Below are positions 1 to 64,000 of a DNA stretch of 64,000 nt, piece by piece; positions within the stretch are counted from its first letter, which is position 1, and each line of letters begins with the position of its first letter. Location: contig JAAANZ010000031.1 of assembly GCA_009909065.1 (NCBI GenBank), forward strand, positions 17,596 through 81,595. Reading direction: 5' to 3'. The notes under the pieces were generated by a model, which did no database searches, was not told the origin of the DNA, and saw only the letters and a program-made list of their open reading frames with translations. The stretch is from Alphaproteobacteria bacterium. GTDB lineage: Bacteria > Pseudomonadota > Alphaproteobacteria > Caulobacterales > Hyphomonadaceae. A program made the position numbers and the translations under genes.

Positions 1-327
1 AATTCCGTCACATAGGTGCGCACCGACAAGCGATCGACCGGCGGCGTCGCGATGATGGAAAGGTCGCGGATTCCCGTCAGCGACATCTGCAGCGTGCGCG
101 GGATGGGCGTGGCCGAAAGCGTCAGAACGTGCACATCGGCGCGCAGCTCCTTGAGGCGCTCTTTGTGCTTGACCCCGAAACGCTGTTCCTCATCGACGAT
201 CAGAAGGCCGAGATTCCGGAACTTAATCCCCTCGGCGAGCAGAGCATGGGTGCCGACGACGACATCGACCCGGCCCGATGTCAGCCCCTCTTTCGTGTCG
301 GCCATGTCCTTGCCGGAGACGAGACGC

Positions 328-341
328 GAGAGCTGAGAGCT
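328..341. repeat. 7-bp perfect tandem duplication in mfd
   Basis: The unit GAGAGCT occurs twice head to tail. Removing one copy restores the Mfd reading frame ([12 protein letters not shown]), so this is the frameshift site in the helicase domain. Confidence 0.95.
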
Positions 342-1696
342 GGCGCACCTCGACGGGCCAGCCGGCCATGCGTTCGGCAAATGTCTGGTAGTGCTGGCGC
401 GCCAGCAGCGTGGTGGGTGCGATGACGGCGACCTGCATCCCGCTCATCGCCGCCATGAAGGCCCCGCGCAGGGCCACTTCCGTCTTGCCGAAGCCGACAT
501 CGCCGCAGACCAGACGGTCCATCGGCTTTCCCGAGCCCAGATCGCTGATGACATCCTCGATGGCATTGAGCTGATCGTCGGTCTCCTCATAGGGAAAGCG
601 CGCAGCGAATTCTTCATAGATGCCCTCGCCGGCCGTGGTGGCCTCGGCCGTTTTCAGGGCGCGCTGGGCCGCGATCTCCATGAGTTCGGCCGCCATTTCG
701 AGGATGCGCTTCTTCGCGCGCGCCTTGCGCGACTGCCAGCTTGCCCCGCCGAGCTTGTCAACCGCACTCTCGCTCTCCTCGCCGCCATAGCGGCTGATGA
801 GATCGATATTCTCGACCGGCAGGAAGACCCGGTCTCCGCCGGCATATTCCAGTTCCAGACAGTCATGCGGCGCGCCGGTCAGTTCCAGCGTGCGCAGCCC
901 TTCATAACGTCCGACACCATGATCGACATGCACGATCAGGTCGCCCTGGCTGAGCGTGCCGGCCTCGGCGATGAAATTTGCCGCCTTGCGTTTGCGCCGC
1001 GGGGCCGCGAGGCGGTCACCGAGAATGTCCGGCTCGGCAATGACCGCCAGATCCTGCGAGACGAACCCGCGCTCCAGCGGCAACTCGCAGACCGACAGGC
1101 CGGCCGCCTTTGCCGCCGCCAGCGAATAGGCGCGGTCCATCTCGTCCATGCCATGATCGGCCATGACATTGACGAGACGCTCGGCCGAACCGCCCGTCCA
1201 AGCGGCCAGCACCACCCGGCGCCCGCCCTCGAAAAGCTCGCGGGCATGGCCGGCCACCGATTCGAAGATATTGATATCCGGCCTTGCGCGTTCCGGCGCG
1301 AAATCGCGTCCGGGCCGGGCCCCGAGATCGACCGAATCGGCCCCGGGATCGGCTGCGCTGAAGCGCGCGACCGCCCGCTGCGCAAAGGCGGCTTCGAGTT
1401 CGCCGGGCGCCATGTAAAGGGCGTCCGGCGGCAGGACGCGCGCGCGGGACTCGTCGCCTTCGGCGGCTTCGACGCGCGCGGCGTGATAGTCACTTGCCTG
1501 GGACAGGCGTTCACTGGCGGCTTCGCCCGCCAGCGGGGCCATCGCGAACAGGGCGCCCGGCCCGGCATAATCGAACAGCGTATCGAGCTCGCCATAGAAA
1601 AGCGGCAACCAGTTCTCCACGCCTTGCCGGCGAATGGAAGCGCGCGCCGCCTCATAGAGCGGATCGCCGGCGGGCGGGCCGAACCGCGTGAGATAG

Positions 1697-1724
1697 CGCT
1701 CGCGAAACCCCGCTCGCGAAACCC
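1697..1724. repeat. 14-bp perfect tandem duplication in mfd
   Basis: The unit CGCTCGCGAAACCC occurs twice in tandem with no mismatch. Removing one copy rejoins the N-terminal and middle Mfd frames (LSGFRERYL). Confidence 0.95.
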
Positions 1725-2435
1725 GCTCAGGACCTCGCTGTTGAACAGGAGTTCGCTGACCGGCGCGAAAGACATGGCCTTGAGCTGCTCGCGCGAGCGC
1801 TGGGTTTCCGGATCGAAGCTGCGCAGCGTTTCCAGCGTGTCGCCGAAAAAATCCAGGCGGATGGGCCAGTCGGAGGTCGGCGGATAGATATCGACGATCC
1901 CGCCACGGATGGCGTATTCGCCGCGCTCACGCACCGTCGTGCTGCGCACGTATCCATTCGTCGAGAGATAGGCGACGAGCTGATCCTGCGTGACCTGGCC
2001 GCCCGCCTCGAGGGCCAGGCTCGAGGCCTGCATGACCGCGCGCGGCGGCACGCGCTGAACGAGGGACGATCCGGTTGTGACCACAAGCGTCCGGGCGCCA
2101 TCACCGGTCGGCCGGGCCAGCCGGGCGAGGGACGCGCAGCGCTTTGCCGCAATGGCCGGCGTGGGCGAGATGCGGTCATAGGGCAGGACATCCCAGCCGG
2201 GCAGGTGGACGAGATCCAGTGTCGGCTCTGTAAACTCGGCAAGCTTGAGCGCCGCTTCGGCCTGTTTGTCATCGCGGGCCACATAGACCGCCCGCCCGCC
2301 GCGCGATCCCAGCGCTTCGATCACCGCCATCAGGTCCGCACCGAAGGGCGCACCGGCAATCGACGCCGGACCGGTCAAATTGGCAAGCAGTTTGTCGGGC
2401 GTCATCGGAGGGTCCTTGCCGGTGGGATTGGGCGA

Positions 2436-2696
2436 TCAGCCGGGGCGGGCCTCGTAGCGGAATGCGATCAGCTGGTCCAGCACCGGTCCGCGATGATTGT
2501 CAGGCACAGGTTTCTGCCCGATGATCCAGGCGTAGACCTCCCAGTCCGGGGTCGCCAGCAGCCGCTCGAACTCGGCCAGCTGCACCTCATCGAAACCGGC
2601 AATCGCCTGATCGGCAAAACTGCCCATGATGAGATCCATCTCGCGAAAACCCCGGCGCCAGGCCCGGAACTGCAATTTGCGGCGCTTTTCATCCAT
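2436..2696 (-). CDS. sdhE: FAD assembly factor SdhE (succinate dehydrogenase assembly factor 2 family)
   Basis: This 86-residue protein is of the SdhE/YgfY/Sdh5 family, which promotes covalent FAD attachment to the succinate dehydrogenase flavoprotein in the cytoplasm. It carries the family's RRGFREMDLIMG motif (the RGxxE FAD-transfer signature) near residues 14-25 and a C-terminal acidic/aromatic helix (PDWEVYAWI). Its length matches the family. It lies 30 bp upstream of mfd on the same strand and is divergent from recG. A link between sdhE, mfd and recG is common in alphaproteobacteria, from memory of such genomes. Confidence 0.9.
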   Translation of the reverse strand: MDEKRRKLQFRAWRRGFREMDLIMGSFADQAIAGFDEVQLAEFERLLATPDWEVYAWIIGQKPVPDNHRGPVLDQLIAFRYEARPG

Positions 2697-2796
2697 GATC
2701 GGTTCCCATCGTTTTCAATTCGCCTCCAGATAGGGCGCCCTGGCGCGCACGCCAGCGATTGCCGCCCGCATCGCACCCGTCTAGCCTTTCGGCGCC

Positions 2797-4869
2797 ATGC
2801 GAGACGAGCGCCTCTATACCCTTTTCGAACCTCTCGACAGCCTGCCCGGAATCGGGCCGAAGCTGAAGCCGGTCCTCGAAGGACTCATCGATGGCGATAC
2901 GGTCTGGGACCTGCTTCTGCATCTTCCGGAACGCTGGCTCGATCGGCGGGTGCGCGAGCAATTCGACGCGCTCCAGCCGGGTGAAATCGCCACGGTCGAG
3001 GGCGAGGTGCATGCCGTCAAGGCGCCCTATTCGGCCAGGTCGCCGCACAGGGTCCAGCTGTTTGACGGGACCGGCTTCCTGACACTGACCTTCTTTCGCG
3101 CCGACGGACGCTGGCTGCAGGCGCAGTTTCCCGTCGGCGCACGCCGGATCGTTTCAGGCCGGGTGGACGAGTTCCAGGGCGAGCGCCAGATGACGCATCC
3201 CGATTACATCCTCGACCCGGCCCGGCCCGAACGCCCGCCACAGGTCGAGCCGGTCTACCGGCTGAGGGCCGGCCTCACGAACAAGCGCCTCCATGCGCTC
3301 ATGGGCGCAGCGCTTGGCCAGATCCCGCAGGACCTGCCGGAATGGGGTGACCGCCACCTCGTCAGCCAGCGCGGCTGGCCCGATTTCCGCGCGGCGCTGG
3401 ACGGGCTGCACGCTCCGCAGGGCTGGGACGAGGAAGCTCTCGCCCGCTGTCGCCAACGCCTGGCTTATGACGAGGCCCTCGCGCGCGAAGCGGCTTTCGC
3501 GCTTGCCCGCGCATCGCGCAGCCGGCGGCGCGCCCCGGCCATGCCGCCGGCACGCGACGCCCAGCGCGCCATTTTCCGGTCACTTCCCTTCCAGCCGACA
3601 GGCGCGCAGATCCGGACCGTCAAGGAGATCGGAACCGATCTTGCCAGCCCGTCGCCGATGCGCCGGATGCTGCAGGGCGATGTCGGCGCCGGCAAGACGC
3701 TGGTCGCGGCCATCGCGGCGGTTCAGGCGATAGAGGCGGGCTACCAGGTCGCCTTCATGGCGCCCACCGAAGTGCTCGCGCGCCAGCAATTCACAACGCT
3801 GGACCAGCTCCTGTCGGCCCACGGATACACGATCGCCGCGCTGACCGGACGCAACAAGGGATCGGGGCGAGAAGCCACCCTGATCGGGCTCGCGGATGGC
3901 TCCATACAGGTCGTGGCGGGAACACATGCCCTGTTCCAGCAACAGGTCGCCTTTCGCAATCTCGGCCTCATCATCGTCGATGAGCAGCACCGTTTCGGCG
4001 TCGCCGATCGCGTGAAACTCGCCGGGAAATCCGACAGCCCGCACATGCTGGTGATGAGCGCAACACCCATTCCGCGCACGCTTGCCCAGTCGGTTCATGG
4101 CGATCTCGACGTGTCCATCCTTGACGAGAAGCCGGCCGGGCGCAAACCGGTGGAAACCCGCGCCCTGCCCGACACGCGGATCGAGGATGTGGTGCAGGCT
4201 GTCGGCCGGGCCGTGTCCCGCGGCGAGCGGGCCTTCTGGATCTGTCCGAAAGTCGATGTCGAAGATGACGATTCGACCGCTGTGGGCCGCCATGCGGCCC
4301 TGTCGGACCAGCTGCGCATTCCCGTCGGCCTCGTTCATGGCCGGCTGAAACCGCCGGAAAAGGATGCCGCGCTCGAAGCGTTTCGCAGCGGCGAGACCGC
4401 CGTGCTCGTCGCCACGACCGTGGTCGAGGTCGGCGTCGATGTGCCCGAAGCGACCATCATGGTGATCGAGCGCGCCGAGGGTTTCGGCCTGGCCCAGCTC
4501 CACCAGTTGCGCGGACGTGTCGGGCGCGGCGACAAGCCGGCCTATTGCCTGCTTCTCTATCGTCCGCCTCTGGGCGAAACGGCGCGAGAACGCCTGGACA
4601 CGCTGCGCCGGACCGAGGACGGATTCGCCATCGCCGAAGCCGATTTCCGGCTGCGCGGCCCGGGTGACGTGCTGGGCGTGCGCCAGGCCGGGACAGTGGA
4701 TTACCGCGTCATCGAACTGCCCCGCGACAGCGACCTTGTCGAGATTGCGCGCAGCGATGCCGGCGTCGTTGTCGCGGCAGATCCGGACCTGTCAGGCGAT
4801 CGCGGACACGCGCTCAGCCTTGTTCGGGAGCTGTTTCGTCCGCGCGGTCTGCCGGACCCGAAATCCTGA
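2797..4869 (+). CDS. recG: ATP-dependent DNA helicase RecG
   Basis: RecG is a monomeric SF2 helicase that remodels stalled forks, Holliday junctions and R-loops. The 690-residue length is normal. The N-terminal wedge/OB domain is at roughly 1-230, with the LPGIGPKLKPVLEG helix-hairpin-helix-like start. Helicase motifs include GDVGAGKT (Walker A), DEQHRFGV (motif II), MSATPIPRT (motif III) and QLRGRVGRG (motif VI). The C-terminal DFRLRGPGDVLGVRQAG segment is the TRG/wedge-linked region. The ATG at 2797 fits the conserved N-terminus. The last 56 bp overlap the 3' end of the convergent DUF502 gene. Confidence 0.96.
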   Translation: MRDERLYTLFEPLDSLPGIGPKLKPVLEGLIDGDTVWDLLLHLPERWLDRRVREQFDALQPGEIATVEGEVHAVKAPYSARSPHRVQLFDGTGFLTLTFFRADGRWLQAQFPVGARRIVSGRVDEFQGERQMTHPDYILDPARPERPPQVEPVYRLRAGLTNKRLHALMGAALGQIPQDLPEWGDRHLVSQRGWPDFRAALDGLHAPQGWDEEALARCRQRLAYDEALAREAAFALARASRSRRRAPAMPPARDAQRAIFRSLPFQPTGAQIRTVKEIGTDLASPSPMRRMLQGDVGAGKTLVAAIAAVQAIEAGYQVAFMAPTEVLARQQFTTLDQLLSAHGYTIAALTGRNKGSGREATLIGLADGSIQVVAGTHALFQQQVAFRNLGLIIVDEQHRFGVADRVKLAGKSDSPHMLVMSATPIPRTLAQSVHGDLDVSILDEKPAGRKPVETRALPDTRIEDVVQAVGRAVSRGERAFWICPKVDVEDDDSTAVGRHAALSDQLRIPVGLVHGRLKPPEKDAALEAFRSGETAVLVATTVVEVGVDVPEATIMVIERAEGFGLAQLHQLRGRVGRGDKPAYCLLLYRPPLGETARERLDTLRRTEDGFAIAEADFRLRGPGDVLGVRQAGTVDYRVIELPRDSDLVEIARSDAGVVVAADPDLSGDRGHALSLVRELFRPRGLPDPKS

Positions 4870-5611
4870 TCGGCTCACCGCCCGGCCCGGATGCGCCCGG
4901 TTGAGGGCTTGCATCCTCCGGCTCTTCGCGGGGCAGGTCTTCGGGAACAACAAGCCCGGCGGAGATGATCAGCTTGGCGCCTTCCTCCACCGTCATGTCG
5001 AGATGAATGATCTCGTCGCCACTGACATACATGAGAAAGCCGGATGTCGGATTCGGAGTGGTTGGCACGAACACGCCGATGAATTCGTCGCCCAGCCGGC
5101 TGCGCACCTCGCCGCGCGCACGCGCCGTCAGGAAGCCGATGCACCAGGTGCCCTTTTTCGGGTATTCGACCAGAACGACTTCCTTGAACGTCGCCTGCTC
5201 GTTCGACGCGATCAGTTCGAACAACTGCTTGAAGGCGGAATAGAGGTTGGACACGACCGGGATGCTCGACAGCATGCGGTCGGAAATGCGCAGGATTGAC
5301 CGGCCGATCAGGTTGGTCGCGATGGCCCCGAGCAGTGTCAGTGCGATGATAGCGACCAGGACGCCGAAGCCGGGAATGGCGATATTGGTGTAGGTCTCCG
5401 GCTTCAGGATCGGCGGCAGAAGGGGCTTGATCCGCGCATCCATGAACAGGATGAACCAGTAAACCACGCCGATCGAGATCGCGATCGGTGCGGCAATCAC
5501 GACACCGGCAAAGAAGCGGCTGCGCAACCAGCCGAACAGGGTCGGCTTGGGGGGGGGCTCGCTCGGCGGAAGGCCGTGGGCCTCCCTGTCTGATCGTTTC
5601 TTTTTTGCCAT
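4814..5611 (-). CDS. DUF502 family inner-membrane protein
   Basis: This 265-residue protein belongs to DUF502 (COG2928), whose biochemical role is unknown. A basic, proline-rich N-terminus is followed by two membrane segments at about 30-55 and 80-110. A conserved cytoplasmic part contains SSIPVVSNLYSAFKQL, and PTTPNPTSGFLMYV fits the family core. The long upstream ORF extension is not used: the ATG at 5611 starts MAKKKRSD and is preceded by a good GGGAGAGAAG ribosome site. A run of nine C (coding strand) gives PPP and the frame is intact through it. The gene converges on recG with a 56-bp overlap. Confidence 0.85.
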   Translation of the reverse strand: MAKKKRSDREAHGLPPSEPPPKPTLFGWLRSRFFAGVVIAAPIAISIGVVYWFILFMDARIKPLLPPILKPETYTNIAIPGFGVLVAIIALTLLGAIATNLIGRSILRISDRMLSSIPVVSNLYSAFKQLFELIASNEQATFKEVVLVEYPKKGTWCIGFLTARARGEVRSRLGDEFIGVFVPTTPNPTSGFLMYVSGDEIIHLDMTVEEGAKLIISAGLVVPEDLPREEPEDASPQPGASGPGGEPIRISGPADRADETAPEQG

Positions 5612-5689
5612 CCGGCTTCTCTCCCGCAAGGGTAGGGCCCCTATGAAAGCGGCTTGGTAGAATCGACGTTTCGCGTAATTGTGGCGAAG

Positions 5690-6688
5690 ATGAGTATGAC
5701 GCAAGATATTGAAGCTGGCCTTACCGCACTTGCCTCGCAGCTGCTCGGCGCAGGCGCACGGATCGACGGGCTCAAGCGATTGTCCGGCGGCGCGAGCCAG
5801 GAGACCTGGGCTTTCTCGGTAAGCGCGGGTGCGGCAAGCCGCCCGCTGATTCTGCGACGCGCGCCTGGCGGGGGCGGCGAGGCGCGCAATTCCACGGCCA
5901 TCGGACTGCCGGCCGAGGCCCGGCTGATCGAGGCCGCTGTGGCCGCCGGCGTGCCGGCACCGGGCATTGCCCATGTATGCCAGCCCGGTGACGGGCTCGG
6001 CGAGGCCTTCATCATGGAGCGGGTGGGCGGCGAGACGATCGCCCGCAAGATTCTGCGCGACGACACGTATGAACAGGCCCGCACGCGGCTCGCCGCCCAG
6101 TGCGGGCGGGCCCTGGCCGGTATTCACGGCATCGACATCGCCAACCTGCCCGAACTGCCGGAAAGCTTCGGCACCGACCAGCTTGACCGTTATGAAGAAA
6201 TCTATCGCGGCTTTGAGGCGCCGCGGCCCGTATTCGAACTGGCGATACAGTGGCTGCGCGCCAATGCGCCCCGCCCGCTTGCGCCTGTCCTGGTGCATGG
6301 CGATTTCCGGCTCGGCAACCTGATGGTTGACGAAAACGGCCTTGCAGCCGTCCTCGACTGGGAACTGGCCCATATCGGAGACCCGCGCGAGGATATCGCC
6401 TGGGCCTGTATCAATTCCTGGCGCTTCGGAGTGGCCGAAAAACGGGTTGGCGGCTTCGGAGACCTTCCCGACCTGCTGGAGGCCTATGGCGCGGCCGGCG
6501 GCGCACAGATCGCGCAAGGCGAGATCGACTGGTGGGAAATGCTCGGATCATTGAAATGGGGAATCATGTGCATGATCATGTATGACGCCTTCCGCTCGGG
6601 CGCCGATCCGAGTGTCGAGCGCGCCACGATCGGCCGGCGCGTGTCGGAAACCGAGATCGATCTGATCAACCTCCTGGAAAAGGTCTGA
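5690..6688 (+). CDS. Aminoglycoside-phosphotransferase-like kinase (APH family, acyl-CoA metabolism type)
   Basis: This 332-residue protein has the APH/choline-kinase fold. It shows an N-lobe with the LSGGASQETWAF nucleotide loop, the brace motif VLVHGDFRLGNLMV containing the catalytic Asp, and the metal-binding LDWELAHIGDPREDIAW. This subtype usually sits beside acyl-CoA dehydrogenases (ACAD10/11-like) and DUF6285 proteins, and the next gene is DUF6285. Its substrate is unknown, possibly a hydroxyacyl-CoA. It is not expected to be a drug-resistance enzyme. I chose the ATG at 5690 (MSMTQDI) over the upstream TTG; the second Met is equally possible. Confidence 0.85.
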   Translation: MSMTQDIEAGLTALASQLLGAGARIDGLKRLSGGASQETWAFSVSAGAASRPLILRRAPGGGGEARNSTAIGLPAEARLIEAAVAAGVPAPGIAHVCQPGDGLGEAFIMERVGGETIARKILRDDTYEQARTRLAAQCGRALAGIHGIDIANLPELPESFGTDQLDRYEEIYRGFEAPRPVFELAIQWLRANAPRPLAPVLVHGDFRLGNLMVDENGLAAVLDWELAHIGDPREDIAWACINSWRFGVAEKRVGGFGDLPDLLEAYGAAGGAQIAQGEIDWWEMLGSLKWGIMCMIMYDAFRSGADPSVERATIGRRVSETEIDLINLLEKV

Positions 6689-6694
6689 CCCGTC

Positions 6695-7083
6695 ATGCAT
6701 GACCAGCCGTCCGCCGCCGAACTCGTGAACGCCGTCAGGAGCTTTATCCGCGAGACGGCCCGCCCGCAGCTTTCAGGACATGCCGCCTTCCATGCGCGCG
6801 TGGCGGAAAACGCGCTTGCGATTGTCGAGCGGGAACTCGCCAGCCGTCCGCGCCAGGAAGCCGAGGAGGCGCAACGTCTCGCTGCCCTCCTCGATATCGG
6901 CGGCTCACCGGCTCACCGGACGAACTCAATCACAAGCTCGCCCAAGCGATCCGGCAGGGCGAGCTGACCGTGAGGACCCCCGGGCTGCTCGATCACCTGA
7001 AGAAAACCGCGATCGCACAGGTCGAGATCGACCAGCCGCACTATTCCGGCCTTGGGATCGCCACAAAACAGGTTCAGTCCTGA
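6695..7083 (+). pseudogene. DUF6285 domain protein, frameshifted by an 8-bp tandem duplication
   Basis: This is a small protein typically found next to APH-like kinases and acyl-CoA dehydrogenases; its function is unknown. It starts at MHDQPSAAELV, 7 bp after the kinase gene. The frame breaks at 6901-6916, where CGGCTCAC is duplicated. Deleting one copy gives a 126-residue protein whose LNHKLAQAIRQGEL and TPGLLDHLKKT segments match the family's C-terminal half. As read, translation leaves frame after residue about 69 and stops at 6967. Confidence 0.8.
6901..6916. repeat. 8-bp perfect tandem duplication in the DUF6285 gene
   Basis: CGGCTCAC occurs twice, followed by a partial third copy CGG. 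Removing one copy restores GGSPDELNHKL in frame. Confidence 0.95.
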
Positions 7084-7087
7084 CCGC

Positions 7088-7984
7088 ATGAAACTGCGAT
7101 TCCTGTTTGGATCGGTCCTCGTCGCCCTGCTCGGCTGGATCGCCTTCAAAGACAGCCTCTGGACCGCCTGGGTCACGCGGGGACCAACCGCGGGTGCGCC
7201 AGCGCCCGACCCGGGAACGGCTGAAGGCTGGCTTATGAGTCCCCGGGCAAAGCCGGCCGCGGTCTGGGACAGCCGCTGGGCGGTGGATATCTTCATGCTT
7301 CCCGCCCGGCCCGGCCTCGCCAGCGCCGAAGGCCCTGTCGCCGCCGGGGACGCGGACATGCGCCGCCATCTCGCCGAGAGAACGCAAACCCTGGCCGCTC
7401 CGCTGGCCAATATCGGTCCTGTTTACGTGCCCTGGCTGCGCCTTCCCGGCGCGGCATCGCGCGATCCCGACTGGAGTGCGGCCCGTTCGGACCTTGTCGC
7501 GGCGCTCGCGGCCTATCTCGAGACGGACAATCGCGGCCGGGCCATCCTGTTTGCCGCGCCCCCCGGAAGCGAGCCGCTCCTGTCCGGTCTGGCCGAGGGC
7601 CTGGAAGCCGGCTCCGACAGGCTGAGCGATCGCCTTGGCGGCATCGTTCACTTTTCGGCCGGCGCGCCGCTCGATCCGCCGCCGGGCCTTTGCGGACCGG
7701 CCATTGGCGAGAATTGCGTGGTCACCATCCCCGTATCGGCCCGGCGCGGCGCGTTGTCCTTCCTGTCACCCCAGCTTCCCCGAGCCATGCCCGGGTTTGA
7801 AATCGACGCGCCCGCATCGGCCGGCTCGGCACTGACCGTTCGGCGCGAGACGATCCTGGCATGGCTGGAAAGAAACGCGGCGCGTCCGGCCGAACCCCTT
7901 GGCGGGCTCGAACCGATCGAGGTCGCCCCGATCCGCCGGCCCGGCTCACAGCCGACACCGGAGATGCGCGGGCGCGGCGGGTGA
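7088..7984 (+). CDS. Membrane-anchored DUF3089-like hydrolase-fold protein
   Basis: This is a 298-residue protein with an N-terminal membrane anchor (FLFGSVLVALLGWIAF) and a periplasmic domain. The order DIFMLPARPG, YVPWLRLPG, SDLVAALAAYLETDNRGRAILF resembles DUF3089 alpha/beta-hydrolase-like proteins. At the expected nucleophile elbow it has AAPPGS rather than GHSQGS, so the catalytic serine may be absent. I chose the ATG at 7088 rather than the upstream GTG because the hydrophobic anchor follows directly. It starts 4 bp after the DUF6285 stop. The family assignment is tentative. Confidence 0.55.
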   Translation: MKLRFLFGSVLVALLGWIAFKDSLWTAWVTRGPTAGAPAPDPGTAEGWLMSPRAKPAAVWDSRWAVDIFMLPARPGLASAEGPVAAGDADMRRHLAERTQTLAAPLANIGPVYVPWLRLPGAASRDPDWSAARSDLVAALAAYLETDNRGRAILFAAPPGSEPLLSGLAEGLEAGSDRLSDRLGGIVHFSAGAPLDPPPGLCGPAIGENCVVTIPVSARRGALSFLSPQLPRAMPGFEIDAPASAGSALTVRRETILAWLERNAARPAEPLGGLEPIEVAPIRRPGSQPTPEMRGRGG

Positions 7985-7989
7985 ACCGG

Positions 7990-8190
7990 TCAGTTCATGC
8001 GGGCGCCTGCGGGTCCATCGCCGCGCAGGATCGAGATGACACGGTCCCAGTGCGCCAGCGCCGCTGCATCTCCCAGGGCCGCGATTTCAGCGGCGCGCAG
8101 CGTTGCGATCACCTCGGCATCCTCGCCATATTGCTGTTCAAGGTCCGCAGCGGCCATTTCCGCGCGCACTGTATCCACCTGCTCATCCAT
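7990..8190 (-). CDS. Small hypothetical protein, 66 aa
   Basis: I do not recognise the family. The protein starts MDEQVDTVRAEM, is acidic and alanine-rich, and looks mostly helical (ADLEQQYGEDAEVIATLRAAEIAALGD). It has no signal peptide. Its start codon is immediately next to the -35 element of the ECF-like promoter that drives phrB in the opposite direction, so the two may be co-regulated. It converges on the DUF3089-like gene with a 5-bp gap. Confidence 0.5.
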   Translation of the reverse strand: MDEQVDTVRAEMAAADLEQQYGEDAEVIATLRAAEIAALGDAAALAHWDRVISILRGDGPAGARMN

Positions 8191-8218
8191 TGATCCAACT
8201 CCCGTGCCGGGGCGTAAC
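8191..8218 (+). promoter_or_regulatory. ECF (RpoE/ChrR, ECF11-like) promoter for the phrB operon
   Basis: TGATCC (8191-8196), a 16-bp spacer, then CGTAAC (8213-8218), placed 27 bp before the phrB ATG with an intervening CGGAG ribosome site. TGATCC is the -35 element known for the Rhodobacter singlet-oxygen sigma factor RpoE. The identical arrangement occurs upstream of the chrR-like/photolyase operon at 29944-29971. Confidence 0.62.
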
Positions 8219-8244
8219 CTCACTCACACATCTAGCCTCCGGAG

Positions 8245-9711
8245 ATGACCCGCCCAGTGTCCCAGTCGGATCCCGTCATAATGTGGTTCAGGAATGACCT
8301 TCGCCTGCACGACAACCCGGCCCTGCATGCGGCCGTTTCGAGCGGGCGGCCTTTGGTATGCCTCTATATCCTCGACGAGGAGAGCCCGGGTCTTCGCGTG
8401 CCGGGCGGCGCGGCGAAATGGTGGCTGGACAAGTCGCTGCGTGCACTCGGCGAAGATATTGCCGCGCGTGGCGGGCGGCTCACGCTGCGCCGCGGCCGGG
8501 CTGACGCGGTGATTGACCAGGTCGTGGAGGAGAGCGGAGCCGGCGCCATTGTCTGGAACAGGCGCTATGACGCCGTCGGGCGCACGATCGATGCCGGTAT
8601 AAAGGAAGGCCTGCGCGCGCGCGGTCTCAAAGCCGACAGTCATAACGGATCGCTCCTGATGGAACCCTGGCGCCTGGAAACCGGCTCGGGGGGCTATTAC
8701 AAGGTGTTCACGCCCTTCTGGCGCGCACTCTGGAAAGCCTATGAGGCGCCCGGCGATCTCGGTGTGCCCGCGGATCTCGGCGGTCCGCAGCCCGCCAGTG
8801 ATGCACTGGATGACTGGGGATTGCACCCGACACGACCGGACTGGTCGAAGGGCTTCGAGCGGCTCTGGACACCCGGCGAGACGCCTGCCCGCGAGCGTCT
8901 CGAGAGCTTCCTGGACGGCCCCGCCGAACACTATGACGATGCCCGCGAGCGCCCCGATACAGACGGCACATCACGCCTGTCGCCGCATTTGCGCTGGGGC
9001 GAGATCGGGCCGGCCAGCGTCTGGCGCACAGTCCGCGCGGCCATGGAGGAAGGGGCGATCGATCAAAGGCATGCCCTGTCATTCCTCTCGGAGATTGCCT
9101 GGCGGGAATTCTCCTATGTCCTTCTCTTCCACAATCCCGATCTTTGCGAGGAGAATTACAATTCCGATTTCCGGCACATGCCCTGGCGCGACAGTGAAAC
9201 CGACCTCAAGGCCTGGCAGAAGGGCCTGACCGGGTATCCAATGGTCGATGCCGGGATGCGCCAGCTCTGGGCTCGCGGCTGGATGCATAACCGCGTGCGC
9301 ATGATCACGGGCAGCTTCCTGACCAAGCACCTCCTGCTACCATGGCAGCAAGGAGAGGACTGGTTCTGGGACACGCTTGTCGATGCCGACCCGGCCTCCA
9401 ATGCGGCCGGCTGGCAATGGGTGGCCGGTTCCGGTGCCGATGCGGCGCCCTATTTCCGCGTCTTCAACCCTATCACGCAGGGCGCAAAATTCGACCCCGA
9501 TGGCGCTTATGTCCGTCACTGGTGCCCCGAAATCGCCAGCCTGCCGGACAAGCACCTGCATGCGCCCTGGAAGGCCCCGAAAGACGTGCTCAAGACCGCT
9601 GGCGTCGAACTCGGCCGGAATTACCCCGCTCCGCTGATCGAGCACATGGACGGGCGCCGGCGGGCGCTGGAAGCCTATGACATATTGAAGGAAAGGCGCG
9701 AGACGGCATGA
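8245..9711 (+). CDS. phrB: Deoxyribodipyrimidine photo-lyase (class I CPD photolyase)
   Basis: This is a light-driven FAD enzyme that splits cyclobutane pyrimidine dimers. The 488-residue protein has the antenna-domain start IMWFRNDLRLHDNPAL, the FAD-binding region TSRLSPHLRWGEIGP and the signature WREFSYVLLFH. The C-terminal signature WDTLVDADPASNAAGWQWVAGSG lies near 375-395. It is the first gene of a four-gene operon (stop/start overlaps ATGA) that also makes cyclopropane fatty acid synthase, typical of alphaproteobacterial light/singlet-oxygen regulons. The preceding TGATCC-N16-CGTAA promoter supports that. Confidence 0.95.
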   Translation: MTRPVSQSDPVIMWFRNDLRLHDNPALHAAVSSGRPLVCLYILDEESPGLRVPGGAAKWWLDKSLRALGEDIAARGGRLTLRRGRADAVIDQVVEESGAGAIVWNRRYDAVGRTIDAGIKEGLRARGLKADSHNGSLLMEPWRLETGSGGYYKVFTPFWRALWKAYEAPGDLGVPADLGGPQPASDALDDWGLHPTRPDWSKGFERLWTPGETPARERLESFLDGPAEHYDDARERPDTDGTSRLSPHLRWGEIGPASVWRTVRAAMEEGAIDQRHALSFLSEIAWREFSYVLLFHNPDLCEENYNSDFRHMPWRDSETDLKAWQKGLTGYPMVDAGMRQLWARGWMHNRVRMITGSFLTKHLLLPWQQGEDWFWDTLVDADPASNAAGWQWVAGSGADAAPYFRVFNPITQGAKFDPDGAYVRHWCPEIASLPDKHLHAPWKAPKDVLKTAGVELGRNYPAPLIEHMDGRRRALEAYDILKERRETA

Positions 9712-11024
9712 AACGGATCGCCATTATCGGATCAGGCATATCGGGCCTCGGCGCCGCCTATGCCCTTCGCAACACCGCCGATGTCACGCTTTACGAGGCT
9801 CGCGGCCGGCTGGGCGGACATTCCCATACGCTGCGGATCGACCATGGCGGCGAAGCGCTGGATGTCGATGTCGGTTTCATCGTCTATAACGGGCGCAATT
9901 ATCCCAATCTCACGGGCCTGTTCGACGCGCTGGATGTCGTTACGCAACCGAGCGATATGAGTTTCTCGGTCTCCGATCCGGACGGCTATGAATGGGCGTC
10001 GTCCTCACGCGGCATCTTCGCGCAGAAGCGCAACCTGTTCAGCCCGCGCTTTCACCGCTTCTGGCGAACAATCCTGAAATTCAATGATGTCGCCCGCGCC
10101 CAGCTCGCCGCCGGCGAAATCGGCGATGTGGCGCTGCGCGTATGGCTGGACGAGAATGGTTTCGACCAGGTCTTTCGCGACAATTACATCCTGCCCATGG
10201 CCGCCGCGATCTGGTCGACGCCCGAACGCGGCGTGCTCGACTTTCCTGCGCGCAGCTTTTTCGAGTTCTTCGAGAATCATCGCCTGATGCACAAGGAACG
10301 CCCGAAATGGCGCACCGTCACGGGCGGTTCGCAGACTTACGTAAAAAGGATCGGGCAGGAACTCGGCGATCGTGTTCGGCTGGCAAACCCGGTACGACGG
10401 GTCGCCCCGTTTGGGCAGAGGGTCAAGGTCACGGTCGAAAGCGGGCAAAGCGATGTATTCGACGAGGTCATCCTGGCCTGTCATTCCGACCAGGCGCTGG
10501 CGATCCTTGATACGGCTTACGACACGCAGCGCTTCAACCTCGCCTCGGTGCGCTACCGGCCCAACCAGGTTTACCTGCATCGCGATGCCCGCCTCATGCC
10601 GAAACGGCGTGCGGCCTGGGCCAGCTGGAATGTCCTGAAGGGGCACGGCGAGGATGTCTGCCTGAGTTACTGGATGAACCGGCTGCAGTCGCTGCCGGAG
10701 CGCTGCGCGACCTTCGTGACACTCAACCCGCTCACGCCCCCGGCCGACGATACCGTGTTCGCTGAGCTCAGCTTCGATCATCCCCAGTTTGACGGGCCCG
10801 CCGAGGCCGCCGTGCGCGAGCTCAAGCGCCTGCAGGGGAGCGGTGGCATCTGGTTTGCCGGAGCCTGGATGGGGCGCGGCTTTCATGAAGACGGCCTGAA
10901 ATCGGGCCTCTCGCCGGCCCTGTCACTTGGGGGTCAGGTGCCCTGGAATGCCGAAGGCGTTGAAATCGTGTCCCGCCAACAGGACACTGCGCCAGTACAA
11001 CTGGTTGGGACGGCAACGAATTGA
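9708..11024 (+). CDS. FAD-dependent oxidoreductase (COG2907, amine-oxidase fold)
   Basis: This 438-residue flavoprotein has the N-terminal dinucleotide-binding motif IIGSGISGLGAAYAL and a conserved ARGRLGGHSHTL segment that binds the FAD ribityl chain. The C-terminal closing motif is GIWFAGAWMGRGFHEDGLKSG. It belongs to the COG2907 proteins that occur with DUF1365 and cyclopropane-fatty-acid synthase genes. A role in modifying unsaturated or cyclopropane acyl chains is likely but the reaction is not proven here. It overlaps phrB and the DUF1365 gene by 4 bp each, so translation is coupled. Confidence 0.88.
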   Translation: MKRIAIIGSGISGLGAAYALRNTADVTLYEARGRLGGHSHTLRIDHGGEALDVDVGFIVYNGRNYPNLTGLFDALDVVTQPSDMSFSVSDPDGYEWASSSRGIFAQKRNLFSPRFHRFWRTILKFNDVARAQLAAGEIGDVALRVWLDENGFDQVFRDNYILPMAAAIWSTPERGVLDFPARSFFEFFENHRLMHKERPKWRTVTGGSQTYVKRIGQELGDRVRLANPVRRVAPFGQRVKVTVESGQSDVFDEVILACHSDQALAILDTAYDTQRFNLASVRYRPNQVYLHRDARLMPKRRAAWASWNVLKGHGEDVCLSYWMNRLQSLPERCATFVTLNPLTPPADDTVFAELSFDHPQFDGPAEAAVRELKRLQGSGGIWFAGAWMGRGFHEDGLKSGLSPALSLGGQVPWNAEGVEIVSRQQDTAPVQLVGTATN

Positions 11025-11818
11025 ACCTGCAGCCGGCCCTCCGACTCCTCAAGGGACGCACCGACCATGTGCGTTTTGCCCCCTTCCATCACAGGTTTGG
11101 CTATCGATTGTTCCTGATCGACCTGGATATCGACCGGCTCGGGGAAGCCGCCCGGACCTCGCGCCTGTTCAGCGTGGATCGCGCCAATCTGTTCTCGTTT
11201 CGCAGGCGCGACCATGGCGCGCGCACCGATGCCGACCTGCGGCCATGGGCCGAAGCCCGCCTTCGCGAAAACGGCATAGACCCGGCCGGCGCCGCGATTC
11301 GCCTTGTCACCTTTCCGCGCCACCTGGGCTACAAATTCGCCCCGCTCTCCCTCTGGTTCGCGCACGGACCGGACGGGGGGCTTCGCGCCATCATCTACGA
11401 GGTCAACAACACGTTCGGCGAGAGCCACAGCTATGTCGCCGCGGCCGATGGCAGCCCGGCCTTTCACCGGGGCGACAAGACATTCCATGTCTCTCCCTTC
11501 TTCGATGTCAGCGGGCAGTACCGCTTCTCGCTGCGCCGACCGGAGGGCGGCCTCGGCCTTGTGATCGACAGTTTCGAGGGCACCGAGCGCCTGCATATGG
11601 CGACCATCAAGGCCCGTTACGCGCCGGCGGGCGACGGCCAGTTCCTGTTGGCCAGCCTCACCCGCCCGCTGTCTTCGCTTGCGGTCACACTTGGGATACA
11701 CTGGCAAGCGCTGAAATTGTGGGTCAAGGGCGCAAAATACCGACCCAAACCGGCCCCGCCCAGCACGGCAAGCACGCCTGCCCAGGCGGGGGGCGCTACT
11801 GCGGAGGACAGTCCATGA
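11021..11818 (+). CDS. DUF1365 family protein
   Basis: This 265-residue protein is DUF1365 (COG3496), found almost always between the COG2907 flavoprotein and cfa. Visible family motifs are HHRFGYRLFLIDLDID near the N-terminus, VTFPRHLGYKFAPLSLWF, YEVNNTFGESHSY in the middle and KTFHVSPFFDVSGQYRF after it. No catalytic mechanism is established. Context implies work on membrane acyl chains with the neighbouring flavoprotein and Cfa. It overlaps both neighbours by 4 bp. Confidence 0.88.
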   Translation: MNLQPALRLLKGRTDHVRFAPFHHRFGYRLFLIDLDIDRLGEAARTSRLFSVDRANLFSFRRRDHGARTDADLRPWAEARLRENGIDPAGAAIRLVTFPRHLGYKFAPLSLWFAHGPDGGLRAIIYEVNNTFGESHSYVAAADGSPAFHRGDKTFHVSPFFDVSGQYRFSLRRPEGGLGLVIDSFEGTERLHMATIKARYAPAGDGQFLLASLTRPLSSLAVTLGIHWQALKLWVKGAKYRPKPAPPSTASTPAQAGGATAEDSP

Positions 11819-13038
11819 GCGAGGAAATCCAGGCCAGCCGGCAGAGCATTTCGCAGCTGAAATCGGTTCCGGCCAGTTTCAGGATGGGGGCGCTGGCCCT
11901 CCTGCGCGCGCGGCGCGGCCGGATCACCGTGACGCTCGATGATGGCCGGCGGCTGGTCTTCGATCATGGCGAAGCCGGACCGCAGGCCGAGATCATTGCC
12001 CATGATTACAGCTTCGTGAAACAGGTGCTCGCCGGCGGTGATATCGGGTTTGCCGAAGCGTATATGGACGGCAAATGGTCAACGCCCGACCTGACCGCCG
12101 TCCTGCTCTTCTTCACGGAGAATTTCGAGGCGGCCGGCCGTCTCGCCGTGGGCGGCTGGATGGTGCGGATCGCCAACAATCTGCGTCATTTCTTCAACCG
12201 CAATTCCAGGGCGGGCGCACGTCGGAACATCATGGCCCATTATGACCTGGGCAATGATTTCTACAGCGCCTGGCTCGACCCCAGCATGACCTATTCCTCC
12301 GCGCTCTACGCCTCGCCCAACCAGTCGCTTGAACAGGCCCAGGCGACCAAGTATGAAGGCATCGTCGAGCGCCTTGGCGCCGGCCCCGACAGCGAAATCC
12401 TGGAAATCGGCTGCGGCTGGGGCGGCTTTGCCGAATATGCCGCAAAAACCCGCGGAGCGCGGGTGACCTGCCTGACCATCTCCGAAGCCCAGGCCGATTA
12501 TGCCCGCAAGCGGATGCAGCGCGAGGGCCTTTCGGATCTCGTCGATATCCGACTCGAAGACTATCGCGACCATGAGGGACAATATGACGGCGTGGCGTCC
12601 ATAGAAATGTTCGAGGCGGTCGGCGAGGAATACTGGCCCGCCTATTTCGGCAGGATTGCCAGCATGCTGAAAGCCGGCGGTCGCGCCGCCCTGCAGATCA
12701 TCACCATCGGCGACGCGTATTTCGAGAATTATCGCCGGCGCGCCGATTTCATACAGCGCTACATCTTTCCCGGCGGCATGCTGCCGAGCGAGTCGGCGCT
12801 GAAAGAGCAGTTTCGCACCGCGGGCCTGCGCCATGACGCCGTGGGATATTTCGGGCAGGACTATGCGAGCACGCTGAAAACCTGGTCGAAACGCTTCAAT
12901 GAAGCCTGGCCCCGCATTGCTCCGCTCGGATTTGACGACACATTCCGGCGCATGTGGAATTTCTACCTGTCTTATTGCGAGGCCGGGTTCATTTCAGGCC
13001 GCATCAATGTCGGGCAGTTCCAGCTCAGTCGGGCCTGA
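11815..13038 (+). CDS. cfa: Cyclopropane-fatty-acyl-phospholipid synthase
   Basis: This SAM-dependent methyltransferase adds a methylene bridge to unsaturated acyl chains of membrane phospholipids. The 407-residue protein shows HYDLGNDFYSAWLDPSMTYSSALY (substrate/active-site region), the SAM motif ILEIGCGWGGFAEYAA and the family's later motifs (VASIEMFEAVGEEYW, RYIFPGGMLPSE). The true ATG at 11815 overlaps the DUF1365 stop; the long upstream ORF extension is not real. It ends the phrB operon. CFA synthases of RpoE/ChrR regulons protect membranes against singlet oxygen. Confidence 0.95.
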   Translation: MSEEIQASRQSISQLKSVPASFRMGALALLRARRGRITVTLDDGRRLVFDHGEAGPQAEIIAHDYSFVKQVLAGGDIGFAEAYMDGKWSTPDLTAVLLFFTENFEAAGRLAVGGWMVRIANNLRHFFNRNSRAGARRNIMAHYDLGNDFYSAWLDPSMTYSSALYASPNQSLEQAQATKYEGIVERLGAGPDSEILEIGCGWGGFAEYAAKTRGARVTCLTISEAQADYARKRMQREGLSDLVDIRLEDYRDHEGQYDGVASIEMFEAVGEEYWPAYFGRIASMLKAGGRAALQIITIGDAYFENYRRRADFIQRYIFPGGMLPSESALKEQFRTAGLRHDAVGYFGQDYASTLKTWSKRFNEAWPRIAPLGFDDTFRRMWNFYLSYCEAGFISGRINVGQFQLSRA

Positions 13039-13100
13039 GCGCAGCATTGTCGCCAATGGCCGGCGCAAAAGCCAGTGATCCTGTCGGACAGCCCGGCCGG

Positions 13101-13175
13101 TGGCACTCCCTAGGGGAATCGAACCCCTCTTTCCAGGTTGAAAACCTGGCGTCCTAACCGATAGACGAAGGGAGC
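13101..13175 (-). tRNA. tRNA-Glu (anticodon TTC)
   Basis: The complement folds as a 75-nt tRNA with encoded CCA. It has the acceptor pair GCTCCCT/AGGGAGT, D-loop TATCGGTTAGGAC, anticodon arm GGTTTTCAACC with anticodon TTC, and T-arm GGGGTTCGATTCCCC. It sits between cfa and recJ. Confidence 0.97.
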
Positions 13176-13256
13176 CCGCCGGCTGGAACGCGCGATATAG
13201 CGAGGTGGGGCCAGGCTGGCAAGCGTTCGCTTGCGACCTTTTTGCAGCTTCCCGGC

Positions 13257-15053
13257 CTATTCCACAAGCGCCGCATCAATCACCTCCAGCTGAACGCGGC
13301 GCCGACCATTCCATTCATCGGCCTTGAGCCGGCCCGCCAGATGCAGCCGCTCGCCCGACAAGGCCGCGACACCGAGCGGTTCGTCAGCCATTCGCCAGGC
13401 CAGGCATTCCAGGCGGCCGGTCTCGTCCTCGGCCTGGAACTTCAGGTGATGGGTCCCGATCCGCCTGGCATTGACGATCCTCAGGTCGCGAAAACCCAAG
13501 ACCGGCTGACGCGCGCCCGCGCCGAACGGGCCGATCCTGTCGATCAGTTCACACAGTTCGAGACTGGCCGCGCCGGGCGCGACAAGCGTGTCCACCAGCA
13601 GTTCCCGGGCCGCCGCCCGCTCTTCCGCGAAGTCGGCCATGTGCGCGGCCATCCAGTCGCGCAAGGCCGGGATCTGGCCGGGTTCGCAGCTCAAGCCACC
13701 GGCCATGGCATGACCCCCGCCCGACAGGATGACACCCTCCTTCGCCGCCGCCGCTATGGCATCGCCGATATTCACCCCGGTCACGGAACGCGCCGAGCCC
13801 TTGGCCACCGGCCCCAGCCCGTCCCCCCAGCCGATCACGATGGCCGGCAGATGGAACCGGTCCTTCAGCCGCCCGGCGACAATCCCGATCACGCCGGGGT
13901 GCCAGCCTTCCCCACTCGCCACGAGGATTCCACAATCGGGATCATCGCCAATCTGGCGCTCGGCCTGGGCGCTCGCGGATTCCAGTATATCCTGCTCGAG
14001 CGCCTTGCGCTCATCATTGAGCGCGTGCAGCCGTTCGGCCAGCGCGATGGCCTCGCCGCGGTCATCGGCTGCCAGCAGCTTCGCCGCCAGCCAGGGATCT
14101 CCGACCCGCCCGCCGGCATTCAGGCGCGGTCCCAATACGAATGTGGCATGATATACGCTGTCGATGGTGCCCAGACCGGCGACATCGGCGAGCGCGCGAA
14201 GCCCGGCATTGTCGCCGCGCGCCATCACTTTCAGACCCTGGCGAACAAAGGCGCGGTTCACCCCGCGCAGCGGCGCCATGTCGCAAAGCGTGCCCAGGGC
14301 GCAAAGATCCAACCACCGCATCAGGTCCGGCAAGCCGCCGGGCGGTGCCACGCCTCTCTGGCGCGCGAGACGGTTCACGGCGGCCACGAAAACGAACACC
14401 ACGCCCGCCGCAGCCAGGTGGCCGCAGCCCGACTCGCAGTCCGACCGGTTCGGATTGACCAGGGCGGCGGTTTCGGGGATTTCCTCACCCTGCATCAGGT
14501 GATGATCAATCACGATGACGGGCAGATCGATCCTGCGCGCCTCGGCCAGCGCGCGCGTGGCGGCCGCCCCGCAATCCACCGTGATGACGAGATCCGAGCC
14601 GGTCTCCTTGAGGTGGCGGAAAGCCTCCGGCGAAGGGCCATACCCTTCGGCAAGCCGATCGGGCACATACAGACCGAGCTGGCGTCCCCAGGCACGGAAA
14701 TACCCGGCAAGCGTGGCCGAACTTGTTCCGCCATCGACATCATAATCGGCAAAAACCGTGACATTGCGCCCGTCCAGCAGCGCCTCCAGCACGAGGCCGG
14801 CCGCCTTGTCCATATCGGCAAAGCCCGACGGGTCCGGGAATTCGGTGCGCAGTGTCGGTGCGAGGAAGGAATCGACAGTGTCCGGGCTCACACCGCGCTG
14901 CGCGAGCAGGCGCGCCAGGAGGTCATTGCCGTCCAGTCTCGCCGCAAGCCGGCGGACAAGCGCTTCATCGCCCTGCGGCAATGTCCAGAACCGTCCTGTC
15001 AGTGACTGGCGGACGCCGAAAAGATGTTCGCCGTTTCGCGCGGTTTCATTCAT
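13257..15053 (-). CDS. recJ: Single-stranded-DNA-specific exonuclease RecJ
   Basis: RecJ is a 5'-3' ssDNA exonuclease of the DHH phosphoesterase superfamily used in recombination and mismatch repair. The 598-residue protein has motif I ADYDVDGGTSSA, the signature VIVIDHHLM (DHH), the DHHA1 segment (GGGHAMAGGLS) and a C-terminal OB domain that ends LEVIDAALVE. I chose the ATG at 15053 (MNETARNGEH) with a GGCAGG ribosome site. The ORF extends further upstream, but without family similarity. Confidence 0.95.
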   Translation of the reverse strand: MNETARNGEHLFGVRQSLTGRFWTLPQGDEALVRRLAARLDGNDLLARLLAQRGVSPDTVDSFLAPTLRTEFPDPSGFADMDKAAGLVLEALLDGRNVTVFADYDVDGGTSSATLAGYFRAWGRQLGLYVPDRLAEGYGPSPEAFRHLKETGSDLVITVDCGAAATRALAEARRIDLPVIVIDHHLMQGEEIPETAALVNPNRSDCESGCGHLAAAGVVFVFVAAVNRLARQRGVAPPGGLPDLMRWLDLCALGTLCDMAPLRGVNRAFVRQGLKVMARGDNAGLRALADVAGLGTIDSVYHATFVLGPRLNAGGRVGDPWLAAKLLAADDRGEAIALAERLHALNDERKALEQDILESASAQAERQIGDDPDCGILVASGEGWHPGVIGIVAGRLKDRFHLPAIVIGWGDGLGPVAKGSARSVTGVNIGDAIAAAAKEGVILSGGGHAMAGGLSCEPGQIPALRDWMAAHMADFAEERAAARELLVDTLVAPGAASLELCELIDRIGPFGAGARQPVLGFRDLRIVNARRIGTHHLKFQAEDETGRLECLAWRMADEPLGVAALSGERLHLAGRLKADEWNGRRRVQLEVIDAALVE

Positions 15054-15135
15054 CCTGCCATAATAGCCGAGTCGTCCAGAAACGGCATGCGCGAATGACA
15101 CTCCGAACCACGCGCATCGCGCGGGCCGGCCTGGC

Positions 15136-16391
15136 CTAACTGTAGCGCGCCTCGACGCGGTCGCCTTCCCGGCCCTCGGATACCGCGGCGAGGCTCTCGG
15201 CAAGGTCGGCGAGATATTGCTCTGTGACATCGGCATGTTTGGGTGAAAGCATCAGGTGCAGGCTGGGCGGCTCCTTCGTCACGGATGTGAACCAGCCACG
15301 CCGATACATCTCGCCATATACCGCGAAGGGGTGGGCGCCGGGATGGGAAAACGCCATCAGGCCGAGTTTCGGCGCGCCGACAATCTCGAAACCGAGCCGT
15401 TTGACCCCCTCTTCCATCCGCTCGCGCGTGGCGCAGACAAGGCCTTGCAGCCCCCGATAGCCCTCGATGCCGAGATGGTTCATCACGGCCCAGGCCGCCG
15501 AAATGGCGCCGCCGGGCCGCGTGCCGGCGAGCGTCGGGGTCTTCATCGGCGCGCCCGACCAGGTGTCCATGTCAAAGGGCATATGAGCATACAAAGCCTC
15601 AGACCGGAACAGGACCGTCGAAGCGCCTTTCGCGCAATAGCCATATTTGTGCAGGTCGGCGGACATGGACTGCACCGCCGGTATCTCGAAATCGAAAGGC
15701 GGCACCGGCACGCCGTTCATCCGCGCAAAGGGCGCGAAATAGCCCCCGACACAGGCATCGACATGCAGCCAGACGCCCTTGCGCGCCGCCGCCTCGCCCA
15801 GCGCCTCGATCGGATCGATCAGGCCATGGGGAAAATTCGGCGCCGAGCCGACCGCCATGATCGTGTCAGCGTCCATCGCCGCTTCCATGGCCGCCACATC
15901 CATCCCCCAGCTGCCATCATTGAGCAGCGGCGTGCGGCGCACCTCGATATCCATCAGGTGAGCAGCCTTGTCGAAGGCGAGATGGGCGGAATTGGCCAGC
16001 ACGATGTTGGCCTGGCCCTGCGCCCGGCCATTGGCGCGGGCATAGTCGCGGGCCGTCTTCACCGCCATGGTGATCGAATCGGTCCCGCCCGACGTCATCG
16101 CGCCGGTCGCCCCTTCCGGGCCGTGCAGGAGGCCGAGCGCCATGGAGATGACCTCTTTCTCCATCTGAGCGAGCGAGGGAAAGGCGAGCGGGCCGAGCCC
16201 GTTCTCGGCCATATAGAGCCCGTAGGCCTCGTGCTGCACCTGAGAGAGTTCCGGCCCGGCATTGAAGACATAGACCGCGGTCTTGCCGTCGCGCCATTTC
16301 GCGTCGCCGCCACCCCGCTCGATCATCTCGGCCCTCAGTTCGGGCCGGCCCTCAGTTCGGGCCAGGGGCGGCCCTTTTCCGGCATCTGCAT
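15136..16391 (-). pseudogene. PLP-dependent sphingosine-1-phosphate-lyase-like decarboxylase, frameshifted by a 17-bp tandem duplication
   Basis: This is a group II PLP-dependent lyase of the S1P lyase family. The PLP lysine lies in SADLHKYGYCAKGAS, and GSAPNFPHGLIDPI and MTSGGTDSITMAVKTAR are family motifs. Translation should start at the ATG at 16391 (MQMPEKGR) after a strong AAAGGAGCG ribosome site. A perfect 17-bp duplication at 16329-16362 shifts the frame after about ten codons. Removing one copy gives a 412-residue protein. The ORF track shows only the part from an internal Met (16326). The natural substrate, possibly a sphingoid-base phosphate, is inferred from family only. Confidence 0.85.
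16329..16362. repeat. 17-bp perfect tandem duplication in the S1P-lyase-like gene
   Basis: The unit CGGCCCTCAGTTCGGGC occurs twice head to tail near the 5' end of the gene. Removing one copy restores GRPWPELRAEMIERGGGD in frame. Confidence 0.95.
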
Positions 16392-16727
16392 GGCAGCGCT
16401 CCTTTCAGATATCCTGCCGGTCACTCTAGGCGCATGTCCGGCGCAAGTCGAACCCCTGTCAGAGTGGGGCGATATCACGGATCGGCGGGGCGCGCTCAAC
16501 GCCGGCCCCTTTGGCCGCCTCGCCGCGCATCCGGTTGAGCCCGCGGGCCGCGGCTGAATGCGCCATCACGCTTCCAACTTGCAACGCTCCGGTTTATAAA
16601 CAGACCGGATTGAGGGGCGGCAGCTGTTTGCGAGTTGAACAGCAAAGTCTCGCGCGTAAAACGAAGGACATTGACCGGTTGGATTGCGGCCATATGGTCG
16701 CGACGTTTTTTGCGGACGGAGGGCTCA
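16392..16727. other. Divergent intergenic region, 336 bp
   Basis: No convincing gene is seen here. The region separates the S1P-lyase-like gene from sspB and must hold both promoters. A sigma70-like element lies at its right end, annotated separately. The small ORFs in the track here have no ribosome site or family features. Confidence 0.6.
16671..16698 (+). promoter_or_regulatory. Possible sigma70-type promoter for sspB
   Basis: TTGACC (16671-16676), a 16-bp spacer, then TATGGT (16693-16698), 29 bp before the sspB ATG. This is a pattern match only. Confidence 0.35.
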
Positions 16728-17216
16728 ATGACAGATTATATCGGCTACGAGGTCCTGACCCAGGCGGCGATGCGCGGCGTTGTGCGCGAAGCGCTGCGCA
16801 TGGCCGAACCGGAATGCCAGACACCCGGCGAGCACCATTTCTATGTGACCTTTCGCACACGCGCCCCGGGCGTGCAGATCGCGGACTACCTGGTCGAACG
16901 GTTCCCGGAAGACATGACCATCGTGATCCAGCACCAGTTCTGGGATCTCGAAGTGCATGAGGATCATTTCGAGATCATCCTCAAATTCTCCGGCGTGCCC
17001 CAGCATCTTCGCATTCCCTACACCGCAATCACGCAGTTCGTGGACCCGTCGGTCAGCTTCGGCCTGTCCTTCGAGACCAAGAGCGAATCGGGGGGCGAGC
17101 GCATGGTCAGCCCGGTCGGCACAGGCAATCCGGCGCCCCATCGCCAGCCCGAGGAAAGCGTGGAAGCGCCGGAAGCCGGCACGGTGGTCAATCTCGACGC
17201 CTTCCGGCGCAAATAA
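16728..17216 (+). CDS. sspB: SspB-type ClpXP adaptor
   Basis: This is an alphaproteobacterial SspB that delivers ssrA-tagged proteins to ClpXP. The 162-residue protein has the compact N-terminal domain MTDYIGYEVLTQAAMRGVVREAL. HHFYVTFRTRAPGV, MTIVIQHQFWDLEV and HFEIILKFSGVPQHLRIPYTAIT, the tag-binding core, follow. A low-complexity linker ends in the short ClpX-binding tail VVNLDAFRRK. The ATG at 16728 starts the family consensus; the 31-codon upstream extension is not used. It is followed after 16 bp by two thioesterase genes on the same strand. Confidence 0.93.
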   Translation: MTDYIGYEVLTQAAMRGVVREALRMAEPECQTPGEHHFYVTFRTRAPGVQIADYLVERFPEDMTIVIQHQFWDLEVHEDHFEIILKFSGVPQHLRIPYTAITQFVDPSVSFGLSFETKSESGGERMVSPVGTGNPAPHRQPEESVEAPEAGTVVNLDAFRRK

Positions 17217-17232
17217 GGCGCAAGGCCGCGCA

Positions 17233-17697
17233 ATGTCCGAGACCGACAAGACCCCCGCCCGGATCAGCGACGCCGACATGCTGGCGCGCTTCCGCAATTC
17301 CAAGAAACGCCCCCCCTGCTCGGACACGCTCGGCATGCGCCTGGAGGCCGTGGACCAGACCAATCAGTCCCTGACCATGTCGTTCCAGGTCAGTGAGAGT
17401 TTTGCCAATCCGACCGGCGCCATACAGGGCGGCTTCATCACCGCGATGCTGGACGAGGCCATGAGCAGCTGTGTCATCATCGCCTCGAACGTCACCATGA
17501 CGGCGCCGACCCTGGAACTGAAGACCAGTTATCTGCGCCCGCTGTTTCCCGGCCCGGCGCGCGTCGAGGCGCGGATCCTGCGCATGGGTCGGTCGGCCGC
17601 CTTCATGGAGGCCGACTGTTTCGACCCGGATGGAAAGCTTGTCGCGCGCGCCACGGCGACCGCCGCGCCCAAACCCTTCCGGCGGATTGCCCAGTGA
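17233..17697 (+). CDS. Hotdog-fold thioesterase (PaaI/4HBT family), first of a tandem pair
   Basis: This 154-residue hotdog protein is likely an acyl-CoA thioesterase. The core GAIQGGFITAMLDEAMSSCV carries the family's catalytic acidic residue on the hot-dog helix, and TLELKTSYLRPLFPGPARVEARI forms the strands after it. I chose the ATG at 17233 (MSETDKTPA). Its stop overlaps the next gene's start by 4 bp. That gene encodes a paralogue with the same GGFISAMLDEVMS motif, so the pair probably arose by duplication and may form a hetero-oligomer. Confidence 0.85.
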   Translation: MSETDKTPARISDADMLARFRNSKKRPPCSDTLGMRLEAVDQTNQSLTMSFQVSESFANPTGAIQGGFITAMLDEAMSSCVIIASNVTMTAPTLELKTSYLRPLFPGPARVEARILRMGRSAAFMEADCFDPDGKLVARATATAAPKPFRRIAQ

Positions 17698-18125
17698 GCG
17701 ATCGCGAGGCGCTGGACCGACGCTGGCGCGAGATGCTGTCGACAGGTGACATGCCGGGTGCGACGCGTTTTCTCGGTTTCGAATTCATCGATTTCGACAG
17801 TCATGATGGCTGGTGCGAAGCGGCTTTCCATCCCAATGAGCACACGCTCAACCCGGCCGGAAAGGTCCAGGGCGGGTTCATCTCGGCCATGCTCGACGAG
17901 GTGATGTCGATTGCCGGCTCGCTCGTCCAGCCCGTCTATTCCATGGTGCCGACGCTACAGATGACGACGAATTTCCTGCGCCCGGTCCCGGCGGCCCGCC
18001 TGATCGCGCGCGGGGAGGTCGTGCGCTCGGGGCGAACCACGGTGCACACGCGCGGCATGCTGTATGACACCGGGCGCAAGCTGCTGGCCGAGGCGAGCGC
18101 GGCCTGCGTTCCGCGCGCCCTTTAA
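17694..18125 (+). CDS. Hotdog-fold thioesterase (PaaI/4HBT family), second of a tandem pair
   Basis: This 143-residue paralogue of the preceding thioesterase has VQGGFISAMLDEVMSIAG as the catalytic helix and PTLQMTTNFLRPVPAARLIARGEVVRSG as the following strands. It starts with GTG at 17694 in a GTGA overlap with the upstream stop, implying translational coupling. Its substrate is unknown. The two copies differ over most of their length, so this is not a recent duplication. Confidence 0.85.
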   Translation: MSDREALDRRWREMLSTGDMPGATRFLGFEFIDFDSHDGWCEAAFHPNEHTLNPAGKVQGGFISAMLDEVMSIAGSLVQPVYSMVPTLQMTTNFLRPVPAARLIARGEVVRSGRTTVHTRGMLYDTGRKLLAEASAACVPRAL

Positions 18126-18178
18126 ACCGGCGCGTTCTCAATTGGAATCAACTTGCCGCTTCAACTCCTTGCTTTTAT

Positions 18179-18222
18179 GCGCTTCCGGACGGCGAACCGG
18201 TGCCCACTTCGCCTGGAAGCGC
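18179..18222. repeat. Small palindromic element (nested stem-loop) between convergent genes
   Basis: Outer arms GCGCTTCC/GGAAGCGC (8 bp) enclose inner arms GGCGAA/TTCGCC (6 bp). The arrangement closely resembles the short intergenic palindrome common in Rhizobiales and other alphaproteobacteria (TTCCGGACG...CACTTTTCCTGGAA type, recalled from such genomes). It sits between two convergent genes and may also act as a terminator or RNA-stability stem. Confidence 0.65.
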
Positions 18223-18257
18223 TTTAAGGCAAATGCCCCGGCCGCGCGTGGTTTGCC

Positions 18258-19430
18258 TCAATAACTTTTCGGCAGGCCAAGCACGCGCTCGGCAATGAAA
18301 TTCAGGATCATTTCACGGCTGACAGGCGCAATCCGCGCCAGCATGGCTTCGCGCATGAAGCGTTCGACATGATACTCCTTCGCATAACCCATGCCGCCAT
18401 GGCTGAGCACCGCCGTCTCGCAGGCATTGAAGCCCGCCTCGCAGCCGAGATATTTCGCGGCATTCGCCTCCGCCCCGCATTCCTTGCTGTCATCGAACAG
18501 GGCGGCCGCCTTGTAGGCGAGCAGTTCGGCCGCCGACAATTCCGCCCAGGCCTTGGCCAGCGGATGGGCAACTCCCTGGTTCTGGCCGATGGGCCGTCCG
18601 AAAATGATTCGCTCATTGGCATACTGCGCCGCGCGCTCCAGCGCGGCAAAGCCGAGCCCGATACTCTCGACGGCGAACAGGACCCTTTCGGGGTTCAGCC
18701 CTTGCAGGAGGTATTTGAAACCCTCGCCTTCCTCGCCGATCAGATGCTCCTTCGGCACTTCCAGGCCGTCAATGAAAAGCGTGTTGCACTCGACCGCCTT
18801 GCGGCCCATTTTCGGGATCGGCTGGGCCTCGATCTGATCCCGGTTGAAATCGGTATAGAAGAGCGACAGGCCGAGATAAGGCTTGGAGCATTCTTCCTTG
18901 GGCGTGGTGCGCGCGATGATCAGGATCTTGTCGGCGCGCTGGGCGCCGGTCGTCCAGATCTTGCGGCCATTGATGGTGTAGCCGGAATTGGTGCGCTCGG
19001 CGCGCGTCTGCAGGCTGGACGTGTCGAGGCCGGAATTCGGCTCGGTCACGGCAAAACACATCTTCTCCTCGCCCGAGATGATCTTGGGCAGGTTCTCCTG
19101 CTTCTGTTCGGGGGTGCCGAATTTCTCCAGCGGCTTGGGACCGAAGATGTTGAGATGGATGGCCGAGGCGCCTGAATAGCCCGCGCCCGACCGTGTCACT
19201 GTCTGCATCACCAGCGACGCTTCGGTCAGGCCGAGACCGGCGCCGCCATATTCTTCCGGAAACGCCACGCCGAGCCAGCCACCCTCGGCCATCGCGTCGC
19301 AAAAGGCTTCCGGCCAGTCGCCGGTCTCGTCGGTTCTGGCCCAGTAGTCGTCTCCGAACTGGGCGCATGTGCGCTCGACCGCATCGCGGATGGCAAGCTG
19401 GTCTTCGCTCATGTCTGTGATCGTGTGCAT
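18258..19430 (-). CDS. Acyl-CoA dehydrogenase family protein
   Basis: This is a 390-residue FAD-dependent acyl-CoA dehydrogenase. Family signatures visible are the CFAVTEPNSGLDTSSLQTRA FAD/substrate segment, GRKIWTTGAQRADKILI, FGRPIGQNQGVAHPLA and the C-terminal HGGMGYAKEYHVERFMREAM. The chain-length specificity cannot be read. It stands alone, convergent with the thioesterase pair and 56 bp downstream of the thiO-like gene. Confidence 0.92.
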   Translation of the reverse strand: MHTITDMSEDQLAIRDAVERTCAQFGDDYWARTDETGDWPEAFCDAMAEGGWLGVAFPEEYGGAGLGLTEASLVMQTVTRSGAGYSGASAIHLNIFGPKPLEKFGTPEQKQENLPKIISGEEKMCFAVTEPNSGLDTSSLQTRAERTNSGYTINGRKIWTTGAQRADKILIIARTTPKEECSKPYLGLSLFYTDFNRDQIEAQPIPKMGRKAVECNTLFIDGLEVPKEHLIGEEGEGFKYLLQGLNPERVLFAVESIGLGFAALERAAQYANERIIFGRPIGQNQGVAHPLAKAWAELSAAELLAYKAAALFDDSKECGAEANAAKYLGCEAGFNACETAVLSHGGMGYAKEYHVERFMREAMLARIAPVSREMILNFIAERVLGLPKSY

Positions 19431-19486
19431 GTCTCGCGTCTCCTCTGGCCCCCGTGATATGCCGTGAAGGGCGATGGCGTCCAGCG

Positions 19487-20491
19487 TCAGGCCGGGATGA
19501 CGCCGCGGCGGCCGGGATCGAAGTCCGCGGCGAGCTGATCCCGCTCGCCTTCCAGGATATGTCCGGCGACAATCTCACCGGTCAGCGGCGCCAGCAGCAC
19601 GCCATTGCGATAATGGCCGCCGGCGAGGTAGCGACGCGTCCCCTGCCAGCCGATCAGGGGGGCAAGGTCAGGCGTGCGCGGACGCACCCCGGCCCAGCGC
19701 TCGATGATCTGCGTTGCGGCCATGCCGGGACAGATGCGCTCAGCGCTGTCGATGAGCGATATTACCGCCGGCCCGCTCACATCACTGTCGCTTTCGCCGG
19801 GCCGGACCGTGGCGCCCAGGACCACCCGATCGCGCTTGGGCACCAGATAATGCTGGCCGAACCGGACCACGCGGCCAGGCAAGTCAGGTCCCGGCGCCAG
19901 CGCCACGGCGACGCCCTTGACCGGTGTCATCCCGGCCGCCCGCCAGCCGGTTGCATCGACCAGAACATCGGCCATCTGGCCATCCGGCAGGCGCACACCG
20001 GCCGGGCCGGTCTCGACATCGCGAATATCCTGTCCCGTGCGCAGCGCGATCCCCCGGCGCGACAACGCCCTGACCAGCGCCGCGAGCGTGCGGCGATTGT
20101 CCACCTGCACGTCACTGGGAAGCAACAGCGCCCCGGCCAGGGTCGGCTGCAGGGCCGGCTCGAGCGCATGAGCGGCTCTGGCGTCAAGCGGCTCGAACTC
20201 AAGACCGCGCTGGCGGCAGCCGCCGGCGATCCGCTCGAGATGGTGGAGCTGGGAAATGTCGCCGGCCACGGCAAGCGTCGGCTGGCGGCGATAGTCGATC
20301 GACAGGCCCGATTCGGTTTCCAGCCGGCGTGTCATCTCGGGCCAGATCGCTGCACCGGCCAAGCACAGATCGAACAGCCGTGGATGGGCCCCTGATTCGC
20401 CGGCCGCTTCATAGGCCGGCGCCAGCATACCGGCGGCGGCATGGCTCGCCCCGCCCCCGGGCCCTGCGTGGTCGAATACGGTGACCTTCAC
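19487..20491 (-). CDS. thiO: ThiO-like FAD-dependent glycine/amino-acid oxidase, N-terminus missing
   Basis: This is a DAO-family oxidase of the glycine oxidase/ThiO type, which makes the imine for thiamine thiazole. The visible part begins in the second beta strand (KVTVFDHAGPGGGASHAAAGMLAP) and continues to the C-terminal FAD-binding HYRNGVLLAPLTGEIVAGHIL. The first roughly 25 residues with the GxGxxGL nucleotide-binding loop are absent. The start available is a GTG at 20491, and no upstream frame encodes an intact Rossmann loop. One extra C in the GGCCCCGCC run would account for a local frame change (GLARRGVKV), but the sequence further upstream is still unlike the family. I treat it as 5'-truncated or damaged; no other thi genes are nearby. 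Confidence 0.7.
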   Translation of the reverse strand: MKVTVFDHAGPGGGASHAAAGMLAPAYEAAGESGAHPRLFDLCLAGAAIWPEMTRRLETESGLSIDYRRQPTLAVAGDISQLHHLERIAGGCRQRGLEFEPLDARAAHALEPALQPTLAGALLLPSDVQVDNRRTLAALVRALSRRGIALRTGQDIRDVETGPAGVRLPDGQMADVLVDATGWRAAGMTPVKGVAVALAPGPDLPGRVVRFGQHYLVPKRDRVVLGATVRPGESDSDVSGPAVISLIDSAERICPGMAATQIIERWAGVRPRTPDLAPLIGWQGTRRYLAGGHYRNGVLLAPLTGEIVAGHILEGERDQLAADFDPGRRGVIPA

Positions 20492-20572
20492 GCCGCGGCG
20501 GGGCCAAGCCCGCCAAGGCCGGCGAATGGTCTCGCCCCCGGGCGCGGCGGGTTTTGACTTCGGCGGCGGGTG

Positions 20573-20836
20573 TCAGGTTTTGCGACGACGCTCGCTTCGC
20601 CAGATGCGCAGGAAGGCGGCCGCCCAGCGGCGCTCCTGGAAGATCAGCGTCTTGGTCACGACGCCATTCCCGCCATGCCGCGTCTTGACCATGATGTCCG
20701 GGGCGTCGCTGTCTTCATGGCGTTCCTCCGGGTTGCACATATATTGTCGCCACTTGGCATAGGCTTCGATCGCGCTGGCGAGAACGAGTTCATCGCGCGG
20801 GCGCTCCACTCCCAGATTGACAACAACATCAGACAT
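20573..20836 (-). CDS. Hypothetical protein, 87 aa
   Basis: I do not recognise the family. The protein starts MSDVVVNLGVERPRDELVLASAIEAY and ends with a basic helix (RRWAAAFLRIWRSERRRKT). It is soluble, with two short conserved-looking stretches (YAKWRQYMCNPEER, MVKTRHGGNG). The ATG at 20836 follows a GGGGTGACG ribosome site. It lies 81 bp upstream of the truncated thiO-like gene on the same strand. Confidence 0.6.
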   Translation of the reverse strand: MSDVVVNLGVERPRDELVLASAIEAYAKWRQYMCNPEERHEDSDAPDIMVKTRHGGNGVVTKTLIFQERRWAAAFLRIWRSERRRKT

Positions 20837-20977
20837 ATTCGTCACCCCTGCCTTTTCGTTAACATAGGGTAATCGCGGCGCTGCAGCAAAATCAATCCAC
20901 CCATCGGGGAATTTCTGGCCGTCCACTCGCGCAGACGATTTCCTGCCTTTTCCGGCAGTTTCGCCAACGTGCCGCAG

Positions 20978-21006
20978 TTGAGATCGATTCGCACAACCCC
21001 TAACTT
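20978..21006 (+). promoter_or_regulatory. Sigma70-type promoter for the iron ABC transporter operon
   Basis: TTGAGA (20978-20983), a 17-bp spacer, then TAACTT (21001-21006), 25 bp before the ATG at 21032, with CACGGAG as the ribosome site. I did not find a convincing Fur or Irr box. Confidence 0.45.
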
Positions 21007-21031
21007 GGACGAGTCACACGGAGCGATTTTC

Positions 21032-22115
21032 ATGCCGACCTCATTCCCGCTGCGGCCTGTGCGTCATGCCGCGATCTTCCTGCTGTCCATCCTCTCACTG
21101 CATGCATGTTCCGCGCCAGACACGGGCCAGGGCAATGAGTCCGGCACCGTCGCGGGGCAGGTGGTGAATGTCTATTCGACACGGCATTACGACTCCGACC
21201 AGCGTCTCTATGAGGCCTTCGAGGACGAGACGGGCATCGAGGTGCGCACGCGCGAAGCCGGCGCCGCGCAACTCCTGGAAACCATGATTGCCGAAGGCGA
21301 GAACAGCCCCGCCGACCTGGTGATCGCCGCCGATGCCGGAACGCTCTGGCGGTTCAAGCAGGCGGGCCTGACCGGGCCGATCGGTTCGAGGAAGCTCGAC
21401 GAGGTGATTCCGCCGCGCCTGCGCGGCGGCGACGGGCACTGGGTGGGCCTGGCCAAGCGTTATCGCGTGCTGGCCTATGATCCCGAACAGGTCGACGGCG
21501 ATTCGCTCGACGACATGACACGACATGACAGACCTCACCGATGAGCGGTTTACCGGCGAGATCTGTGCCCGCTCGAGCACGAATATCTACAATCTCTCGC
21601 TCCTCGGCGAGATCATCGCGCGGCGGGGCAGCGAGGCGGCCACCGAATGGGCGCAAGCGGTCAAAGACAATTTCGCGCGCGATCCCCAGGGCGGAGACAC
21701 CGCGCAGATCAAGGCCGTTGCCGCCGGAGCCTGCAGCGTGGCCATCGCGAATCATTATTACTGGGTGCGCCTGGCCGAAAGCGGCTCGGAGGCCGACAAT
21801 GAGGCCGCCGCGGCAACCGAGCTCGCCTTCGTCTCGGCCGGTGACGGCGTGCATACCAATGTCACCGGGGCCGCCATGGCCGCCAATGCCCCCAACCGCG
21901 ACGCCGCGCGCGCCTTGATCGAATTCCTCGCTACACCGCAGGGGCAGTCTCTTCTGGTTACCGAGACGAAGGAATTCCCGGTGATCGAGGGCGCCGAACA
22001 GCCGGAAGGGCTGGAAAGACTGCCGGAATTCCAGGAAAGCCAGCTTGATCTCGGCGTGCTCGGCGAAAACCAGACCCAGGCCCAGAAGATCTTCGACCGG
22101 GTCGGCTGGAAGTGA
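21032..22115 (+). pseudogene. Fe(3+) ABC transporter substrate-binding lipoprotein, frameshifted by a 10-bp tandem duplication
   Basis: This is a periplasmic ferric-iron binding protein of the FbpA/FutA/SfuA class. A lipoprotein signal (FLLSILSLHAC) gives an acylated Cys. The mature part starts VVNVYSTRHYDSDQRLYEAFEDETGI, the iron-binder consensus. The second frame supplies AGACSVAIANHYYWVRLAES (iron-ligand tyrosines) and the closing QKIFDRVGWK. The duplication of CGACATGACA at 21511-21530 shifts the frame. Removing one copy gives a 357-residue protein reading DSLDDMTDLTDERF. The permease gene starts at a GTG overlapping this stop. Confidence 0.92.
21511..21530. repeat. 10-bp perfect tandem duplication in the iron-binding protein gene
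   Basis: The unit CGACATGACA occurs twice in tandem. Removing one copy restores SLDDMTDLTDE in frame. Confidence 0.95.
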
Positions 22116-23728
22116 GGTCAACGCACACACCCGGCCGATTCCGCCTGCCGGGCGTGTCGCTGGCCGACCTTCCCGGCCTCCTCACCGGCCTGGTCATCGG
22201 CGCGCCGCTTCTTGCAGCCCTGCTGACCGGCTTGCTCGCCGGAGGCGGCGAGGCCTGGGAGCATATCGTGGCGACCGGACTTGCCGGCTATTCAGCCGGA
22301 ACGCTGGCAACGCTTGCGCTGACGTCCGGGTTGATCCTGCTGACCGCGGTGCCGGCGGCCTGGCTGGTCACCATGTACCGTTTTCCCGGGCGCGGCCTGT
22401 TTGAATGGCTCCTGATCCTGCCACTGGCGGCGCCCGGCTATGTGCTCGCCTTTGCCTATGCCGACCTTCTCAGCGTTGCCGGTCCGGTCCAGTCGGCCCT
22501 GCGCGACATGACCGGGCTCGGCGCGCGCGACTACTGGTTTCCAAACATCAATTCCCTGCCCGGCCTCGGTTTCGTGCTGGCCGGGGCGCTTTATCCCTAT
22601 GTCTATCTCACCGCGCGCGCGGCCTTCACGACGACATCGATCTGCGCGCTGGACGCGGCGCGCACGCTCGGCGCGAGGCCGCGGCGGGTCTTCCTGTCGG
22701 TTGCCGTTCCCACGGCGCGCCCCGCCATCGCGGCCGGCCTCGCGCTGGCGCTCATGGAAGCAGCCGCCGATTATGGCGCGGCTTCCTTTCTCGGCGTGCA
22801 GACGCTGACCGTCGGCCTTGTGAAAGCCTGGTCGAGTTTCGGCGACGCCGGCGCGGCGGCCCGGATGGCGCTGATCCTGCTGGCGATTGCCCTGCTCCTG
22901 CAGGCACTTGAACGGATCGAGCGCGGCGAGGCCGGCAGCGAAGCCACCTCGAAACGCTGGCAGGTGATCGATCGCCAGAAACTGACCGGGCCTGCCGCGC
23001 TGGGCGCTTTCACGCTGTGCCTCGGCATTTTCGCCTGGGGGTTTGCGGTGCCGATCGCGCGTCTTGTCTGGCTGTCGGCGGAAACCGGCGCGCCGGTCGC
23101 CAGCATCTGGCAGGCGCTTTCCAACTCCGTCACGCTGGCTTTCATCGCGGCGGCCATCGGTTTTCTGGCCGGCCTCGTGATCGCGCTCGGCGTCCACACA
23201 CGCCGGCCGGGTGCGCGACTGGCACGGATCGCGGCGGCGGGGGGCTATGCCGTGCCGGGCGCCGTGCTTGCGCTGGGCGGGCTCATCGTGCTCGAGCGGC
23301 TGGGCCTTGGCCTTGTCGGCCCGCTCGCCCTCGGGGTGCTGATCTGGATCTATGTCAGCCGCTTTTCCGCCGCCGGGGCGCAGCCGATGGAAGCCGCGCT
23401 TGCCCGCGCGCCCGCCTCGATGGGACAGGCCGCGCGCTCGCTGGGCGCCGCGCCGCTGCGACGGGTGCGCGAGGTGGATCTTCCCGTCGCCCTTTCCGGC
23501 GCGCTGGTCGGCGGACTGATCCTGTTTGTCGAGATCCTCAAGGAATTGCCGGCGACGCTGATGCTGCGCCCGTTCAACTGGGACACTCTGGCCGTGCGCG
23601 CCTATGCCTATGCCTCCGACGAGCGCCTCGCGGCCGCCGCCCTGCCCTGCCTGATGATCACCGGAGCCGGGCTCGTCCCGGTCATCTTCCTGTCCTGGCG
23701 CCTGTCGCGCGCGCGGCCGGGGAGCTGA
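22112..23728 (+). CDS. Iron ABC transporter permease, FbpB-type two-domain
   Basis: This is a 538-residue inner-membrane permease with two fused BinPDT-type transmembrane halves. Each half has an EAA-loop: ALDAARTLGARPRRVFLSVAVPTARPA in the first, MGQAARSLGAAPLRRVREVDLPVALS in the second. About twelve hydrophobic segments are visible. It starts with GTG in a GTGA overlap with the binding-protein gene and is followed 2 bp later by the ATPase gene. Together the three genes form a ferric iron importer. Confidence 0.93.
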   Translation: MRSTHTPGRFRLPGVSLADLPGLLTGLVIGAPLLAALLTGLLAGGGEAWEHIVATGLAGYSAGTLATLALTSGLILLTAVPAAWLVTMYRFPGRGLFEWLLILPLAAPGYVLAFAYADLLSVAGPVQSALRDMTGLGARDYWFPNINSLPGLGFVLAGALYPYVYLTARAAFTTTSICALDAARTLGARPRRVFLSVAVPTARPAIAAGLALALMEAAADYGAASFLGVQTLTVGLVKAWSSFGDAGAAARMALILLAIALLLQALERIERGEAGSEATSKRWQVIDRQKLTGPAALGAFTLCLGIFAWGFAVPIARLVWLSAETGAPVASIWQALSNSVTLAFIAAAIGFLAGLVIALGVHTRRPGARLARIAAAGGYAVPGAVLALGGLIVLERLGLGLVGPLALGVLIWIYVSRFSAAGAQPMEAALARAPASMGQAARSLGAAPLRRVREVDLPVALSGALVGGLILFVEILKELPATLMLRPFNWDTLAVRAYAYASDERLAAAALPCLMITGAGLVPVIFLSWRLSRARPGS

Positions 23729-23730
23729 GA

Positions 23731-24771
23731 ATGGCCGGTGAGGAGCTTATCGCGGAGGGCGTTTCGCGTCTCTATGACGGCGAGCGGGTCGTCGACCGCG
23801 CCAGCCTGACGCTGCGCCCCGGACGGATTTTCGCGCTGGTCGGCGCCTCAGGGGCCGGCAAATCGACCCTTTTGCGCCTCCTGGCCGGACTGGAGCCGGT
23901 GGACGAGGGCGAGGTGCGGATCGGACAGGAACGGCTCTCGCGCCCGGGCCAGACCGTGCCGCCCGAGCAGCGCCGGACGGGGCTGATTTTCCAGGATTTC
24001 GCCTTGTTTCCGCACATGACCGCCCTGCAGAATGTGCGTTTCGGCCTTGCCGGCCGCCCGCGCGGAGAGGCCGATCGCGAGGCCCGGCGCTGGCTTTCCC
24101 GTCTTTCCCGTCTCGGTCTCGAGGACCGTGCCGAAGCTTACCCTCACCAGCTTTCCGGCGGTGAACAACAGCGTATCGCCATTGCCCGCGCCCTTGCCGC
24201 GCGGCCGGCGGCGATCCTGATGGATGAGCCCTTTTCCGGCCTCGATCCGACCCTGCGCGCCGGGGTCGCCGATACCGCGCTGGCCGCCATCAGGGAGAGC
24301 GCCATTCCGGCACTGCTTGTCAGCCATGACGCGCCGGCGGCGATGGAATCGGCTGATGACCTGGCCGTGATGCGTGACGGGCGGATCATCCAGCAGGCCA
24401 CCCCGCGAGAGATTTATGAACACCCGGTCGATGCCGGCGTGGCGGCCGCGCTGGGCCAGGTCAACCGACTCGCCACTGACTCCCTGCCGGGCGGGCTGTT
24501 GCCGGCCGGCATGACCGCGCCGCCGGGCACGATTCTGTGTATCCGCGAGGAAGCCGTGCAAATCGCGCCAGAGGGCCCGGCGGTCGCACGCGTGACCCGC
24601 AGCGCCTTTGCCGGCGCGATGACCCGACTGGAACTCGATATCGCCGGCACGCGGCTGACGGCACGTGTGTCGAGCGGGCAGGCGCCGGCGACCGGCGACA
24701 CGGTCGCCGTGGCGCTCGACCCGCGGCTAAGCTTCGTTTTTGCCGGCGAAACGGGCCAGCCAGCCATCTGA
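23731..24771 (+). CDS. Iron ABC transporter ATP-binding protein, FbpC-type
   Basis: This is a 346-residue ATPase of the ferric importer. It has Walker [13 protein letters not shown]-loop [12 protein letters not shown], the ABC signature [16 protein letters not shown], Walker [14 protein letters not shown] and the switch histidine in [14 protein letters not shown]-terminal regulatory TOBE-like domain covers about 240-346. The ATG at 23731 follows the permease stop by 2 bp; the long upstream ORF is a shadow of the permease. It is the last gene of the operon. Confidence 0.93.
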
Positions 24772-24864
24772 AATTTCCGTTATACCTGCCTGCGGGGGCT
24801 CGCCATTCCGGCGCGCGGCTCTTAACTTGTGCCATGGCGGGATAATGGAAAGGACCTCACGGAC

Positions 24865-26241
24865 ATGGCCAATCTCATCTCCCGTAGCCTCATTGCCGCG
24901 CTGATCGCCTGTCTCGCCTCGGCCGGCGCCCATGCGCAGGGCCTTATCCGCGATACCGAGATCGAGCATACGCTGCGCGACTGGACCGACCCGATCCTGG
25001 AGGTCGCCGGCCTGCGGCCCGATGATGTCGATCTCTACATCATCAACGACCCGTCCCTGAACGCCTTCGTGGCCAACGGCAAGAATATCCACCTGCACAC
25101 CGGCCTGATCATTGCCGCGGAATCGCCGGGCCAGATCAAGGGCGTGATCGGCCATGAGACCTGCCATATCGCCTGCGGTCATACCATCACCCGCACGCGC
25201 GCCGCTGAAGTCTCGATGCGCCCGGCGCTCGTGTCCATCGGGCTCGGCGTGCTGGCCATGGCCGCAGGCGCGGGCGATGCCGGCGCGGCGTTGATCGCCT
25301 CGTCACAGCAATTCGCGGCCCTGAATTTCTTCAAGCACACACGCGCCGAGGAAGCGGCCGCCGACCAGGCAGCCGTCGCCTATCTGGAACAGCTGGGCCA
25401 GTCACCGCGCGGGCTCGTCGAGTTCTTCGAGAATTACCGCTATCAGGAAGTGCTTTCCGAGGCGCGCCGCTATCCCTATTTCCGCGCCCATCCGCTGGCG
25501 TCCGAGCGGATCCGCACCACCCGCCAGCTTGCCGAGGAAACGGGTCTGATGGATGTCGAGCCCGACCCGGAAACGGTGCGTGAATTCGAGATGATGCAGG
25601 CCAAGCTGATCGGGTTCCTTGAACCGGCCGCGCAGGTCTATCGCGAATACCCGCGCAGTGACGACAGTGCCCCGGCGCGGTATGCCCGGGCCATAGCCGC
25701 CATGCAGGCCGCCGACATCTCCACGGCGCTGTCGCAGGTCAATTCCCTGATCGAACAGTCACCGGACAATCCCTATTTCCACGAACTCAAGGGCCAGATC
25801 CTGTTCGAAAGCGGCCGTGTCGAGGAATCGGTGGGCCCGCACAAGCGCGCCAATGAACTGATGCCGGACCAGCCCCTGCTCCTGATCAATCTCGGCCGTT
25901 CGCTCATCGCACGCGGTGAGCCGGGAGACATTGCCGACGGTGAGGAGGCGCTGCGCGATGCGCTCATCGCCGAGCCGCACAATGCCTTTGCCTGGCAGAA
26001 TCTCGCCATCGCGCTGGAAAAACAGGACAAACGGGCCGAAGCCAAGCTCGCCACCGCCGAGGCGGCCTACAATGTCGGCGACCTTCCGCGCGCCAACGCC
26101 TTTGCCGGGCGCGCGATCAAGGATCTTGAAAGCGGCACGACTTTGCACAGGCGCGCCTCCGACATCCTGGCCATCACCGACCCCCGCCTGCCGGAGAACC
26201 GCGACATCTATCGCCGCCAGCAGCGTCGCCCCCAGCGCTGA
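24865..26241 (+). CDS. Secreted M48 family zinc metalloprotease with TPR domain (BepA-like)
   Basis: This is a 458-residue periplasmic protease. The signal peptide LIAALIACLASAGAHAQ is followed by the M48 catalytic domain with HETCH (HEXXH) in GVIGHETCHIACGHT and the third zinc ligand in HTRAEEAAADQAAVAYL. TPR-like helical repeats follow from about residue 250 (NPYFHELKGQILFESGRVEES, QPLLLINLGRSLIARGE). This matches BepA/YfgC proteins that police outer-membrane protein and LptD assembly. I chose the ATG at 24865 because the signal peptide starts there. Confidence 0.92.
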   Translation: MANLISRSLIAALIACLASAGAHAQGLIRDTEIEHTLRDWTDPILEVAGLRPDDVDLYIINDPSLNAFVANGKNIHLHTGLIIAAESPGQIKGVIGHETCHIACGHTITRTRAAEVSMRPALVSIGLGVLAMAAGAGDAGAALIASSQQFAALNFFKHTRAEEAAADQAAVAYLEQLGQSPRGLVEFFENYRYQEVLSEARRYPYFRAHPLASERIRTTRQLAEETGLMDVEPDPETVREFEMMQAKLIGFLEPAAQVYREYPRSDDSAPARYARAIAAMQAADISTALSQVNSLIEQSPDNPYFHELKGQILFESGRVEESVGPHKRANELMPDQPLLLINLGRSLIARGEPGDIADGEEALRDALIAEPHNAFAWQNLAIALEKQDKRAEAKLATAEAAYNVGDLPRANAFAGRAIKDLESGTTLHRRASDILAITDPRLPENRDIYRRQQRRPQR

Positions 26242-26351
26242 CAATCACGTATTCGTCAATGGCTCTGAAAGCGCCAGGGCATGGACCCGCGCGCATTTCA
26301 CTGCCAAATCTGCGAGCCGTCATTCAAACACTCAGATCAGGATTTTGCCCG

Positions 26352-27098
26352 ATGACACGTTCCTTCTCCGTCGCTATCGCCTTCGGTGCGCTGGCCCTGA
26401 CCCCGGCCTGCGCCGAGCGCACCGCGGCTGCGGACTCGGAAGTGATGACCCGCGCACAGGTCGAGACAATCGTGCGCGACTACATCATGGAAAACCCGGA
26501 AATCATCGAGGAAGCGCTGGTCGAACTGGGCGAGCGCCAGCGCCAGCAGGAAGCTGAAGCCGCGCGCCAGTCGATCCTCGACAACAGGGATGCGCTCTAC
26601 AACCAGGCCGGCGATCCGGCCATAGGCCCCGAGGATGCCGCGGTGACCGTGGTGGAATTCTTCGATTATCGCTGCGGCTATTGCAAGCGTTCGCTCGATT
26701 TCGTTGCGGGCCTGCCGGCAAAGCATGACGGCCAGGTGCGCGTGGTGTTCAAGGAATACCCGATTCTCAGCCCGCAAAGCCGCCAGGCCGCGCTCGCCGC
26801 GCTCGCCGCCAAGGAGCAGGGCCTTTATTTCGAGATGCACACCGCGCTGATGGAATCCGACACGAAGCTCAGCGATGAGGATATCGACACGATTGCCGAA
26901 GCCGCCGGTGTCGATGTCGCGAAAATGCGCGCCGACATGGAATCCAAGGCGGTGCGGCAGGAACTCTCGCAGATGAGTGAACTGGCCCGCGATCTCGGGG
27001 TGACGGGAACCCCCGCCTTCTTCATCGGGGAGGAAGCGATCCAGGGCGCGAACACGCCGAAAATCACGCAGGTGATCGAGGACAAGCTGGAGGGCTGA
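26352..27098 (+). CDS. DsbA/Com1-like thioredoxin-fold disulfide oxidoreductase
   Basis: This is a 248-residue exported thiol-disulfide oxidoreductase. The N-terminal signal (VAIAFGALALTPACA) is followed by a helical region (VETIVRDYIMENPEIIEEALVEL) typical of Com1/BdbD/ScsC-type DsbA proteins. The thioredoxin fold has the CGYC active site in FFDYRCGYCKRS and the cis-proline loop in GVTGTPAFFIGEE. It follows the M48 protease by 110 bp on the same strand, so it may share the envelope-quality role. A lipoprotein form is possible (Cys at the signal end), but the lipobox is weak. Confidence 0.9.
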   Translation: MTRSFSVAIAFGALALTPACAERTAAADSEVMTRAQVETIVRDYIMENPEIIEEALVELGERQRQQEAEAARQSILDNRDALYNQAGDPAIGPEDAAVTVVEFFDYRCGYCKRSLDFVAGLPAKHDGQVRVVFKEYPILSPQSRQAALAALAAKEQGLYFEMHTALMESDTKLSDEDIDTIAEAAGVDVAKMRADMESKAVRQELSQMSELARDLGVTGTPAFFIGEEAIQGANTPKITQVIEDKLEG

Positions 27099-27104
27099 GG
27101 GCGA

Positions 27105-28646
27105 TCAGCCGCGCGGCACAGCGCCGATCCCTGCAAGGAAATCATCGGACAGGCGGCGCATCTCGGCCAGCTCGCCCTCATCCTTCTTTTCGAGATTCTT
27201 CATGACGAGACCCATGCGGCCATTCTCCTTCAGCCGCTCGCGATGGGTGTCGAGGAAAGTCCAGTAAAGATAGTTGAACGGACAGGCCCTTTCGCCGGTC
27301 CGGCGGGTCGGGCTGTAAACGCAGCTCGAGCAGAAATCCGACATCTTGTTGATATAATTGGCGCTGGCGGCATAGGGTTTCGAGGCCATGAGGCCGCCAT
27401 CGGCAAAGATGGCCATGCCATGCGTGTTGGGAAGCTCGACCCATTCATAGGCATCGGCATAGACGATCATGTACCATTCATTGACCTCGCCAGGATGGAT
27501 TCCCGCCAGCAGGGCGAAATTGCCCGTCACCATAAGGCGCTGGATATGATGGGAATAGGCATGGTCGCGGCTGTGAAGGACCGCTTCGCGCAGGCAGGCC
27601 ATGTCGGTCTCGCCGGTCCAGTAAAAGTCCGGCAGGGCCCGGTCGGCCCCGAAATGATTGGTCTCGCGGTAGCCGGGCATGCGCCACCAGTAGAGGCCGC
27701 GCACATATTCCCGCCAGCCGAGGATCTGGCGGATGAAGCCCTCGACGGCATTCAAAGGGGCATGGCCCCTCTTCCAGGCCGTCTCGGCGCGCCGGCAGAC
27801 ATCGAGAGGGTCCAGCAGGCCGAGATTGAGATAAGCTGACAGCAGCGAGTGCCAGAGAAACGCCTCCTGCCGGGCCATGGCGTCCTGAAAGTCGCCGAAA
27901 TTCGGCAGGATGTCATTGATGAAGTGGTCGCGCGCGGCCTCCGCCTCGCTGCGAGTGACCCCCCACCGGAACGCGCGCAAGGTCCCGAAGTGATCGGGAA
28001 ACCGTGTCTCGACCATGTCAATCACTTCGCGGGTGATCTTATCGGGGCGGAAATCGCGCCGGTGTGGCGTGTCCTTGCTGGCCGGAAGGGATCTGCGATT
28101 GTCCTGATCGAAATTCCAGGCGCCGCCGGCCGGTTTGTCACCTTCCATGAGCAGGCCGGTGCGCCGGCGCATGTCACGGTAGAAATACTCCATCCGCAGC
28201 GATTTGCGCCCCTCCGCCCAGTCGGCGAAATCACGGATTGATGCAATGAACCGGGTATCCTCACGCAGTTCGACCGGACAACCGAAATGGCCCTCCCATT
28301 CCTCCATGTCGGACAGGAGGCGCCATTCGCCCGGCCGGGTGACAATCACCCGCTCGATCCCGTCAATCTCGTCGAGGGTGCGCGCCGTCTGCGCTTTCAG
28401 GCTGCCTTCATTGCCGGGATCATCAAGGCGGACATAACGCACCTGCCAGCCCGCCTCGCGCAATTCCTCGGCGAAATGGCGCATGGCAGAGAAGACGAGC
28501 ACAAGCTTCTGCTTGTGATGGCGCACATAGGTCGCCTCGGACATGACCTCGGCCATCAGGACGGTGTCACGATCCGCGTCGGCGCCGTCGAGCGCTGCGA
28601 TATCCGGCGTCAGCTGGTCGCCGAGGATGAGGCGCAGGCTGGCCAC
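27105..28646 (-). CDS. FeS-type bacterial cryptochrome/(6-4) photolyase
   Basis: This 513-residue protein belongs to the PhrB/FeS-BCP branch, which repairs (6-4) photoproducts and binds FAD, a lumazine-type antenna and a [4Fe-4S] cluster. It starts with the distinctive MASLRLILGDQLTPDI. The four cluster cysteines fit TDMACLREAV plus FCSSCVYSPTRRTGERACPF. It starts at a GTG and is the last gene of the chrR-like/DUF6134/photolyase operon behind a TGATCC-N16-CGTAA promoter. That promoter is shared with the phrB operon, so both photolyases are probably induced together. Confidence 0.93.
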   Translation of the reverse strand: MASLRLILGDQLTPDIAALDGADADRDTVLMAEVMSEATYVRHHKQKLVLVFSAMRHFAEELREAGWQVRYVRLDDPGNEGSLKAQTARTLDEIDGIERVIVTRPGEWRLLSDMEEWEGHFGCPVELREDTRFIASIRDFADWAEGRKSLRMEYFYRDMRRRTGLLMEGDKPAGGAWNFDQDNRRSLPASKDTPHRRDFRPDKITREVIDMVETRFPDHFGTLRAFRWGVTRSEAEAARDHFINDILPNFGDFQDAMARQEAFLWHSLLSAYLNLGLLDPLDVCRRAETAWKRGHAPLNAVEGFIRQILGWREYVRGLYWWRMPGYRETNHFGADRALPDFYWTGETDMACLREAVLHSRDHAYSHHIQRLMVTGNFALLAGIHPGEVNEWYMIVYADAYEWVELPNTHGMAIFADGGLMASKPYAASANYINKMSDFCSSCVYSPTRRTGERACPFNYLYWTFLDTHRERLKENGRMGLVMKNLEKKDEGELAEMRRLSDDFLAGIGAVPRG

Positions 28647-29370
28647 GCCTCAGTAGGGCTCGCCGCAGGACATAGTCGATCTTCTGGCCGCGCGCTTCGA
28701 AAGCCAGCTTCACCCAGCGGTCCTGATCGTCATACCAGAGCGTGACATCGATGTCGGAATCCATGAGGAATTTACGCGCCTCAACCGGCTCGCCTCCGGC
28801 CATGATAGTCTCCCGGCCGAGCGGCTGGACATCGACCTCGATCACCTCGCCGCTCTCGGTTGACAGGATCCGGTCGGTCTCGGTCTGCCAGATATTCCAG
28901 TGGCTGGCCGGGATGATCGTGGCCGGCAATTCGCCCTCGAACGCGGTTCCGTTCACTTCCAGACGGGGGCCGTCCCGCCGGGCGGTGACCGATTTGCGCG
29001 CGCCGTCATCATTCACTTCGCCCTCGACCGCCTGGATATAACCGTCCTGCCAGGTCTCGCGCGCATCCAGGCGATAGCGGAAAAGCGTGATCGGCCCGAG
29101 CCCGGCCCTGAGATCCACATCGATGACGGCTTCAAGCTGGCCGGCCGCGTTTTCCTCGAAGCGGACGATATGCGTGCCGAAATCGCTGCCCTGGCGATAG
29201 ACATCGAAATGGATCGTGTCGCCCGGCTCCGGCTGCCAGGCGAAATCCCGCGGTTCCATCCCGGCCGATGGGCTTTCCACAGTGTCGCCATGCGCGGCAT
29301 GTGCTCCCAGGCTGGCCGCCAGGGCGGCCACAGCCATGCGAAACAAATGTCGTGGACGTGAAAGGATCAA
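28567..29370 (-). CDS. Secreted DUF6134-like protein
   Basis: This exported protein has signal peptide AVAALAASLGAHAAHGD and a beta-rich domain. The segment IHFDVYRQGSDFGTHIVRFEE, then LFRYRLDARETWQDGYI, then ASHWNIWQTETDRILST resembles DUF6134; its function is unknown. The ATG at 29370 overlaps the chrR-like stop by 4 bp. The frame as read runs 80 bp into the photolyase gene, giving an arginine-rich tail unlike the family. One extra C in the CCC run near 28655 would instead end the protein at 28650 (a few bases before the photolyase GTG), which I think is the true end. Confidence 0.6.
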   Translation of the reverse strand: MILSRPRHLFRMAVAALAASLGAHAAHGDTVESPSAGMEPRDFAWQPEPGDTIHFDVYRQGSDFGTHIVRFEENAAGQLEAVIDVDLRAGLGPITLFRYRLDARETWQDGYIQAVEGEVNDDGARKSVTARRDGPRLEVNGTAFEGELPATIIPASHWNIWQTETDRILSTESGEVIEVDVQPLGRETIMAGGEPVEARKFLMDSDIDVTLWYDDQDRWVKLAFEARGQKIDYVLRRALLRRGQPAPHPRRPADAGYRSARRRRRGS

Positions 29371-29912
29371 CTCAACCTCCAGAAGCGTTTGGGCGCGCGG
29401 GCAACAAAGCAGATGCAGGCTGTCGGCCCGCCCGCGCCGGGCCTGTGGGATTGCCCTGGCACCCCGATAACGAGATCGCCAACGGTAAAGTTTCCCTCCG
29501 CCACCTGCAGCTCGCCGCGCAGCACGACCGTGGCCTCGGTGACGGAATGGCCGTGAGCGGGAACGAACTGGCCCGGCTCAAGGCGCATGAAAGCTCCCCC
29601 GCGCACCCCCGCGCGGGCATGACGCACGCCCGAAAGCCCCCGCCGCCAGCGCAATTGGTCAAAGTCGCGTGCCAGTATGTCAGCTACCGGCAGATACGGC
29701 GTCTTTCTTGCCCTGCCACGGCGCGTTTCTTCGTCGCCCTTTACGGGCGCGGAATTTTCGAGCAGGGCCCCGCCGACCGCGTCCCAGACAGTCGCGACCT
29801 CCGCGCCCTGGCGGCTGAGATGGACATGCAGCTCGCCCGCCAGCATGAGCGCGGGCGGAAGGCTGCTGGTGGCATGGTCGAGCATGAAGGAATGATAGGC
29901 TGATTGGCTCAA
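29367..29912 (-). CDS. ChrR-like cupin (anti-sigma factor family) with degenerate N-terminal zinc motif
   Basis: This 181-residue protein is homologous along its length to ChrR, the zinc anti-sigma factor of RpoE in Rhodobacter. The N-terminal domain keeps the family's VWDAVGGALLENSAPV. Where ChrR has HLSLCDEC, it reads HLSRQGAE, so both zinc cysteines are gone. The C-terminal cupin keeps its metal ligands (PAHGHSVTE and SHRPG) after the LRWRRGLSGV start. No sigma factor gene is adjacent. The cupin may still sense an oxidant or act without zinc in the ASD domain. It heads the operon and has an ECF11-like promoter. Confidence 0.8.
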   Translation of the reverse strand: MSQSAYHSFMLDHATSSLPPALMLAGELHVHLSRQGAEVATVWDAVGGALLENSAPVKGDEETRRGRARKTPYLPVADILARDFDQLRWRRGLSGVRHARAGVRGGAFMRLEPGQFVPAHGHSVTEATVVLRGELQVAEGNFTVGDLVIGVPGQSHRPGAGGPTACICFVARAPKRFWRLS

Positions 29913-29943
29913 GCTTTGGGTCCGTTCGGCGGTGTTTTCTCAA

Positions 29944-29971
29944 TTTACGGGCCTTCGGGCCATGCGGATCA
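29944..29971 (-). promoter_or_regulatory. ECF (RpoE/ChrR, ECF11-like) promoter for the chrR-like/photolyase operon
   Basis: On the minus strand: TGATCC (29971-29966), a 16-bp spacer, then CGTAAA (29949-29944), 31 bp before the ATG at 29912. This has the same elements and spacing as the site in front of phrB. Confidence 0.65.
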
Positions 29972-30050
29972 GTCTCGACTGCTTGTCTTGGCGCGCCTCG
30001 GCCCATAACCTACGACACGAAGGCTGTTTCACCTGCCGGGACCTGTTTGC

Positions 30051-31058
30051 ATGACCATCCACTCTTCCGTAATCGACGCCATCGGGGACACGCCGCTCAT
30101 TCGCCTGAGGCGCGCCTCGGAAGAAACCGGGTGTGAGATCCTCGGGAAGGCGGAGTTCCTGAACCCCGGCCAGTCGGTCAAGGATCGCGCGGCACTCGGC
30201 ATCATTCGCGACGCCGAACGCAAGGGACAGCTGAAGCCCGGGGGAACGATCGTCGAGGGCACGGCCGGAAACACGGGTATTGGTTTGGCGCTTGTCGGCA
30301 ACGCACTGGGCTACAAGACCGTCATCGTCTTTCCGCGTACGCAGAGCCAGGAAAAGAAGGACGCGATCCGCATCCTCGGCGCGAAACTCGTCGAGGTGGA
30401 CGCGGTCCCTTATTCCAACCCGAATCACTATGCACGTTATTCCGGGCGGCTCGCGGAAGAACTGAATGACAGCGAGCCGGGCGGCGCGATCTGGGCCAAC
30501 CAGTTCGACAATACCGCCAACCGGCAGGTCCATGCCGAGACCACCGGGCCAGAAATCTTCGAACAGACCGATGGCCGGGTGGACGGCTTCATCTGCGCGG
30601 TCGGCTCGGGCGGTACGCTCGCCGGCGTGGCCGAGGCGCTGCGCGCGCGGAAGCCCGGGGTAAAGATCGGTATTGCCGACCCGGGCGGCGCCTCCCTGTT
30701 CAATTATTATGCTCATGGCGAGCTGAAATCGGAGGGCACCTCGATCACCGAAGGCATCGGGCAGAGCCGCATCACGGCCAATCTGGAAGGTCTCGATGTC
30801 GATCATGCCTATCGCTGCGAGGATCCCGAGGCACTGGACATCCTGTTCCGGCTGGTGCTGGAGGAAGGGCTCTGCCTTGGCGGCTCGGCCGGGATCAATG
30901 TCGCCGGCGCCATCAGGCTGGCCCGGGAAATGGGGCCCGGCCACACGATCGTGACGATCCTGTGCGACTATGGAAACCGCTACCAGTCGAAACTCTACAA
31001 CCCGCAATTCCTGCGGTCGAAAGACCTGCCCGTGCCCCCCTGGATGGAGGAAGAATGA
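30051..31058 (+). CDS. Cysteine synthase A / cysteine desulfhydrase-like PLP enzyme
   Basis: This 335-residue fold-type II PLP enzyme is related to O-acetylserine sulfhydrylase and the bacterial Cds1 cysteine desulfhydrases. The PLP lysine is in NPGQSVKDRAALG and the phosphate loop is EGTAGNTGIGLAL. NPNHYARYSGRLAEEL is the long insertion I associate with the Cds1-like branch, and SAGINVAGAIRLA lies near the C-terminus. It is divergent from the chrR-like operon and overlaps the sulfurtransferase gene by 4 bp. Whether it makes or degrades cysteine cannot be decided from sequence; the operon context favours degradation/H2S formation. Confidence 0.85.
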   Translation: MTIHSSVIDAIGDTPLIRLRRASEETGCEILGKAEFLNPGQSVKDRAALGIIRDAERKGQLKPGGTIVEGTAGNTGIGLALVGNALGYKTVIVFPRTQSQEKKDAIRILGAKLVEVDAVPYSNPNHYARYSGRLAEELNDSEPGGAIWANQFDNTANRQVHAETTGPEIFEQTDGRVDGFICAVGSGGTLAGVAEALRARKPGVKIGIADPGGASLFNYYAHGELKSEGTSITEGIGQSRITANLEGLDVDHAYRCEDPEALDILFRLVLEEGLCLGGSAGINVAGAIRLAREMGPGHTIVTILCDYGNRYQSKLYNPQFLRSKDLPVPPWMEEE

Positions 31059-31909
31059 GCCAGCGCGACGGATCTCCCCTGGTCTCGGCCGAATGGCTGA
31101 AAGCCCATATCGATGCGCCCGACCTGCGCGTCATCGAGGCGACATGGTTCCCGCCCTGGACCCATGAGCGCGGCGCCGCGCGCACGGCCTATGAAACCGG
31201 CCATATTCCCGGCGCCGTATTTTTCGACATTGACGAGATTGCCGACCCTGACGCGCCACTGCCGCACACCTTGCCCGATACGGTGGTCTTCTCGGCGCGG
31301 ATCCGCAAGCTCGGGCTGGGCGACGGCAACCGGCTCATCATCTATGACCGAAATGGCTTTTGCGCCTCGGCGCGCGCCTGGTGGATGTTGCGGACCATGG
31401 GGCACACGGATGTGCGCGTGCTCAATGGCGGCTATGACGCCTGGCAGGCCGTGGGCGGCGAGAGTGAGGACATGCCTCCGCAGCCGGTCGAGCGACACTT
31501 CACGCCGCGCATGCGCGGCGACCTCGTGCGCACCCTGCCTCAGATGGAGAGTCTCGTCGAAGCCGGCGGGCCCGCCACCATCCTCGATGCACGACCGGCC
31601 GGTCGGTTTGCCGGCGAGGCACCGGAACCGCGCGAGGGGCTTGCCTCCGGCCATATCCCGACCAGCCGGAACCTGCCCGCCTCATCGCTTGTCACCGAGG
31701 CCGGGTTCATGAAACCGGCCGAAGCCTTGCAGCCTGTCTTCGACGGCGTGACCGGCCCGGTCGTGACGACATGCGGGTCGGGCGTGAGCGCCTGCATCCT
31801 GGCCCTGGCCCTGGCCGAGGCCGGTCATGAGGATGTCGCGGTCTATGACGGCTCGTGGAGTGAATGGGCCGAGGGCGGCATGCGCCCGATCGAAACGGGC
31901 CCGGCGTGA
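31055..31909 (+). CDS. sseA: 3-mercaptopyruvate sulfurtransferase (rhodanese family)
   Basis: This 284-residue protein has two rhodanese domains: an inactive N-terminal one with VFSARIRKLGLGDGNRLIIYD and a C-terminal one with the catalytic loop TTCGSGVSACILA. CGSGV is characteristic of mercaptopyruvate rather than thiosulfate sulfurtransferases. The ATG at 31055 overlaps the cysK-like stop. The gene is translationally coupled to both neighbours, so sulfur from cysteine may be shuttled through 3-mercaptopyruvate here. Confidence 0.9.
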   Translation: MSQRDGSPLVSAEWLKAHIDAPDLRVIEATWFPPWTHERGAARTAYETGHIPGAVFFDIDEIADPDAPLPHTLPDTVVFSARIRKLGLGDGNRLIIYDRNGFCASARAWWMLRTMGHTDVRVLNGGYDAWQAVGGESEDMPPQPVERHFTPRMRGDLVRTLPQMESLVEAGGPATILDARPAGRFAGEAPEPREGLASGHIPTSRNLPASSLVTEAGFMKPAEALQPVFDGVTGPVVTTCGSGVSACILALALAEAGHEDVAVYDGSWSEWAEGGMRPIETGPA

Positions 31910-33066
31910 GCGAAAACAAGCCTTCCACGCGCCTTATCCATACTCGCGGCCCGCGGCTTGACCCGCCCGTGGTCAACCCCCCGCTGGAGCGGGCCTCGAC
32001 CGTCCTGTTCGACGATCCCGAAAGGCTGTATGCGGACAAGCCTTCCTATGCGCGCATGGGGCTGGGCGTTCACCGGGAACTGGAAGCCGCGCTGAGCGCG
32101 CTGGAGGGCGGGCAGGGTGTCCAACTTGCGCCTTCGGGCCTTGCCGCCTGCGCGCTTGCCATCGCCTGCCTTGTCGAGGCGGGTGACCATGTCCTGATCG
32201 CCGACACGCTTTATGGCCCTACACGGCGTTTCTGTGAAAAGCGGCTGAAACGGATGGGCGTGGAAGTCACGCGGTTTCCCCCGCGGATCGGGCGCGGAAT
32301 CGAGCGCCTGTTCCAGCCCAATACGCGCGCCGTCTACCTGGAATCGCCCGGCTCGCTGACCTTCGAGATCATGGATACGCCGGCCCTGGTCGAAGCGGCC
32401 GGGTCACGCGACATTTACACGGTGATCGACAATACCTGGTCGGGCGGGCTGTATCACCAGCCGCTGGCGCTGGGCGTCGACCTGTCAGTGCAGGCCCTGA
32501 CCAAATATGCGATCGGCCATGCCGACGGGTTTGGCGGCGCCGTCATGGCGCGCAGCGCCGCGGTGGCGCAGAATGTGTCCGAGTGCGCCGGGGAATGGGG
32601 CATTGCGCTTGGCCCCGAGGAGGCCTGGCTTGCCCTGCGCGGGCTGCGCACGCTGTCCACCCGGCTGCGGGCCCATGATGAGTCTGCCCGCAAGCTTGCC
32701 GCCTGGCTGGAGGCGCGCCCCGAGGTCGCAAGGCTCATCCATCCGGCTTTCGACAGCCACCCCGATCACGCGATCTGGAAGCGCGACTTCACCGGGGCCT
32801 CAGGCCTGTTCGGGTTCGTGCTGCAGCCACAGCCCGACGGGGCGGTGAATGCCTTCCTGCGCGCCCTCGACCTGTTCGGGATGGGCTTTTCCTGGGGCGG
32901 TTTCGAGAGCTTGCTTATCCCGTGCGATCCGCAACTCAGGCGTCTGCCCGGTGACTGGACGCAGGAACGCCCCGGCCCGCTCATGCGTATCCATGTCGGC
33001 CTGGAAGACCCCGATGACCTGATCGCCGATCTCGAAGCGGCCATGCAGCATCTGTCAGCGGGCTGA
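31906..33066 (+). CDS. metC: Cystathionine beta-lyase
   Basis: This 386-residue Cys/Met-metabolism PLP enzyme cleaves cystathionine to homocysteine, pyruvate and ammonia. The PLP lysine is in VQALTKYAIGHADGFGG, and TVIDNTWSGGLYHQPLALG precedes it. The N-terminal substrate region is STRLIHTRGP, and GGFESLLIP closes the active site as in MetC. It starts with GTG at 31906 in a GTGA overlap with sseA, ending the three-gene sulfur operon. Confidence 0.92.
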   Translation: MSENKPSTRLIHTRGPRLDPPVVNPPLERASTVLFDDPERLYADKPSYARMGLGVHRELEAALSALEGGQGVQLAPSGLAACALAIACLVEAGDHVLIADTLYGPTRRFCEKRLKRMGVEVTRFPPRIGRGIERLFQPNTRAVYLESPGSLTFEIMDTPALVEAAGSRDIYTVIDNTWSGGLYHQPLALGVDLSVQALTKYAIGHADGFGGAVMARSAAVAQNVSECAGEWGIALGPEEAWLALRGLRTLSTRLRAHDESARKLAAWLEARPEVARLIHPAFDSHPDHAIWKRDFTGASGLFGFVLQPQPDGAVNAFLRALDLFGMGFSWGGFESLLIPCDPQLRRLPGDWTQERPGPLMRIHVGLEDPDDLIADLEAAMQHLSAG

Positions 33067-33083
33067 AAGCCCGATCGGGAAAT

Positions 33084-34031
33084 TCACAGGATTGTCTGGA
33101 AACGAATGACCGCCGGCAGGATCAGGACGCCCAGCAGGACCGGGAAAACGAAGAGAATCAGAGGCACGGTCATCTTCGCGGGCAGTGCCATGGCCTTTTC
33201 CTCCGCCAGCAGGATACGGCGCTGGCGCATGTCCGTGGAGAAGATGCGTAGCGTCTGGCCGAGACTCGTGCCCATCTCCTCGGCCTGGCGCAGCATCGTG
33301 GCCAGTGATCCGGCCTCTTCAAGGCCCACCCGGTCGGCAAAGGCGCGCCACGCAGCGCGCCGCGAACGCCCGGCGCGCATTTCCAGCGCCAGTGTCTTCA
33401 GGTTCAGTGACAGTTCGCGATGGCGGTGCTGCAATTCATCTGACACGCGCATCACAGCGGCATCGAGGCTGAGGCCGGCCTCAACGCAAGCGACCAGAAG
33501 GTCCATCATGTCCGGAAAGCCCTCCGAACACTGGCGCGACTTTGCATCGATCTTCTTGTCGACCCAGATCCCCGGACCGGCAAGGCCGGCCAGCGCAAGC
33601 AGGCCACTGGCGGCGAAGGGGAACCAGTCCGGCAGGTTCATCTGTGCCAGCCGTGGCAGTGCCAGCAGGAGCAGGAGCTGTGGCGCGAGCAGCCCGGCAA
33701 TCCGCGCGGCAAAGAAATAGGGCACGGCCCGCGGAGAGGTATAGCCCGCCCGGATCAGGCGGAACCGGATGGAGCTGACCTCCCGCCCTTCGGCCGGAGC
33801 CGCACGCTCGGCGAGCCGGCCGACTGCCTCCATCACGGGCGAGCGTTTCGCGTCCCCGCTGCCGGCTTGGGCCGCCGCCGCGCCCTGGCCGCGCCGCAAC
33901 CGCTCGCCAATCCGCTCGGATGCGCCCGCCGCGCGCAACAGCGACAACACGCCCGGCAAGGCCGCGACGACCGCCAGCAAGAACAAGCCGGCAGCAAGCC
34001 ATGTGACGGGGAGGGACTCGATCGCGCTCAT
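33084..34031 (-). CDS. tadC: Tad pilus assembly membrane protein TadC (T2SF family)
   Basis: This 315-residue inner-membrane platform protein of the Flp/Tad pilus has the T2SF domain (FPDMMDLLVACVEAGLSLDAAVMRV, EEMGTSLGQTLRIFSTDMRQRR) and four membrane segments including the C-terminal FVFPVLLGVLILPAVI. It is the last gene of the minus-strand tad/cpa operon, 5 bp downstream of tadB. Confidence 0.92.
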   Translation of the reverse strand: MSAIESLPVTWLAAGLFLLAVVAALPGVLSLLRAAGASERIGERLRRGQGAAAAQAGSGDAKRSPVMEAVGRLAERAAPAEGREVSSIRFRLIRAGYTSPRAVPYFFAARIAGLLAPQLLLLLALPRLAQMNLPDWFPFAASGLLALAGLAGPGIWVDKKIDAKSRQCSEGFPDMMDLLVACVEAGLSLDAAVMRVSDELQHRHRELSLNLKTLALEMRAGRSRRAAWRAFADRVGLEEAGSLATMLRQAEEMGTSLGQTLRIFSTDMRQRRILLAEEKAMALPAKMTVPLILFVFPVLLGVLILPAVIRFQTIL

Positions 34032-34036
34032 GGACC

Positions 34037-35029
34037 TCAGAACCTGAAATTGATCATGCGGTTCATCACGATATTGCCGATCACCATCCAGGTGAAAAAT
34101 CCGCCAAGGCCATACTGGAAAAGCTTTTCATGCATGACGAGGCCGTAGAATTCCGGCCGGATGAAATGAATACCCGCCATCACCACGAAAGGCGCCGCTG
34201 TCAGGATCATCGCCGACGCTCGCCCTTCGGCCGATGCCGACTTGACCTTCAGCCGCAGGGTCTGGCGGTCGCGCACCGTCGCGGCATTGGTCTTCAACAG
34301 ATCGCAGAGATTGCCGCCCGTGCGCTCCTGAAGCCGGACGGTGGCGGCAAACAGTTCGATATCCTCATTGCCCGCGCGCAGGGCGAGACGCTCAACGGCC
34401 TGGGTCAGCGAGAAGCCGTATGCGATCTCATCGGCGGCCATGCCGAATTCGGTGCCGATCGGGTCTGGCATCTCGCGGGCGACGAGGGCCACCGCCGAGG
34501 GCACGGGATGACCCGCTTCCAGGCTGCGCACGACAATCTGCAGGGCGTCCGGCAATTGTCTTGCAAGCTGTGAGGCGCGCCGGCCGGCAAGGAACTTCAG
34601 AACCCCGAGCGGGGCCGTCAGGAAAAGCAATACCCCGACGCCGGCCCCCACCAGCCAGGCCTCGAACCGCCAGCCGATGCCGAGGGCAATCATGATGGCA
34701 AGGGCTGCCGACATCATCGCCCAGCGCACCGGCCGGAACGTCACGCCTGACCGGGTGATCAGACTGTTAAGCCGGCGCACCGCGAGTTTGAAATCGCCCT
34801 TTTCGTCAAGCGCGCGCTGGCGACGCAGCTCGACGATCAGCTCATTCGTGCTGGCCGCCTTTTCCTTGAAGCGCAGGCGGCGGTTCATGATCTGGCGGGT
34901 GCGAACCTCGCCATAGAGCCCGGTCAGGGACTGGACCAGAAGCACGAGCGCGCCAAGCGCGAGGATCACGGCCATCACCGTGGTCGTGTCATATTCGGTC
35001 GGATCGAGAAGGCCGGGGTCGAAAGGCAT
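34037..35029 (-). CDS. tadB: Tad pilus assembly membrane protein TadB (T2SF family)
   Basis: This 330-residue platform protein pairs with TadC under the CpaF ATPase. The T2SF motif is visible as LPDALQIVVRSLEAGHPVPSAVALVA, and RTGGNLCDLLKTNAATVRDRQTLRLK lies in the cytoplasmic loop. An N-terminal TM (VILALGALVLLVQSL) and C-terminal TMs are present. It lies 7 bp after cpaF. Confidence 0.92.
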   Translation of the reverse strand: MPFDPGLLDPTEYDTTTVMAVILALGALVLLVQSLTGLYGEVRTRQIMNRRLRFKEKAASTNELIVELRRQRALDEKGDFKLAVRRLNSLITRSGVTFRPVRWAMMSAALAIMIALGIGWRFEAWLVGAGVGVLLFLTAPLGVLKFLAGRRASQLARQLPDALQIVVRSLEAGHPVPSAVALVAREMPDPIGTEFGMAADEIAYGFSLTQAVERLALRAGNEDIELFAATVRLQERTGGNLCDLLKTNAATVRDRQTLRLKVKSASAEGRASAMILTAAPFVVMAGIHFIRPEFYGLVMHEKLFQYGLGGFFTWMVIGNIVMNRMINFRF

Positions 35030-35036
35030 TTTGCGC

Positions 35037-36431
35037 TCAGAGGGGATGGGCCGGGTCGAACATGCTTTCGGGCATGTGAACGCCGCGCCGGTTCATCTCG
35101 TCGAGGAATTTCGGCCGGATGCCGGTGGCCCGGAAATGGCCGTGCACCTTGCCGTCATCATCGGTATGGGTGCGCTCGAAACGAAAGATCTCCTGCATCT
35201 GGACGACCGGGCCCTCCATGCCGGTGATCTCGGCGATGGAGACGGTCTTGCGCGAGCCGTCCGACAGGCGCGTGGCCTGGACAATGAAATTCACTGCGGC
35301 GGCGATCTGCCCGCGAATCGCGTCTTCGGAGATTTTCAGCCCGCCCATGGCCACCATCTGTTCCAGCCGGGTGATCGCATCGCGCGGATTGTTGGCATGG
35401 ATCGTCGCCATCGAGCCTTCATGACCGGTGTTCATGGCCTGGAGCATGTCGAAGGCTTCCTCCGAACGCACCTCGCCGAGGATCACCCGGTCCGGGCGCA
35501 TGCGCAGGGCATTCTTGACCAGTTCGCGCTGCTTGATCTCGCCCTTGCCCTCGATATTCGGGGGACGGGTCTCCATGCGCGCGACATGCGGCTGCATCAG
35601 CTGCAGTTCGGCGGCGTCCTCGATCGTGATCAGGCGTTCCTTGTGGCTGATCGAGGCCGACAGCGCATTGAGCAGCGTTGTCTTGCCCGAGCCGGTGCCC
35701 CCGGAAATGATGGTCGAGGCACGGCATTTCACAGCGCCCGAAATAAAGTCCGCCATGGCCTGCGGCAGGGCGCCGAAACCGACCAGCTTGTCGAGCGTCA
35801 GCGGGTTTTTCTTGAATTTGCGGATCGAAACGAGCGGCCCGTCGATCGCGATGGGCGAGATGGCGGCATTGAAGCGCGAACCATCCGTCAGGCGCGCATC
35901 GACCAGCGGCTGGCTCTCATCGACTCGGCGTCCGACAGCCGCCACGATCCGGTTCACGATGCGCAGGAGGTGGTCATTGTCGGCAAACCTGACCGGGGCA
36001 AGCTCCAGCTCGCCGCCGCGTTCGACATAGACCTGATGACAGCCATTGATCAGGATGTCGGCAATCGAATCGTCCTTGAGCAGGGGTTCGATCGGGCCAA
36101 GCCCCGTCATCTCGTCGAAGACGGCGTCCGCGAACGCGGTTTCCTCGGCCGCCGACAGCGCGATATCGTCCGCCCGGATGATCTCGAGGACCACCTGGCG
36201 GACCTGGCTGCGAAGCTGGGCTTCTTCCAGCCGTTCCATGGCCGACAGGTCGAGTTCGTCGATCAGCCGCGCATGAATGCGCAGCTTGGCTTCGAGCATC
36301 ATCTCGTCCTTGTTGACCGCCGGCGCGGCGGGCGCGGCGGCCGGCTCTGCGGCGCCAGCGGCCTGGCTGGCCGCATCGGGCGTCTCCTGGGGCTCCGGCG
36401 GGCGCTCAAGCGTGCGCGTGAAGCGGCCCAT
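35037..36431 (-). CDS. cpaF: Tad pilus ATPase CpaF/TadA
   Basis: This 464-residue secretion ATPase of the VirB11-like type powers Flp pilus assembly. Motifs are Walker A SGGTGSGKTTLLNAL, Asp box ITIEDAAELQL, Walker B-region RPDRVILGEVRSEEAFDMLQAM and the His box GSMATIHANNP. The N-terminal domain reads RLIDELDLSAMERLEEAQLRSQVR. The ATG at 36431 overlaps the expected cpaE stop (TGATG). In the sequence as given, the frameshifted cpaE runs in frame into cpaF, which is why the ORF track shows one 951-residue ORF. Confidence 0.95.
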   Translation of the reverse strand: MGRFTRTLERPPEPQETPDAASQAAGAAEPAAAPAAPAVNKDEMMLEAKLRIHARLIDELDLSAMERLEEAQLRSQVRQVVLEIIRADDIALSAAEETAFADAVFDEMTGLGPIEPLLKDDSIADILINGCHQVYVERGGELELAPVRFADNDHLLRIVNRIVAAVGRRVDESQPLVDARLTDGSRFNAAISPIAIDGPLVSIRKFKKNPLTLDKLVGFGALPQAMADFISGAVKCRASTIISGGTGSGKTTLLNALSASISHKERLITIEDAAELQLMQPHVARMETRPPNIEGKGEIKQRELVKNALRMRPDRVILGEVRSEEAFDMLQAMNTGHEGSMATIHANNPRDAITRLEQMVAMGGLKISEDAIRGQIAAAVNFIVQATRLSDGSRKTVSIAEITGMEGPVVQMQEIFRFERTHTDDDGKVHGHFRATGIRPKFLDEMNRRGVHMPESMFDPAHPL

Positions 36432-37598
36432 CAGCGCCCTCCCCCGGCCGCGGCCCCGGCGGGCGATTGGCCGGCGGTGCAGGACGCCTCGATCAGTTCG
36501 CAGACATCCCTGACCAGCGGGCTCTTTTCCTTCACCTGCGCCACCGGCATGCCGAGATTGACGGCCATGCGCGCGGAGTCCCAGTCCGAGCGCACCGTGA
36601 AGTCGATGCTGCGTGCTGCGGTGAATGGCCCGTTCGGCCTTTTCGATAGGAAAACTGTGGCGATGGCTGCGCTTGGCGAACATCCGGTTGAGAATGAGCC
36701 GCGCAGGCGTGGCCGCCTCGCGTATCACATCGACCTCCCGGCAGAGATCTGCCGCGGCGTGGAGGCTGGGGACAGTCAGCTCGCTGACGATAAAGACCTC
36801 GTCGGCCGCCGCCTGGATGGGCTGGGTCCAGGCGAGCTTGTGGCGCGGCAGATCGACAATGACATGATCGAACATGCTGCAGGCCACGTCGAGAAGCTGC
36901 AGGATGCCGGCCTCGCTGGCCATCGTGTCGCCATCGGGATGGCGGGGCGGCGCGATCAGGCTGATCTGCTTCTCATGACGCCAGGTATAGACCCGCATGA
37001 GATTGGCATCTATGCGCTCGGGCGCGGCACAGACCGCCTCAAGGTCGAGCTTGGCCTGCCCGTCGAGATAGGAAGCGGCCATCCCGCAGGCGAGATTGAG
37101 GTCGATCAGGCACACACCCTGCCTGCCCTCGCGCCGTGCCAGGGCGAATGCCGCTTCTATTGCCAGCGTCGTGACGCCCGCCCCGCCGACCGCACCGCGA
37201 AAAACCCAGCAGGTCGATCCGTTGGTCGTCTCCCCGGCCGACGGCTGTTGCAGGTCGCGCGACAGCTGGCTGATCGTGTCGAGCAGTTCCTCGCGCGTGG
37301 CCGACGAGGACAGCACATCCGAAGCGGCAAAGCGGAACAGCGCCCGAACCGCCTGGCCCGGCAGGTCATCGCCGACAACAACCATGGCGGCGTCGGGCCG
37401 GCGCAGCGCATAGGCTTCCAGAAGCGAGAGCGCCCCTTCGCAGCCATTGTCGATCACGACGACATGACCCGGCAGCTCACAGGTCGCCTCATTTCCCGGG
37501 ATGTGCGAAAGGTCATGCGCCTGGGGGTATTCCTCGCGCACCGCGGCCACCGCCTCCGCGCGAAGATGCAGCGCAAGCTCTGGGAAAGGCCCGGCCAT
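36431..37598 (-). pseudogene. cpaE: Tad pilus localisation/assembly ATPase CpaE/TadZ, frameshifted by a 7-bp tandem duplication
   Basis: CpaE is a MinD/ParA-like protein with an N-terminal pseudo-receiver that places the pilus machine at the pole. Visible are the receiver-like VVIDNGCEGALSLLEAYALRRPDAAMVVV, deviant Walker A FRGAVGGAGVTTLAIEAAFALA and LIDLNLACGMAASYLD. The duplication of TGCTGCG at 36607-36620 shifts the frame after FPIEKAERAIHR. Removing one copy gives RSIDFTVRSDWDSARMAVN and a normal C-terminus ending at the cpaF start (386 residues). The ATG at 37598 overlaps the upstream lipoprotein stop. Confidence 0.9.
36607..36620. repeat. 7-bp perfect tandem duplication in cpaE
   Basis: The unit TGCTGCG occurs twice head to tail. 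Removing one copy restores AIHRSIDFTVRSD in CpaE and its native stop. Confidence 0.95.
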
Positions 37599-37855
37599 CA
37601 GTTCGTGCCCATCGGCTGGAGGTCCTCGCTCTTGCCGTCGCGAAGCGCGGCGACCGCCTGTCCGGCCCGCCCGCCGCTGCCGCCCTCGACGCCTTTCATG
37701 TTCAGCGCGTCCAGCGGGCGGATCGCCTGTTGGCGCAGATTGTGTTCGCTGGCCGCGCCCAGGATTGCGACATTTGCGGTCTCGCGGCTTGCGCATCCCG
37801 CCGCGGGAATCAGGGCCGCGACCAGGGCCAGCTTCATCAGTCGGGTCATTGTCAT
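37598..37855 (-). CDS. Small pilus-operon lipoprotein (CpaD-position)
   Basis: This is an 85-residue predicted lipoprotein: signal KLALVAALIPAAGC with an acylatable Cys, then a short periplasmic part ending GRAGQAVAALRDGKSEDLQPMGTN. It occupies the place between secretin (cpaC) and cpaE where cpaD normally lies, overlapping both neighbours by 4 or fewer bases. Its C-terminal GRAGQAVAALRDGK is weakly CpaD-like, but the protein is less than half CpaD's usual length. It is probably the pilotin-like or CpaD-like component of this pilus. Confidence 0.65.
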   Translation of the reverse strand: MTMTRLMKLALVAALIPAAGCASRETANVAILGAASEHNLRQQAIRPLDALNMKGVEGGSGGRAGQAVAALRDGKSEDLQPMGTN

Positions 37856-39162
37856 CCTCTCGCTTCGTCTGTCTCACTGTCGGCCGGCTCACCGATCGAG
37901 CGGTTCAGGAGGAACATTTCCGCTTCGCTCGGCGCCTCGAAGCTCTGCAGCGGCGTGGCGAGCGCATCGACAGACGGCGCCGGCTGCACCAGGCGCGGCG
38001 TCACGATGATGACCAGTTCGGTCTCCTTGCGCTGGTAGCGCCGCGAGGAGAACAGCGCCCCGATCACCGGCACATCCGAAAGCCAGGGCGTGTTGACCGC
38101 TTCATTATTGAAAGAGTTCTGCAGCAGGCCGGCAATCGCGAAGGCCTGGCCATCGCGAAGTTCCACGGACGTATCGGCCCGGCGGACGGACAGGGCCGGA
38201 ACGGTCACACCGGCCGAGCGGACCGCATTGCGATTGTCCAGCGAGCTGACCTCCGGGCGAACATGCAGGTTGATCAGGCCGTCGCCGAGAACGGTCGGCG
38301 TGAACGCCAGGCTGACGCCGAATTCGCGGAACTGGATCGTCACCTCATCATCGCCATTGGCAACAGGGATCGGGAATTCGCCGCCGGCCAGGAAGCTCGC
38401 CGTGTCGCCGGACAGGGCGACGAGGTTGGGCTTGGCCAGCGTGCGCAGAACGCCCTTGGATTCCAGGGCATTCAGGCGGACATCGATATTCTCGGTGCCG
38501 ACATTGGTGAATGTGGCAACGGCCTTGCCGGCAAGGCCCGAGACCAGCCCGCCTGCCGTGCCGCCGGTGACGTCATTGGCGTCGAACTGGGTACCGAATC
38601 CCAGCTCACGGATCCGGTCTCGCCCCGCCTCGACGAAGCGCACTTCCAGCATCACCTGCTGGCTTTCCACCGTGGTCAGGCCATTGGCGACACCGCCCGG
38701 CACATGCCGCTCGGCCACTTTCAGGGCCATGTCGGCGGCCGCCGCCGTGGTCAGGCGCCCATCGAGAAAAATCCCGTCATGAACCGGATAGACCGTGATG
38801 TCCTCGCCCGGCAGGAGGCGGCCGAGATCGGCGCGCAGGGCGTCGAGCCCCATGGTCACTTCCAGGTCGATCATCTCCACCAACTCGCCTGCTTCGTCAT
38901 AGAGCAGGATCGTGGTTTCGCCGGGCTTTTTCCCGCGCACGAAAAAGGAGCGGTTCGTCGTCACCATCGCCTCGGCGATCTGCGGATCGGACAGGACAAT
39001 CATGGAAAACCCGGTCTCGGCCTCGACAACGGTCGACTTGCTCTTCTCAAGCGTCAGGACGGGCGCGCCCTCCTCGGCCTTCAGTTCCGTCCAGGCCCCG
39101 GCTGGCAGGGCGGATGCGGCGATGGCGACGAGCGCGATGCAAAGGGTGAAGAACTGTCTCAT
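37852..39162 (-). CDS. cpaC: Tad pilus secretin CpaC/RcpA
   Basis: This is a 436-residue outer-membrane secretin with signal peptide CIALVAIAASALPAGAW. The N-terminal BON/N0-like domain (KSTVVEAETGFSMIVLSDPQIAEAMV) is followed by an N1 domain (EDITVYPVHDGIFLDGRLT). The secretin core has VMLEVRFVEAGRDRIRELGF, FLAGGEFPIPV and VPVIGALFSSRRYQRKETELVIIVTPRLV. It overlaps cpaB by 4 bp. Confidence 0.94.
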   Translation of the reverse strand: MRQFFTLCIALVAIAASALPAGAWTELKAEEGAPVLTLEKSKSTVVEAETGFSMIVLSDPQIAEAMVTTNRSFFVRGKKPGETTILLYDEAGELVEMIDLEVTMGLDALRADLGRLLPGEDITVYPVHDGIFLDGRLTTAAAADMALKVAERHVPGGVANGLTTVESQQVMLEVRFVEAGRDRIRELGFGTQFDANDVTGGTAGGLVSGLAGKAVATFTNVGTENIDVRLNALESKGVLRTLAKPNLVALSGDTASFLAGGEFPIPVANGDDEVTIQFREFGVSLAFTPTVLGDGLINLHVRPEVSSLDNRNAVRSAGVTVPALSVRRADTSVELRDGQAFAIAGLLQNSFNNEAVNTPWLSDVPVIGALFSSRRYQRKETELVIIVTPRLVQPAPSVDALATPLQSFEAPSEAEMFLLNRSIGEPADSETDEARG

Positions 39163-40112
39163 GAGGCGGCTCCCTCGCCGGCCACGGGTGTCTCGACGGT
39201 CTGTTTTTCCGTGCCGTGCACGACGTCGATCTCGGTGCGCGCAGCCGGGCGCGGCTTCGGTGTCGGCGCGCGGGCCGGGACAGCGCGCTTGACCCGGCGC
39301 GGCTCGGGGGCCGGGCGGCTCGCCGTCCTGCTGGTCCTGACAGGCTTCGGCTCGGGCGCCTCGCGGTCATCGGCGTCCTCGGCCTTTTCCAGTTTCCTCG
39401 CCTCGTCATCGCCGATCAGGGCCAGCCCGAGCTGGCTGTCGCGCGCGGCCGAGGTCACCTTGAGTACCTCATCCTCGCTGAGCGCGAGTGTGACCGTGCG
39501 CGAGGGCATGGCGCCCTCGGCATGGGCCTCGAAATTCTGGTCCACGGCCAGGACCTGCACGCCTTTCAGAAGCGGCTCAGCCTCAAAGGCATCCGGCCCC
39601 TCGCCGCCCGGATTGGGTTCGAAAACATTGATGTCGACCCGGTTGCCCGGCAACACGAAACCCGCCACGCCGGTTTCCAGGGTCACCGAAATGGATGCAG
39701 CCCGCTTGCCTTCGGGAATGTCCTGGGCCAGGTAGCGGCGCGGCGGCTGATAAGCGAGCTTGGCCGGCAGGATCGGCTCGCCCGCCGCGATGAATCCGCG
39801 CGCGACCGGCATGGCCCCGTCTTGCGGCGCCAGCTGGGAAGCATCTTCGAGCGGATCGGGAAGCCCCGCCGCGAGCGGCCACTCTCCGGCTTCAACAAGG
39901 TCGGCTGTCACCATCATGCCGGTCTCGATATCGCTGCGCGCGACGAGAACCGGCTGCATGGCCGGCGCCTTTTCGACAGCCGGCCGGGTGGGCGCAGCCT
40001 GCGTCGCACCGGCCTTCTCCGATTCGGGAAAAAGCCAGCCGCGCCCGATAACCAGGGCGGCCACGCCCAGAAGAAGCGACACGCCGAGACTGATGATTGG
40101 TGCGAGTTTCAT
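39159..40112 (-). CDS. cpaB: Flp pilus assembly protein CpaB/RcpC
   Basis: This 317-residue protein has an N-terminal TM (ISLGVSLLLGVAALVI) and an SAF/RcpC domain (PVLVARSDIETGMMVTADLVE, then GFIAAGEPILPAKLA). RAASISVTLETGVAGFVLPGNRVDINVF is typical of CpaB. The C-terminus is extended, rich in Pro, Arg and Glu, and looks disordered. It is the first gene of the operon here; the pilin, cpaA peptidase and tadD genes are not in the window. Confidence 0.92.
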   Translation of the reverse strand: MKLAPIISLGVSLLLGVAALVIGRGWLFPESEKAGATQAAPTRPAVEKAPAMQPVLVARSDIETGMMVTADLVEAGEWPLAAGLPDPLEDASQLAPQDGAMPVARGFIAAGEPILPAKLAYQPPRRYLAQDIPEGKRAASISVTLETGVAGFVLPGNRVDINVFEPNPGGEGPDAFEAEPLLKGVQVLAVDQNFEAHAEGAMPSRTVTLALSEDEVLKVTSAARDSQLGLALIGDDEARKLEKAEDADDREAPEPKPVRTSRTASRPAPEPRRVKRAVPARAPTPKPRPAARTEIDVVHGTEKQTVETPVAGEGAAS

Positions 40113-40126
40113 TCTAAAAGCCCCTG

Positions 40127-40143
40127 ATCCGAATGCTTCGGAT
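40127..40143. promoter_or_regulatory. Short inverted repeat upstream of cpaB
   Basis: ATCCGAA-TGC-TTCGGAT is a perfect 7-bp inverted repeat 14 bp before the cpaB ATG. It could be an mRNA stem in the leader or an operator for the pilus operon; nothing distinguishes these. Confidence 0.35.
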
Positions 40144-40237
40144 GTCTTTCATCCCACTCGGCTAGCATTGCGGGCATAAGGCATGCTGAAACCGACGCGT
40201 GAAAACTTTGAAACCGGACGCAGACCCTGTTAATAAA

Positions 40238-41041
40238 ATGACTGGACCCTTTCGGGCGGGGCTGGCCGCAAGTCGCAGAAGCCTTATAACCGCCGCCATG
40301 AAACCGCTCCTGAGATCCGCGCCCGTCAGCCGCGTTATCGGCCTCCTCGTCTGGGGCTGGATGGTATTGATCAACCGCACGACACGGTGGAGCGTCGAGG
40401 GCGACGAGACCGCCCGCGCCGCCTTTTCCGCGGGAAACGGGGTCGTCGTGGCGGCCTGGCATTCGCGGATCATGCTGCTGCCCGCCGGATGGGTGCGGAT
40501 GATGCGTCACTGGCCGGGACGGCGCGCACCGGGGGCCATGCTCATTTCGCTTTCTCCCGACGGCGAACCCGTCAACCATGCGATCGCGCATCTCGGGCTG
40601 CAATCGATCCGTGGATCCAAGACCAACAAGAAGAAGCGTGACAAGAACAAGGGCGGAGCGCGCGCGATTGCCGAAGCCGTCCAGCTCCTGCGGGCCGGCG
40701 GCGCGCTGTGCATCACTCCCGACGGTCCGCGCGGTCCTGCCGGCGAGGTGAGCCTCGGCGCCGTCCTGATGGCGCAGCGCTCGGGCGCGCCCCTGCTGCC
40801 CTATGCCCTGTCGGTCAGCCATGCCCGGCGCCTGAAAACCTGGGACCGTTTCATCCTGCCCTTTCCCTTCGCCCGCGGCGCCATCGTTTTCGGCCCGCCC
40901 GTCCACCCGGCCGCCGGAAAGCGCCCGCAGGACCTTCAGGCCGAATTGCAGGCCGGTCTGGATGAGGCGACACGCCGCGCCGACACGCTGGTCGCCGCGC
41001 CCGCGCGCCGCGACGGGCGCCGGCTGAGGGATGCGGCATGA
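40238..41041 (+). CDS. DUF374 lysophospholipid acyltransferase family protein
   Basis: This is a 267-residue acyltransferase of the DUF374 group (PlsC-like fold). Core motifs are VVVAAWHSRIMLLPAG (the His of the HX4D-type motif), MLISLSPDGEPVNHAIA and CITPDGPRGPAGEVSLG. It is the first gene of a block with waaA, lpxK and an LpxL-like gene, overlapping waaA by 4 bp. A role in lipid A acylation or glycerolipid synthesis is therefore likely. The start is uncertain: GTG 40199, ATG 40238 or ATG 40298. Confidence 0.85.
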   Translation: MTGPFRAGLAASRRSLITAAMKPLLRSAPVSRVIGLLVWGWMVLINRTTRWSVEGDETARAAFSAGNGVVVAAWHSRIMLLPAGWVRMMRHWPGRRAPGAMLISLSPDGEPVNHAIAHLGLQSIRGSKTNKKKRDKNKGGARAIAEAVQLLRAGGALCITPDGPRGPAGEVSLGAVLMAQRSGAPLLPYALSVSHARRLKTWDRFILPFPFARGAIVFGPPVHPAAGKRPQDLQAELQAGLDEATRRADTLVAAPARRDGRRLRDAA

Positions 41042-42309
41042 GGCTTGGAGACGGCCTCTACAAAGCGGCCACAGCATCCCTTTCACCGTTTGCCGGGGCC
41101 CTGATACGCCGGCGCGTCCGCCGCGGTCGGGAAGCCCCCGAACGGATGCACGAGCGCCATGCCCGCGCGCTGCCTGCCCGTCCCGACGGGCCGCTGGCAT
41201 GGCTGCACGGGGCAAGCATCGGCGAGAGCCTCATGCTCCTGGAACTCGGCAAATCCCTGCAGGCCCGCCATCCGGGCCTCGAACTGCTCCTGACCAGCCA
41301 GACCCGCACCTCGGCCGACCTGCTCGCGGCCCGCCTGCCCGACAATGCCGTCCACCAGATGGCCCCGATCGACACACCAGCGCGGGCAAGGCGGTTCGTC
41401 GGCCACTGGCGCCCCGATCTCGCGGTCATGGCCGAAGGCGAAATCTGGCCGAATCTCCTGAAGGAGTGCCGGGCGGCCGGCGTGACCACGGCTCTTATCA
41501 ATGCCCGGATGACTGCGAAAAGCCTGAATGCCTGGTCGCGATGGCCGGCCACGGCGCGGCATGTCTTCCGCCGTTTCGACCTCATCATCGCCGCCGACGA
41601 GACCACGGCGAGCCGGCTTGGCAAACTGTCCGGTCGCACGATCGCCGCTCCGGGGAACCTCAAGGCCGCCCTGCCCCCGCCTCCGGCCGATGCCGCGCAG
41701 CTTGCCGGCCTGCGGGCGGATTTCGTCGCCGGGCGGACCTGTCTTGTCGCCGCATCCACGCATCCCGGCGAGGAGGCCCTTGTCATCGAGGCCATGGAGC
41801 GGGCCTCGCCCCGCTGCGCCCTCATCCTGGCCCCGCGCCATCCCGAGCGGGGCAGCGAACTTGCCAGCCTCTGCCGGGCCCGCGGTTTCGACACCGCGCA
41901 GCGCTCGAAAGGCGAAGTGCCCGGTGCCGGCACCGCGATCCTGCTCGCCGATACGCTCGGCGAACTTGGCCTGTGGTACCAGCTCGCCGATCTTGTCTAT
42001 CTGGGCGGAGGTCATGCCGGAGGCGTCGGCGGGCACAACCCGCTCGAGCCGGTCCGGCTCGGCCGTCCCGTGATCTCCGGCCCGGACGTGTTCAATTTTG
42101 CCGAGACCATGGCGCGCCTGTCGCGGGAAGGCGGGCTGCACCTCGTCAGTGCGAAGGCGCTGCCCGAGCGCCTCAGTGCCGCCCTGGCCTGCGGGCTCGC
42201 ACCGCCGCCCGATACGCTTCTGCGCGCGCTGGACGAGGAAGCCGCCGCGCCGATGACCCACACGCTCGACGCCCTTGGCGAAAGGCTCGCCGAGAGGGGG
42301 ATCCGATGA
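41038..42309 (+). CDS. waaA: 3-deoxy-D-manno-octulosonic acid (Kdo) transferase
   Basis: WaaA transfers Kdo from CMP-Kdo to the lipid A precursor at the inner membrane. The 423-residue protein starts with a short anchor, then WLHGASIGESLMLLELGKSL (catalytic Glu region) and LTSQTRTSADLL. The GT-B C-terminal half has VAASTHPGEEALVIEAM, LILAPRHPERG and GGGHAGGVGGHNPLEP, all family hallmarks. It overlaps the DUF374 and lpxK genes by 4 bp each. Confidence 0.94.
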   Translation: MRLGDGLYKAATASLSPFAGALIRRRVRRGREAPERMHERHARALPARPDGPLAWLHGASIGESLMLLELGKSLQARHPGLELLLTSQTRTSADLLAARLPDNAVHQMAPIDTPARARRFVGHWRPDLAVMAEGEIWPNLLKECRAAGVTTALINARMTAKSLNAWSRWPATARHVFRRFDLIIAADETTASRLGKLSGRTIAAPGNLKAALPPPPADAAQLAGLRADFVAGRTCLVAASTHPGEEALVIEAMERASPRCALILAPRHPERGSELASLCRARGFDTAQRSKGEVPGAGTAILLADTLGELGLWYQLADLVYLGGGHAGGVGGHNPLEPVRLGRPVISGPDVFNFAETMARLSREGGLHLVSAKALPERLSAALACGLAPPPDTLLRALDEEAAAPMTHTLDALGERLAERGIR

Positions 42310-43301
42310 AGCCGCCGTATTTCTGGTCATCCGAGCTCGATCCGAAGTCACGCGAGGCCGCGCCTGTCACGCGCGCCCTGCTCACCCCGGTTTCAGCGCT
42401 GTATGGCGCTGCGCTCGGCTGGAAACTGGCACGCGCCCAGCCGCATCGCGCCGGTCCCGGCGTGATCTGCGTGGGCAATCTCACTGTCGGGGGCGTCGGC
42501 AAGACCCCGGTCGTCGCCGCGATCCGGGCCCGCCTTGCCGGGCTGGGACTGCGCGCGGCGAGCCTGTCGCGCGGATATGGCGGGCGGCTCAAGGGACCGC
42601 TGCGCATAGACCCGGCCCGTCATGACGCAGGCGATGTCGGAGACGAACCCGTCATGCTGGCCGCGGGCGGCGAGGCCTGGATCAGCCGTGACCGCCCGAC
42701 CGGGGCCGAGGCCATGGACGCGGCCGGTGTCGAGGTTCTGGTCATGGATGACGGACACCAGAATCCCAGCCTGCACAAGGATCTTTCGATCCTGGTGATT
42801 GATGCCGGCGCCCCGTTCGGCAATGGCCACCTTCTGCCCAAGGGGCCGCTGCGCGAGCCTGTCGCGCGCGGGCTCGCCCGCTGCGACGCGATCGTGCTGA
42901 TGGGCGAGGGCGCCTGCCCGGACACGGTCTCCGCCGCGGGCCGCCCGGTCCTGCGCGCACGGCTTGAGCCCCGACTTGCCCCGCCGCCCGGCGCGCTGGT
43001 CGCCTTTGCCGGCATCGGCCGGCCGCAGAAATTCTTCGACAGTCTCGCCGCTGCCGGGGCCGAGCTATCGGAAACCGTGCCTTATCCCGACCACCATGCC
43101 TATTCTGCCAAAGAGACCGACTGGCTGGAACGCCTGGCCGGCGAGCGGGGCGCCCGGCTGGTGACGACGGAAAAGGATCATGTCCGCCTTGACGGGCAGA
43201 TGCGCGAGCGGGTGCTTGCCTGGCCGGTCGAAGCGTGTTTCGAGGACGACGCGGCGCTCGACGCGCTGCTTGCGCCGTTTGCCGATCGCCGAACGCCATG
43301 A
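42306..43301 (+). CDS. lpxK: Tetraacyldisaccharide 4'-kinase LpxK
   Basis: LpxK phosphorylates the 4' position of the lipid A disaccharide. The 331-residue protein has P-loop GNLTVGGVGKTPVV, the substrate motif LSRGYGGRLKGPLRI, GDEPVMLA and the Walker B-like VLVMDDGHQNPSL. TTEKDHVRL is near the C-terminus. The ATG at 42306 overlaps the waaA stop; the longer ORF upstream is a shadow. Confidence 0.95.
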   Translation: MKPPYFWSSELDPKSREAAPVTRALLTPVSALYGAALGWKLARAQPHRAGPGVICVGNLTVGGVGKTPVVAAIRARLAGLGLRAASLSRGYGGRLKGPLRIDPARHDAGDVGDEPVMLAAGGEAWISRDRPTGAEAMDAAGVEVLVMDDGHQNPSLHKDLSILVIDAGAPFGNGHLLPKGPLREPVARGLARCDAIVLMGEGACPDTVSAAGRPVLRARLEPRLAPPPGALVAFAGIGRPQKFFDSLAAAGAELSETVPYPDHHAYSAKETDWLERLAGERGARLVTTEKDHVRLDGQMRERVLAWPVEACFEDDAALDALLAPFADRRTP

Positions 43302-44281
43302 CTGTCTCGCAGAATGACTATGTCCGCCCGAAGGATATCGACAACCGCGCCAGTCCGGGCCAGAGGCTGGCCTGGCGGCTCGAAACGCTTGCCTGGGATG
43401 TGATCTACTGGACGCCGATGAAACTCCTGGGGCCGGACAGGGCCTCGAATTTCGTCGGCGGCCTGATGCGCCGCCTCGGCCCGCGGCTGTCGCAGCACAA
43501 GACGGCGCTGCGCAATCTCCGGCTTGCCTTTCCCGGCTGGAGCGAGGCCGATATTCGCGCCACCGCGCTGAAAGCCTGGGAGAATGTCGGGCGTACGGCC
43601 GGCGAACTTCCGCACCTGCCGAGCATCCACCCCTATGAGGGCGACAGGGTCGAGGTTGTCGGCGGCGAGCGACTGGACGCGCTGCGCAACAGCGGAAAGG
43701 GCGCGGTGCTGATCTCCGGGCATTTCGCCAACTGGGAAATCATGGCGGCGGTCATCTGCCGGCGCCCGCTCGACTGCCTCGTGACCTATCGTGCCCTGAA
43801 CAATCCGCATATCGACCGGCGGCTGAACCGCGTGCGCCGGGACTATGGCATCGGCGTGCTGACTCCGAAGGGGCTCGGCACGCGCGAGATGATGCGCGCC
43901 CTGTCGAAGGGCCGGTGCGTGGCGCTGATGAATGACCAGAAGTTCAATGAAGGGCTCGCCGTTCCCTTTTTCGCTCATGACGCGATGACCGCCCCGGGTC
44001 CGGCACGCCTGGCCATGAAATATGATGTGCCGATCGTGCCGGTCTCGACGGTGCGCACCGGGCCGGCCCGCTTTCGCGTCACCTTTCACGCGCAGATCGA
44101 GAAAGCCGATAGCGGCGACGAGGCCGCCGACCTGGAAGAAACCGTTCGGCGTATCAACCTATTTCTGGAGCAACGCGTGCGCGAGGCGCCCGGTCAGTGG
44201 TTCTGGCAACACCGGCGCTGGCCGAAATCGGCCTGGAAGGCGGCGGATTCCGCCTCCGCCCGGCCCGATACGGCCCGTTGA
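43298..44281 (+). CDS. LpxL/HtrB-type lipid A lauroyl acyltransferase
   Basis: This 327-residue inner-membrane acyltransferase has the catalytic HX4E motif in LISGHFANWEIMAAV. LVTYRALNNPHIDRRLNRVR and LMNDQKFNEGLAVPFFAHDAMT are acyl-ACP/lipid-binding segments, and the C-terminal WFWQHRRWPK is typical of the LpxL/LpxM family. The ATG at 43298 overlaps the lpxK stop. It completes the late lipid A block and converges on the GGDEF-EAL gene with an 8-bp gap. Confidence 0.93.
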   Translation: MTVSQNDYVRPKDIDNRASPGQRLAWRLETLAWDVIYWTPMKLLGPDRASNFVGGLMRRLGPRLSQHKTALRNLRLAFPGWSEADIRATALKAWENVGRTAGELPHLPSIHPYEGDRVEVVGGERLDALRNSGKGAVLISGHFANWEIMAAVICRRPLDCLVTYRALNNPHIDRRLNRVRRDYGIGVLTPKGLGTREMMRALSKGRCVALMNDQKFNEGLAVPFFAHDAMTAPGPARLAMKYDVPIVPVSTVRTGPARFRVTFHAQIEKADSGDEAADLEETVRRINLFLEQRVREAPGQWFWQHRRWPKSAWKAADSASARPDTAR

Positions 44282-44289
44282 GCCCGCGC

Positions 44290-46686
44290 TCAGGCCGAGC
44301 GGGGTCCCCTGCGGGCGGCTTTGCGTACCTGTGGGGCATTCAGCATGGCGACACGGGTCTCGTCACCGGCCTGTTCGGGCGGCTCTCCCGCGCCCGGCGA
44401 TACCGGCAGCAGGTGTGAGAGTTCTTCAAGCGTCTTGGCCCGCGAAATCAGGAAGCCCTGAATTTCGTCACAGCCATGTTCGGAGAGGAACCGCCACTGG
44501 GCCTCGGTCTCGACGCCTTCCGCCGTGCAGCGCTTGCCGAGCGAATGGGCAAGGCCAATCGTGGTGCGCGTGATCACCCGGCTGTCCTCATTCGACTCAA
44601 GATCGCTGACAAAGGATTTGTCGATCTTGATCTTGTCGAACGGGAAACTGCGCAGATAACTCAGCGAGGAAAAGCCGGTGCCGAAATCATCGAGTGATAT
44701 CTTCAGGCCGATGGATTTGAGCTGCATCAGCCGCTCCAGCACGAAATCGGTGTCCGCGATCAGAACGGATTCGGTGATTTCCAGGTCAAGCCGCGAGGGA
44801 TCGATGCGGTTGCGCGCCAGGGCGTTGACGATGGTGCTGACCAGCGTCGTGCTGTGAAGCTGGAGCGGCGAGATATTCACCGAAACGCCCACATTCTCCG
44901 GCAGGAACCGGGCCTGTGCCAGCGCCTCGCGGATGGCCCAGTCGCCCATGCGCGTGATCAGGCCGCAATCCTCGGCATGTTCGATGAACTGCCCGGGCAT
45001 GATCGCGCCGCGCTCGGGATGATGCCAGCGCATCAGGGTTTCGCAGGAGACGACCTGGCTTGTTTGCGCATCGATGATCGGCTGAAATTTCAGGCAAAGC
45101 TCATTGTTGCCGAGCGCGGTGTAGAGATCGCTTTCGATCATGCGGCGCGCACGCGCCTTGGCGTCGAGATCGGCGGTGAAGGCGCACCAGTTGCCCTTGC
45201 CGCTCGTCTTGGCCTTGTAGAGCGCGAGATCGGCATGGGTGAGCATGGCCTGCGAGTCGGCATCGCCCGGCTCGAACCGGCGCACACCGGCGCTCGCCCC
45301 GCAATTGGCTGTGGACCCCCATATGTCGTAAGGCTGGTTGAGCCGGGCCAAGAGATCATCGAGGAACCGTTCGAAGGAGCCGTCGTCGCGCCGCTCGACC
45401 AGCAGCGCAAACTCGTCGCCTCCCAGGCGCGAGATCGTGTCACCCGGCTCGCAGGAATGCGCCATGCGCTCGGCAAGCTGGCGCAGCAATTCGTCTCCTG
45501 CCGGATGACCCAGCGTGTCATTGACCCATTTGAAATTGTCGAGATCCAGCCAGAGGATCGCGCGCACATGGCCCGGCGGGACCGGCATCTGCACCAGGCG
45601 TTCCAACCGCTCCTGGAAAGTGGCGCGGTTGGGAAGCCCGGTCAGCCCGTCGAAATGCGCAAGATGGGCAATCTTGTCCTCGATTTTCTTGGACTGGGTG
45701 ATGTCGGAGGCAACGCCGCGAAAGCCGACGAAAGTGTCGTCCTCGAAAATCGGCTTGCCGGTGATGGACCACCAGCGTTCCTCGTCATCGATATTGACGC
45801 GCAGGGCAAGGTCGCGAAATCCCTGCTGGCGGGAGATACAGGTGGACAGGATCTTTCGCGCTTCGCTGCGTTCAAACAGGGAGACCAATGACCGGCCATG
45901 CGCCATCAGGCTGTAGCCCGATTTTCCGCCGTCGATTGACAGCGGAAGGGCCTCGAGCCGACCGCGCGAATCGGTCTGCCAGAGCCAGTCGGAGGTGCTC
46001 TCCTCGAAATCGCGCAGCAGAAGGCCAATCAGGGAATTGTGCTCGGCCACGGCCGCTTCGTTGAGATGCTGGGCCAGGAACTGGTTATAGTCCCAGCGGA
46101 TGCAGACAGCGATCACCGCCGCATAACAGATCACGAGGAGGGAGAGGTGCGCGAGATTGACCCCGGGCAGGAATTGCAGCGCCACGATGTAACCCGCGGC
46201 CACCGGCAGGGTGAAGCAGAAGGCGGCCGACGGTATCCGGGAAAGGATCGATGCGGCGCCGAAGATCATCCCTGCGCAAACTGTTGCGATCGCGAGATGA
46301 TCCATCGGGTCCGCAGCCGGCATGGTCAGGATCGGGAAAACGCCCCATAGCAGGCCAAAGGCCAGCGCCCCGAAGGAATGTCGCTGAATCCCGCGCCCGG
46401 ACCTTTCCTTCGCCGGCGCATGTCCCCGCGATTGGATAACCATCGTGAAATGGATGGCGCAGGCCAGGCTGAGCGCACTGCCCCAGAGGCCGAGATACCC
46501 CCCTGCCCCGTCATCCATCAGGATGACCATGACCAGCGCCGCGTTCAGCAGGTTGGTCAGCACAACCAGGATTCCGAGCCGGTTCACGCTGTCGAGCTGG
46601 CGCGCCCGTATCCGGTCGACCTGTTCGTCCGGCACGTTCACCGGCGCGATGATGGACGCGATCGTGTAGCGCTCGCTCATGTCCAT
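44290..46686 (-). CDS. Membrane-bound PAS-GGDEF-EAL c-di-GMP enzyme
   Basis: This is a 798-residue cyclic di-GMP signalling protein. About six TM segments (residues 30-215) form the sensor. A PAS domain (DFEESTSDWLWQTDSRGRLEAL, then FRGVASDITQSKKIE) leads into GGDEF with LGGDEFALL, where no RxxD inhibitory site precedes it. The EAL domain has ETLMRW in place of EALLRW but keeps VSVNISPLQL, LEITESVLI, SLDDFGTGFSS, KIDKSFV and AEGVET. Both activities may exist, and the sequence does not decide the balance. The start is MDMSERY at 46686; MSERY at 46680 is equally possible. Confidence 0.92.
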   Translation of the reverse strand: MDMSERYTIASIIAPVNVPDEQVDRIRARQLDSVNRLGILVVLTNLLNAALVMVILMDDGAGGYLGLWGSALSLACAIHFTMVIQSRGHAPAKERSGRGIQRHSFGALAFGLLWGVFPILTMPAADPMDHLAIATVCAGMIFGAASILSRIPSAAFCFTLPVAAGYIVALQFLPGVNLAHLSLLVICYAAVIAVCIRWDYNQFLAQHLNEAAVAEHNSLIGLLLRDFEESTSDWLWQTDSRGRLEALPLSIDGGKSGYSLMAHGRSLVSLFERSEARKILSTCISRQQGFRDLALRVNIDDEERWWSITGKPIFEDDTFVGFRGVASDITQSKKIEDKIAHLAHFDGLTGLPNRATFQERLERLVQMPVPPGHVRAILWLDLDNFKWVNDTLGHPAGDELLRQLAERMAHSCEPGDTISRLGGDEFALLVERRDDGSFERFLDDLLARLNQPYDIWGSTANCGASAGVRRFEPGDADSQAMLTHADLALYKAKTSGKGNWCAFTADLDAKARARRMIESDLYTALGNNELCLKFQPIIDAQTSQVVSCETLMRWHHPERGAIMPGQFIEHAEDCGLITRMGDWAIREALAQARFLPENVGVSVNISPLQLHSTTLVSTIVNALARNRIDPSRLDLEITESVLIADTDFVLERLMQLKSIGLKISLDDFGTGFSSLSYLRSFPFDKIKIDKSFVSDLESNEDSRVITRTTIGLAHSLGKRCTAEGVETEAQWRFLSEHGCDEIQGFLISRAKTLEELSHLLPVSPGAGEPPEQAGDETRVAMLNAPQVRKAARRGPRSA

Positions 46687-46988
46687 TTCTGTGCTGGAGC
46701 CCACGCGCCGCCTCCTTCGCCGGGTTCTCGAATACTCTGTGACCTTGTGAGGACCTATCCGACGAAGCTGAATCCGGCCCTTTGCGGATCGGTGAAATTC
46801 GACAGACACGGCGGCGCGTTCGAAAACCGCACCTGGTTTCGGGTGATGGACCCAGCCTTCCTGTCATCCATGCCCCTGCCCCGTCGCAGCAGTTACAGAG
46901 AGGCCGAGGGACCCGCGGCTGTCCCGATCGCGGGTTGAGACCGCCGCCAAGCCGTCCCGGCGCCCGCGGCCCCTGGCTGACAAAAAAA

Positions 46989-47097
46989 CTGTTTGAATTT
47001 CGCGTTCTGATGACTTTTCCGAAAATTCGCGTGAATTCGGAAAGGTCTTGTTAGGGTCCGTTTTTCTGTTTGAAATTCGTGTTTTACAGGCCTTTCC
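46989..47097. repeat. Pair of imperfect 32-bp direct repeats
   Basis: CTGTTTGAATTTCG... at 46989-47020 and CTGTTTGAAATTCG... at 47066-47097 align without gaps with 24 of 32 identities, both ending TTTCC; the starts are 77 bp apart. They are candidate regulator binding sites upstream of the stalk/barrel operon. Confidence 0.6.
47016..47043. promoter_or_regulatory. Inverted repeat TTTCCGAA-N12-TTCGGAAA
   Basis: A perfect 8-bp dyad with a 12-nt spacer lies between the two direct repeats. It is a possible operator; no regulator gene is adjacent. Confidence 0.45.
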
Positions 47098-47242
47098 TTG
47101 AAACGGGCAGCAAGCCGCCAGGCCGATATGTTTCGCCCGGCACCGCCGCGCGGATCCGCTGCGAATTTGCCCGTTTCAAACCGGTGTTAACCAAGGCCGA
47201 CTAGTCTGTACCCATACAAAAAGAGACCTTTGGGTGACAGTG

Positions 47243-47659
47243 ATGAAACAGGTGATGACAGGGGCTGCGGCAGGCCTTGCCAGCCTCGTGCTCCTGACCG
47301 CGAGCGGCGAGCCCGCCGACGCCGATCTCTGGATCGGGCTCGCCGGCAGCCAGGACGGATTCCTTCTCGACGAAGCCACAGGCGAAGTCTGGATGACCGG
47401 TGCGTGCCTTCGCAGGCTCGAACCGGCCCGCCGCGAGGGATCGGCCTGGGTGTCGCGGACCCGCGAATTCGTCTCGGTCGGGCGCATGACGGCCCGGCTC
47501 GACCAGACCTTCCGTCTGGAGACACACCCGCAGGCCCCGCAGATCTCGGTCTACAATCCGGATCGCGGCGGCGAGCAGGCCTTTTCCGATGTGGAGCTGA
47601 TCGCCTGTGACACCGGGGCCTGCGATCGCTTCGGCGCAAGCCCGCGCTGCGCGGACTGA
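47243..47659 (+). CDS. Secreted hypothetical protein, 138 aa
   Basis: I do not recognise the family. An N-terminal signal (GAAAGLASLVLLTASGEPADA) is followed by a small beta-rich domain (LWIGLAGSQDGFLLDEATGEVWMTGACLR). Three cysteines are in the mature part, two of them at the C-terminus (ACDTGACDRF). It is followed 47 bp later by the large stalk/barrel gene on the same strand and probably forms an operon with it. The start could also be the GTG at 47234. Confidence 0.6.
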   Translation: MKQVMTGAAAGLASLVLLTASGEPADADLWIGLAGSQDGFLLDEATGEVWMTGACLRRLEPARREGSAWVSRTREFVSVGRMTARLDQTFRLETHPQAPQISVYNPDRGGEQAFSDVELIACDTGACDRFGASPRCAD

Positions 47660-47706
47660 GCTCGCCGGCCGGCCGATGCCGGCCACCGCGCCTGACGGAC
47701 CGAACC

Positions 47707-50700
47707 ATGTTTCGCAAGCTTGCCCTCCTGGCAGCCCTGTGCGCTGCCCTGCCGGCCCTTCCCGGCCCGTCCGCCCTTCCGGCCCATGCCGAAAGGGCGA
47801 CAGGCCACGTGGAAGCTGCGCCCGGCCAACAGGGCAGCATCATGCATGTCACCCTGATTGTCGAAGGCGAGGCTGTTGAGACCCGTCAGAAAGTGGATGG
47901 AGAGGGACGCACGCTGATCGATGCCCGGCCTGTCATCGAGGCGCTGAGGGGCGAGATTTCGAAGCAGGACAGCCGGCTGGTCATCCGCCGTTACCAGGAC
48001 GGCGCCCGCATGAGCATCGATTTCACCGACGGCAAGGTGCGCGCGGGCAAATCGGTGCTCGGAAAACTGCCGGACTGGACGGCGAAAGAGACGCCGGACA
48101 CCTGGCTGGAAGCCAATGCGATCGCCGTGCTCACGGGCTGCCATATCAAGGAAGGCGAAGACGGCCGGCTCATCCTGACCCTTGATGACAGGCTGCGCCC
48201 GCAATTCGATCTCGACCTGTTCGTCGAAGGCGAGCGCCTCGCCTTCCTGGATGCCGAGCCGCGCACCGTGGGTTCGATCCTGCTCATCCCGCTGCGCCCC
48301 GTGGCCGAGGCGCTTGGCCATGAGGTTCGCGAAGACACGGCCGCCGGCACGGTCTCCGTCACGCGGATACAGGATTCGGCACAATTCACGCTGAACCTCT
48401 CGACCGGCCTGGTCTCCGTGAACGGCGAACCGCGCGGAGTCACGCCGAATATCAGCTATGCCGAGCCGGGCCGGCTCCTTCTGCCCTTTTCGGCGGTCGA
48501 AACCCTCACCGGCACGCATATCGTGCTCAAGCCGGGCTCGGACCGGATCGATGTTCGCCTTGACGACCGCCTGTCCACCGGCGCGCTTCCCGGCGCTCGT
48601 GTCGCCGAGGATGCGGCCGACACGCCGCTGACGCCGGAGCGGCTGGACTTTGCGCTCACCAGCCGCGCCAGCAACACGGCCGCCCTTCATGCACGCCTGC
48701 GCGGTTTCCGGGCTGTCACGCGCTATGAGACCGTCGGGGGTTTCGGCGCGGCCGGGGAACTCCAGCCGCGCTGGCTGTCCATGGATGTCGAATCGCTCTC
48801 GGGCTGGCAGGGCAGTCTCGGCGATGCCACCCCGCGTCTTGGCGAACTGAATGGCGTCGGCATCTCGCGGATCCGCGGGGCCACCTGGCGCAAGCGCACC
48901 GAAAGCGACACGATCATCGCGATCGCCGCCGGCGTGCCGCTGGCCGGCACCACGCCGGTCAGCCAACGTGCCTCCCGCCCGGATTTCGACGGCGCGGCAG
49001 CCGGTGTGCGTCATATCAACCCCGAAAAGCGCCGCGAAGTCGGGCTCGCTTACAGCAGCGGCCCGCATGGCGGCTCCGCCCGCCTGGTCGCCAGTCTCAG
49101 GCAGGAAATCGTGACGGATGCCGACGGCGAGGGCCGCGCCGGACTGGCCGGGCTCTTCGCAAACGCCGATCTCGGCGTGTTCGAAGACGCTGTAGATCTT
49201 CGCGCCCAGGTCGATGCCCATTACCGACTGTCGCGGCGCTCCAGCGTGCGCGCCGCTGTCAGTCATGAAGGCGCGAACTTCCTGAAGGGCGCGGAACCGC
49301 AGATCGACGCCGAGGATGAGACCGACCTTCCCGGCACGCCGGACTTGCCGGGCGCAGCGAACCCGGAGACGGCCGGTGAAAGCTTGGCTCTTGCCGATTC
49401 GCCTGATGAGACCGGACGCACCCGCGCCGACCTGTCGGTGGACTGGCGCGCCCGCAAGGCGTGGGGGCTGTTGCACAACCCGGCCGCGGGCGCGCGGGTT
49501 TCGGCCATGAAAGCCGGCGACACCGTCTCGCGCGGGCTTTCGCTTTCGGGCAGTGCGCGGCTGGGCGCCAATGGCGCCGACCTGTCAGTCAATCTGGGTC
49601 ATGCGGCCACCGAGACCGGCGGTGATGACACCTCGCAAACCACGCTCAGCCTGCGCGGCCTGCGCCATTTCGACTGGGGCCGTGTCGATGCCAGCTACAA
49701 TCTCACGCAAACCGAGGAAAGCCGCCGCCAGCGTTTCGTGACCACGATCACGGGCCGCCCGCTGCGCCGCGCGCTTGGCAAGGAGGCAAGCGTGTCTGTC
49801 GCCCCCTCGGCCAGCGCGGTCTCCGATGCCAACGGACAATTCGCCCGTCTTGGCGGAGTTGCCAGCGTCCATAGCGGGCAGGCCCTTGGCGAGCGCCTGT
49901 CGATCAGCGCCCGGGTCTCGGCGCTGCAATCGGTCAATCCGGACCGCGCGCGCACCGACTTTTTCGGTTCCATGCAGGCGAAATATCGCGTTTACCGCGC
50001 CGTCCGCCTGGAGGCCGCCTATTATGACAATTTTCGTGACAGCCGAAGTCTGTCGGTCGGCCTGCGCGGCAGCCTGGTGTTCAATCCGCCGCGAAAGCAC
50101 AATCTCCCGCTGGAAGGGCGCGGCGTCCTGAAGGGACAGGTCTATTTCGACCGCAACCGTGACGGTGTTCGCCAGGACGACGAACCCGGCATTCCCGGCG
50201 TGCGCGTCGGGGTGCGCAATACACGGCTCGGCCTGCAGGTCGATTCCAATGGTTATTACACGATCCAGAACATGACCACCGGCCTGTTCGCGCTGCGGGT
50301 CGACCGTCGCAGCCTGCCGCTCGGCATGCTGGTGCGCGAGGACGCCGCGCTTCGCGCCACGATCGGCGAAGGCCGGATCACCCGGCTCGATATCCCGGTC
50401 ATTGCCAGCGGGCAGATCCGCGGCAGTGTCTTCATCGACAGGGATGGCGACGGCGCGCCCGGGCCCGGCGACACACGCCTTGAGGGGGCCTGGCTGACCC
50501 TGGCCGCTCTCGATGACGGGCAGGGCGAACCGGCCGAGCAGGCAGCGGCCAGTTTCGGCCAGTATGCCTTTGATGGGCTTTCGCCGGGACGCTACAGGCT
50601 GACAGTGCATCATGGCGGGCGCCAGCGCGATCATGTCATCGAACTGACCGAGGACGAGTTGTTCGCGGTCCGCCACCTGCCGCTTCCCGCGCCTGACAAA

Positions 50701-50757
50701 CCACCCGGCGGCAGTGATCCACCGGCCGACGCCGAACCGGTCGAATTTGTCGCATGA
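47707..50757 (+). CDS. Large outer-membrane protein: stalk domains, beta-barrel-like region and two SdrD-B-like domains
   Basis: This is a 1016-residue exported protein with signal peptide ALLAALCAALPALPGPSALPAHA. Residues about 45-290 form two or more copper-amine-oxidase-N-like (stalk) repeats (TLIDARPVIEALRGEI, LLIPLRPVAEALGHEV, LLLPFSAVETLTGTH). Residues about 315-800 are alternating amphipathic strands, barrel-like. The C-terminus has two SdrD-B/Cna-B-like domains with calcium-type loops (FDRNRDGVRQDDEPGIPGV, FIDRDGDGAPGPGDTRLEGA). The layout recalls fimbrial ushers and surface-display barrels, but no usher chaperone gene is adjacent. Function not known. Confidence 0.65.
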   Translation: MFRKLALLAALCAALPALPGPSALPAHAERATGHVEAAPGQQGSIMHVTLIVEGEAVETRQKVDGEGRTLIDARPVIEALRGEISKQDSRLVIRRYQDGARMSIDFTDGKVRAGKSVLGKLPDWTAKETPDTWLEANAIAVLTGCHIKEGEDGRLILTLDDRLRPQFDLDLFVEGERLAFLDAEPRTVGSILLIPLRPVAEALGHEVREDTAAGTVSVTRIQDSAQFTLNLSTGLVSVNGEPRGVTPNISYAEPGRLLLPFSAVETLTGTHIVLKPGSDRIDVRLDDRLSTGALPGARVAEDAADTPLTPERLDFALTSRASNTAALHARLRGFRAVTRYETVGGFGAAGELQPRWLSMDVESLSGWQGSLGDATPRLGELNGVGISRIRGATWRKRTESDTIIAIAAGVPLAGTTPVSQRASRPDFDGAAAGVRHINPEKRREVGLAYSSGPHGGSARLVASLRQEIVTDADGEGRAGLAGLFANADLGVFEDAVDLRAQVDAHYRLSRRSSVRAAVSHEGANFLKGAEPQIDAEDETDLPGTPDLPGAANPETAGESLALADSPDETGRTRADLSVDWRARKAWGLLHNPAAGARVSAMKAGDTVSRGLSLSGSARLGANGADLSVNLGHAATETGGDDTSQTTLSLRGLRHFDWGRVDASYNLTQTEESRRQRFVTTITGRPLRRALGKEASVSVAPSASAVSDANGQFARLGGVASVHSGQALGERLSISARVSALQSVNPDRARTDFFGSMQAKYRVYRAVRLEAAYYDNFRDSRSLSVGLRGSLVFNPPRKHNLPLEGRGVLKGQVYFDRNRDGVRQDDEPGIPGVRVGVRNTRLGLQVDSNGYYTIQNMTTGLFALRVDRRSLPLGMLVREDAALRATIGEGRITRLDIPVIASGQIRGSVFIDRDGDGAPGPGDTRLEGAWLTLAALDDGQGEPAEQAAASFGQYAFDGLSPGRYRLTVHHGGRQRDHVIELTEDELFAVRHLPLPAPDKPPGGSDPPADAEPVEFVA

Positions 50758-50828
50758 GGGCAGAACATTCTAGGAAAGTCCGTTTTTGCCATTGCGCTTA
50801 ACAGAATTCTTTCGCAGATACGAAGGTT

Positions 50829-51956
50829 ATGAAAATCTCTGTCCTCAAGGAGTCACACCCGGGGGAAGCGCGCGTTGCCATGACGCCCGGCACGGTGACC
50901 AAGTACAAGAGCGAAGGTCACGAAGTCCGCCTCGTATCCGGCGCGGGCCTGGCGGCCGGCTTTCGCGACAGCGCCTATGAAGACGAGGGCGCCGTGATCG
51001 CCGATACGCCGCAGGCGGCGTGCGCCGAGGCGGACATGGTCCTTTGCGTGAACCGCCCGGAGCCGGACGTGATCGCGCAATTGCCCGAGGGCGCCGCGCT
51101 GATCGGCCTGCTCGATCCGTTCAATACAGGCGAAGCCCTGGAGGAGTTCAATGCCCGCAAGCTGACCACGCTGGCGCTCGAATGGGCGCCGCGGATCACG
51201 CGCGCCCAGCCCGTCGACGCGCTGTCGTCCCAGTCCAACCTCGCCGGATACCGCGCCGCGCTTGAAGGCGCGCATCTGTATGGCCGCGCCATGCCGATGA
51301 TGATGACGGCCGCCGGAACCGTCTCGCCGGCCAAGGTTTTCGTCATGGGCGCGGGCGTGGCCGGCTTGCAGGCCATCGCCACGGCGCGCCGCCTCGGCGC
51401 TGTCGTCACCGCGACGGATGTTCGCGCCGCCGCGAAGGAGCAGGTCGAATCGCTCGGCGCGAAATTCATCGCCGTCGAGGATGAGGAGTTCTCGGCCGCC
51501 GAGACCGCAGGCGGCTATGCCCGGGAAATGTCGGATGACTACAAGGCCCGCCAGGCCGAGCTGACCGCCTCGCACATTTCCAAACAGGACATCGTGATCA
51601 CCACGGCCCTGATCCCCGGCCGGCCCGCGCCGGTCCTGATCACCCAGGAGATGGTCGAGACGATGCATCCCGGCGCGGTCATCATCGACATGGCCGTGAC
51701 GCAAGGCGGCAATTGCCCGCTCTCGCGGCCCGACGAGATCGTCGAACATGCCGGCGTCAAGGTCGCCGGGTTTTCCAACCTTGCGGCCCGTGTCGCCACC
51801 GACGCCTCGTCACTCTATGCCCGCAACATCCACAATTTCCTGCCACTCGCCACGGGCGAGGACGGGAGCTTCCAGCTCGACACCGAGGACGAGATCGTCA
51901 GTGCGATGCTGCTCACGCATGGCGGCGAAACGGTCAATGAAAGGCTGAAATCATGA
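50829..51956 (+). CDS. pntAA: NAD(P) transhydrogenase subunit alpha, part 1 (domain I)
   Basis: This is a 375-residue NAD(H)-binding domain of the proton-translocating transhydrogenase. Family features are [17 protein letters not shown] at the N-terminus, the RQD-type loop [20 protein letters not shown] and the Rossmann motif [22 protein letters not shown]. As in many alphaproteobacteria, the alpha subunit is split: the membrane part is the next gene (ATGA overlap). The enzyme uses the proton gradient to make NADPH from NADH. Confidence 0.96.
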
Positions 51957-52333
51957 GAGCCATCATCTGCGCCCTGCTGACCGGCGCATTCGCGCTGCCC
52001 GCCTCGGCCGCCACCAGCGGCGCGGTGGCCAGCACCACTGTCTTCCTGATCGTGGTTTTCGTGCTCGCCGTCTTTGTCGGCTATTATGTCGTCTGGTCGG
52101 TGACGCCGGCGCTGCACACCCCGCTGATGTCCGTGACCAATGCGATCTCGGCGATCGTCGTGGTCGGCGCCGTGATCGCCGCCGCAGCGGTCTCGGCCGA
52201 CGGTGACGCCACGCGCGAAACCTGGACTGCCCGGGGCCTTGGCGCGGCCGCGGTCTTCTTTGCCTCGATCAACATATTCGGCGGCTTCCTCGTCACCCGG
52301 CGCATGCTGGCCATGTACAGGAAGAAATCATGA
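51953..52333 (+). CDS. pntAB: NAD(P) transhydrogenase subunit alpha, part 2 (membrane domain)
   Basis: This is a 126-residue membrane protein with four hydrophobic segments. It contains the PntA membrane signature [24 protein letters not shown] and ends [17 protein letters not shown]. It overlaps pntAA and pntB by 4 bp each, so all three subunits are translationally coupled. Confidence 0.95.
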
Positions 52334-53748
52334 CCTCGGATCTCGCAGCCCTCGCCTATGCCGCTTCGGCGGTGCTTTTCATCCTGTCGATACGCGGCCT
52401 GTCACATCCCGAATCGGCGCGCACCGGCAATCTTCTGGGCATGCTCGGCATGACGCTGGCAATCGCCACGACCCTCGCCATCATCGCACCGGACCTGCAG
52501 CCGGTCACGATCGCGCTGATCCTCGTGGCCATGGCCGGCGGCGCCACGATCGGCGCACTGCTCGCTGCACGCGCCCCGATGACGGACATGCCGCAGCTTG
52601 TCGGCGCCTTCAATGCGCTCGGCGGGGGAGCCTCGCTCCTGGTGGCGGCAGCCGCCTATTACTCCCCGGAGAGTTTCGGCCTTGCCGGAGCCGGGGACGC
52701 CATCCGCGTCTCGGCGCGCTCGGCGACGGAACTGAGCATTTCCGCCCTGCTCGGCGCGGTGACCGTATCGGGCTCGGCCATCGCCTTTGCCAAGCTCAAC
52801 GGAAACATGTCGGGCCAGCCCATCCTGCTTCCCGCCCGCCATGTCCTGAACATCGCCCTGTTCCTGGGGATCATTGCCATGATCGTCATCCTGGCGATGA
52901 GCCATGGCAACCTCGAATATGCCTTCTGGCTGGTCGTCATCTTCGCACTGGTGCTCGGCGTGACGCTCATCATCCCGATTGGCGGTGCGGACATGCCGGT
53001 CGTCATCTCCGTGCTGAATTCCTATTCCGGCTGGGCCGCCGCCGCCCTCGGCTTCACGCTTTCCAATCTCGGCCTGATCATTACCGGCTCCCTCGTCGGA
53101 TCCTCCGGCGCGATCCTGTCCTTCATCATGTGCAAGGGCATGAACCGCTCCTTCTCCAATGTGCTGCTCGGCGGTTTCGGGGCCGAGGAGGCGGGCGCGG
53201 CGGCGGCGACAGGCGGCGAGGACCGGCCGGTCACGCGCGGAGCCGCCAGCGATGCGGCCTTCATCATGAAGAACGCCTCCAAGGTGATCATCGTGCCGGG
53301 CTATGGCCTGGCGGTCGCGCAGGCCCAGCACGCCATCAAGGAGATGACCGAATTCCTCAAGGAGGAAGGCGTGGAGGTGAAATTTGCCATTCACCCGGTG
53401 GCCGGTCGGATGCCGGGACACATGAATGTCCTGCTCGCCGAGGCGCAGGTATCCTATGACGATATTTTCGAACTCGAGGACATCAATTCCGACTTCAAGA
53501 CCGCCGATGTGGCCTTCGTGATCGGGGCCAATGACGTCACCAACCCGGCCGCGAAGTCCGATCCGAGCTCCCCGATCTATGGCATGCCGGTCCTGGACGT
53601 GGCGAGCGCCGGCACGGTGCTGTTCGTCAAGCGCTCTCTCGGCTCCGGCTATGCCGGAATCGCCAATGACCTCTTCTTCCATGAGAACACGATGATGCTG
53701 CTCGGCGATGGCAAGAAGATGGTCGAGGATATCGTCAAGGCCTTGTAG
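52330..53748 (+). CDS. pntB: NAD(P) transhydrogenase subunit beta
   Basis: This is a 472-residue protein: an N-terminal membrane domain of about eight segments (with [14 protein letters not shown] and [21 protein letters not shown]) and a C-terminal NADP(H)-binding domain III ([46 protein letters not shown]). It ends the pnt operon and is followed by a strong terminator. Confidence 0.96.
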
Positions 53749-53782
53749 GGCCCGCATCCTTTCTACCGACCCGTAACACGAA

Positions 53783-53820
53783 CGGCCCGGCACGCGGAAT
53801 ACGTGCCGGGCCGCCTGTTT
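53783..53820. terminator. Strong intrinsic terminator after pntB
   Basis: A 12-bp perfect GC-rich stem (CGGCCCGGCACG / CGTGCCGGGCCG) with a 7-nt loop is followed by CCTGTTT on the plus strand. It lies between two convergent genes and probably serves both. Confidence 0.8.
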
Positions 53821-53855
53821 GATCGAAGGGTCGCTCGGGACCCCTGTTATCACAA

Positions 53856-54689
53856 TCAGGGCACGAAGACCGTATAGGTCACGTCGGCCTCGATTTCGCC
53901 TGCGCCCATGGACAGGTCATAGCCCGCCGCGCCGCCGAGCGAATAGGTCACGTCGAAACGCACCGACTGGTCGGCGATGGACCCGGTGCTGGCCGCCGTG
54001 CGCTGGTCGCCCGTGAAGACGTTGGCCGCCGTCGACAGATCGTCGAGCGTCGAGATCGACCCCGAAACACCGCCGCCAGCGCCGCCCGAATGCGGGAACT
54101 GCGCGGCCGAACCGAAGGCCAGGCCGTCATCGCCCGACTGGGTCACGGCCATATCGAAGCCGACATCGGTCAGGGCGAAATTGTCGGATGTCGTCGCGCT
54201 GGCTTCCGCATCGATCGCAAAGGCCGTGTTCGAGGCGACATAGAAGCTCGACTCCATCTCGGCGCCATCGGCCGCGATATCGGTGGTGCCGTCGAGACCG
54301 AAAGCCGTGAAGGCATCGGCCGCGTCAAGCTGGCCGGTGGTGCCGCCATCGGTGAAGGCGCCGCCGCTGGTCGCGTCGGTGACCGACAGCATCGAGCCGT
54401 CGGACAGGGAATCCGGGGTCGGGCTCAGCGAACCGGTGATGACCGTGTGGACATCGTCGGAGATGAGGTCGGCATCGCCCGAGGCGGCCGCCGTCGTGCC
54501 CGTGCCCGTGTCGATGACGAAATCAGAGACAACCGGCGCGGTGTCCGAGGCATCAGCGCCCCAGACGATCACGAGGCCGAGCAGGCCGAGCACCTTGAAA
54601 TGCGGATTGTCGACAATCGATGCCTGCGCCGGCGCGGCGGTCGCCACCGCGAGTGCAGCGCCTGCAAGCAGGGCCTTCTTGAAATTCAT
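53856..54689 (-). CDS. Secreted fimbrin-like hypothetical protein, 277 aa
   Basis: Signal peptide LLAGAALAVATAAPAQA is followed by a conserved-looking hydrophobic segment FKVLGLLGLVIVWGA. A long Asp/Thr/Ser/Ala-rich beta domain without cysteines follows, ending in a strand pair (IEADVTYTVFVP). Acidic, repeat-poor and ending in an aromatic strand, it resembles fimbrial or surface-layer subunits, but I cannot name a family. I chose the ATG at 54689 because GGAG lies 7 nt upstream. It may be a substrate of the stalk/barrel protein 3 kb away; that is only inference. Confidence 0.65.
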   Translation of the reverse strand: MNFKKALLAGAALAVATAAPAQASIVDNPHFKVLGLLGLVIVWGADASDTAPVVSDFVIDTGTGTTAAASGDADLISDDVHTVITGSLSPTPDSLSDGSMLSVTDATSGGAFTDGGTTGQLDAADAFTAFGLDGTTDIAADGAEMESSFYVASNTAFAIDAEASATTSDNFALTDVGFDMAVTQSGDDGLAFGSAAQFPHSGGAGGGVSGSISTLDDLSTAANVFTGDQRTAASTGSIADQSVRFDVTYSLGGAAGYDLSMGAGEIEADVTYTVFVP

Positions 54690-54707
54690 GCTTTGCTCCA
54701 TCTACCC

Positions 54708-54728
54708 CCAGGCTGCGCCTGGTTTTTT
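54708..54728 (+). terminator. Terminator-like hairpin in the leader of the fimbrin-like gene
   Basis: On the plus strand, CCAGGC-TGC-GCCTGG is followed by six T. In the gene's own (minus) orientation it forms a leader stem just before the ribosome site, without a U-tract. It could stop antisense transcription or stabilise the mRNA. Confidence 0.45.
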
Positions 54729-54844
54729 CTTTCAGAACCCTTTGGGGAACTGGTCGCAGACTAGGCAATGGAGTTTGAGATTGGGTGAACCGCGCCCGGA
54801 AACTCAACAAGGTTTCATATGGGCGCGTTAACCATTCCGGAGGT

Positions 54845-55930
54845 TCAGGCCCAGCCCTGAAGGCGCGCTGCGTCTTCGCGAACCCGTTCCGGCCCGCCAA
54901 GAAGCTGGCGGTTCACCCCGATGCGCTTGAACCAGTAATGCAGGCCCATGAGGTCGGTAAAGCCCATGCCGCCATGAACCTCGGTGGCCGTGCGGGCGAC
55001 GAATGTCCCGATTTCGGCAAGGTGCGACTTGGCGAGGCAGGCGAACAGCTCGCTGTCATCCTGGCCCTCATCGCCGGCATGGGCGGCCAGCCAGACCAGT
55101 CCGCGCGCCGGTTCGATCTCGCCCGCCATTTCCGCGCACATATGCTTGACGGCCTGGAAGCTGGCGATGACGCGATTGAACTGCTTGCGCTCGCCGGCAT
55201 AGGTCACCGCCTTGTCGAGCATGGCCTGCGCCGCGCCGAGCGTGTCGGCCGCGACGAGCACACGGCCGACGGCGATCATGGCGGCGCTGGCCCGGCCCGG
55301 CCGGTTTCCCCCGGCCAGTGTCTCACGCGGCGTGTTGTCGAAACTGACTTCGCTGAACACCCGGGTCCGGTCGATCGTGCGCATCGCCTGGACGCCGAGG
55401 CCCGCCGCCCCCGCCTCGACGATATGCAGGCCGCCCTCGTCGTCGGCGGCGAGAATATGGGTTGCCGTATCGGCTTCGATGGCAAAGAGCGACTTGCCCG
55501 TCAGCCCCGACGGCCCGGCCGCGATGCCGGCCCCGGCGCGCGCCCCGGTCCGTTCGGCCGCGGCGATCGCAAACCGCGCCTCGCCCGCTGCGATCCGGCC
55601 GAGCCAGTCGGCTTTCTGGGCATCATCCGCGCCGGCGCGGATCGCTGCGGCCGCCATCGCCGTGCCGAGACAGGGCGCGGGCGAAACCGCGGCGCCAAGC
55701 GCCTCCTGAGCGAGCGCCGCCTCCAGGAGGCCGAGCCCGAGACCGCCATGGGTTTCCGGGACCAGGATCTGGTGAATGCCAAGCTCGTTCAGCCCGCGGG
55801 CAATCGCGTCACGCGTCTGGCGATCGCCATCGGCCACCTTGCGCACCTCGTCGAGCGGGCAAAGGCTTGCCAGCGTGCCGGCGAGCGAATCCTGTAGCAG
55901 GCGCTGGTCTTCCGACAGGGCAAATTCCAT
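54845..55930 (-). CDS. Acyl-CoA dehydrogenase family protein (small-type)
   Basis: This 361-residue acyl-CoA dehydrogenase is somewhat divergent. N-terminal MEFALSEDQRLLQDSLAG, GLGLGLLEAALAQEALG and the C-terminal FQAVKHMCAEMAGEIEPARG and TATEVHGGMGFTDLMGLHYWFKR are family elements. The middle FAD loop is poorly conserved. Its start lies 13 bp after a second acyl-CoA dehydrogenase gene; such pairs often form alpha2beta2 enzymes acting on steroid or branched acyl-CoAs. Confidence 0.88.
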   Translation of the reverse strand: MEFALSEDQRLLQDSLAGTLASLCPLDEVRKVADGDRQTRDAIARGLNELGIHQILVPETHGGLGLGLLEAALAQEALGAAVSPAPCLGTAMAAAAIRAGADDAQKADWLGRIAAGEARFAIAAAERTGARAGAGIAAGPSGLTGKSLFAIEADTATHILAADDEGGLHIVEAGAAGLGVQAMRTIDRTRVFSEVSFDNTPRETLAGGNRPGRASAAMIAVGRVLVAADTLGAAQAMLDKAVTYAGERKQFNRVIASFQAVKHMCAEMAGEIEPARGLVWLAAHAGDEGQDDSELFACLAKSHLAEIGTFVARTATEVHGGMGFTDLMGLHYWFKRIGVNRQLLGGPERVREDAARLQGWA

Positions 55931-55943
55931 GTCCGCGATCCTC

Positions 55944-57146
55944 TCAGCTATTGGCCGGCCGGGCCGGTTTCGGCTCTCGCGGCATGGCCAGACCCCGCTC
56001 GGCGATGATGTTCTTCTGGATCTGCGCGGTGCCGCCGCCGATTATGAGGCCAAGGTCATACATGTAGCGCGACTGCCAGCTTCCGGCCTCGCGCAGATAC
56101 TGCCCCTCGCCATAAAGCGTTCCCAACTCGCCCATCGCATCGATGGCAAGGCCGGCAAGATCATGGTTGAGATCGCAGCCCATCAGCTTGACGATAAGGC
56201 CGGAAAGGCCCGGACTTTCCCCCTTCAGCCGCGCGGTGGTGTTGCGCAGTCCGTTGGCCTGCATGGCCGTGACGCGTGCCTGCAGCCGGACCAGCCGGTC
56301 GCGCATTACCGGATTGTCGATGATGCGCTCTCCCCCGGCGCTTTCCTCATGCATGATGTCCACGATCGACATCAGCCGCGCATAGGCGGCATTCGGATCG
56401 CCCAGCATGCCGCGTTCATGGGTGAGCGTGGCATTGGCGACCCTCCAGCCCTCCCCGCGCCGGCCCACGATCTGGTCGACCGGAACACGCACATCCGTGA
56501 AGAAGACCTCGTTGAAATTCGCCGTCTCGGTCATGTCGACCAGCGGGCGCACCTCGATGCCCGGCGTGTCCATGGAGAAAAGCAGGTAGGAAATCCCCTC
56601 ATGCTTGGGCGCATCGGGTTCGGTGCGCACCAGGCAGAAGATCATGTCGGCCTGTTTCGCGGTGCTCGTCCAGATCTTCGAGCCATTGATGACGAAATGC
56701 CCCTCCTCGACGACCGCCGAAGTTTTCAGGCTGGCCAGGTCGGAGCCCGCGCCGGGTTCCGAATAGCCCTGGCACCAGATCATCTCGCCGGAAAGCGTCG
56801 GGGGAATGTAAGCCTGTTTCTGCGCCTCGGTCCCCAGCTCAAGAAGTGTGGGCACCAGCATGGATATACCCTGTCCGGAAAGGCCGGTGGAGACGCCGGC
56901 CCGGGCGAACTCTTCGGCGATGATGCGGGATTTCAGGATATCCGGCTCGCCGCCATAACCGCCATATTCACGCGGAATGGTCCGCGCGGCATAGCCGTTC
57001 TCGATCAGGGTCTTCTGCCAGGCCAGGCGGCTGGGATGTTTCAGACCGTGATCCTCGGGCCCCGGCGCCTCATGGCCATACCGGTCGAGGAACGCCCTGA
57101 CTTCCTTGCGAAACTCTTCGTGCTCCTGGCTGAGACTGAGATCCAT
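55944..57146 (-). CDS. Acyl-CoA dehydrogenase family protein
   Basis: This 400-residue acyl-CoA dehydrogenase has MIWCQGYSEPGAGSDLASLKTSAV (FAD/substrate loop), INGSKIWTSTAKQADMIFC, GRRGEGWRVANATLTHERGM and the C-terminal IIGGGTAQIQKNIIAERGL (the flavin-binding QI motif). It is the upstream half of a pair with the next gene and is preceded by a crotonase gene, making a small beta-oxidation-like operon. Confidence 0.92.
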   Translation of the reverse strand: MDLSLSQEHEEFRKEVRAFLDRYGHEAPGPEDHGLKHPSRLAWQKTLIENGYAARTIPREYGGYGGEPDILKSRIIAEEFARAGVSTGLSGQGISMLVPTLLELGTEAQKQAYIPPTLSGEMIWCQGYSEPGAGSDLASLKTSAVVEEGHFVINGSKIWTSTAKQADMIFCLVRTEPDAPKHEGISYLLFSMDTPGIEVRPLVDMTETANFNEVFFTDVRVPVDQIVGRRGEGWRVANATLTHERGMLGDPNAAYARLMSIVDIMHEESAGGERIIDNPVMRDRLVRLQARVTAMQANGLRNTTARLKGESPGLSGLIVKLMGCDLNHDLAGLAIDAMGELGTLYGEGQYLREAGSWQSRYMYDLGLIIGGGTAQIQKNIIAERGLAMPREPKPARPANS

Positions 57147-57250
57147 GTGGCGCTCCCTGACCCTCGCCCGACCCTGTTCTGCGGCCGGTGCTGTGCTTCA
57201 AGCAAACGCGAGCGCCGGCCTGTGATCAAGTCTGACGCTGGGTCAGCCGA

Positions 57251-58099
57251 TCACATCGGCGTATCGCGCAGTTTGGCGAGGTCGGGATAGTCTGCATCGC
57301 GCTTTTCCATGCGCGCCTCGAAGGCTTCCTGCATGTGCGAGGGCGCCAGCATGGAGGCATTCCACACGCCGATATAGTCGAGCGTGTCGGCGGTGGAATG
57401 ATCGCGGCCATAATTGATCATCACCTTGCAGCCCGTGACCGCCAGCGGGTTCTTCGAGGCGATCTCGCGCGCGATGCCCATCACCGCCTCCATCATCTCC
57501 TCATGCGTGTCATAGACGTCATTGACCAGGCCGATCTCCCGGGCCCGGGCGGCGGGCAGCCGTTCGCCGGTATAGGAAAGCTGCTTGACCCAGCCCTCGG
57601 GAATATAGCGCTGCAGGCGCGGATAGGTGCCGACATCGGCCGTCATGGCGATATTGGTTTCCTGGATACAGAAAAAGGTCTCCCGGGTGCACCAGCGGAT
57701 ATCGCCGGCGGAGATCATGTCGATGGCACCGCCGATAACCCCCCCATGACAGGCAAAAAGCACAGGCATGCGCGCTTCTTCCAGCGCATTGAAGGAGGAC
57801 TGGATCTGGCGGATATCATTGCGGAACTTCTCGGCCATGACATGCCTGTCATGACTGTCGCCGGTGACCGAGCCATTGGAGAAATTGGCAAGATCCATTC
57901 CGGCCGAGAAATGCTTGCCGGTCGATGAAATCACGATCACCCGCGCCAGGGCTTCCATGTCGATGGTGCGCACTATCTCGGGCAGTTCATTCCAGAAAGC
58001 CCGCGTCATCGTGTTCATCGCATCGCCGCGTTTCATCACGATGTGCGCGATCTTGTCCTCGATCTCCACATCGAAGCATTCATAAGTCTTTTTCAGCAT
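57251..58099 (-). CDS. Enoyl-CoA hydratase/isomerase family protein, dienoyl-CoA isomerase-like
   Basis: This is a 282-residue crotonase. The oxyanion-hole segments GKHFSAGMDLANF and ACHGGVIGGAIDMISAGDIRWC are present. The acidic triad of ECH1-type delta3,5-delta2,4-dienoyl-CoA isomerases is kept (Asp in GAIDMISAGD, Glu in IQETNIAM, Asp in TADVGTYPRLQ). The reaction is therefore more likely double-bond isomerisation than hydration. It lies upstream of two acyl-CoA dehydrogenases on the same strand. Confidence 0.88.
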   Translation of the reverse strand: MLKKTYECFDVEIEDKIAHIVMKRGDAMNTMTRAFWNELPEIVRTIDMEALARVIVISSTGKHFSAGMDLANFSNGSVTGDSHDRHVMAEKFRNDIRQIQSSFNALEEARMPVLFACHGGVIGGAIDMISAGDIRWCTRETFFCIQETNIAMTADVGTYPRLQRYIPEGWVKQLSYTGERLPAARAREIGLVNDVYDTHEEMMEAVMGIAREIASKNPLAVTGCKVMINYGRDHSTADTLDYIGVWNASMLAPSHMQEAFEARMEKRDADYPDLAKLRDTPM

Positions 58100-58256
58100 G
58101 CGTTTCCTCCCATGTGTCCGGCCCTGAAACTAGCCGACCGCGGCCCCGCGGGCCAGCATGCCGCAGGGAAAGGCGCCGTCCCGCGGAGATTGGGGCCTAG
58201 GCGCACGCGGCCAAATAAGGTTTGATCCGCGCCAGATCGACTTGGAAGGTTCCCTC

Positions 58257-59018
58257 ATGCCAGACACGCTCCGCCACGCGCTCGCCGGCCTTGCTGGCGC
58301 CGGCGCACTCCTCCTGACAGGCTGTCAGACGACCGGGACCTCCGGCGATCTGGAAACGGTGCTCGGCGAAGTGCTCGGCCCGCAGGAAGGCACGGCCGCC
58401 GGCCCGGATCTTTCGGCCTATGAGGTCGAGGCGGGCCTTCGCGAGGCACTGACCGTCGGCACGCGGCGTGTGGCCGACCAACTCGGGCGTCAGGACGGCT
58501 ATTTCGGCGACCCGGAAATCCGCATCCCGCTGCCCGGCCAGCTCGGCAAGCTCCAGTCGAACCTGTCGCGCGTCGGCCTGTCCCAGCCGCTCGATGACCT
58601 GCAACTCAGGCTCAACCGCGCCGCCGAGGCCGCAGTGCCGCAGGCACGGGAGCTGGTCATCGACGCTGTCAGCACGATCACGCTCGAGGATGCAGTTGCG
58701 ATCCTGAACGGGCCGGACACGGCCGCGACCGAATATCTGCGCTCGAGGACCGAGGCGGATCTGCGCGCCGCCCTTACCCCTTATATGGACGAGGCCCTGC
58801 GCGAATCGGGCGCCTTCGCCCAGCTGGACACGATTGCGCGCAACAATGGCCTCGGTGTCCTTGCCGCCGACCTCGGCGACGACCTGACGCGGCGCGCAGT
58901 CAATTACGGGCTGGACGGGCTGTTCCTCTATGTCGCGCGCGAGGAGGAGCGGATCCGGGAAAACCCGGTCGCGCGGACCACCGATATCCTGCGCAAGGTC
59001 TTCGGAGCCGGCAGCTGA
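58257..59018 (+). CDS. DUF4197 lipoprotein
   Basis: This 253-residue lipoprotein has lipobox LLLTGCQ. The mature part matches DUF4197: LREALTVGTRRVADQLGRQDGYFGDPEIRIPLP, then TEYLRSRTEADLRAALTPYMDEAL. The function is unknown. I chose the ATG at 58257 because the signal peptide starts there. Its stop overlaps the ATG of the hydrolase gene. Confidence 0.88.
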   Translation: MPDTLRHALAGLAGAGALLLTGCQTTGTSGDLETVLGEVLGPQEGTAAGPDLSAYEVEAGLREALTVGTRRVADQLGRQDGYFGDPEIRIPLPGQLGKLQSNLSRVGLSQPLDDLQLRLNRAAEAAVPQARELVIDAVSTITLEDAVAILNGPDTAATEYLRSRTEADLRAALTPYMDEALRESGAFAQLDTIARNNGLGVLAADLGDDLTRRAVNYGLDGLFLYVAREEERIRENPVARTTDILRKVFGAGS

Positions 59019-59974
59019 TGCGACGATTCCTGCACCCATTCGAAGACGGAGACATGGCCGGGGTCGAGTTCGGCGATCCGGTCAAGCCCTATGGGGCGCT
59101 GTGGCTGCATGCGACGGGCTTCAACGCGATGACCTACCAGTCCATCCTGGCCCCGCTCGGCTTTCGTGCGCGCGTCGCGGCATTGGATTTGCGCGGACAT
59201 GGACGCACGACACTGACAGCCGATCCGCGCAAGCTTAAGTCCTGGCGGCGCTATCGCGATGACGTGATTGACTGGATGGACCGCCATGCCCCCGGCGGCG
59301 CGGTTCTCGGCGGCCATTCCATGGGCGGCTGCGTCGCCCTGATGGTGGCGGGCAAGCGCCCGGACCTCGTCAAGGGCCTCGTGCTGATCGACCCGGTCAT
59401 CCTGCATCCGCGGTTCTATTTCTGGGCGCATGTCTTTCCGCCGATGAACTGGTTCGTGCGCGGGGGCTCGCACATGGCCCGCCAGGCGAGAAAGCGGCGC
59501 AGCCGGTTCGATTCGCCGGCCGCGGCTCGGGCGAGTTATGATGGCCGCGGCGCATTCAGGTCCTGGCGCGAGCCCTTTCTGGATGATTATCTGCTCGACG
59601 GGCTGGACCGCGTGGACGACAATCCGCCCGACAGCGAGGAGCAGACCTGGGAACTCCTGTGCAAGCCGCGATGGGAAGCAGCCACATTCGCTGCCCAGCG
59701 CAACACGCCCTGGGGCGCGCTTGGCAAGGTCCGGCGCCGGAAGATCCCGATCACTCTCGTGCGGGCCGAACATGGCTCGGTGATGAGCGAGGCCGTGGCC
59801 GCCAAGGCGACGCGCAAGGTGCCGGCCATGGTGATGAAACTGAAACGCGGCTCCAGCCACTTCCTGCCCATGGAAGCGCCCTATGAGGTCCGCGATCTCT
59901 TGTCATCCTATATATCGCGCCTGGTGGAAGGCTTCTCCGCGGCCGAGGAAGGCCCTGTGCAACGCACGCTCTGA
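59018..59974 (+). CDS. Alpha/beta-fold hydrolase
   Basis: This 318-residue hydrolase has the nucleophile elbow GGHSMGGCVAL, an oxyanion region LHATGFNAMTYQSIL near the N-terminus, the acid loop ITLVRAEHGSVMS and a C-terminal His in KRGSSHFLPMEAPYEV. It has no signal peptide. It overlaps the DUF4197 gene by one base, so the two are coupled. The substrate is unknown. Confidence 0.88.
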   Translation: MRRFLHPFEDGDMAGVEFGDPVKPYGALWLHATGFNAMTYQSILAPLGFRARVAALDLRGHGRTTLTADPRKLKSWRRYRDDVIDWMDRHAPGGAVLGGHSMGGCVALMVAGKRPDLVKGLVLIDPVILHPRFYFWAHVFPPMNWFVRGGSHMARQARKRRSRFDSPAAARASYDGRGAFRSWREPFLDDYLLDGLDRVDDNPPDSEEQTWELLCKPRWEAATFAAQRNTPWGALGKVRRRKIPITLVRAEHGSVMSEAVAAKATRKVPAMVMKLKRGSSHFLPMEAPYEVRDLLSSYISRLVEGFSAAEEGPVQRTL

Positions 59975-59990
59975 ACGCAAGACCGCCGGC

Positions 59991-60416
59991 CTACAGATCG
60001 GCCGTCGGATAGCCGAGGTCCGACAGGGCATCATTGATATAGTCGGACGCCAGCGGGGTCTCGCGCAGATAGCTGGCAATGTGCAGGTCCGTTGTCTCGC
60101 GGGCCTGGCGTCGGGCCTGCGACCAGTCCCTGGCGTCATAATCCCCGCGCCCGACCCAGACGAGCGCAAGCAGGTCGCGCTGGCTGTCAATATCCAGCGA
60201 CCCGATCAGGCTGTTCATCTCGTCCTCGAACGGGTCCTGGCGCGGCGTGCCCGCCTCCCCTTCTTCGAAATCATCGAGATCGACCGGCGGCTCGAATTCC
60301 GCTTCGCCGTCGGAGGCGGCGTCGAGAATCTCCTCCTCGTCATATTCGCGCAGCAACTCGACAAGCCGGATGGCGACATCCGGGTTGAGCGTGAGGTCGA
60401 AACGGCGATCGGTCAT
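59991..60416 (-). CDS. DUF3775 domain protein
   Basis: This is a 141-residue acidic cytoplasmic protein. The N-terminal helix has FDLTLNPDVAIRLVELLREYD, followed by a low-complexity acidic linker and the conserved LLALVWVGRGDYDARDWSQA and IASYLRETPLASDYINDALSDLG. These match DUF3775, which is of unknown function. It converges on the hydrolase gene. Confidence 0.8.
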   Translation of the reverse strand: MTDRRFDLTLNPDVAIRLVELLREYDEEEILDAASDGEAEFEPPVDLDDFEEGEAGTPRQDPFEDEMNSLIGSLDIDSQRDLLALVWVGRGDYDARDWSQARRQARETTDLHIASYLRETPLASDYINDALSDLGYPTADL

Positions 60417-60500
60417 TCTGTCTCCTCCTGGCCCTGCCGGTCTCGTGACAGGCTAAGCCATAAGCGCGCGCGGAAACTGATCTCGGTCAAATTCGCGGCG

Positions 60501-60951
60501 TCACGCCTTGACCGCGTGATCGCGCAGCCGCCGCTCGATTTCCGGAATGGGGGCGTGTGTATAGTTCTTGTCGATTTCAGCCACCAGCCTTTCAAGAAGC
60601 CCATCATGATAGGACTCGCGCATCTGGCCGAGTGTTTCCGGGTCAGCGGCGATCACGATCGCATCGAACCGGTCCTCCAGGGCCAGGCGGTTGAGCCTGT
60701 CGGTTAGGGTGCGGGCGAATTCGGCCTGCTCGAGCTCATGCCAGTTCCGTGCTGCCCACGGCGCTGCGCTGTTGGCCACTATCGGCCATTCGTCCCGCCT
60801 TGTCGGTGACGAGATCGCGGTTTGGCGGCACATCAATCTCGTCATGGCCCAGCACGCGCAGGTCCATGATCTCGTGATCGCCCCGGTTTTCGAGGATGAG
60901 GTATTTCTCGCCATCGGCGATAACGACGAATGCACCATGAGGCAGCTGCAT
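60501..60951 (-). pseudogene. Host attachment protein family, frameshifted by one base
   Basis: This is a 149-residue (after repair) protein of the bacterial host-attachment family first described in Agrobacterium. The N-terminal half MQLPHGAFVVIADGEKYLILENRG starts at the ATG at 60951 with AAGGAG upstream. The C-terminal half (FDAIVIAADPETLGQMRESYHDGL, PIPEIERRLRDH) is in another frame. Deleting one A at about 60741 (GGAACTGG to GGACTGG) restores the family motif STDWHELE. The rest is well conserved, so the break is recent or a sequencing error. Confidence 0.85.
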
Positions 60952-61064
60952 TTGAAGGCTCCTTGCAATCAGCGTTTCAACCTCCCCTGCAGAAATGTTG
61001 GCATCGCCGGGCGCTCGCACAAGGCGCCCGTCGCCTGCGGGGCCCGGCCGTAGCGCAAGAGCGA

Positions 61065-62294
61065 TCAACCCGCCCGCCGGAGGCCCGAAGACGCCGCCAG
61101 GAGGGCTGCGATCGCCGGGGGCGCGGCGAGCAGGAGAAAGGCAAGGCGCCTGCCGGCAAGGTCGATAAGGCTTCCCGCCAGCAGCGCGCCCAGCACGCTG
61201 CCGATGGCGAGCATGACAAGTGCCGCGGTCATGCCGATCGCGCCGGCCTCCGGGAAAAGGCGAAGGCTCCAGACGGACAGGAGCGCACTGATCACCATGA
61301 CTGCCGCGCCATGCAGGCCGGCTGAAAGGACGATGCCCGGCCATGAGCCGGGTGTGGCCGCCACGAGCCCAAGCGAGACCGCAAACGCGCAGAAGACACC
61401 GGCCAGGACTGCACGCGTTCCCAGCCGCGCCTCGATGCGGGCGGTGGCGAGACCCGCGAGGCCGAAGGCCCCGTAACTGATGAAGATGACCGACGGCGCA
61501 GCCTTGTCGGGCAGTCCGGCCAGGCCGCCGGCGCTGACCACGCTGTCGGCGGCAAAGGACAGATAGGCCGCATTGGCCAGGCCGAACACGAACGCGCTCG
61601 CATAAAGCGGGCACACACCGGCGCCCCGGAACATCGCAGGGCTGAGCGGCATTCGCGGCGCCTGGCAGCGCCCGGCCGGCAGGCCGGTGACGGCCGTGAA
61701 AATGGCCAGCAGGCCGGCGAGCGCGAAAAGGGCCCAGGCCAGGCGCCAGTCGGCGAGGCCCCAGAAGACCCCCAGCGCCAGTCCCCCGGCCGCCGCCACC
61801 CCGAATGTCGTGCCGGTGGCGATCACCGACAGCGTTTGCGAACGCGCGGCCGGTGGCACGACCCGTCCGGCAGCATCATTGAAAGGGGACCAGCACAGCC
61901 CCGCGCTGGCGCCAGCAAGGGCAATGCCGACCGCCAGCAAGCCCGGGCCGCCGGCCAGGGCGACCAGGGTGAAACCGCTCAACGCACTCAAGGCCCCGGC
62001 AAGTACGGCCATGCGAGGACCTGACCGGATACAGAGCCATGCGGCCACAAGCAATGCGGCGAGAAAGGCCGAGAACCCGCCCCCCGCGATGAGGCCCGCA
62101 TGGAAAGGCGACAGGGCAAAGTCATCCCGGAAGGCCGGCAGGAAAAGCCCGAACCCCATGCGGGCGGGCCCGAAGGCGATGGCCGTGCCGACAAAGCCGG
62201 CTCGCGCCAGCCTGAACGAAGCGGTGCGCGCCGCGTCTTGGCTGCCAACATCCTTCAACACACCCGCCTTCCCGCACGCGCGCAATGCCTGCAT
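61065..62294 (-). CDS. MFS transporter
   Basis: This is a 409-residue major facilitator with about twelve hydrophobic segments (for example FHAGLIAGGGFSAFLAALLVAAWL, TLSVIATGTTFGVAAAGGLALGVF, IGMTAALVMLAIGSVLGALLAGSL). The substrate cannot be read; proteins of this kind are annotated as YbfB/CynX-like efflux or sugar/cyanate transporters. I kept the ATG at 62294; a GTG about 11 codons later is possible. Confidence 0.85.
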   Translation of the reverse strand: MQALRACGKAGVLKDVGSQDAARTASFRLARAGFVGTAIAFGPARMGFGLFLPAFRDDFALSPFHAGLIAGGGFSAFLAALLVAAWLCIRSGPRMAVLAGALSALSGFTLVALAGGPGLLAVGIALAGASAGLCWSPFNDAAGRVVPPAARSQTLSVIATGTTFGVAAAGGLALGVFWGLADWRLAWALFALAGLLAIFTAVTGLPAGRCQAPRMPLSPAMFRGAGVCPLYASAFVFGLANAAYLSFAADSVVSAGGLAGLPDKAAPSVIFISYGAFGLAGLATARIEARLGTRAVLAGVFCAFAVSLGLVAATPGSWPGIVLSAGLHGAAVMVISALLSVWSLRLFPEAGAIGMTAALVMLAIGSVLGALLAGSLIDLAGRRLAFLLLAAPPAIAALLAASSGLRRAG

Positions 62295-62429
62295 TCAGGA
62301 CGTGGAACGCGCCAGCGGCCCATCCACGGGCCTGAAGGATTGTCGCAGGTGCGCCGAGACGGCTGCGGGCGGGCGGCCTGGGCGGCGACATGTCTTCCCT
62401 CGTGCGCGTGCTCGGCTTAAGTGACGGTC

Positions 62430-64000
62430 ATGACCGATTCGCTCATCTTTCATGTCGCACAGCTCAATCCGGTGGTCGGCGACATTGCCGGCAACCTGGA
62501 GCTGGCCCGCGCCGCGCATGCCCGCGCGCAGGAGGCCGGCGCCGACATGCTTGTCCTGTCGGAACTTTTCATCATCGGCTATCCGCCCGAAGATCTCGTC
62601 CTGAAGCCGAGCGCGGTCGAGCTTTGCCGCGAGGCTGTCGAAACCCTGGCTCGCGACACCGCGCACGCAGGGCCGGCCATCCTTGTCGGCGCCCCATGGA
62701 ATGATGCCGGCGAACTGCGCAATTCCGCGCTGCTGCTCGAAGGTGGCGAGATCGCCTTTCGCTATGACAAGCGGGAATTGCCCAATTACGGCGTCTTTGA
62801 CGAGTGGCGCCTGTTCCGTCCCGGAGACGGCCCGGCCCGGCCGGTGACCTTCCGCGGCATGAAGATCGGCATCGCCATCTGCGAGGATATCTGGCTGGAC
62901 CGGGTACCGCGGGAACTGGCCGAAGGCGGGGCGGAGCTGATGGTCGTTCCCAATGCCTCCCCCTGGCGGCGAACGGTGCGCCAGGAGCGCCACACCAGCT
63001 TCTCCAGCTGGCGCAAGACCGGCGTGCCCTATCTTTTTGTCAACCAGGTCGGCGGACAGGATGAACTGGTCTTTGACGGCGCCAGCTACGGCGTCGACCG
63101 CGACGGGCGCGAGCACCAGCTCCTCACCGATTTCGAAACGGGGCAAGCCACGGTCGGCTTTGACCGGGCGAGCGGGCGTTTCTCCCCGCACAGCCCGGGC
63201 GCCCAGCTGAGCGAGGGGCTTGAGGCCGAATACCGCGCCGCCGTTCTCGGCCTCGCCGATTATGTGAACAAGAATCGGTTCCCCGGCGTCGTGATCGGCT
63301 TGTCAGGGGGAATCGACAGCGCCCTGACCGCCGCCATCGCCGTGGATGCGCTCGGGCCCGGCCGGCCGGGTCTGGTGCGTGATGCTGCCGTCACAATATA
63401 CCTCGCCCGCGAGCCTGAAGGATGCGCGCGACTGCGCCGAGGCGCTGGGCGTGCGCTATGATACCGTGTCCATCGCTCCAGGCGTCGCGGCGATGGACGA
63501 GATGCTGGCCGAACTGTTTGCGCAGACGCAGGCTGGCACCACGGAGGAGAACATCCAGTCGCGCCTGCGCGGGGTGACGCTGATGGCCCTGTCCAACAAA
63601 TTCGGTCATATGCTGCTCACGACCGGCAACAAATCCGAAATGGCGGTCGGCTATGCCACGATCTATGGCGACATGAATGGCGGTTTCAACGCGCTGAAGG
63701 ATTTCTACAAGACCGAGGTTTTCGCCCTTTCTGACTGGCGCAATGCGCATTGCCCGCGTGGCGCGCTTGGACCGGTCGGCGAAATTGTCCCGCAGAACAT
63801 CATCGACAAGCCGCCCAGCGCGGAGCTGAGCGAGGGCCAGACCGACCAGGACAACCTTCCGGACTATGACGTGCTGGACGGTATCCTGCGCGGCCTTGTC
63901 GATGAGGAGGCCGATATCGACGAGATCATCGCGCGCGGCCATGACGCAGCCACCGTGCGGCGGATCGAGCACCTGCTCTATATCGCCGAATACAAAGATC
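62430..64000 (+). pseudogene. nadE: Glutamine-dependent NAD+ synthase NadE, 3'-incomplete, frameshifted by a 4-bp tandem duplication
   Basis: This is a two-domain NAD synthetase. An N-terminal nitrilase-type amidase (VLSELFIIGYPPEDLVL with the Glu, YDKRELPNYGVFDEWR with the Lys, IAICEDIWLDRVP with the Cys) joins a C-terminal ammonia-dependent synthetase (VIGLSGGIDSALTAAIAVDAL P-loop, NKSEMAVGYATIYGDMNGGF). The frame breaks at a CCGG triplet repeat (63358-63369). Removing one CCGG gives ALGPGRVWCVMLPSQYTS and an otherwise normal synthetase part running off the window. NadE is normally essential, so the break is suspicious. Confidence 0.93.
63358..63369. repeat. 4-bp tandem repeat (CCGG x3) in nadE
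   Basis: CCGG occurs three times in tandem. Two copies would keep NadE in frame, so one copy is the apparent insertion. Confidence 0.85.

Follow-up and report, generated by a model that had tools for sequence, protein, structure and literature searches.

A ChrR-like orphan gene of Hyphomonadaceae under a predicted RpoE/ECF11-type promoter

The closest described system is the RpoE-ChrR pair of R. sphaeroides. ChrR is a ZAS anti-sigma factor of RpoE with an N-terminal anti-sigma domain (ASD) and a C-terminal cupin domain; the PDB entries 2z2s and 2q1z are its structures. In R. sphaeroides, the ASD zinc is required for the inhibition of RpoE by ChrR, and it is an open question whether singlet oxygen is sensed by this zinc or by the cupin. 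Helix IV is the one ASD helix that is structurally conserved, and it touches sigma region 2.1 in ChrR and in E. coli RseA, which has a similar fold and still makes this contact with no zinc (PMC6852236).

The ChrR-like protein and its two domains

The window, i.e. the whole stretch of 64,000 nucleotides that was analysed, contains an intact ChrR-like ORF of 181 aa (29367-29912, minus strand). Its start codon is TTG, and the aligned orthologues fit well to the same start. In a phmmer search against the PDB, the top matches were 2z2s and 2q1z (E 1e-15 and 1e-14), and the homology to ChrR spans both the helices and the cupin. Pfam Cupin_7 was matched with E 1.5e-10; the TIGR02451 match (E 2.7e-15) scored 56.8 bits, below the curated cut-off of 124.5 bits. 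A ChrR family anti-sigma factor would be expected to be encoded with its sigma factor; a scan of 20 orthologous loci showed no adjacent sigma gene, and none is adjacent here, as the sequence-only reading had stated for rpoE. The gene is thus called an orphan. It is a lineage-conserved ChrR paralogue, shared by a whole bacterial group (Hyphomonadaceae and allies).

The cupin domain (codons 83-174; 29391-29666, minus strand) was delimited by the Cupin_7 match and by invariant columns. It contains the complete HHEH metal site (H120, H122, E126, H156) and a CxC pair near the C-terminus (C166, C168). The ligands are complete in all orphans, with E or D at the third position. Together with the ChrR structure matches, these residues bear out the earlier description of a ChrR-like protein with an intact cupin site. 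Domain order, three-helix core, HHEH cupin, and CxC pair are all shared with R. sphaeroides ChrR. However, H6, C35, C38, and helix IV of ChrR are absent, the C-terminus is shorter, and the gene is not encoded with rpoE but has its own RpoE-type promoter.

Alignment of 20 orthologues showed that H29, not H31, is the sole invariant N-terminal histidine. By ungapped count, H29 lies 15 residues ahead of the Asp of DAVGG, exactly the spacing of H31 in ChrR. Therefore, the zinc-site positions (codons 29-36; 29805-29828, minus strand) read H29-VHL-S33-RQ-G36, with H29 corresponding to ChrR H31, and with S33 and G36 at the positions of C35 and C38. The H6 position is S in this protein and mostly D, N or Q elsewhere, so that the H-H-C-C ligands read S/H/S/G. 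Since a single ligand of four is left, a ZAS-type zinc finger cannot form. The sequence-only reading had taken the HxxxCxxC motif to read HLSRQGAE; the cysteine loss was correctly recognized, but its register (H31/Q35/E38) was two residues off. In all other orphans sampled, the first cysteine position is occupied by Ser, Thr, Asn, Gln, Arg or Lys, and the second by Gly or Ala; the orphans retain H31 at most, or H31 and H6 in one case (L180). No relative with intact cysteines was found among the close orthologues. Because the loss is common to all orthologues, sequencing error and isolated mutation are ruled out as its source.

The protein was modelled with AlphaFold from the alignment of its orthologues, at a mean pLDDT of 89.6. 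The model shows a three-helix anti-sigma-domain core at codons 3-52 (helices 3-14, 20-32, and 34-52; 29757-29906, minus strand), with pLDDT values mostly of 88-97. Foldseek ranked ChrR first (2q1z as top match), and a ChrR-like N-terminal domain is kept in the predicted structure. The observation thus withstands both refuting conditions named in the sequence-only reading, a missing ChrR-like N-terminal domain and relatives with intact cysteines. There is no helix IV in the model. Residues 53-75 (29688-29756, minus strand), at the helix IV position of ChrR, form a disordered linker of low pLDDT. The equivalent of ChrR residues 57-105 has 33 aa instead of 49, and the median lengths are 36 in the orphans and 56.5 in the sigma-linked ChrRs. 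Within the orphans, conservation is lowest in this region (0.09 vs 0.29 in the sigma-linked ChrRs); in contrast, helix I is more conserved in the orphans (0.64 vs 0.39, recomputed after leaving out loci picked by their helix I pattern). A helix-IV HMM gave cross-validated medians of 29 bits (sigma-linked) and 5.9 bits (orphan), but the tails of the two distributions overlapped and the training rows were related to each other; the absence of helix IV was hence argued from model, length, and conservation, and not from the HMM. For the sigma-linked ChrRs, helix IV was taken from sequence and crystal structure, the AlphaFold model being that of the orphan only. As the helix IV contact is conserved and RseA is zinc-free, the loss of helix IV is a better ground than the loss of zinc for doubting classical sequestration. 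The sequence-only reading, which pointed out that ChrR needs its zinc site to bind sigma, had overlooked this stronger point.

Promoter, operon, and regulon

An exact TGATCC-N16-CGTA motif lies upstream of the ChrR-like gene (29946-29971, minus strand), with its -35 box (TGATCC) beginning 59 nt upstream of the start codon. The same consensus was derived by ChIP for the ECF11 sigma factor of P. syringae (PMC5507510). RpoE2 promoters of Shewanella also match it, one of them before a photolyase-related gene (PMC4336711). In a first set, the motif was found upstream of 21/21 orthologues, 20 with N16 and one (L049) with N15. Among 40 aligned sites, a set overlapping the first, one had a single mismatch (L178); the box columns were conserved at 0.97-1.00 and the spacer columns at 0.35-0.70. 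The 2.49 Mb genome has four exact sites and no match to the reversed pattern. These four sites are upstream of the ChrR-like gene, the phrA operon, and a sigma-32 gene, and inside a crtI-like (carotenoid desaturase-like) ORF. The site before the sigma-32 gene is parallel to rpoHII of R. sphaeroides, which is driven by RpoE (PMC6852236). The phrA site is also in the window (8191-8216, plus strand); it precedes an operon for a DNA photolyase, an FAD amine oxidase, and DUF1365 (8245-11818, plus strand; ORFs and Pfam), the usual operon of the RpoE regulon. A cyclopropane-fatty-acyl synthase-like gene was noticed by eye downstream of it. In Henriciella relatives, no more than about 5 kb separates the photolyase-amine oxidase-DUF1365 operon from the orphan chrR.

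The gene after the orphan encodes a DUF6134 protein (28567-29370, minus strand; PF19630, E 6.9e-48), with a beta-fold model, a domain end at about 28657, and an N-terminus that looks like a signal peptide by eye. Its start overlaps the stop of the ChrR-like gene by 4 nt (TTGA). It is followed by the gene of a photolyase-related protein (DPRP, FeS-BCP type; 27105-28646, minus strand; PF04244, E 1.2e-86). The Pfam matches and the overlap agree with the coupling noted from the sequence alone, which had been read as an odd gene context; the conserved promoter had been missed. The DUF6134 fold search returned only weak matches, the DUF1849 beta-barrel-like 6ntr (E 2e-5, TM 0.5) and LprF, and no mention of DUF6134 was found in the literature searched. 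At 28567-28660, the DUF6134 ORF also reads about 30 aa beyond the stop of its relatives and overlaps the photolyase start; the extension has the look of a single-base indel close to the 3' end, either real or an assembly error.

Given the conserved promoter, the ChrR-like, DUF6134, and photolyase genes very probably form a unit of the RpoE (ECF11) regulon, with RpoE assigned by elimination as the sigma factor reading the promoter in an assembly that is 80% complete. The known RpoE/ECF11 regulon operons (the phrA-cfa type and the Shewanella SO_4169 photolyase-related gene) share with this unit the TGATCC-N16-CGTA motif, photolyases, and photooxidative stress genes. What differs here is a ChrR paralogue that would belong to the regulon and has a promoter of its own, an arrangement of which no description was found in the literature searched. 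The RpoE regulon would thus gain DUF6134 and a ChrR paralogue.

RpoE-linked ChrRs and possible roles of the orphan

An rpoE-chrR pair, which the sequence-only reading had proposed to look for, was found on another contig of the same genome (L001), with the two genes overlapping by 4 nt. At the zinc site, this ChrR reads ETQAALRNDISEA, with no cysteines. Most rpoE-linked ChrRs of the relatives also lack them, and a few relatives retain HHCC. The "canonical ChrR" suggested earlier as a competitor therefore has no zinc cysteines in this genome either, and zinc loss is no special mark of a decoy. The loci without ASD cysteines include those of Hyphomonadaceae (L001:1492-2861, L064-L085), as well as SAR116-type and some Rhizobium loci (L177-L199). 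The zinc-free rpoE-linked ChrRs resemble the orphans in their two-domain plan and in the absence of the cysteine pair; however, their genes overlap rpoE, their helix IV sequence is kept (e.g. DGALERAFAAIDAE), and most of them have lost H31, which is invariant in the orphans. Where rpoE is paired with a zinc-free ChrR, the exact motif is mostly absent upstream of it; autoregulation through it was likewise not seen upstream of the genome's own rpoE (L001:2861-3630). Some zinc-type rpoE-chrR pairs (L058, L061) do carry it.

A phylogenetic tree of 80 proteins, read without a fixed root, separated the orphans as one clade from the sigma-linked ChrRs (support 98/97). The zinc-free sigma-linked ChrRs were scattered over the tree, and well supported branches force at least three changes. 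Since the sigma-linked ChrRs lost their cysteines several times, zinc loss alone tells little about sigma binding. All 22 orphan-bearing genomes also have a sigma-type ChrR match. The nine genomes probed have one RpoE-like (ECF11-like) sigma each, and a second, unlinked RpoE serving the ChrR-like protein was not found among them.

These analyses moderately favor, as the best explanation, a cupin protein that RpoE induces and that has ceased to sequester a sigma factor in the classical way. It is probably a product of the stress response rather than a stray off-switch, because a whole bacterial group keeps the gene under the promoter of this same response. By analogy with R. sphaeroides, oxidative stress would free RpoE from its cognate ChrR, whose gene accompanies rpoE at another place in the genome. 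RpoE would then transcribe the operon from the predicted promoter, yielding the ChrR-like protein, the exported-looking DUF6134 protein, and the photolyase. With neither zinc site nor helix IV, the three-helix core would not sequester RpoE in the ChrR fashion, and this loss of classical sequestration is considered fairly likely. The protein would most likely act through its cupin metal site, working on the same chemistry (oxidised lipid or hydroperoxide), and the very conserved helix I would serve for docking to a partner. Tentatively, the RpoE response of Hyphomonadaceae and their allies might make its own ChrR-like protein without zinc and helix IV, feeding back without sequestration, as a cupin sensor or adaptor that docks via helix I.

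The strong conservation of helix I in the orphans points to a continued use of the N-terminal domain, possibly for sigma binding. This conservation also fits the main rival explanation, a zinc-independent feedback anti-sigma factor, which would be made by RpoE and bind it weakly through the three-helix core (perhaps at region 4), ending the response. Zinc is dispensable in principle, as in the zinc-free E. coli RseA (PMC6852236), and the cysteines are missing from many of the sigma-linked ChrRs analysed. Moreover, one genome (G126) has a full ChrR, unlinked to rpoE, with the same promoter and DUF6134, which indicates that the promoter-chrR-DUF6134 layout can serve an anti-sigma factor. However, helix IV is missing in the orphan model, conservation across the orphans is lowest at its position (0.09 vs 0.29), and a separate rpoE-chrR pair is already present in every orphan genome. 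The feedback role is possible but somewhat doubtful.

The protein might also act on the rpoE-linked ChrR as its partner or decoy: it would pair with this ChrR or compete for its signal, and so help RpoE release in a positive feedback. The cupin fold and the regulon are in common with ChrR, and some RpoE targets of R. sphaeroides are needed for ChrR turnover (PMC6852236); the known turnover factors, however, are lipid-modifying enzymes and not ChrR homologues, and this role seems improbable. A decaying or misassembled gene without function is scarcely credible: the zinc site and helix IV are lost and the DUF6134 ORF has an extension of about 30 aa beyond the relatives' stop, but the gene is intact, collinear, and kept in dozens of genomes, among them those of named isolates of Hyphomonas and Henriciella, and its promoter is conserved across the orthologues.

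The two groups amount to natural experiments: the sigma-linked ChrRs are repeatedly without ASD zinc, and the orphan clade is also without helix IV, with the cupin kept. Comparing both would separate the roles of zinc, helix IV, and cupin.

Gene neighborhoods and history of the chrR-DUF6134 unit

The orphans are transcribed divergently from cysK or lie close to the genes that usually follow it. Of the 20 loci, a single one has no DUF6134 after the orphan (L047; L046 ends with its contig), and in some of these loci a photolyase comes next. The DUF6134 family occurs in 117 of 289 Alphaproteobacteria, often beside the same photolyase. In Rhodothalassium salexigens (L198:5347-7484), rpoE, a zinc-free chrR, and DUF6134 are in a row, followed by a short-chain-dehydrogenase-like ORF. 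In G126, rpoE is alone on one contig, and another contig carries the HHCC chrR with a helix IV sequence, which is the sole full-length ChrR match of this genome. Two genomes with no orphan (G007, G016) have DUF6134 directly under the TGATCC-N16-CGTA promoter. These arrangements suggest that a chrR-DUF6134 unit parted from rpoE, and that its ChrR later lost the zinc site and helix IV.

In the genome G196, one contig end (L255) carries rpoE and the start of a zinc-type chrR, and another (L247) carries a chrR end, DUF6134, and the photolyase. The two ends are possibly parts of one rpoE-chrR-DUF6134-photolyase locus.

Follow-up and report, generated by a model that had tools for sequence, protein, structure and literature searches.

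The P0001 locus and its genes

The window, i.e., the whole 64,000-nucleotide stretch of DNA that was analyzed, belongs to a genome assembly (G000) that is ~80% complete. It carries a gene for a small secreted protein (P0002) followed by one for a large, putatively usher-like protein (P0001), and a second secreted protein (P0003) is encoded on the opposite strand, ~3 kb from P0001. The features of the locus, with the evidence for each, are as follows.

46984..47188, no strand assigned: intergenic repeats upstream of P0002 (repeat analysis)
47234/47243-47659, plus strand: P0002, a secreted Cys protein of 138-141 aa, putative operon partner (ORF, signal peptide)
47707..50757, plus strand: P0001, a putative usher-like outer-membrane protein of 1016 aa (ORF, Pfam, AlphaFold2, Foldseek, hhalign)
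47836..48564, plus strand: two N-terminal stalk/Cu_amine_oxidN1-like domains of P0001, residues ~44-286, putative periplasmic N-domain (Pfam PF07833, AlphaFold2, weak profile match)
48619..50082, plus strand: predicted beta-barrel of P0001, residues ~305-792 (AlphaFold2 strands, Foldseek)
50119..50688, plus strand: two C-terminal SdrD-B/CarboxypepD beta-sandwiches of P0001, residues ~805-994, probable CTD1/CTD2 equivalents (Pfam, hhalign)
53856..54701 (start probably 54689), minus strand: P0003, a secreted protein of 277-281 aa, putative fimbrial subunit (family confined to P0001 carriers)

P0002 contains four Cys residues and ends 48 nt upstream of P0001. Pairwise dN/dS values of 0.05-0.10 (0.10 for P0002) indicate purifying selection on both P0001 and P0002, which we therefore regard as functional genes. 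Full-length P0001 orthologues with 34-46% identity were found in 12 named records, the relatives including Henriciella, Hyphomonas, and other Hyphomonadaceae, and viral contigs yielded no relatives. In 9 of the 12 related loci, a four-Cys P0002 orthologue lies upstream of P0001; L027 has a shortened copy, L024 a degenerate one, and L025 none. Searches of Pfam and NCBIfam returned no match for P0002, a disulfide-capable, operon-linked protein that may contribute to assembly or be incorporated as a minor subunit. An earlier interpretation of this DNA (the sequence-only reading) had placed genes at 47243 and 47707 and had assigned stalk, barrel-like, and two SdrD-B-like regions to the second of them, all of which are borne out by the ORFs, Pfam matches, AlphaFold2 model, and dN/dS values.

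The repeats noted in the same reading upstream of these genes are likewise real. They comprise a perfect 12-bp inverted repeat (47098-47109/47168-47179), which arose by chance in 2 of 300 shuffles, and an imperfect 32-nt direct repeat (46989-47020 and 47066-47097). A search upstream of seven orthologues did not recover the inverted-repeat motif, and we therefore give the region no weight.

Two other genes in the window deserve mention. A GGDEF-EAL cyclic-di-GMP protein (44290-46809, minus strand) is encoded divergently from P0002-P0001, and the intergenic region with the repeats may serve both. In addition, a Tad pilus cluster (33084-40112) contains a single 951-aa ORF (35037-37892, minus strand) that combines CpaE-like AAA_31 and CpaF/TadA-like T2SSE sequences in an apparent CpaE-CpaF fusion.

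Domain architecture and predicted fold of P0001

Pfam analysis of P0001 revealed Cu_amine_oxidN1 (PF07833) at residues 173-272 (E 2e-10), SdrD_B in two stretches at 811-866 (E 1.8e-13), and CarboxypepD_reg at 925-981 (E 5.8e-11), with no match for the middle of the protein. The copper amine oxidase catalytic domain was absent from the Pfam results, so that only the N-terminal stalk-type domain of such enzymes is represented. The AlphaFold2 model, based on 13 sequences and of moderate confidence (mean pLDDT 71, pTM 0.44), places stalk-like domains with a beta-beta-helix pattern at residues ~46-160 and 170-285, some 26 consecutive long strands at 309-791, and C-terminal sandwiches at 805-893 and 896-994. 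The barrel that the sequence-only reading had expected from structure prediction of 47707-50757 is thus predicted, with a strand number close to the ~24 of usher barrels.

A Foldseek search of the model against the PDB returned ushers at ranks 1-7 and 9-11, with SdrD at rank 8. The best match was FimD (3rfz, E 1.1e-18), and other FimD/PapC entries followed down to 1e-8. The TM-scores were low (0.2-0.4), as is to be expected with uncertain domain orientations, and the fold search accordingly supports an usher reading of P0001 without proving it.

Ushers consist of an N-terminal domain, a pore, a plug, and two C-terminal domains, CTD1 and CTD2 (PMC3960871). The domain order of P0001 is the same, minus any visible separate plug, and the former view that this order does not correspond to a standard usher is not supported: N-domain, barrel, CTD1, and CTD2 make up usher anatomy. 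No separate plug domain was identified in the AlphaFold2 secondary structure. Residues 400-475 have the length of a plug and show weak strand alternation. This amphipathicity measure does not tell plug from barrel in FimD, and it was therefore dropped as a plug test.

Partner genes and their distribution in Hyphomonadaceae

We analyzed 105 genomes of Hyphomonadaceae, of which 18 carry full-length P0001 and 87 do not. A close form of a 285-aa chaperone-like protein occurs in 16/18 carriers and 0/87 others (Fisher p 5e-17), and the P0003-type family occurs in 15/18 carriers, at 2-5 copies per genome, and again in 0/87 others (Fisher p 1.5e-15). These p-values ignore shared ancestry; the carriers span three genera, and the link thus extends beyond a single genus, though the genomes are still not independent. 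The two carriers lacking the chaperone are G061, with stops in both genes, and G058, an incomplete, fragmented assembly. Three further genomes (G044, G047, and G064) possess P0001 and the chaperone with no detectable subunits, which may be too divergent to detect in these strains. Collectively, the P0002 and P0003 distributions bear out the previously suspected link of P0001 with the proteins encoded at 47243 and 53856.

Three loci have the genes for the chaperone and subunits next to P0001. In L016 and L017, P0001 is followed by a convergent P0003-like secreted gene and then by a gene for a secreted protein of 282-285 aa, and in L025 P0001 is succeeded, in this order, by subunit B, a chaperone-like protein, and a P0003 homologue that is 47% identical to P0003. 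In the genome of the window, the set is spread over three contigs: contig C115 carries the chaperone-like gene together with another subunit gene, the two overlapping by a single base, and a P0003 paralogue (54%) lies on contig C89. The genes between P0001 and P0003 in the window presumably encode pyridine nucleotide transhydrogenase subunits, as judged by eye. A hydrophobic N-terminal stretch is conserved in the P0003 family. Profile comparison of P0003-type subunits with FimA-type and DUF4402-type pilins gave no similarity, and since pilin similarity is undetectable, we apply the label "subunit" by association only. Directly beside the P0003 paralogue on C89 is an ORF for a 194-aa secreted protein (L034:10302-10886), which has no family match.

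In the chaperone superfamily, the residue equivalent to CsuC Pro59 is invariant, and the one equivalent to CsuC Arg89 is found only in archaic and alternative chaperones (PMC4654587). Within our cleaned chaperone family of 16 HMM-confirmed ORFs, the Pro is present in 15/16 and the Arg in 14/16, and their spacing in the reference sequence is 30 residues, the same as in CsuC. In the alignment, both residues also occur in EcpB and EcpE, while FimC, YadV, and SfmC have the Pro without the Arg. Thus, at the sequence level, the 285-aa partner carries the Pro/Arg signature of the archaic and alternative pathways. Comparison of the family with usher-linked chaperones gave 98.9% (E 3e-17), against 0.2% for the reversed control. 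PF00345 (PapD_N) did not match either of the two 285-aa chaperones that were scanned; the link to PapD_N runs via the chaperones of more distant relatives (see below), two of which match PF00345 weakly. The AlphaFold2 model of the chaperone was of low confidence (pLDDT 56) and gave no significant fold match.

Further inspection of the P0001 locus, beside the trigger-factor gene, uncovered barrel-less P0001 remnants of 350-570 aa in 11 genomes (L083-L093). Some of them keep the stalk-like stretch, and most keep a DWR..W motif together with the C-terminal sandwich. In genus g4 (the Henriciella group), the genomes with such a remnant have no subunits and only a divergent chaperone. In the two remnant groups that were compared, dN/dS was 0.35-0.44, indicating relaxed selection.

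Relationship to ushers and proposed function

The PF00577 usher profile does not match P0001, and neither do the other usher profiles of NCBIfam and Pfam. PF00577 has no match in the genome of the window and is present in 26/105 relatives. Direct profile comparison of P0001 with the E. coli ushers was also not significant. We searched the whole class with a P0001 profile, which recovered distant relatives through the C-terminal unit. The matches are proteins of 990-1280 aa whose genes neighbor those of PapD-like chaperones and of small secreted proteins. The top non-self matches mostly fall in clusters with PapD-like proteins of 270-290 aa and secreted proteins of 155-235 aa (L145, L146, L147, L148, L150, L151, L152, L154, and L155). 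Weak similarity to DUF4402 was seen in two subunits and one chaperone of these clusters. Among eight relatives that were scanned, one (D150) matches PF00577 at E 3.2e-5, just below the cut-off. Against 13 ushers from E. coli and Hyphomonadaceae, eight such proteins gave 99.4% (E 1.7e-21) over the whole length in hhalign and 98.3% for the barrel alone, with 3% for TonB receptors and 3% for reversed ushers as controls. Judged by these profile comparisons, the eight relatives are ushers.

P0001 itself matches the eight relatives at 99.3% overall, mainly owing to the C-terminal unit, which on its own matches that of chaperone-linked ushers at 99.5% (E 4e-22). The N-domain gave 43% (E 2.5e-4) against the relatives' N-domain; with reversed controls of 8-40%, this value and those of the barrel are no more than suggestive. 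The P0001 barrel gave 7% (small set) and 32% (larger set) against the relatives, with a reversed control of 8%, and 1.7% against ushers directly. Each of these E-values stems from one pairwise profile comparison and has meaning only relative to the reversed and TonB controls. In terms of sequence profiles, homology to ushers therefore covers the C-terminal unit, together with collinear weak matches, and is not provable for the barrel alone. An unambiguous hit to an established usher family, which had been named in advance as evidence against a new type of system, did not emerge from the direct PF00577 search and was approached only via the intermediate families. Given the failure of PF00577 and the unproven barrel homology, we call P0001 usher-like, a candidate for a new chaperone-usher lineage, and leave it outside the Pfam usher family, whose profile it fails to match.

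The archaic (sigma) pathway, represented by Acinetobacter Csu with its CsuC chaperone and CsuD usher, shares with our system the chaperone Pro/Arg pair at the same 30-residue spacing, its presence in Alphaproteobacteria, and the predicted usher layout of an N-domain, a barrel, and two C-terminal sandwiches. Unlike Csu, however, P0001 escapes PF00577, has stalk/Cu_amine_oxidN1-like N-domains in place of a recognizable PapC_N, and ends in SdrD-B-type domains; in addition, the ~280-aa subunits have no pilin profile match, and the genes are scattered in some genomes. The alternative (alpha) pathway of E. coli Ecp, with its EcpC usher, resembles the system in the Pro/Arg signature of EcpB/EcpE, but it differs in that P0001 has no usher profile match and the subunits have no similarity to known pilins. 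Alphaproteobacterial ushers with SdrD/CarboxypepD C-termini (L145-L155) resemble P0001 in a homologous two-domain C-terminal unit, homologous chaperones, and a collinear layout. Several of them contain an Ig-like (Big_6/TcfC-like) insert at ~365-440 and two contain POTRA, features not seen in P0001, whose barrel has diverged far. Finally, staphylococcal Sdr proteins (MSCRAMM) share the SdrD-B fold at the C-terminus, but P0001 lacks any match to an A domain or cell-wall anchor and is predicted to be a Gram-negative barrel protein with a chaperone.

We considered three other explanations. P0001 might be an outer-membrane anchor (an adhesin or S-layer anchor) whose own stalk and SdrD-B domains are presented at the surface and which exports nothing, in which case the chaperone and P0003 would form an independent neighboring system. 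SdrD-B and stalk domains are indeed common in surface proteins in Pfam, and barrel-less forms retaining stalk and C-terminal stretches persist at the same locus in the 11 related genomes. We nonetheless find this unlikely, since the chaperone and subunits accompany full-length P0001 almost absolutely, the short-form genomes lack subunits and show relaxed selection in both groups compared, and the C-terminal unit resembles the periplasmic domains of chaperone-linked ushers. The sequence-only reading had left the choice between anchor and export channel undecided; the usher fold match, the chaperone, and the subunit co-occurrence favor the channel for surface filaments.

The chaperone and subunits might instead be exported by a second usher of the same genome, as the first part of an usher of related type, truncated by the end of its contig, is present (G000:C78:7-681; L193, minus strand). 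This type is sparse, however, being near full-length in G003, G013, G020, G024, and G061 and split in G106, whereas the chaperone and subunits track P0001; moreover, in G020 it adjoins a separate, weakly related chaperone match. Export by this second usher is accordingly very unlikely. That P0001 is a TonB-dependent receptor, or some other transport barrel with no part in secretion, is the most improbable of the three. TonB receptors do appear in the Foldseek list after the ushers, the first at E 6.6e-8 and others weaker, but P0001 has no TonB or plug match in Pfam, gave 1.8% in hhalign against six TonB receptors, and co-occurs with a chaperone and subunits.

We conclude that P0001 is probably (at roughly 0.78) an outer-membrane usher that belongs to a non-classical and highly divergent chaperone-usher pathway. 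On the evidence of its architecture, its partners, and its partial homology, it would work like an usher, in keeping with its conservation, the synteny in relatives, and the chaperone homology with its signature residues. The SdrD-B domains, formerly taken for a rigid spacer, are better read as usher-type periplasmic domains in view of their homology to chaperone-linked ushers, and they are probably CTD1/CTD2-type assembly domains rather than an external spacer. In the mechanism we propose, P0003, its paralogue, and the chaperone-coupled subunit would enter the periplasm by Sec, where the 285-aa chaperone would hold them. The subunits would then dock on the stalk-like domains at the P0001 N-terminus and be joined to the growing fiber at the two C-terminal sandwiches, and the fiber would be pushed out through the P0001 barrel. 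We infer translocation, a donor-strand exchange from subunit to subunit, and a location of the SdrD-B domains in the periplasm by analogy with established usher biology.

A search of the literature available to us found no described system of this kind. It is possible, at somewhat below even odds, that the system represents a separate chaperone-usher lineage, confined in our samples to Hyphomonadaceae, that has stalk-type recruitment domains, a pore without a classical plug, and fibers built from subunits with no sequence relationship to known pilins. Surveys of chaperone-usher systems based on PF00577 miss the P0001 system and probably many related alphaproteobacterial ushers as well. If confirmed, our reading would add a divergent chaperone-usher lineage in Hyphomonadaceae, would suggest that secretion pores can go unrecognized among large barrel proteins annotated with SdrD-B and Cu_amine_oxidN1, and would provide natural variants for probing which usher domains are essential (N-domain type, plug).

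The two POTRA-bearing relatives mentioned above are usher-like proteins of ~1220-1280 aa (L145:6619-10467 and L150:6776-10450). Their N-terminal POTRA_2 domains have E-values of 2.5e-9 and 1.5e-14, respectively, and both proteins are encoded in clusters with chaperones and subunits. To our knowledge, POTRA domains on an usher are unusual.
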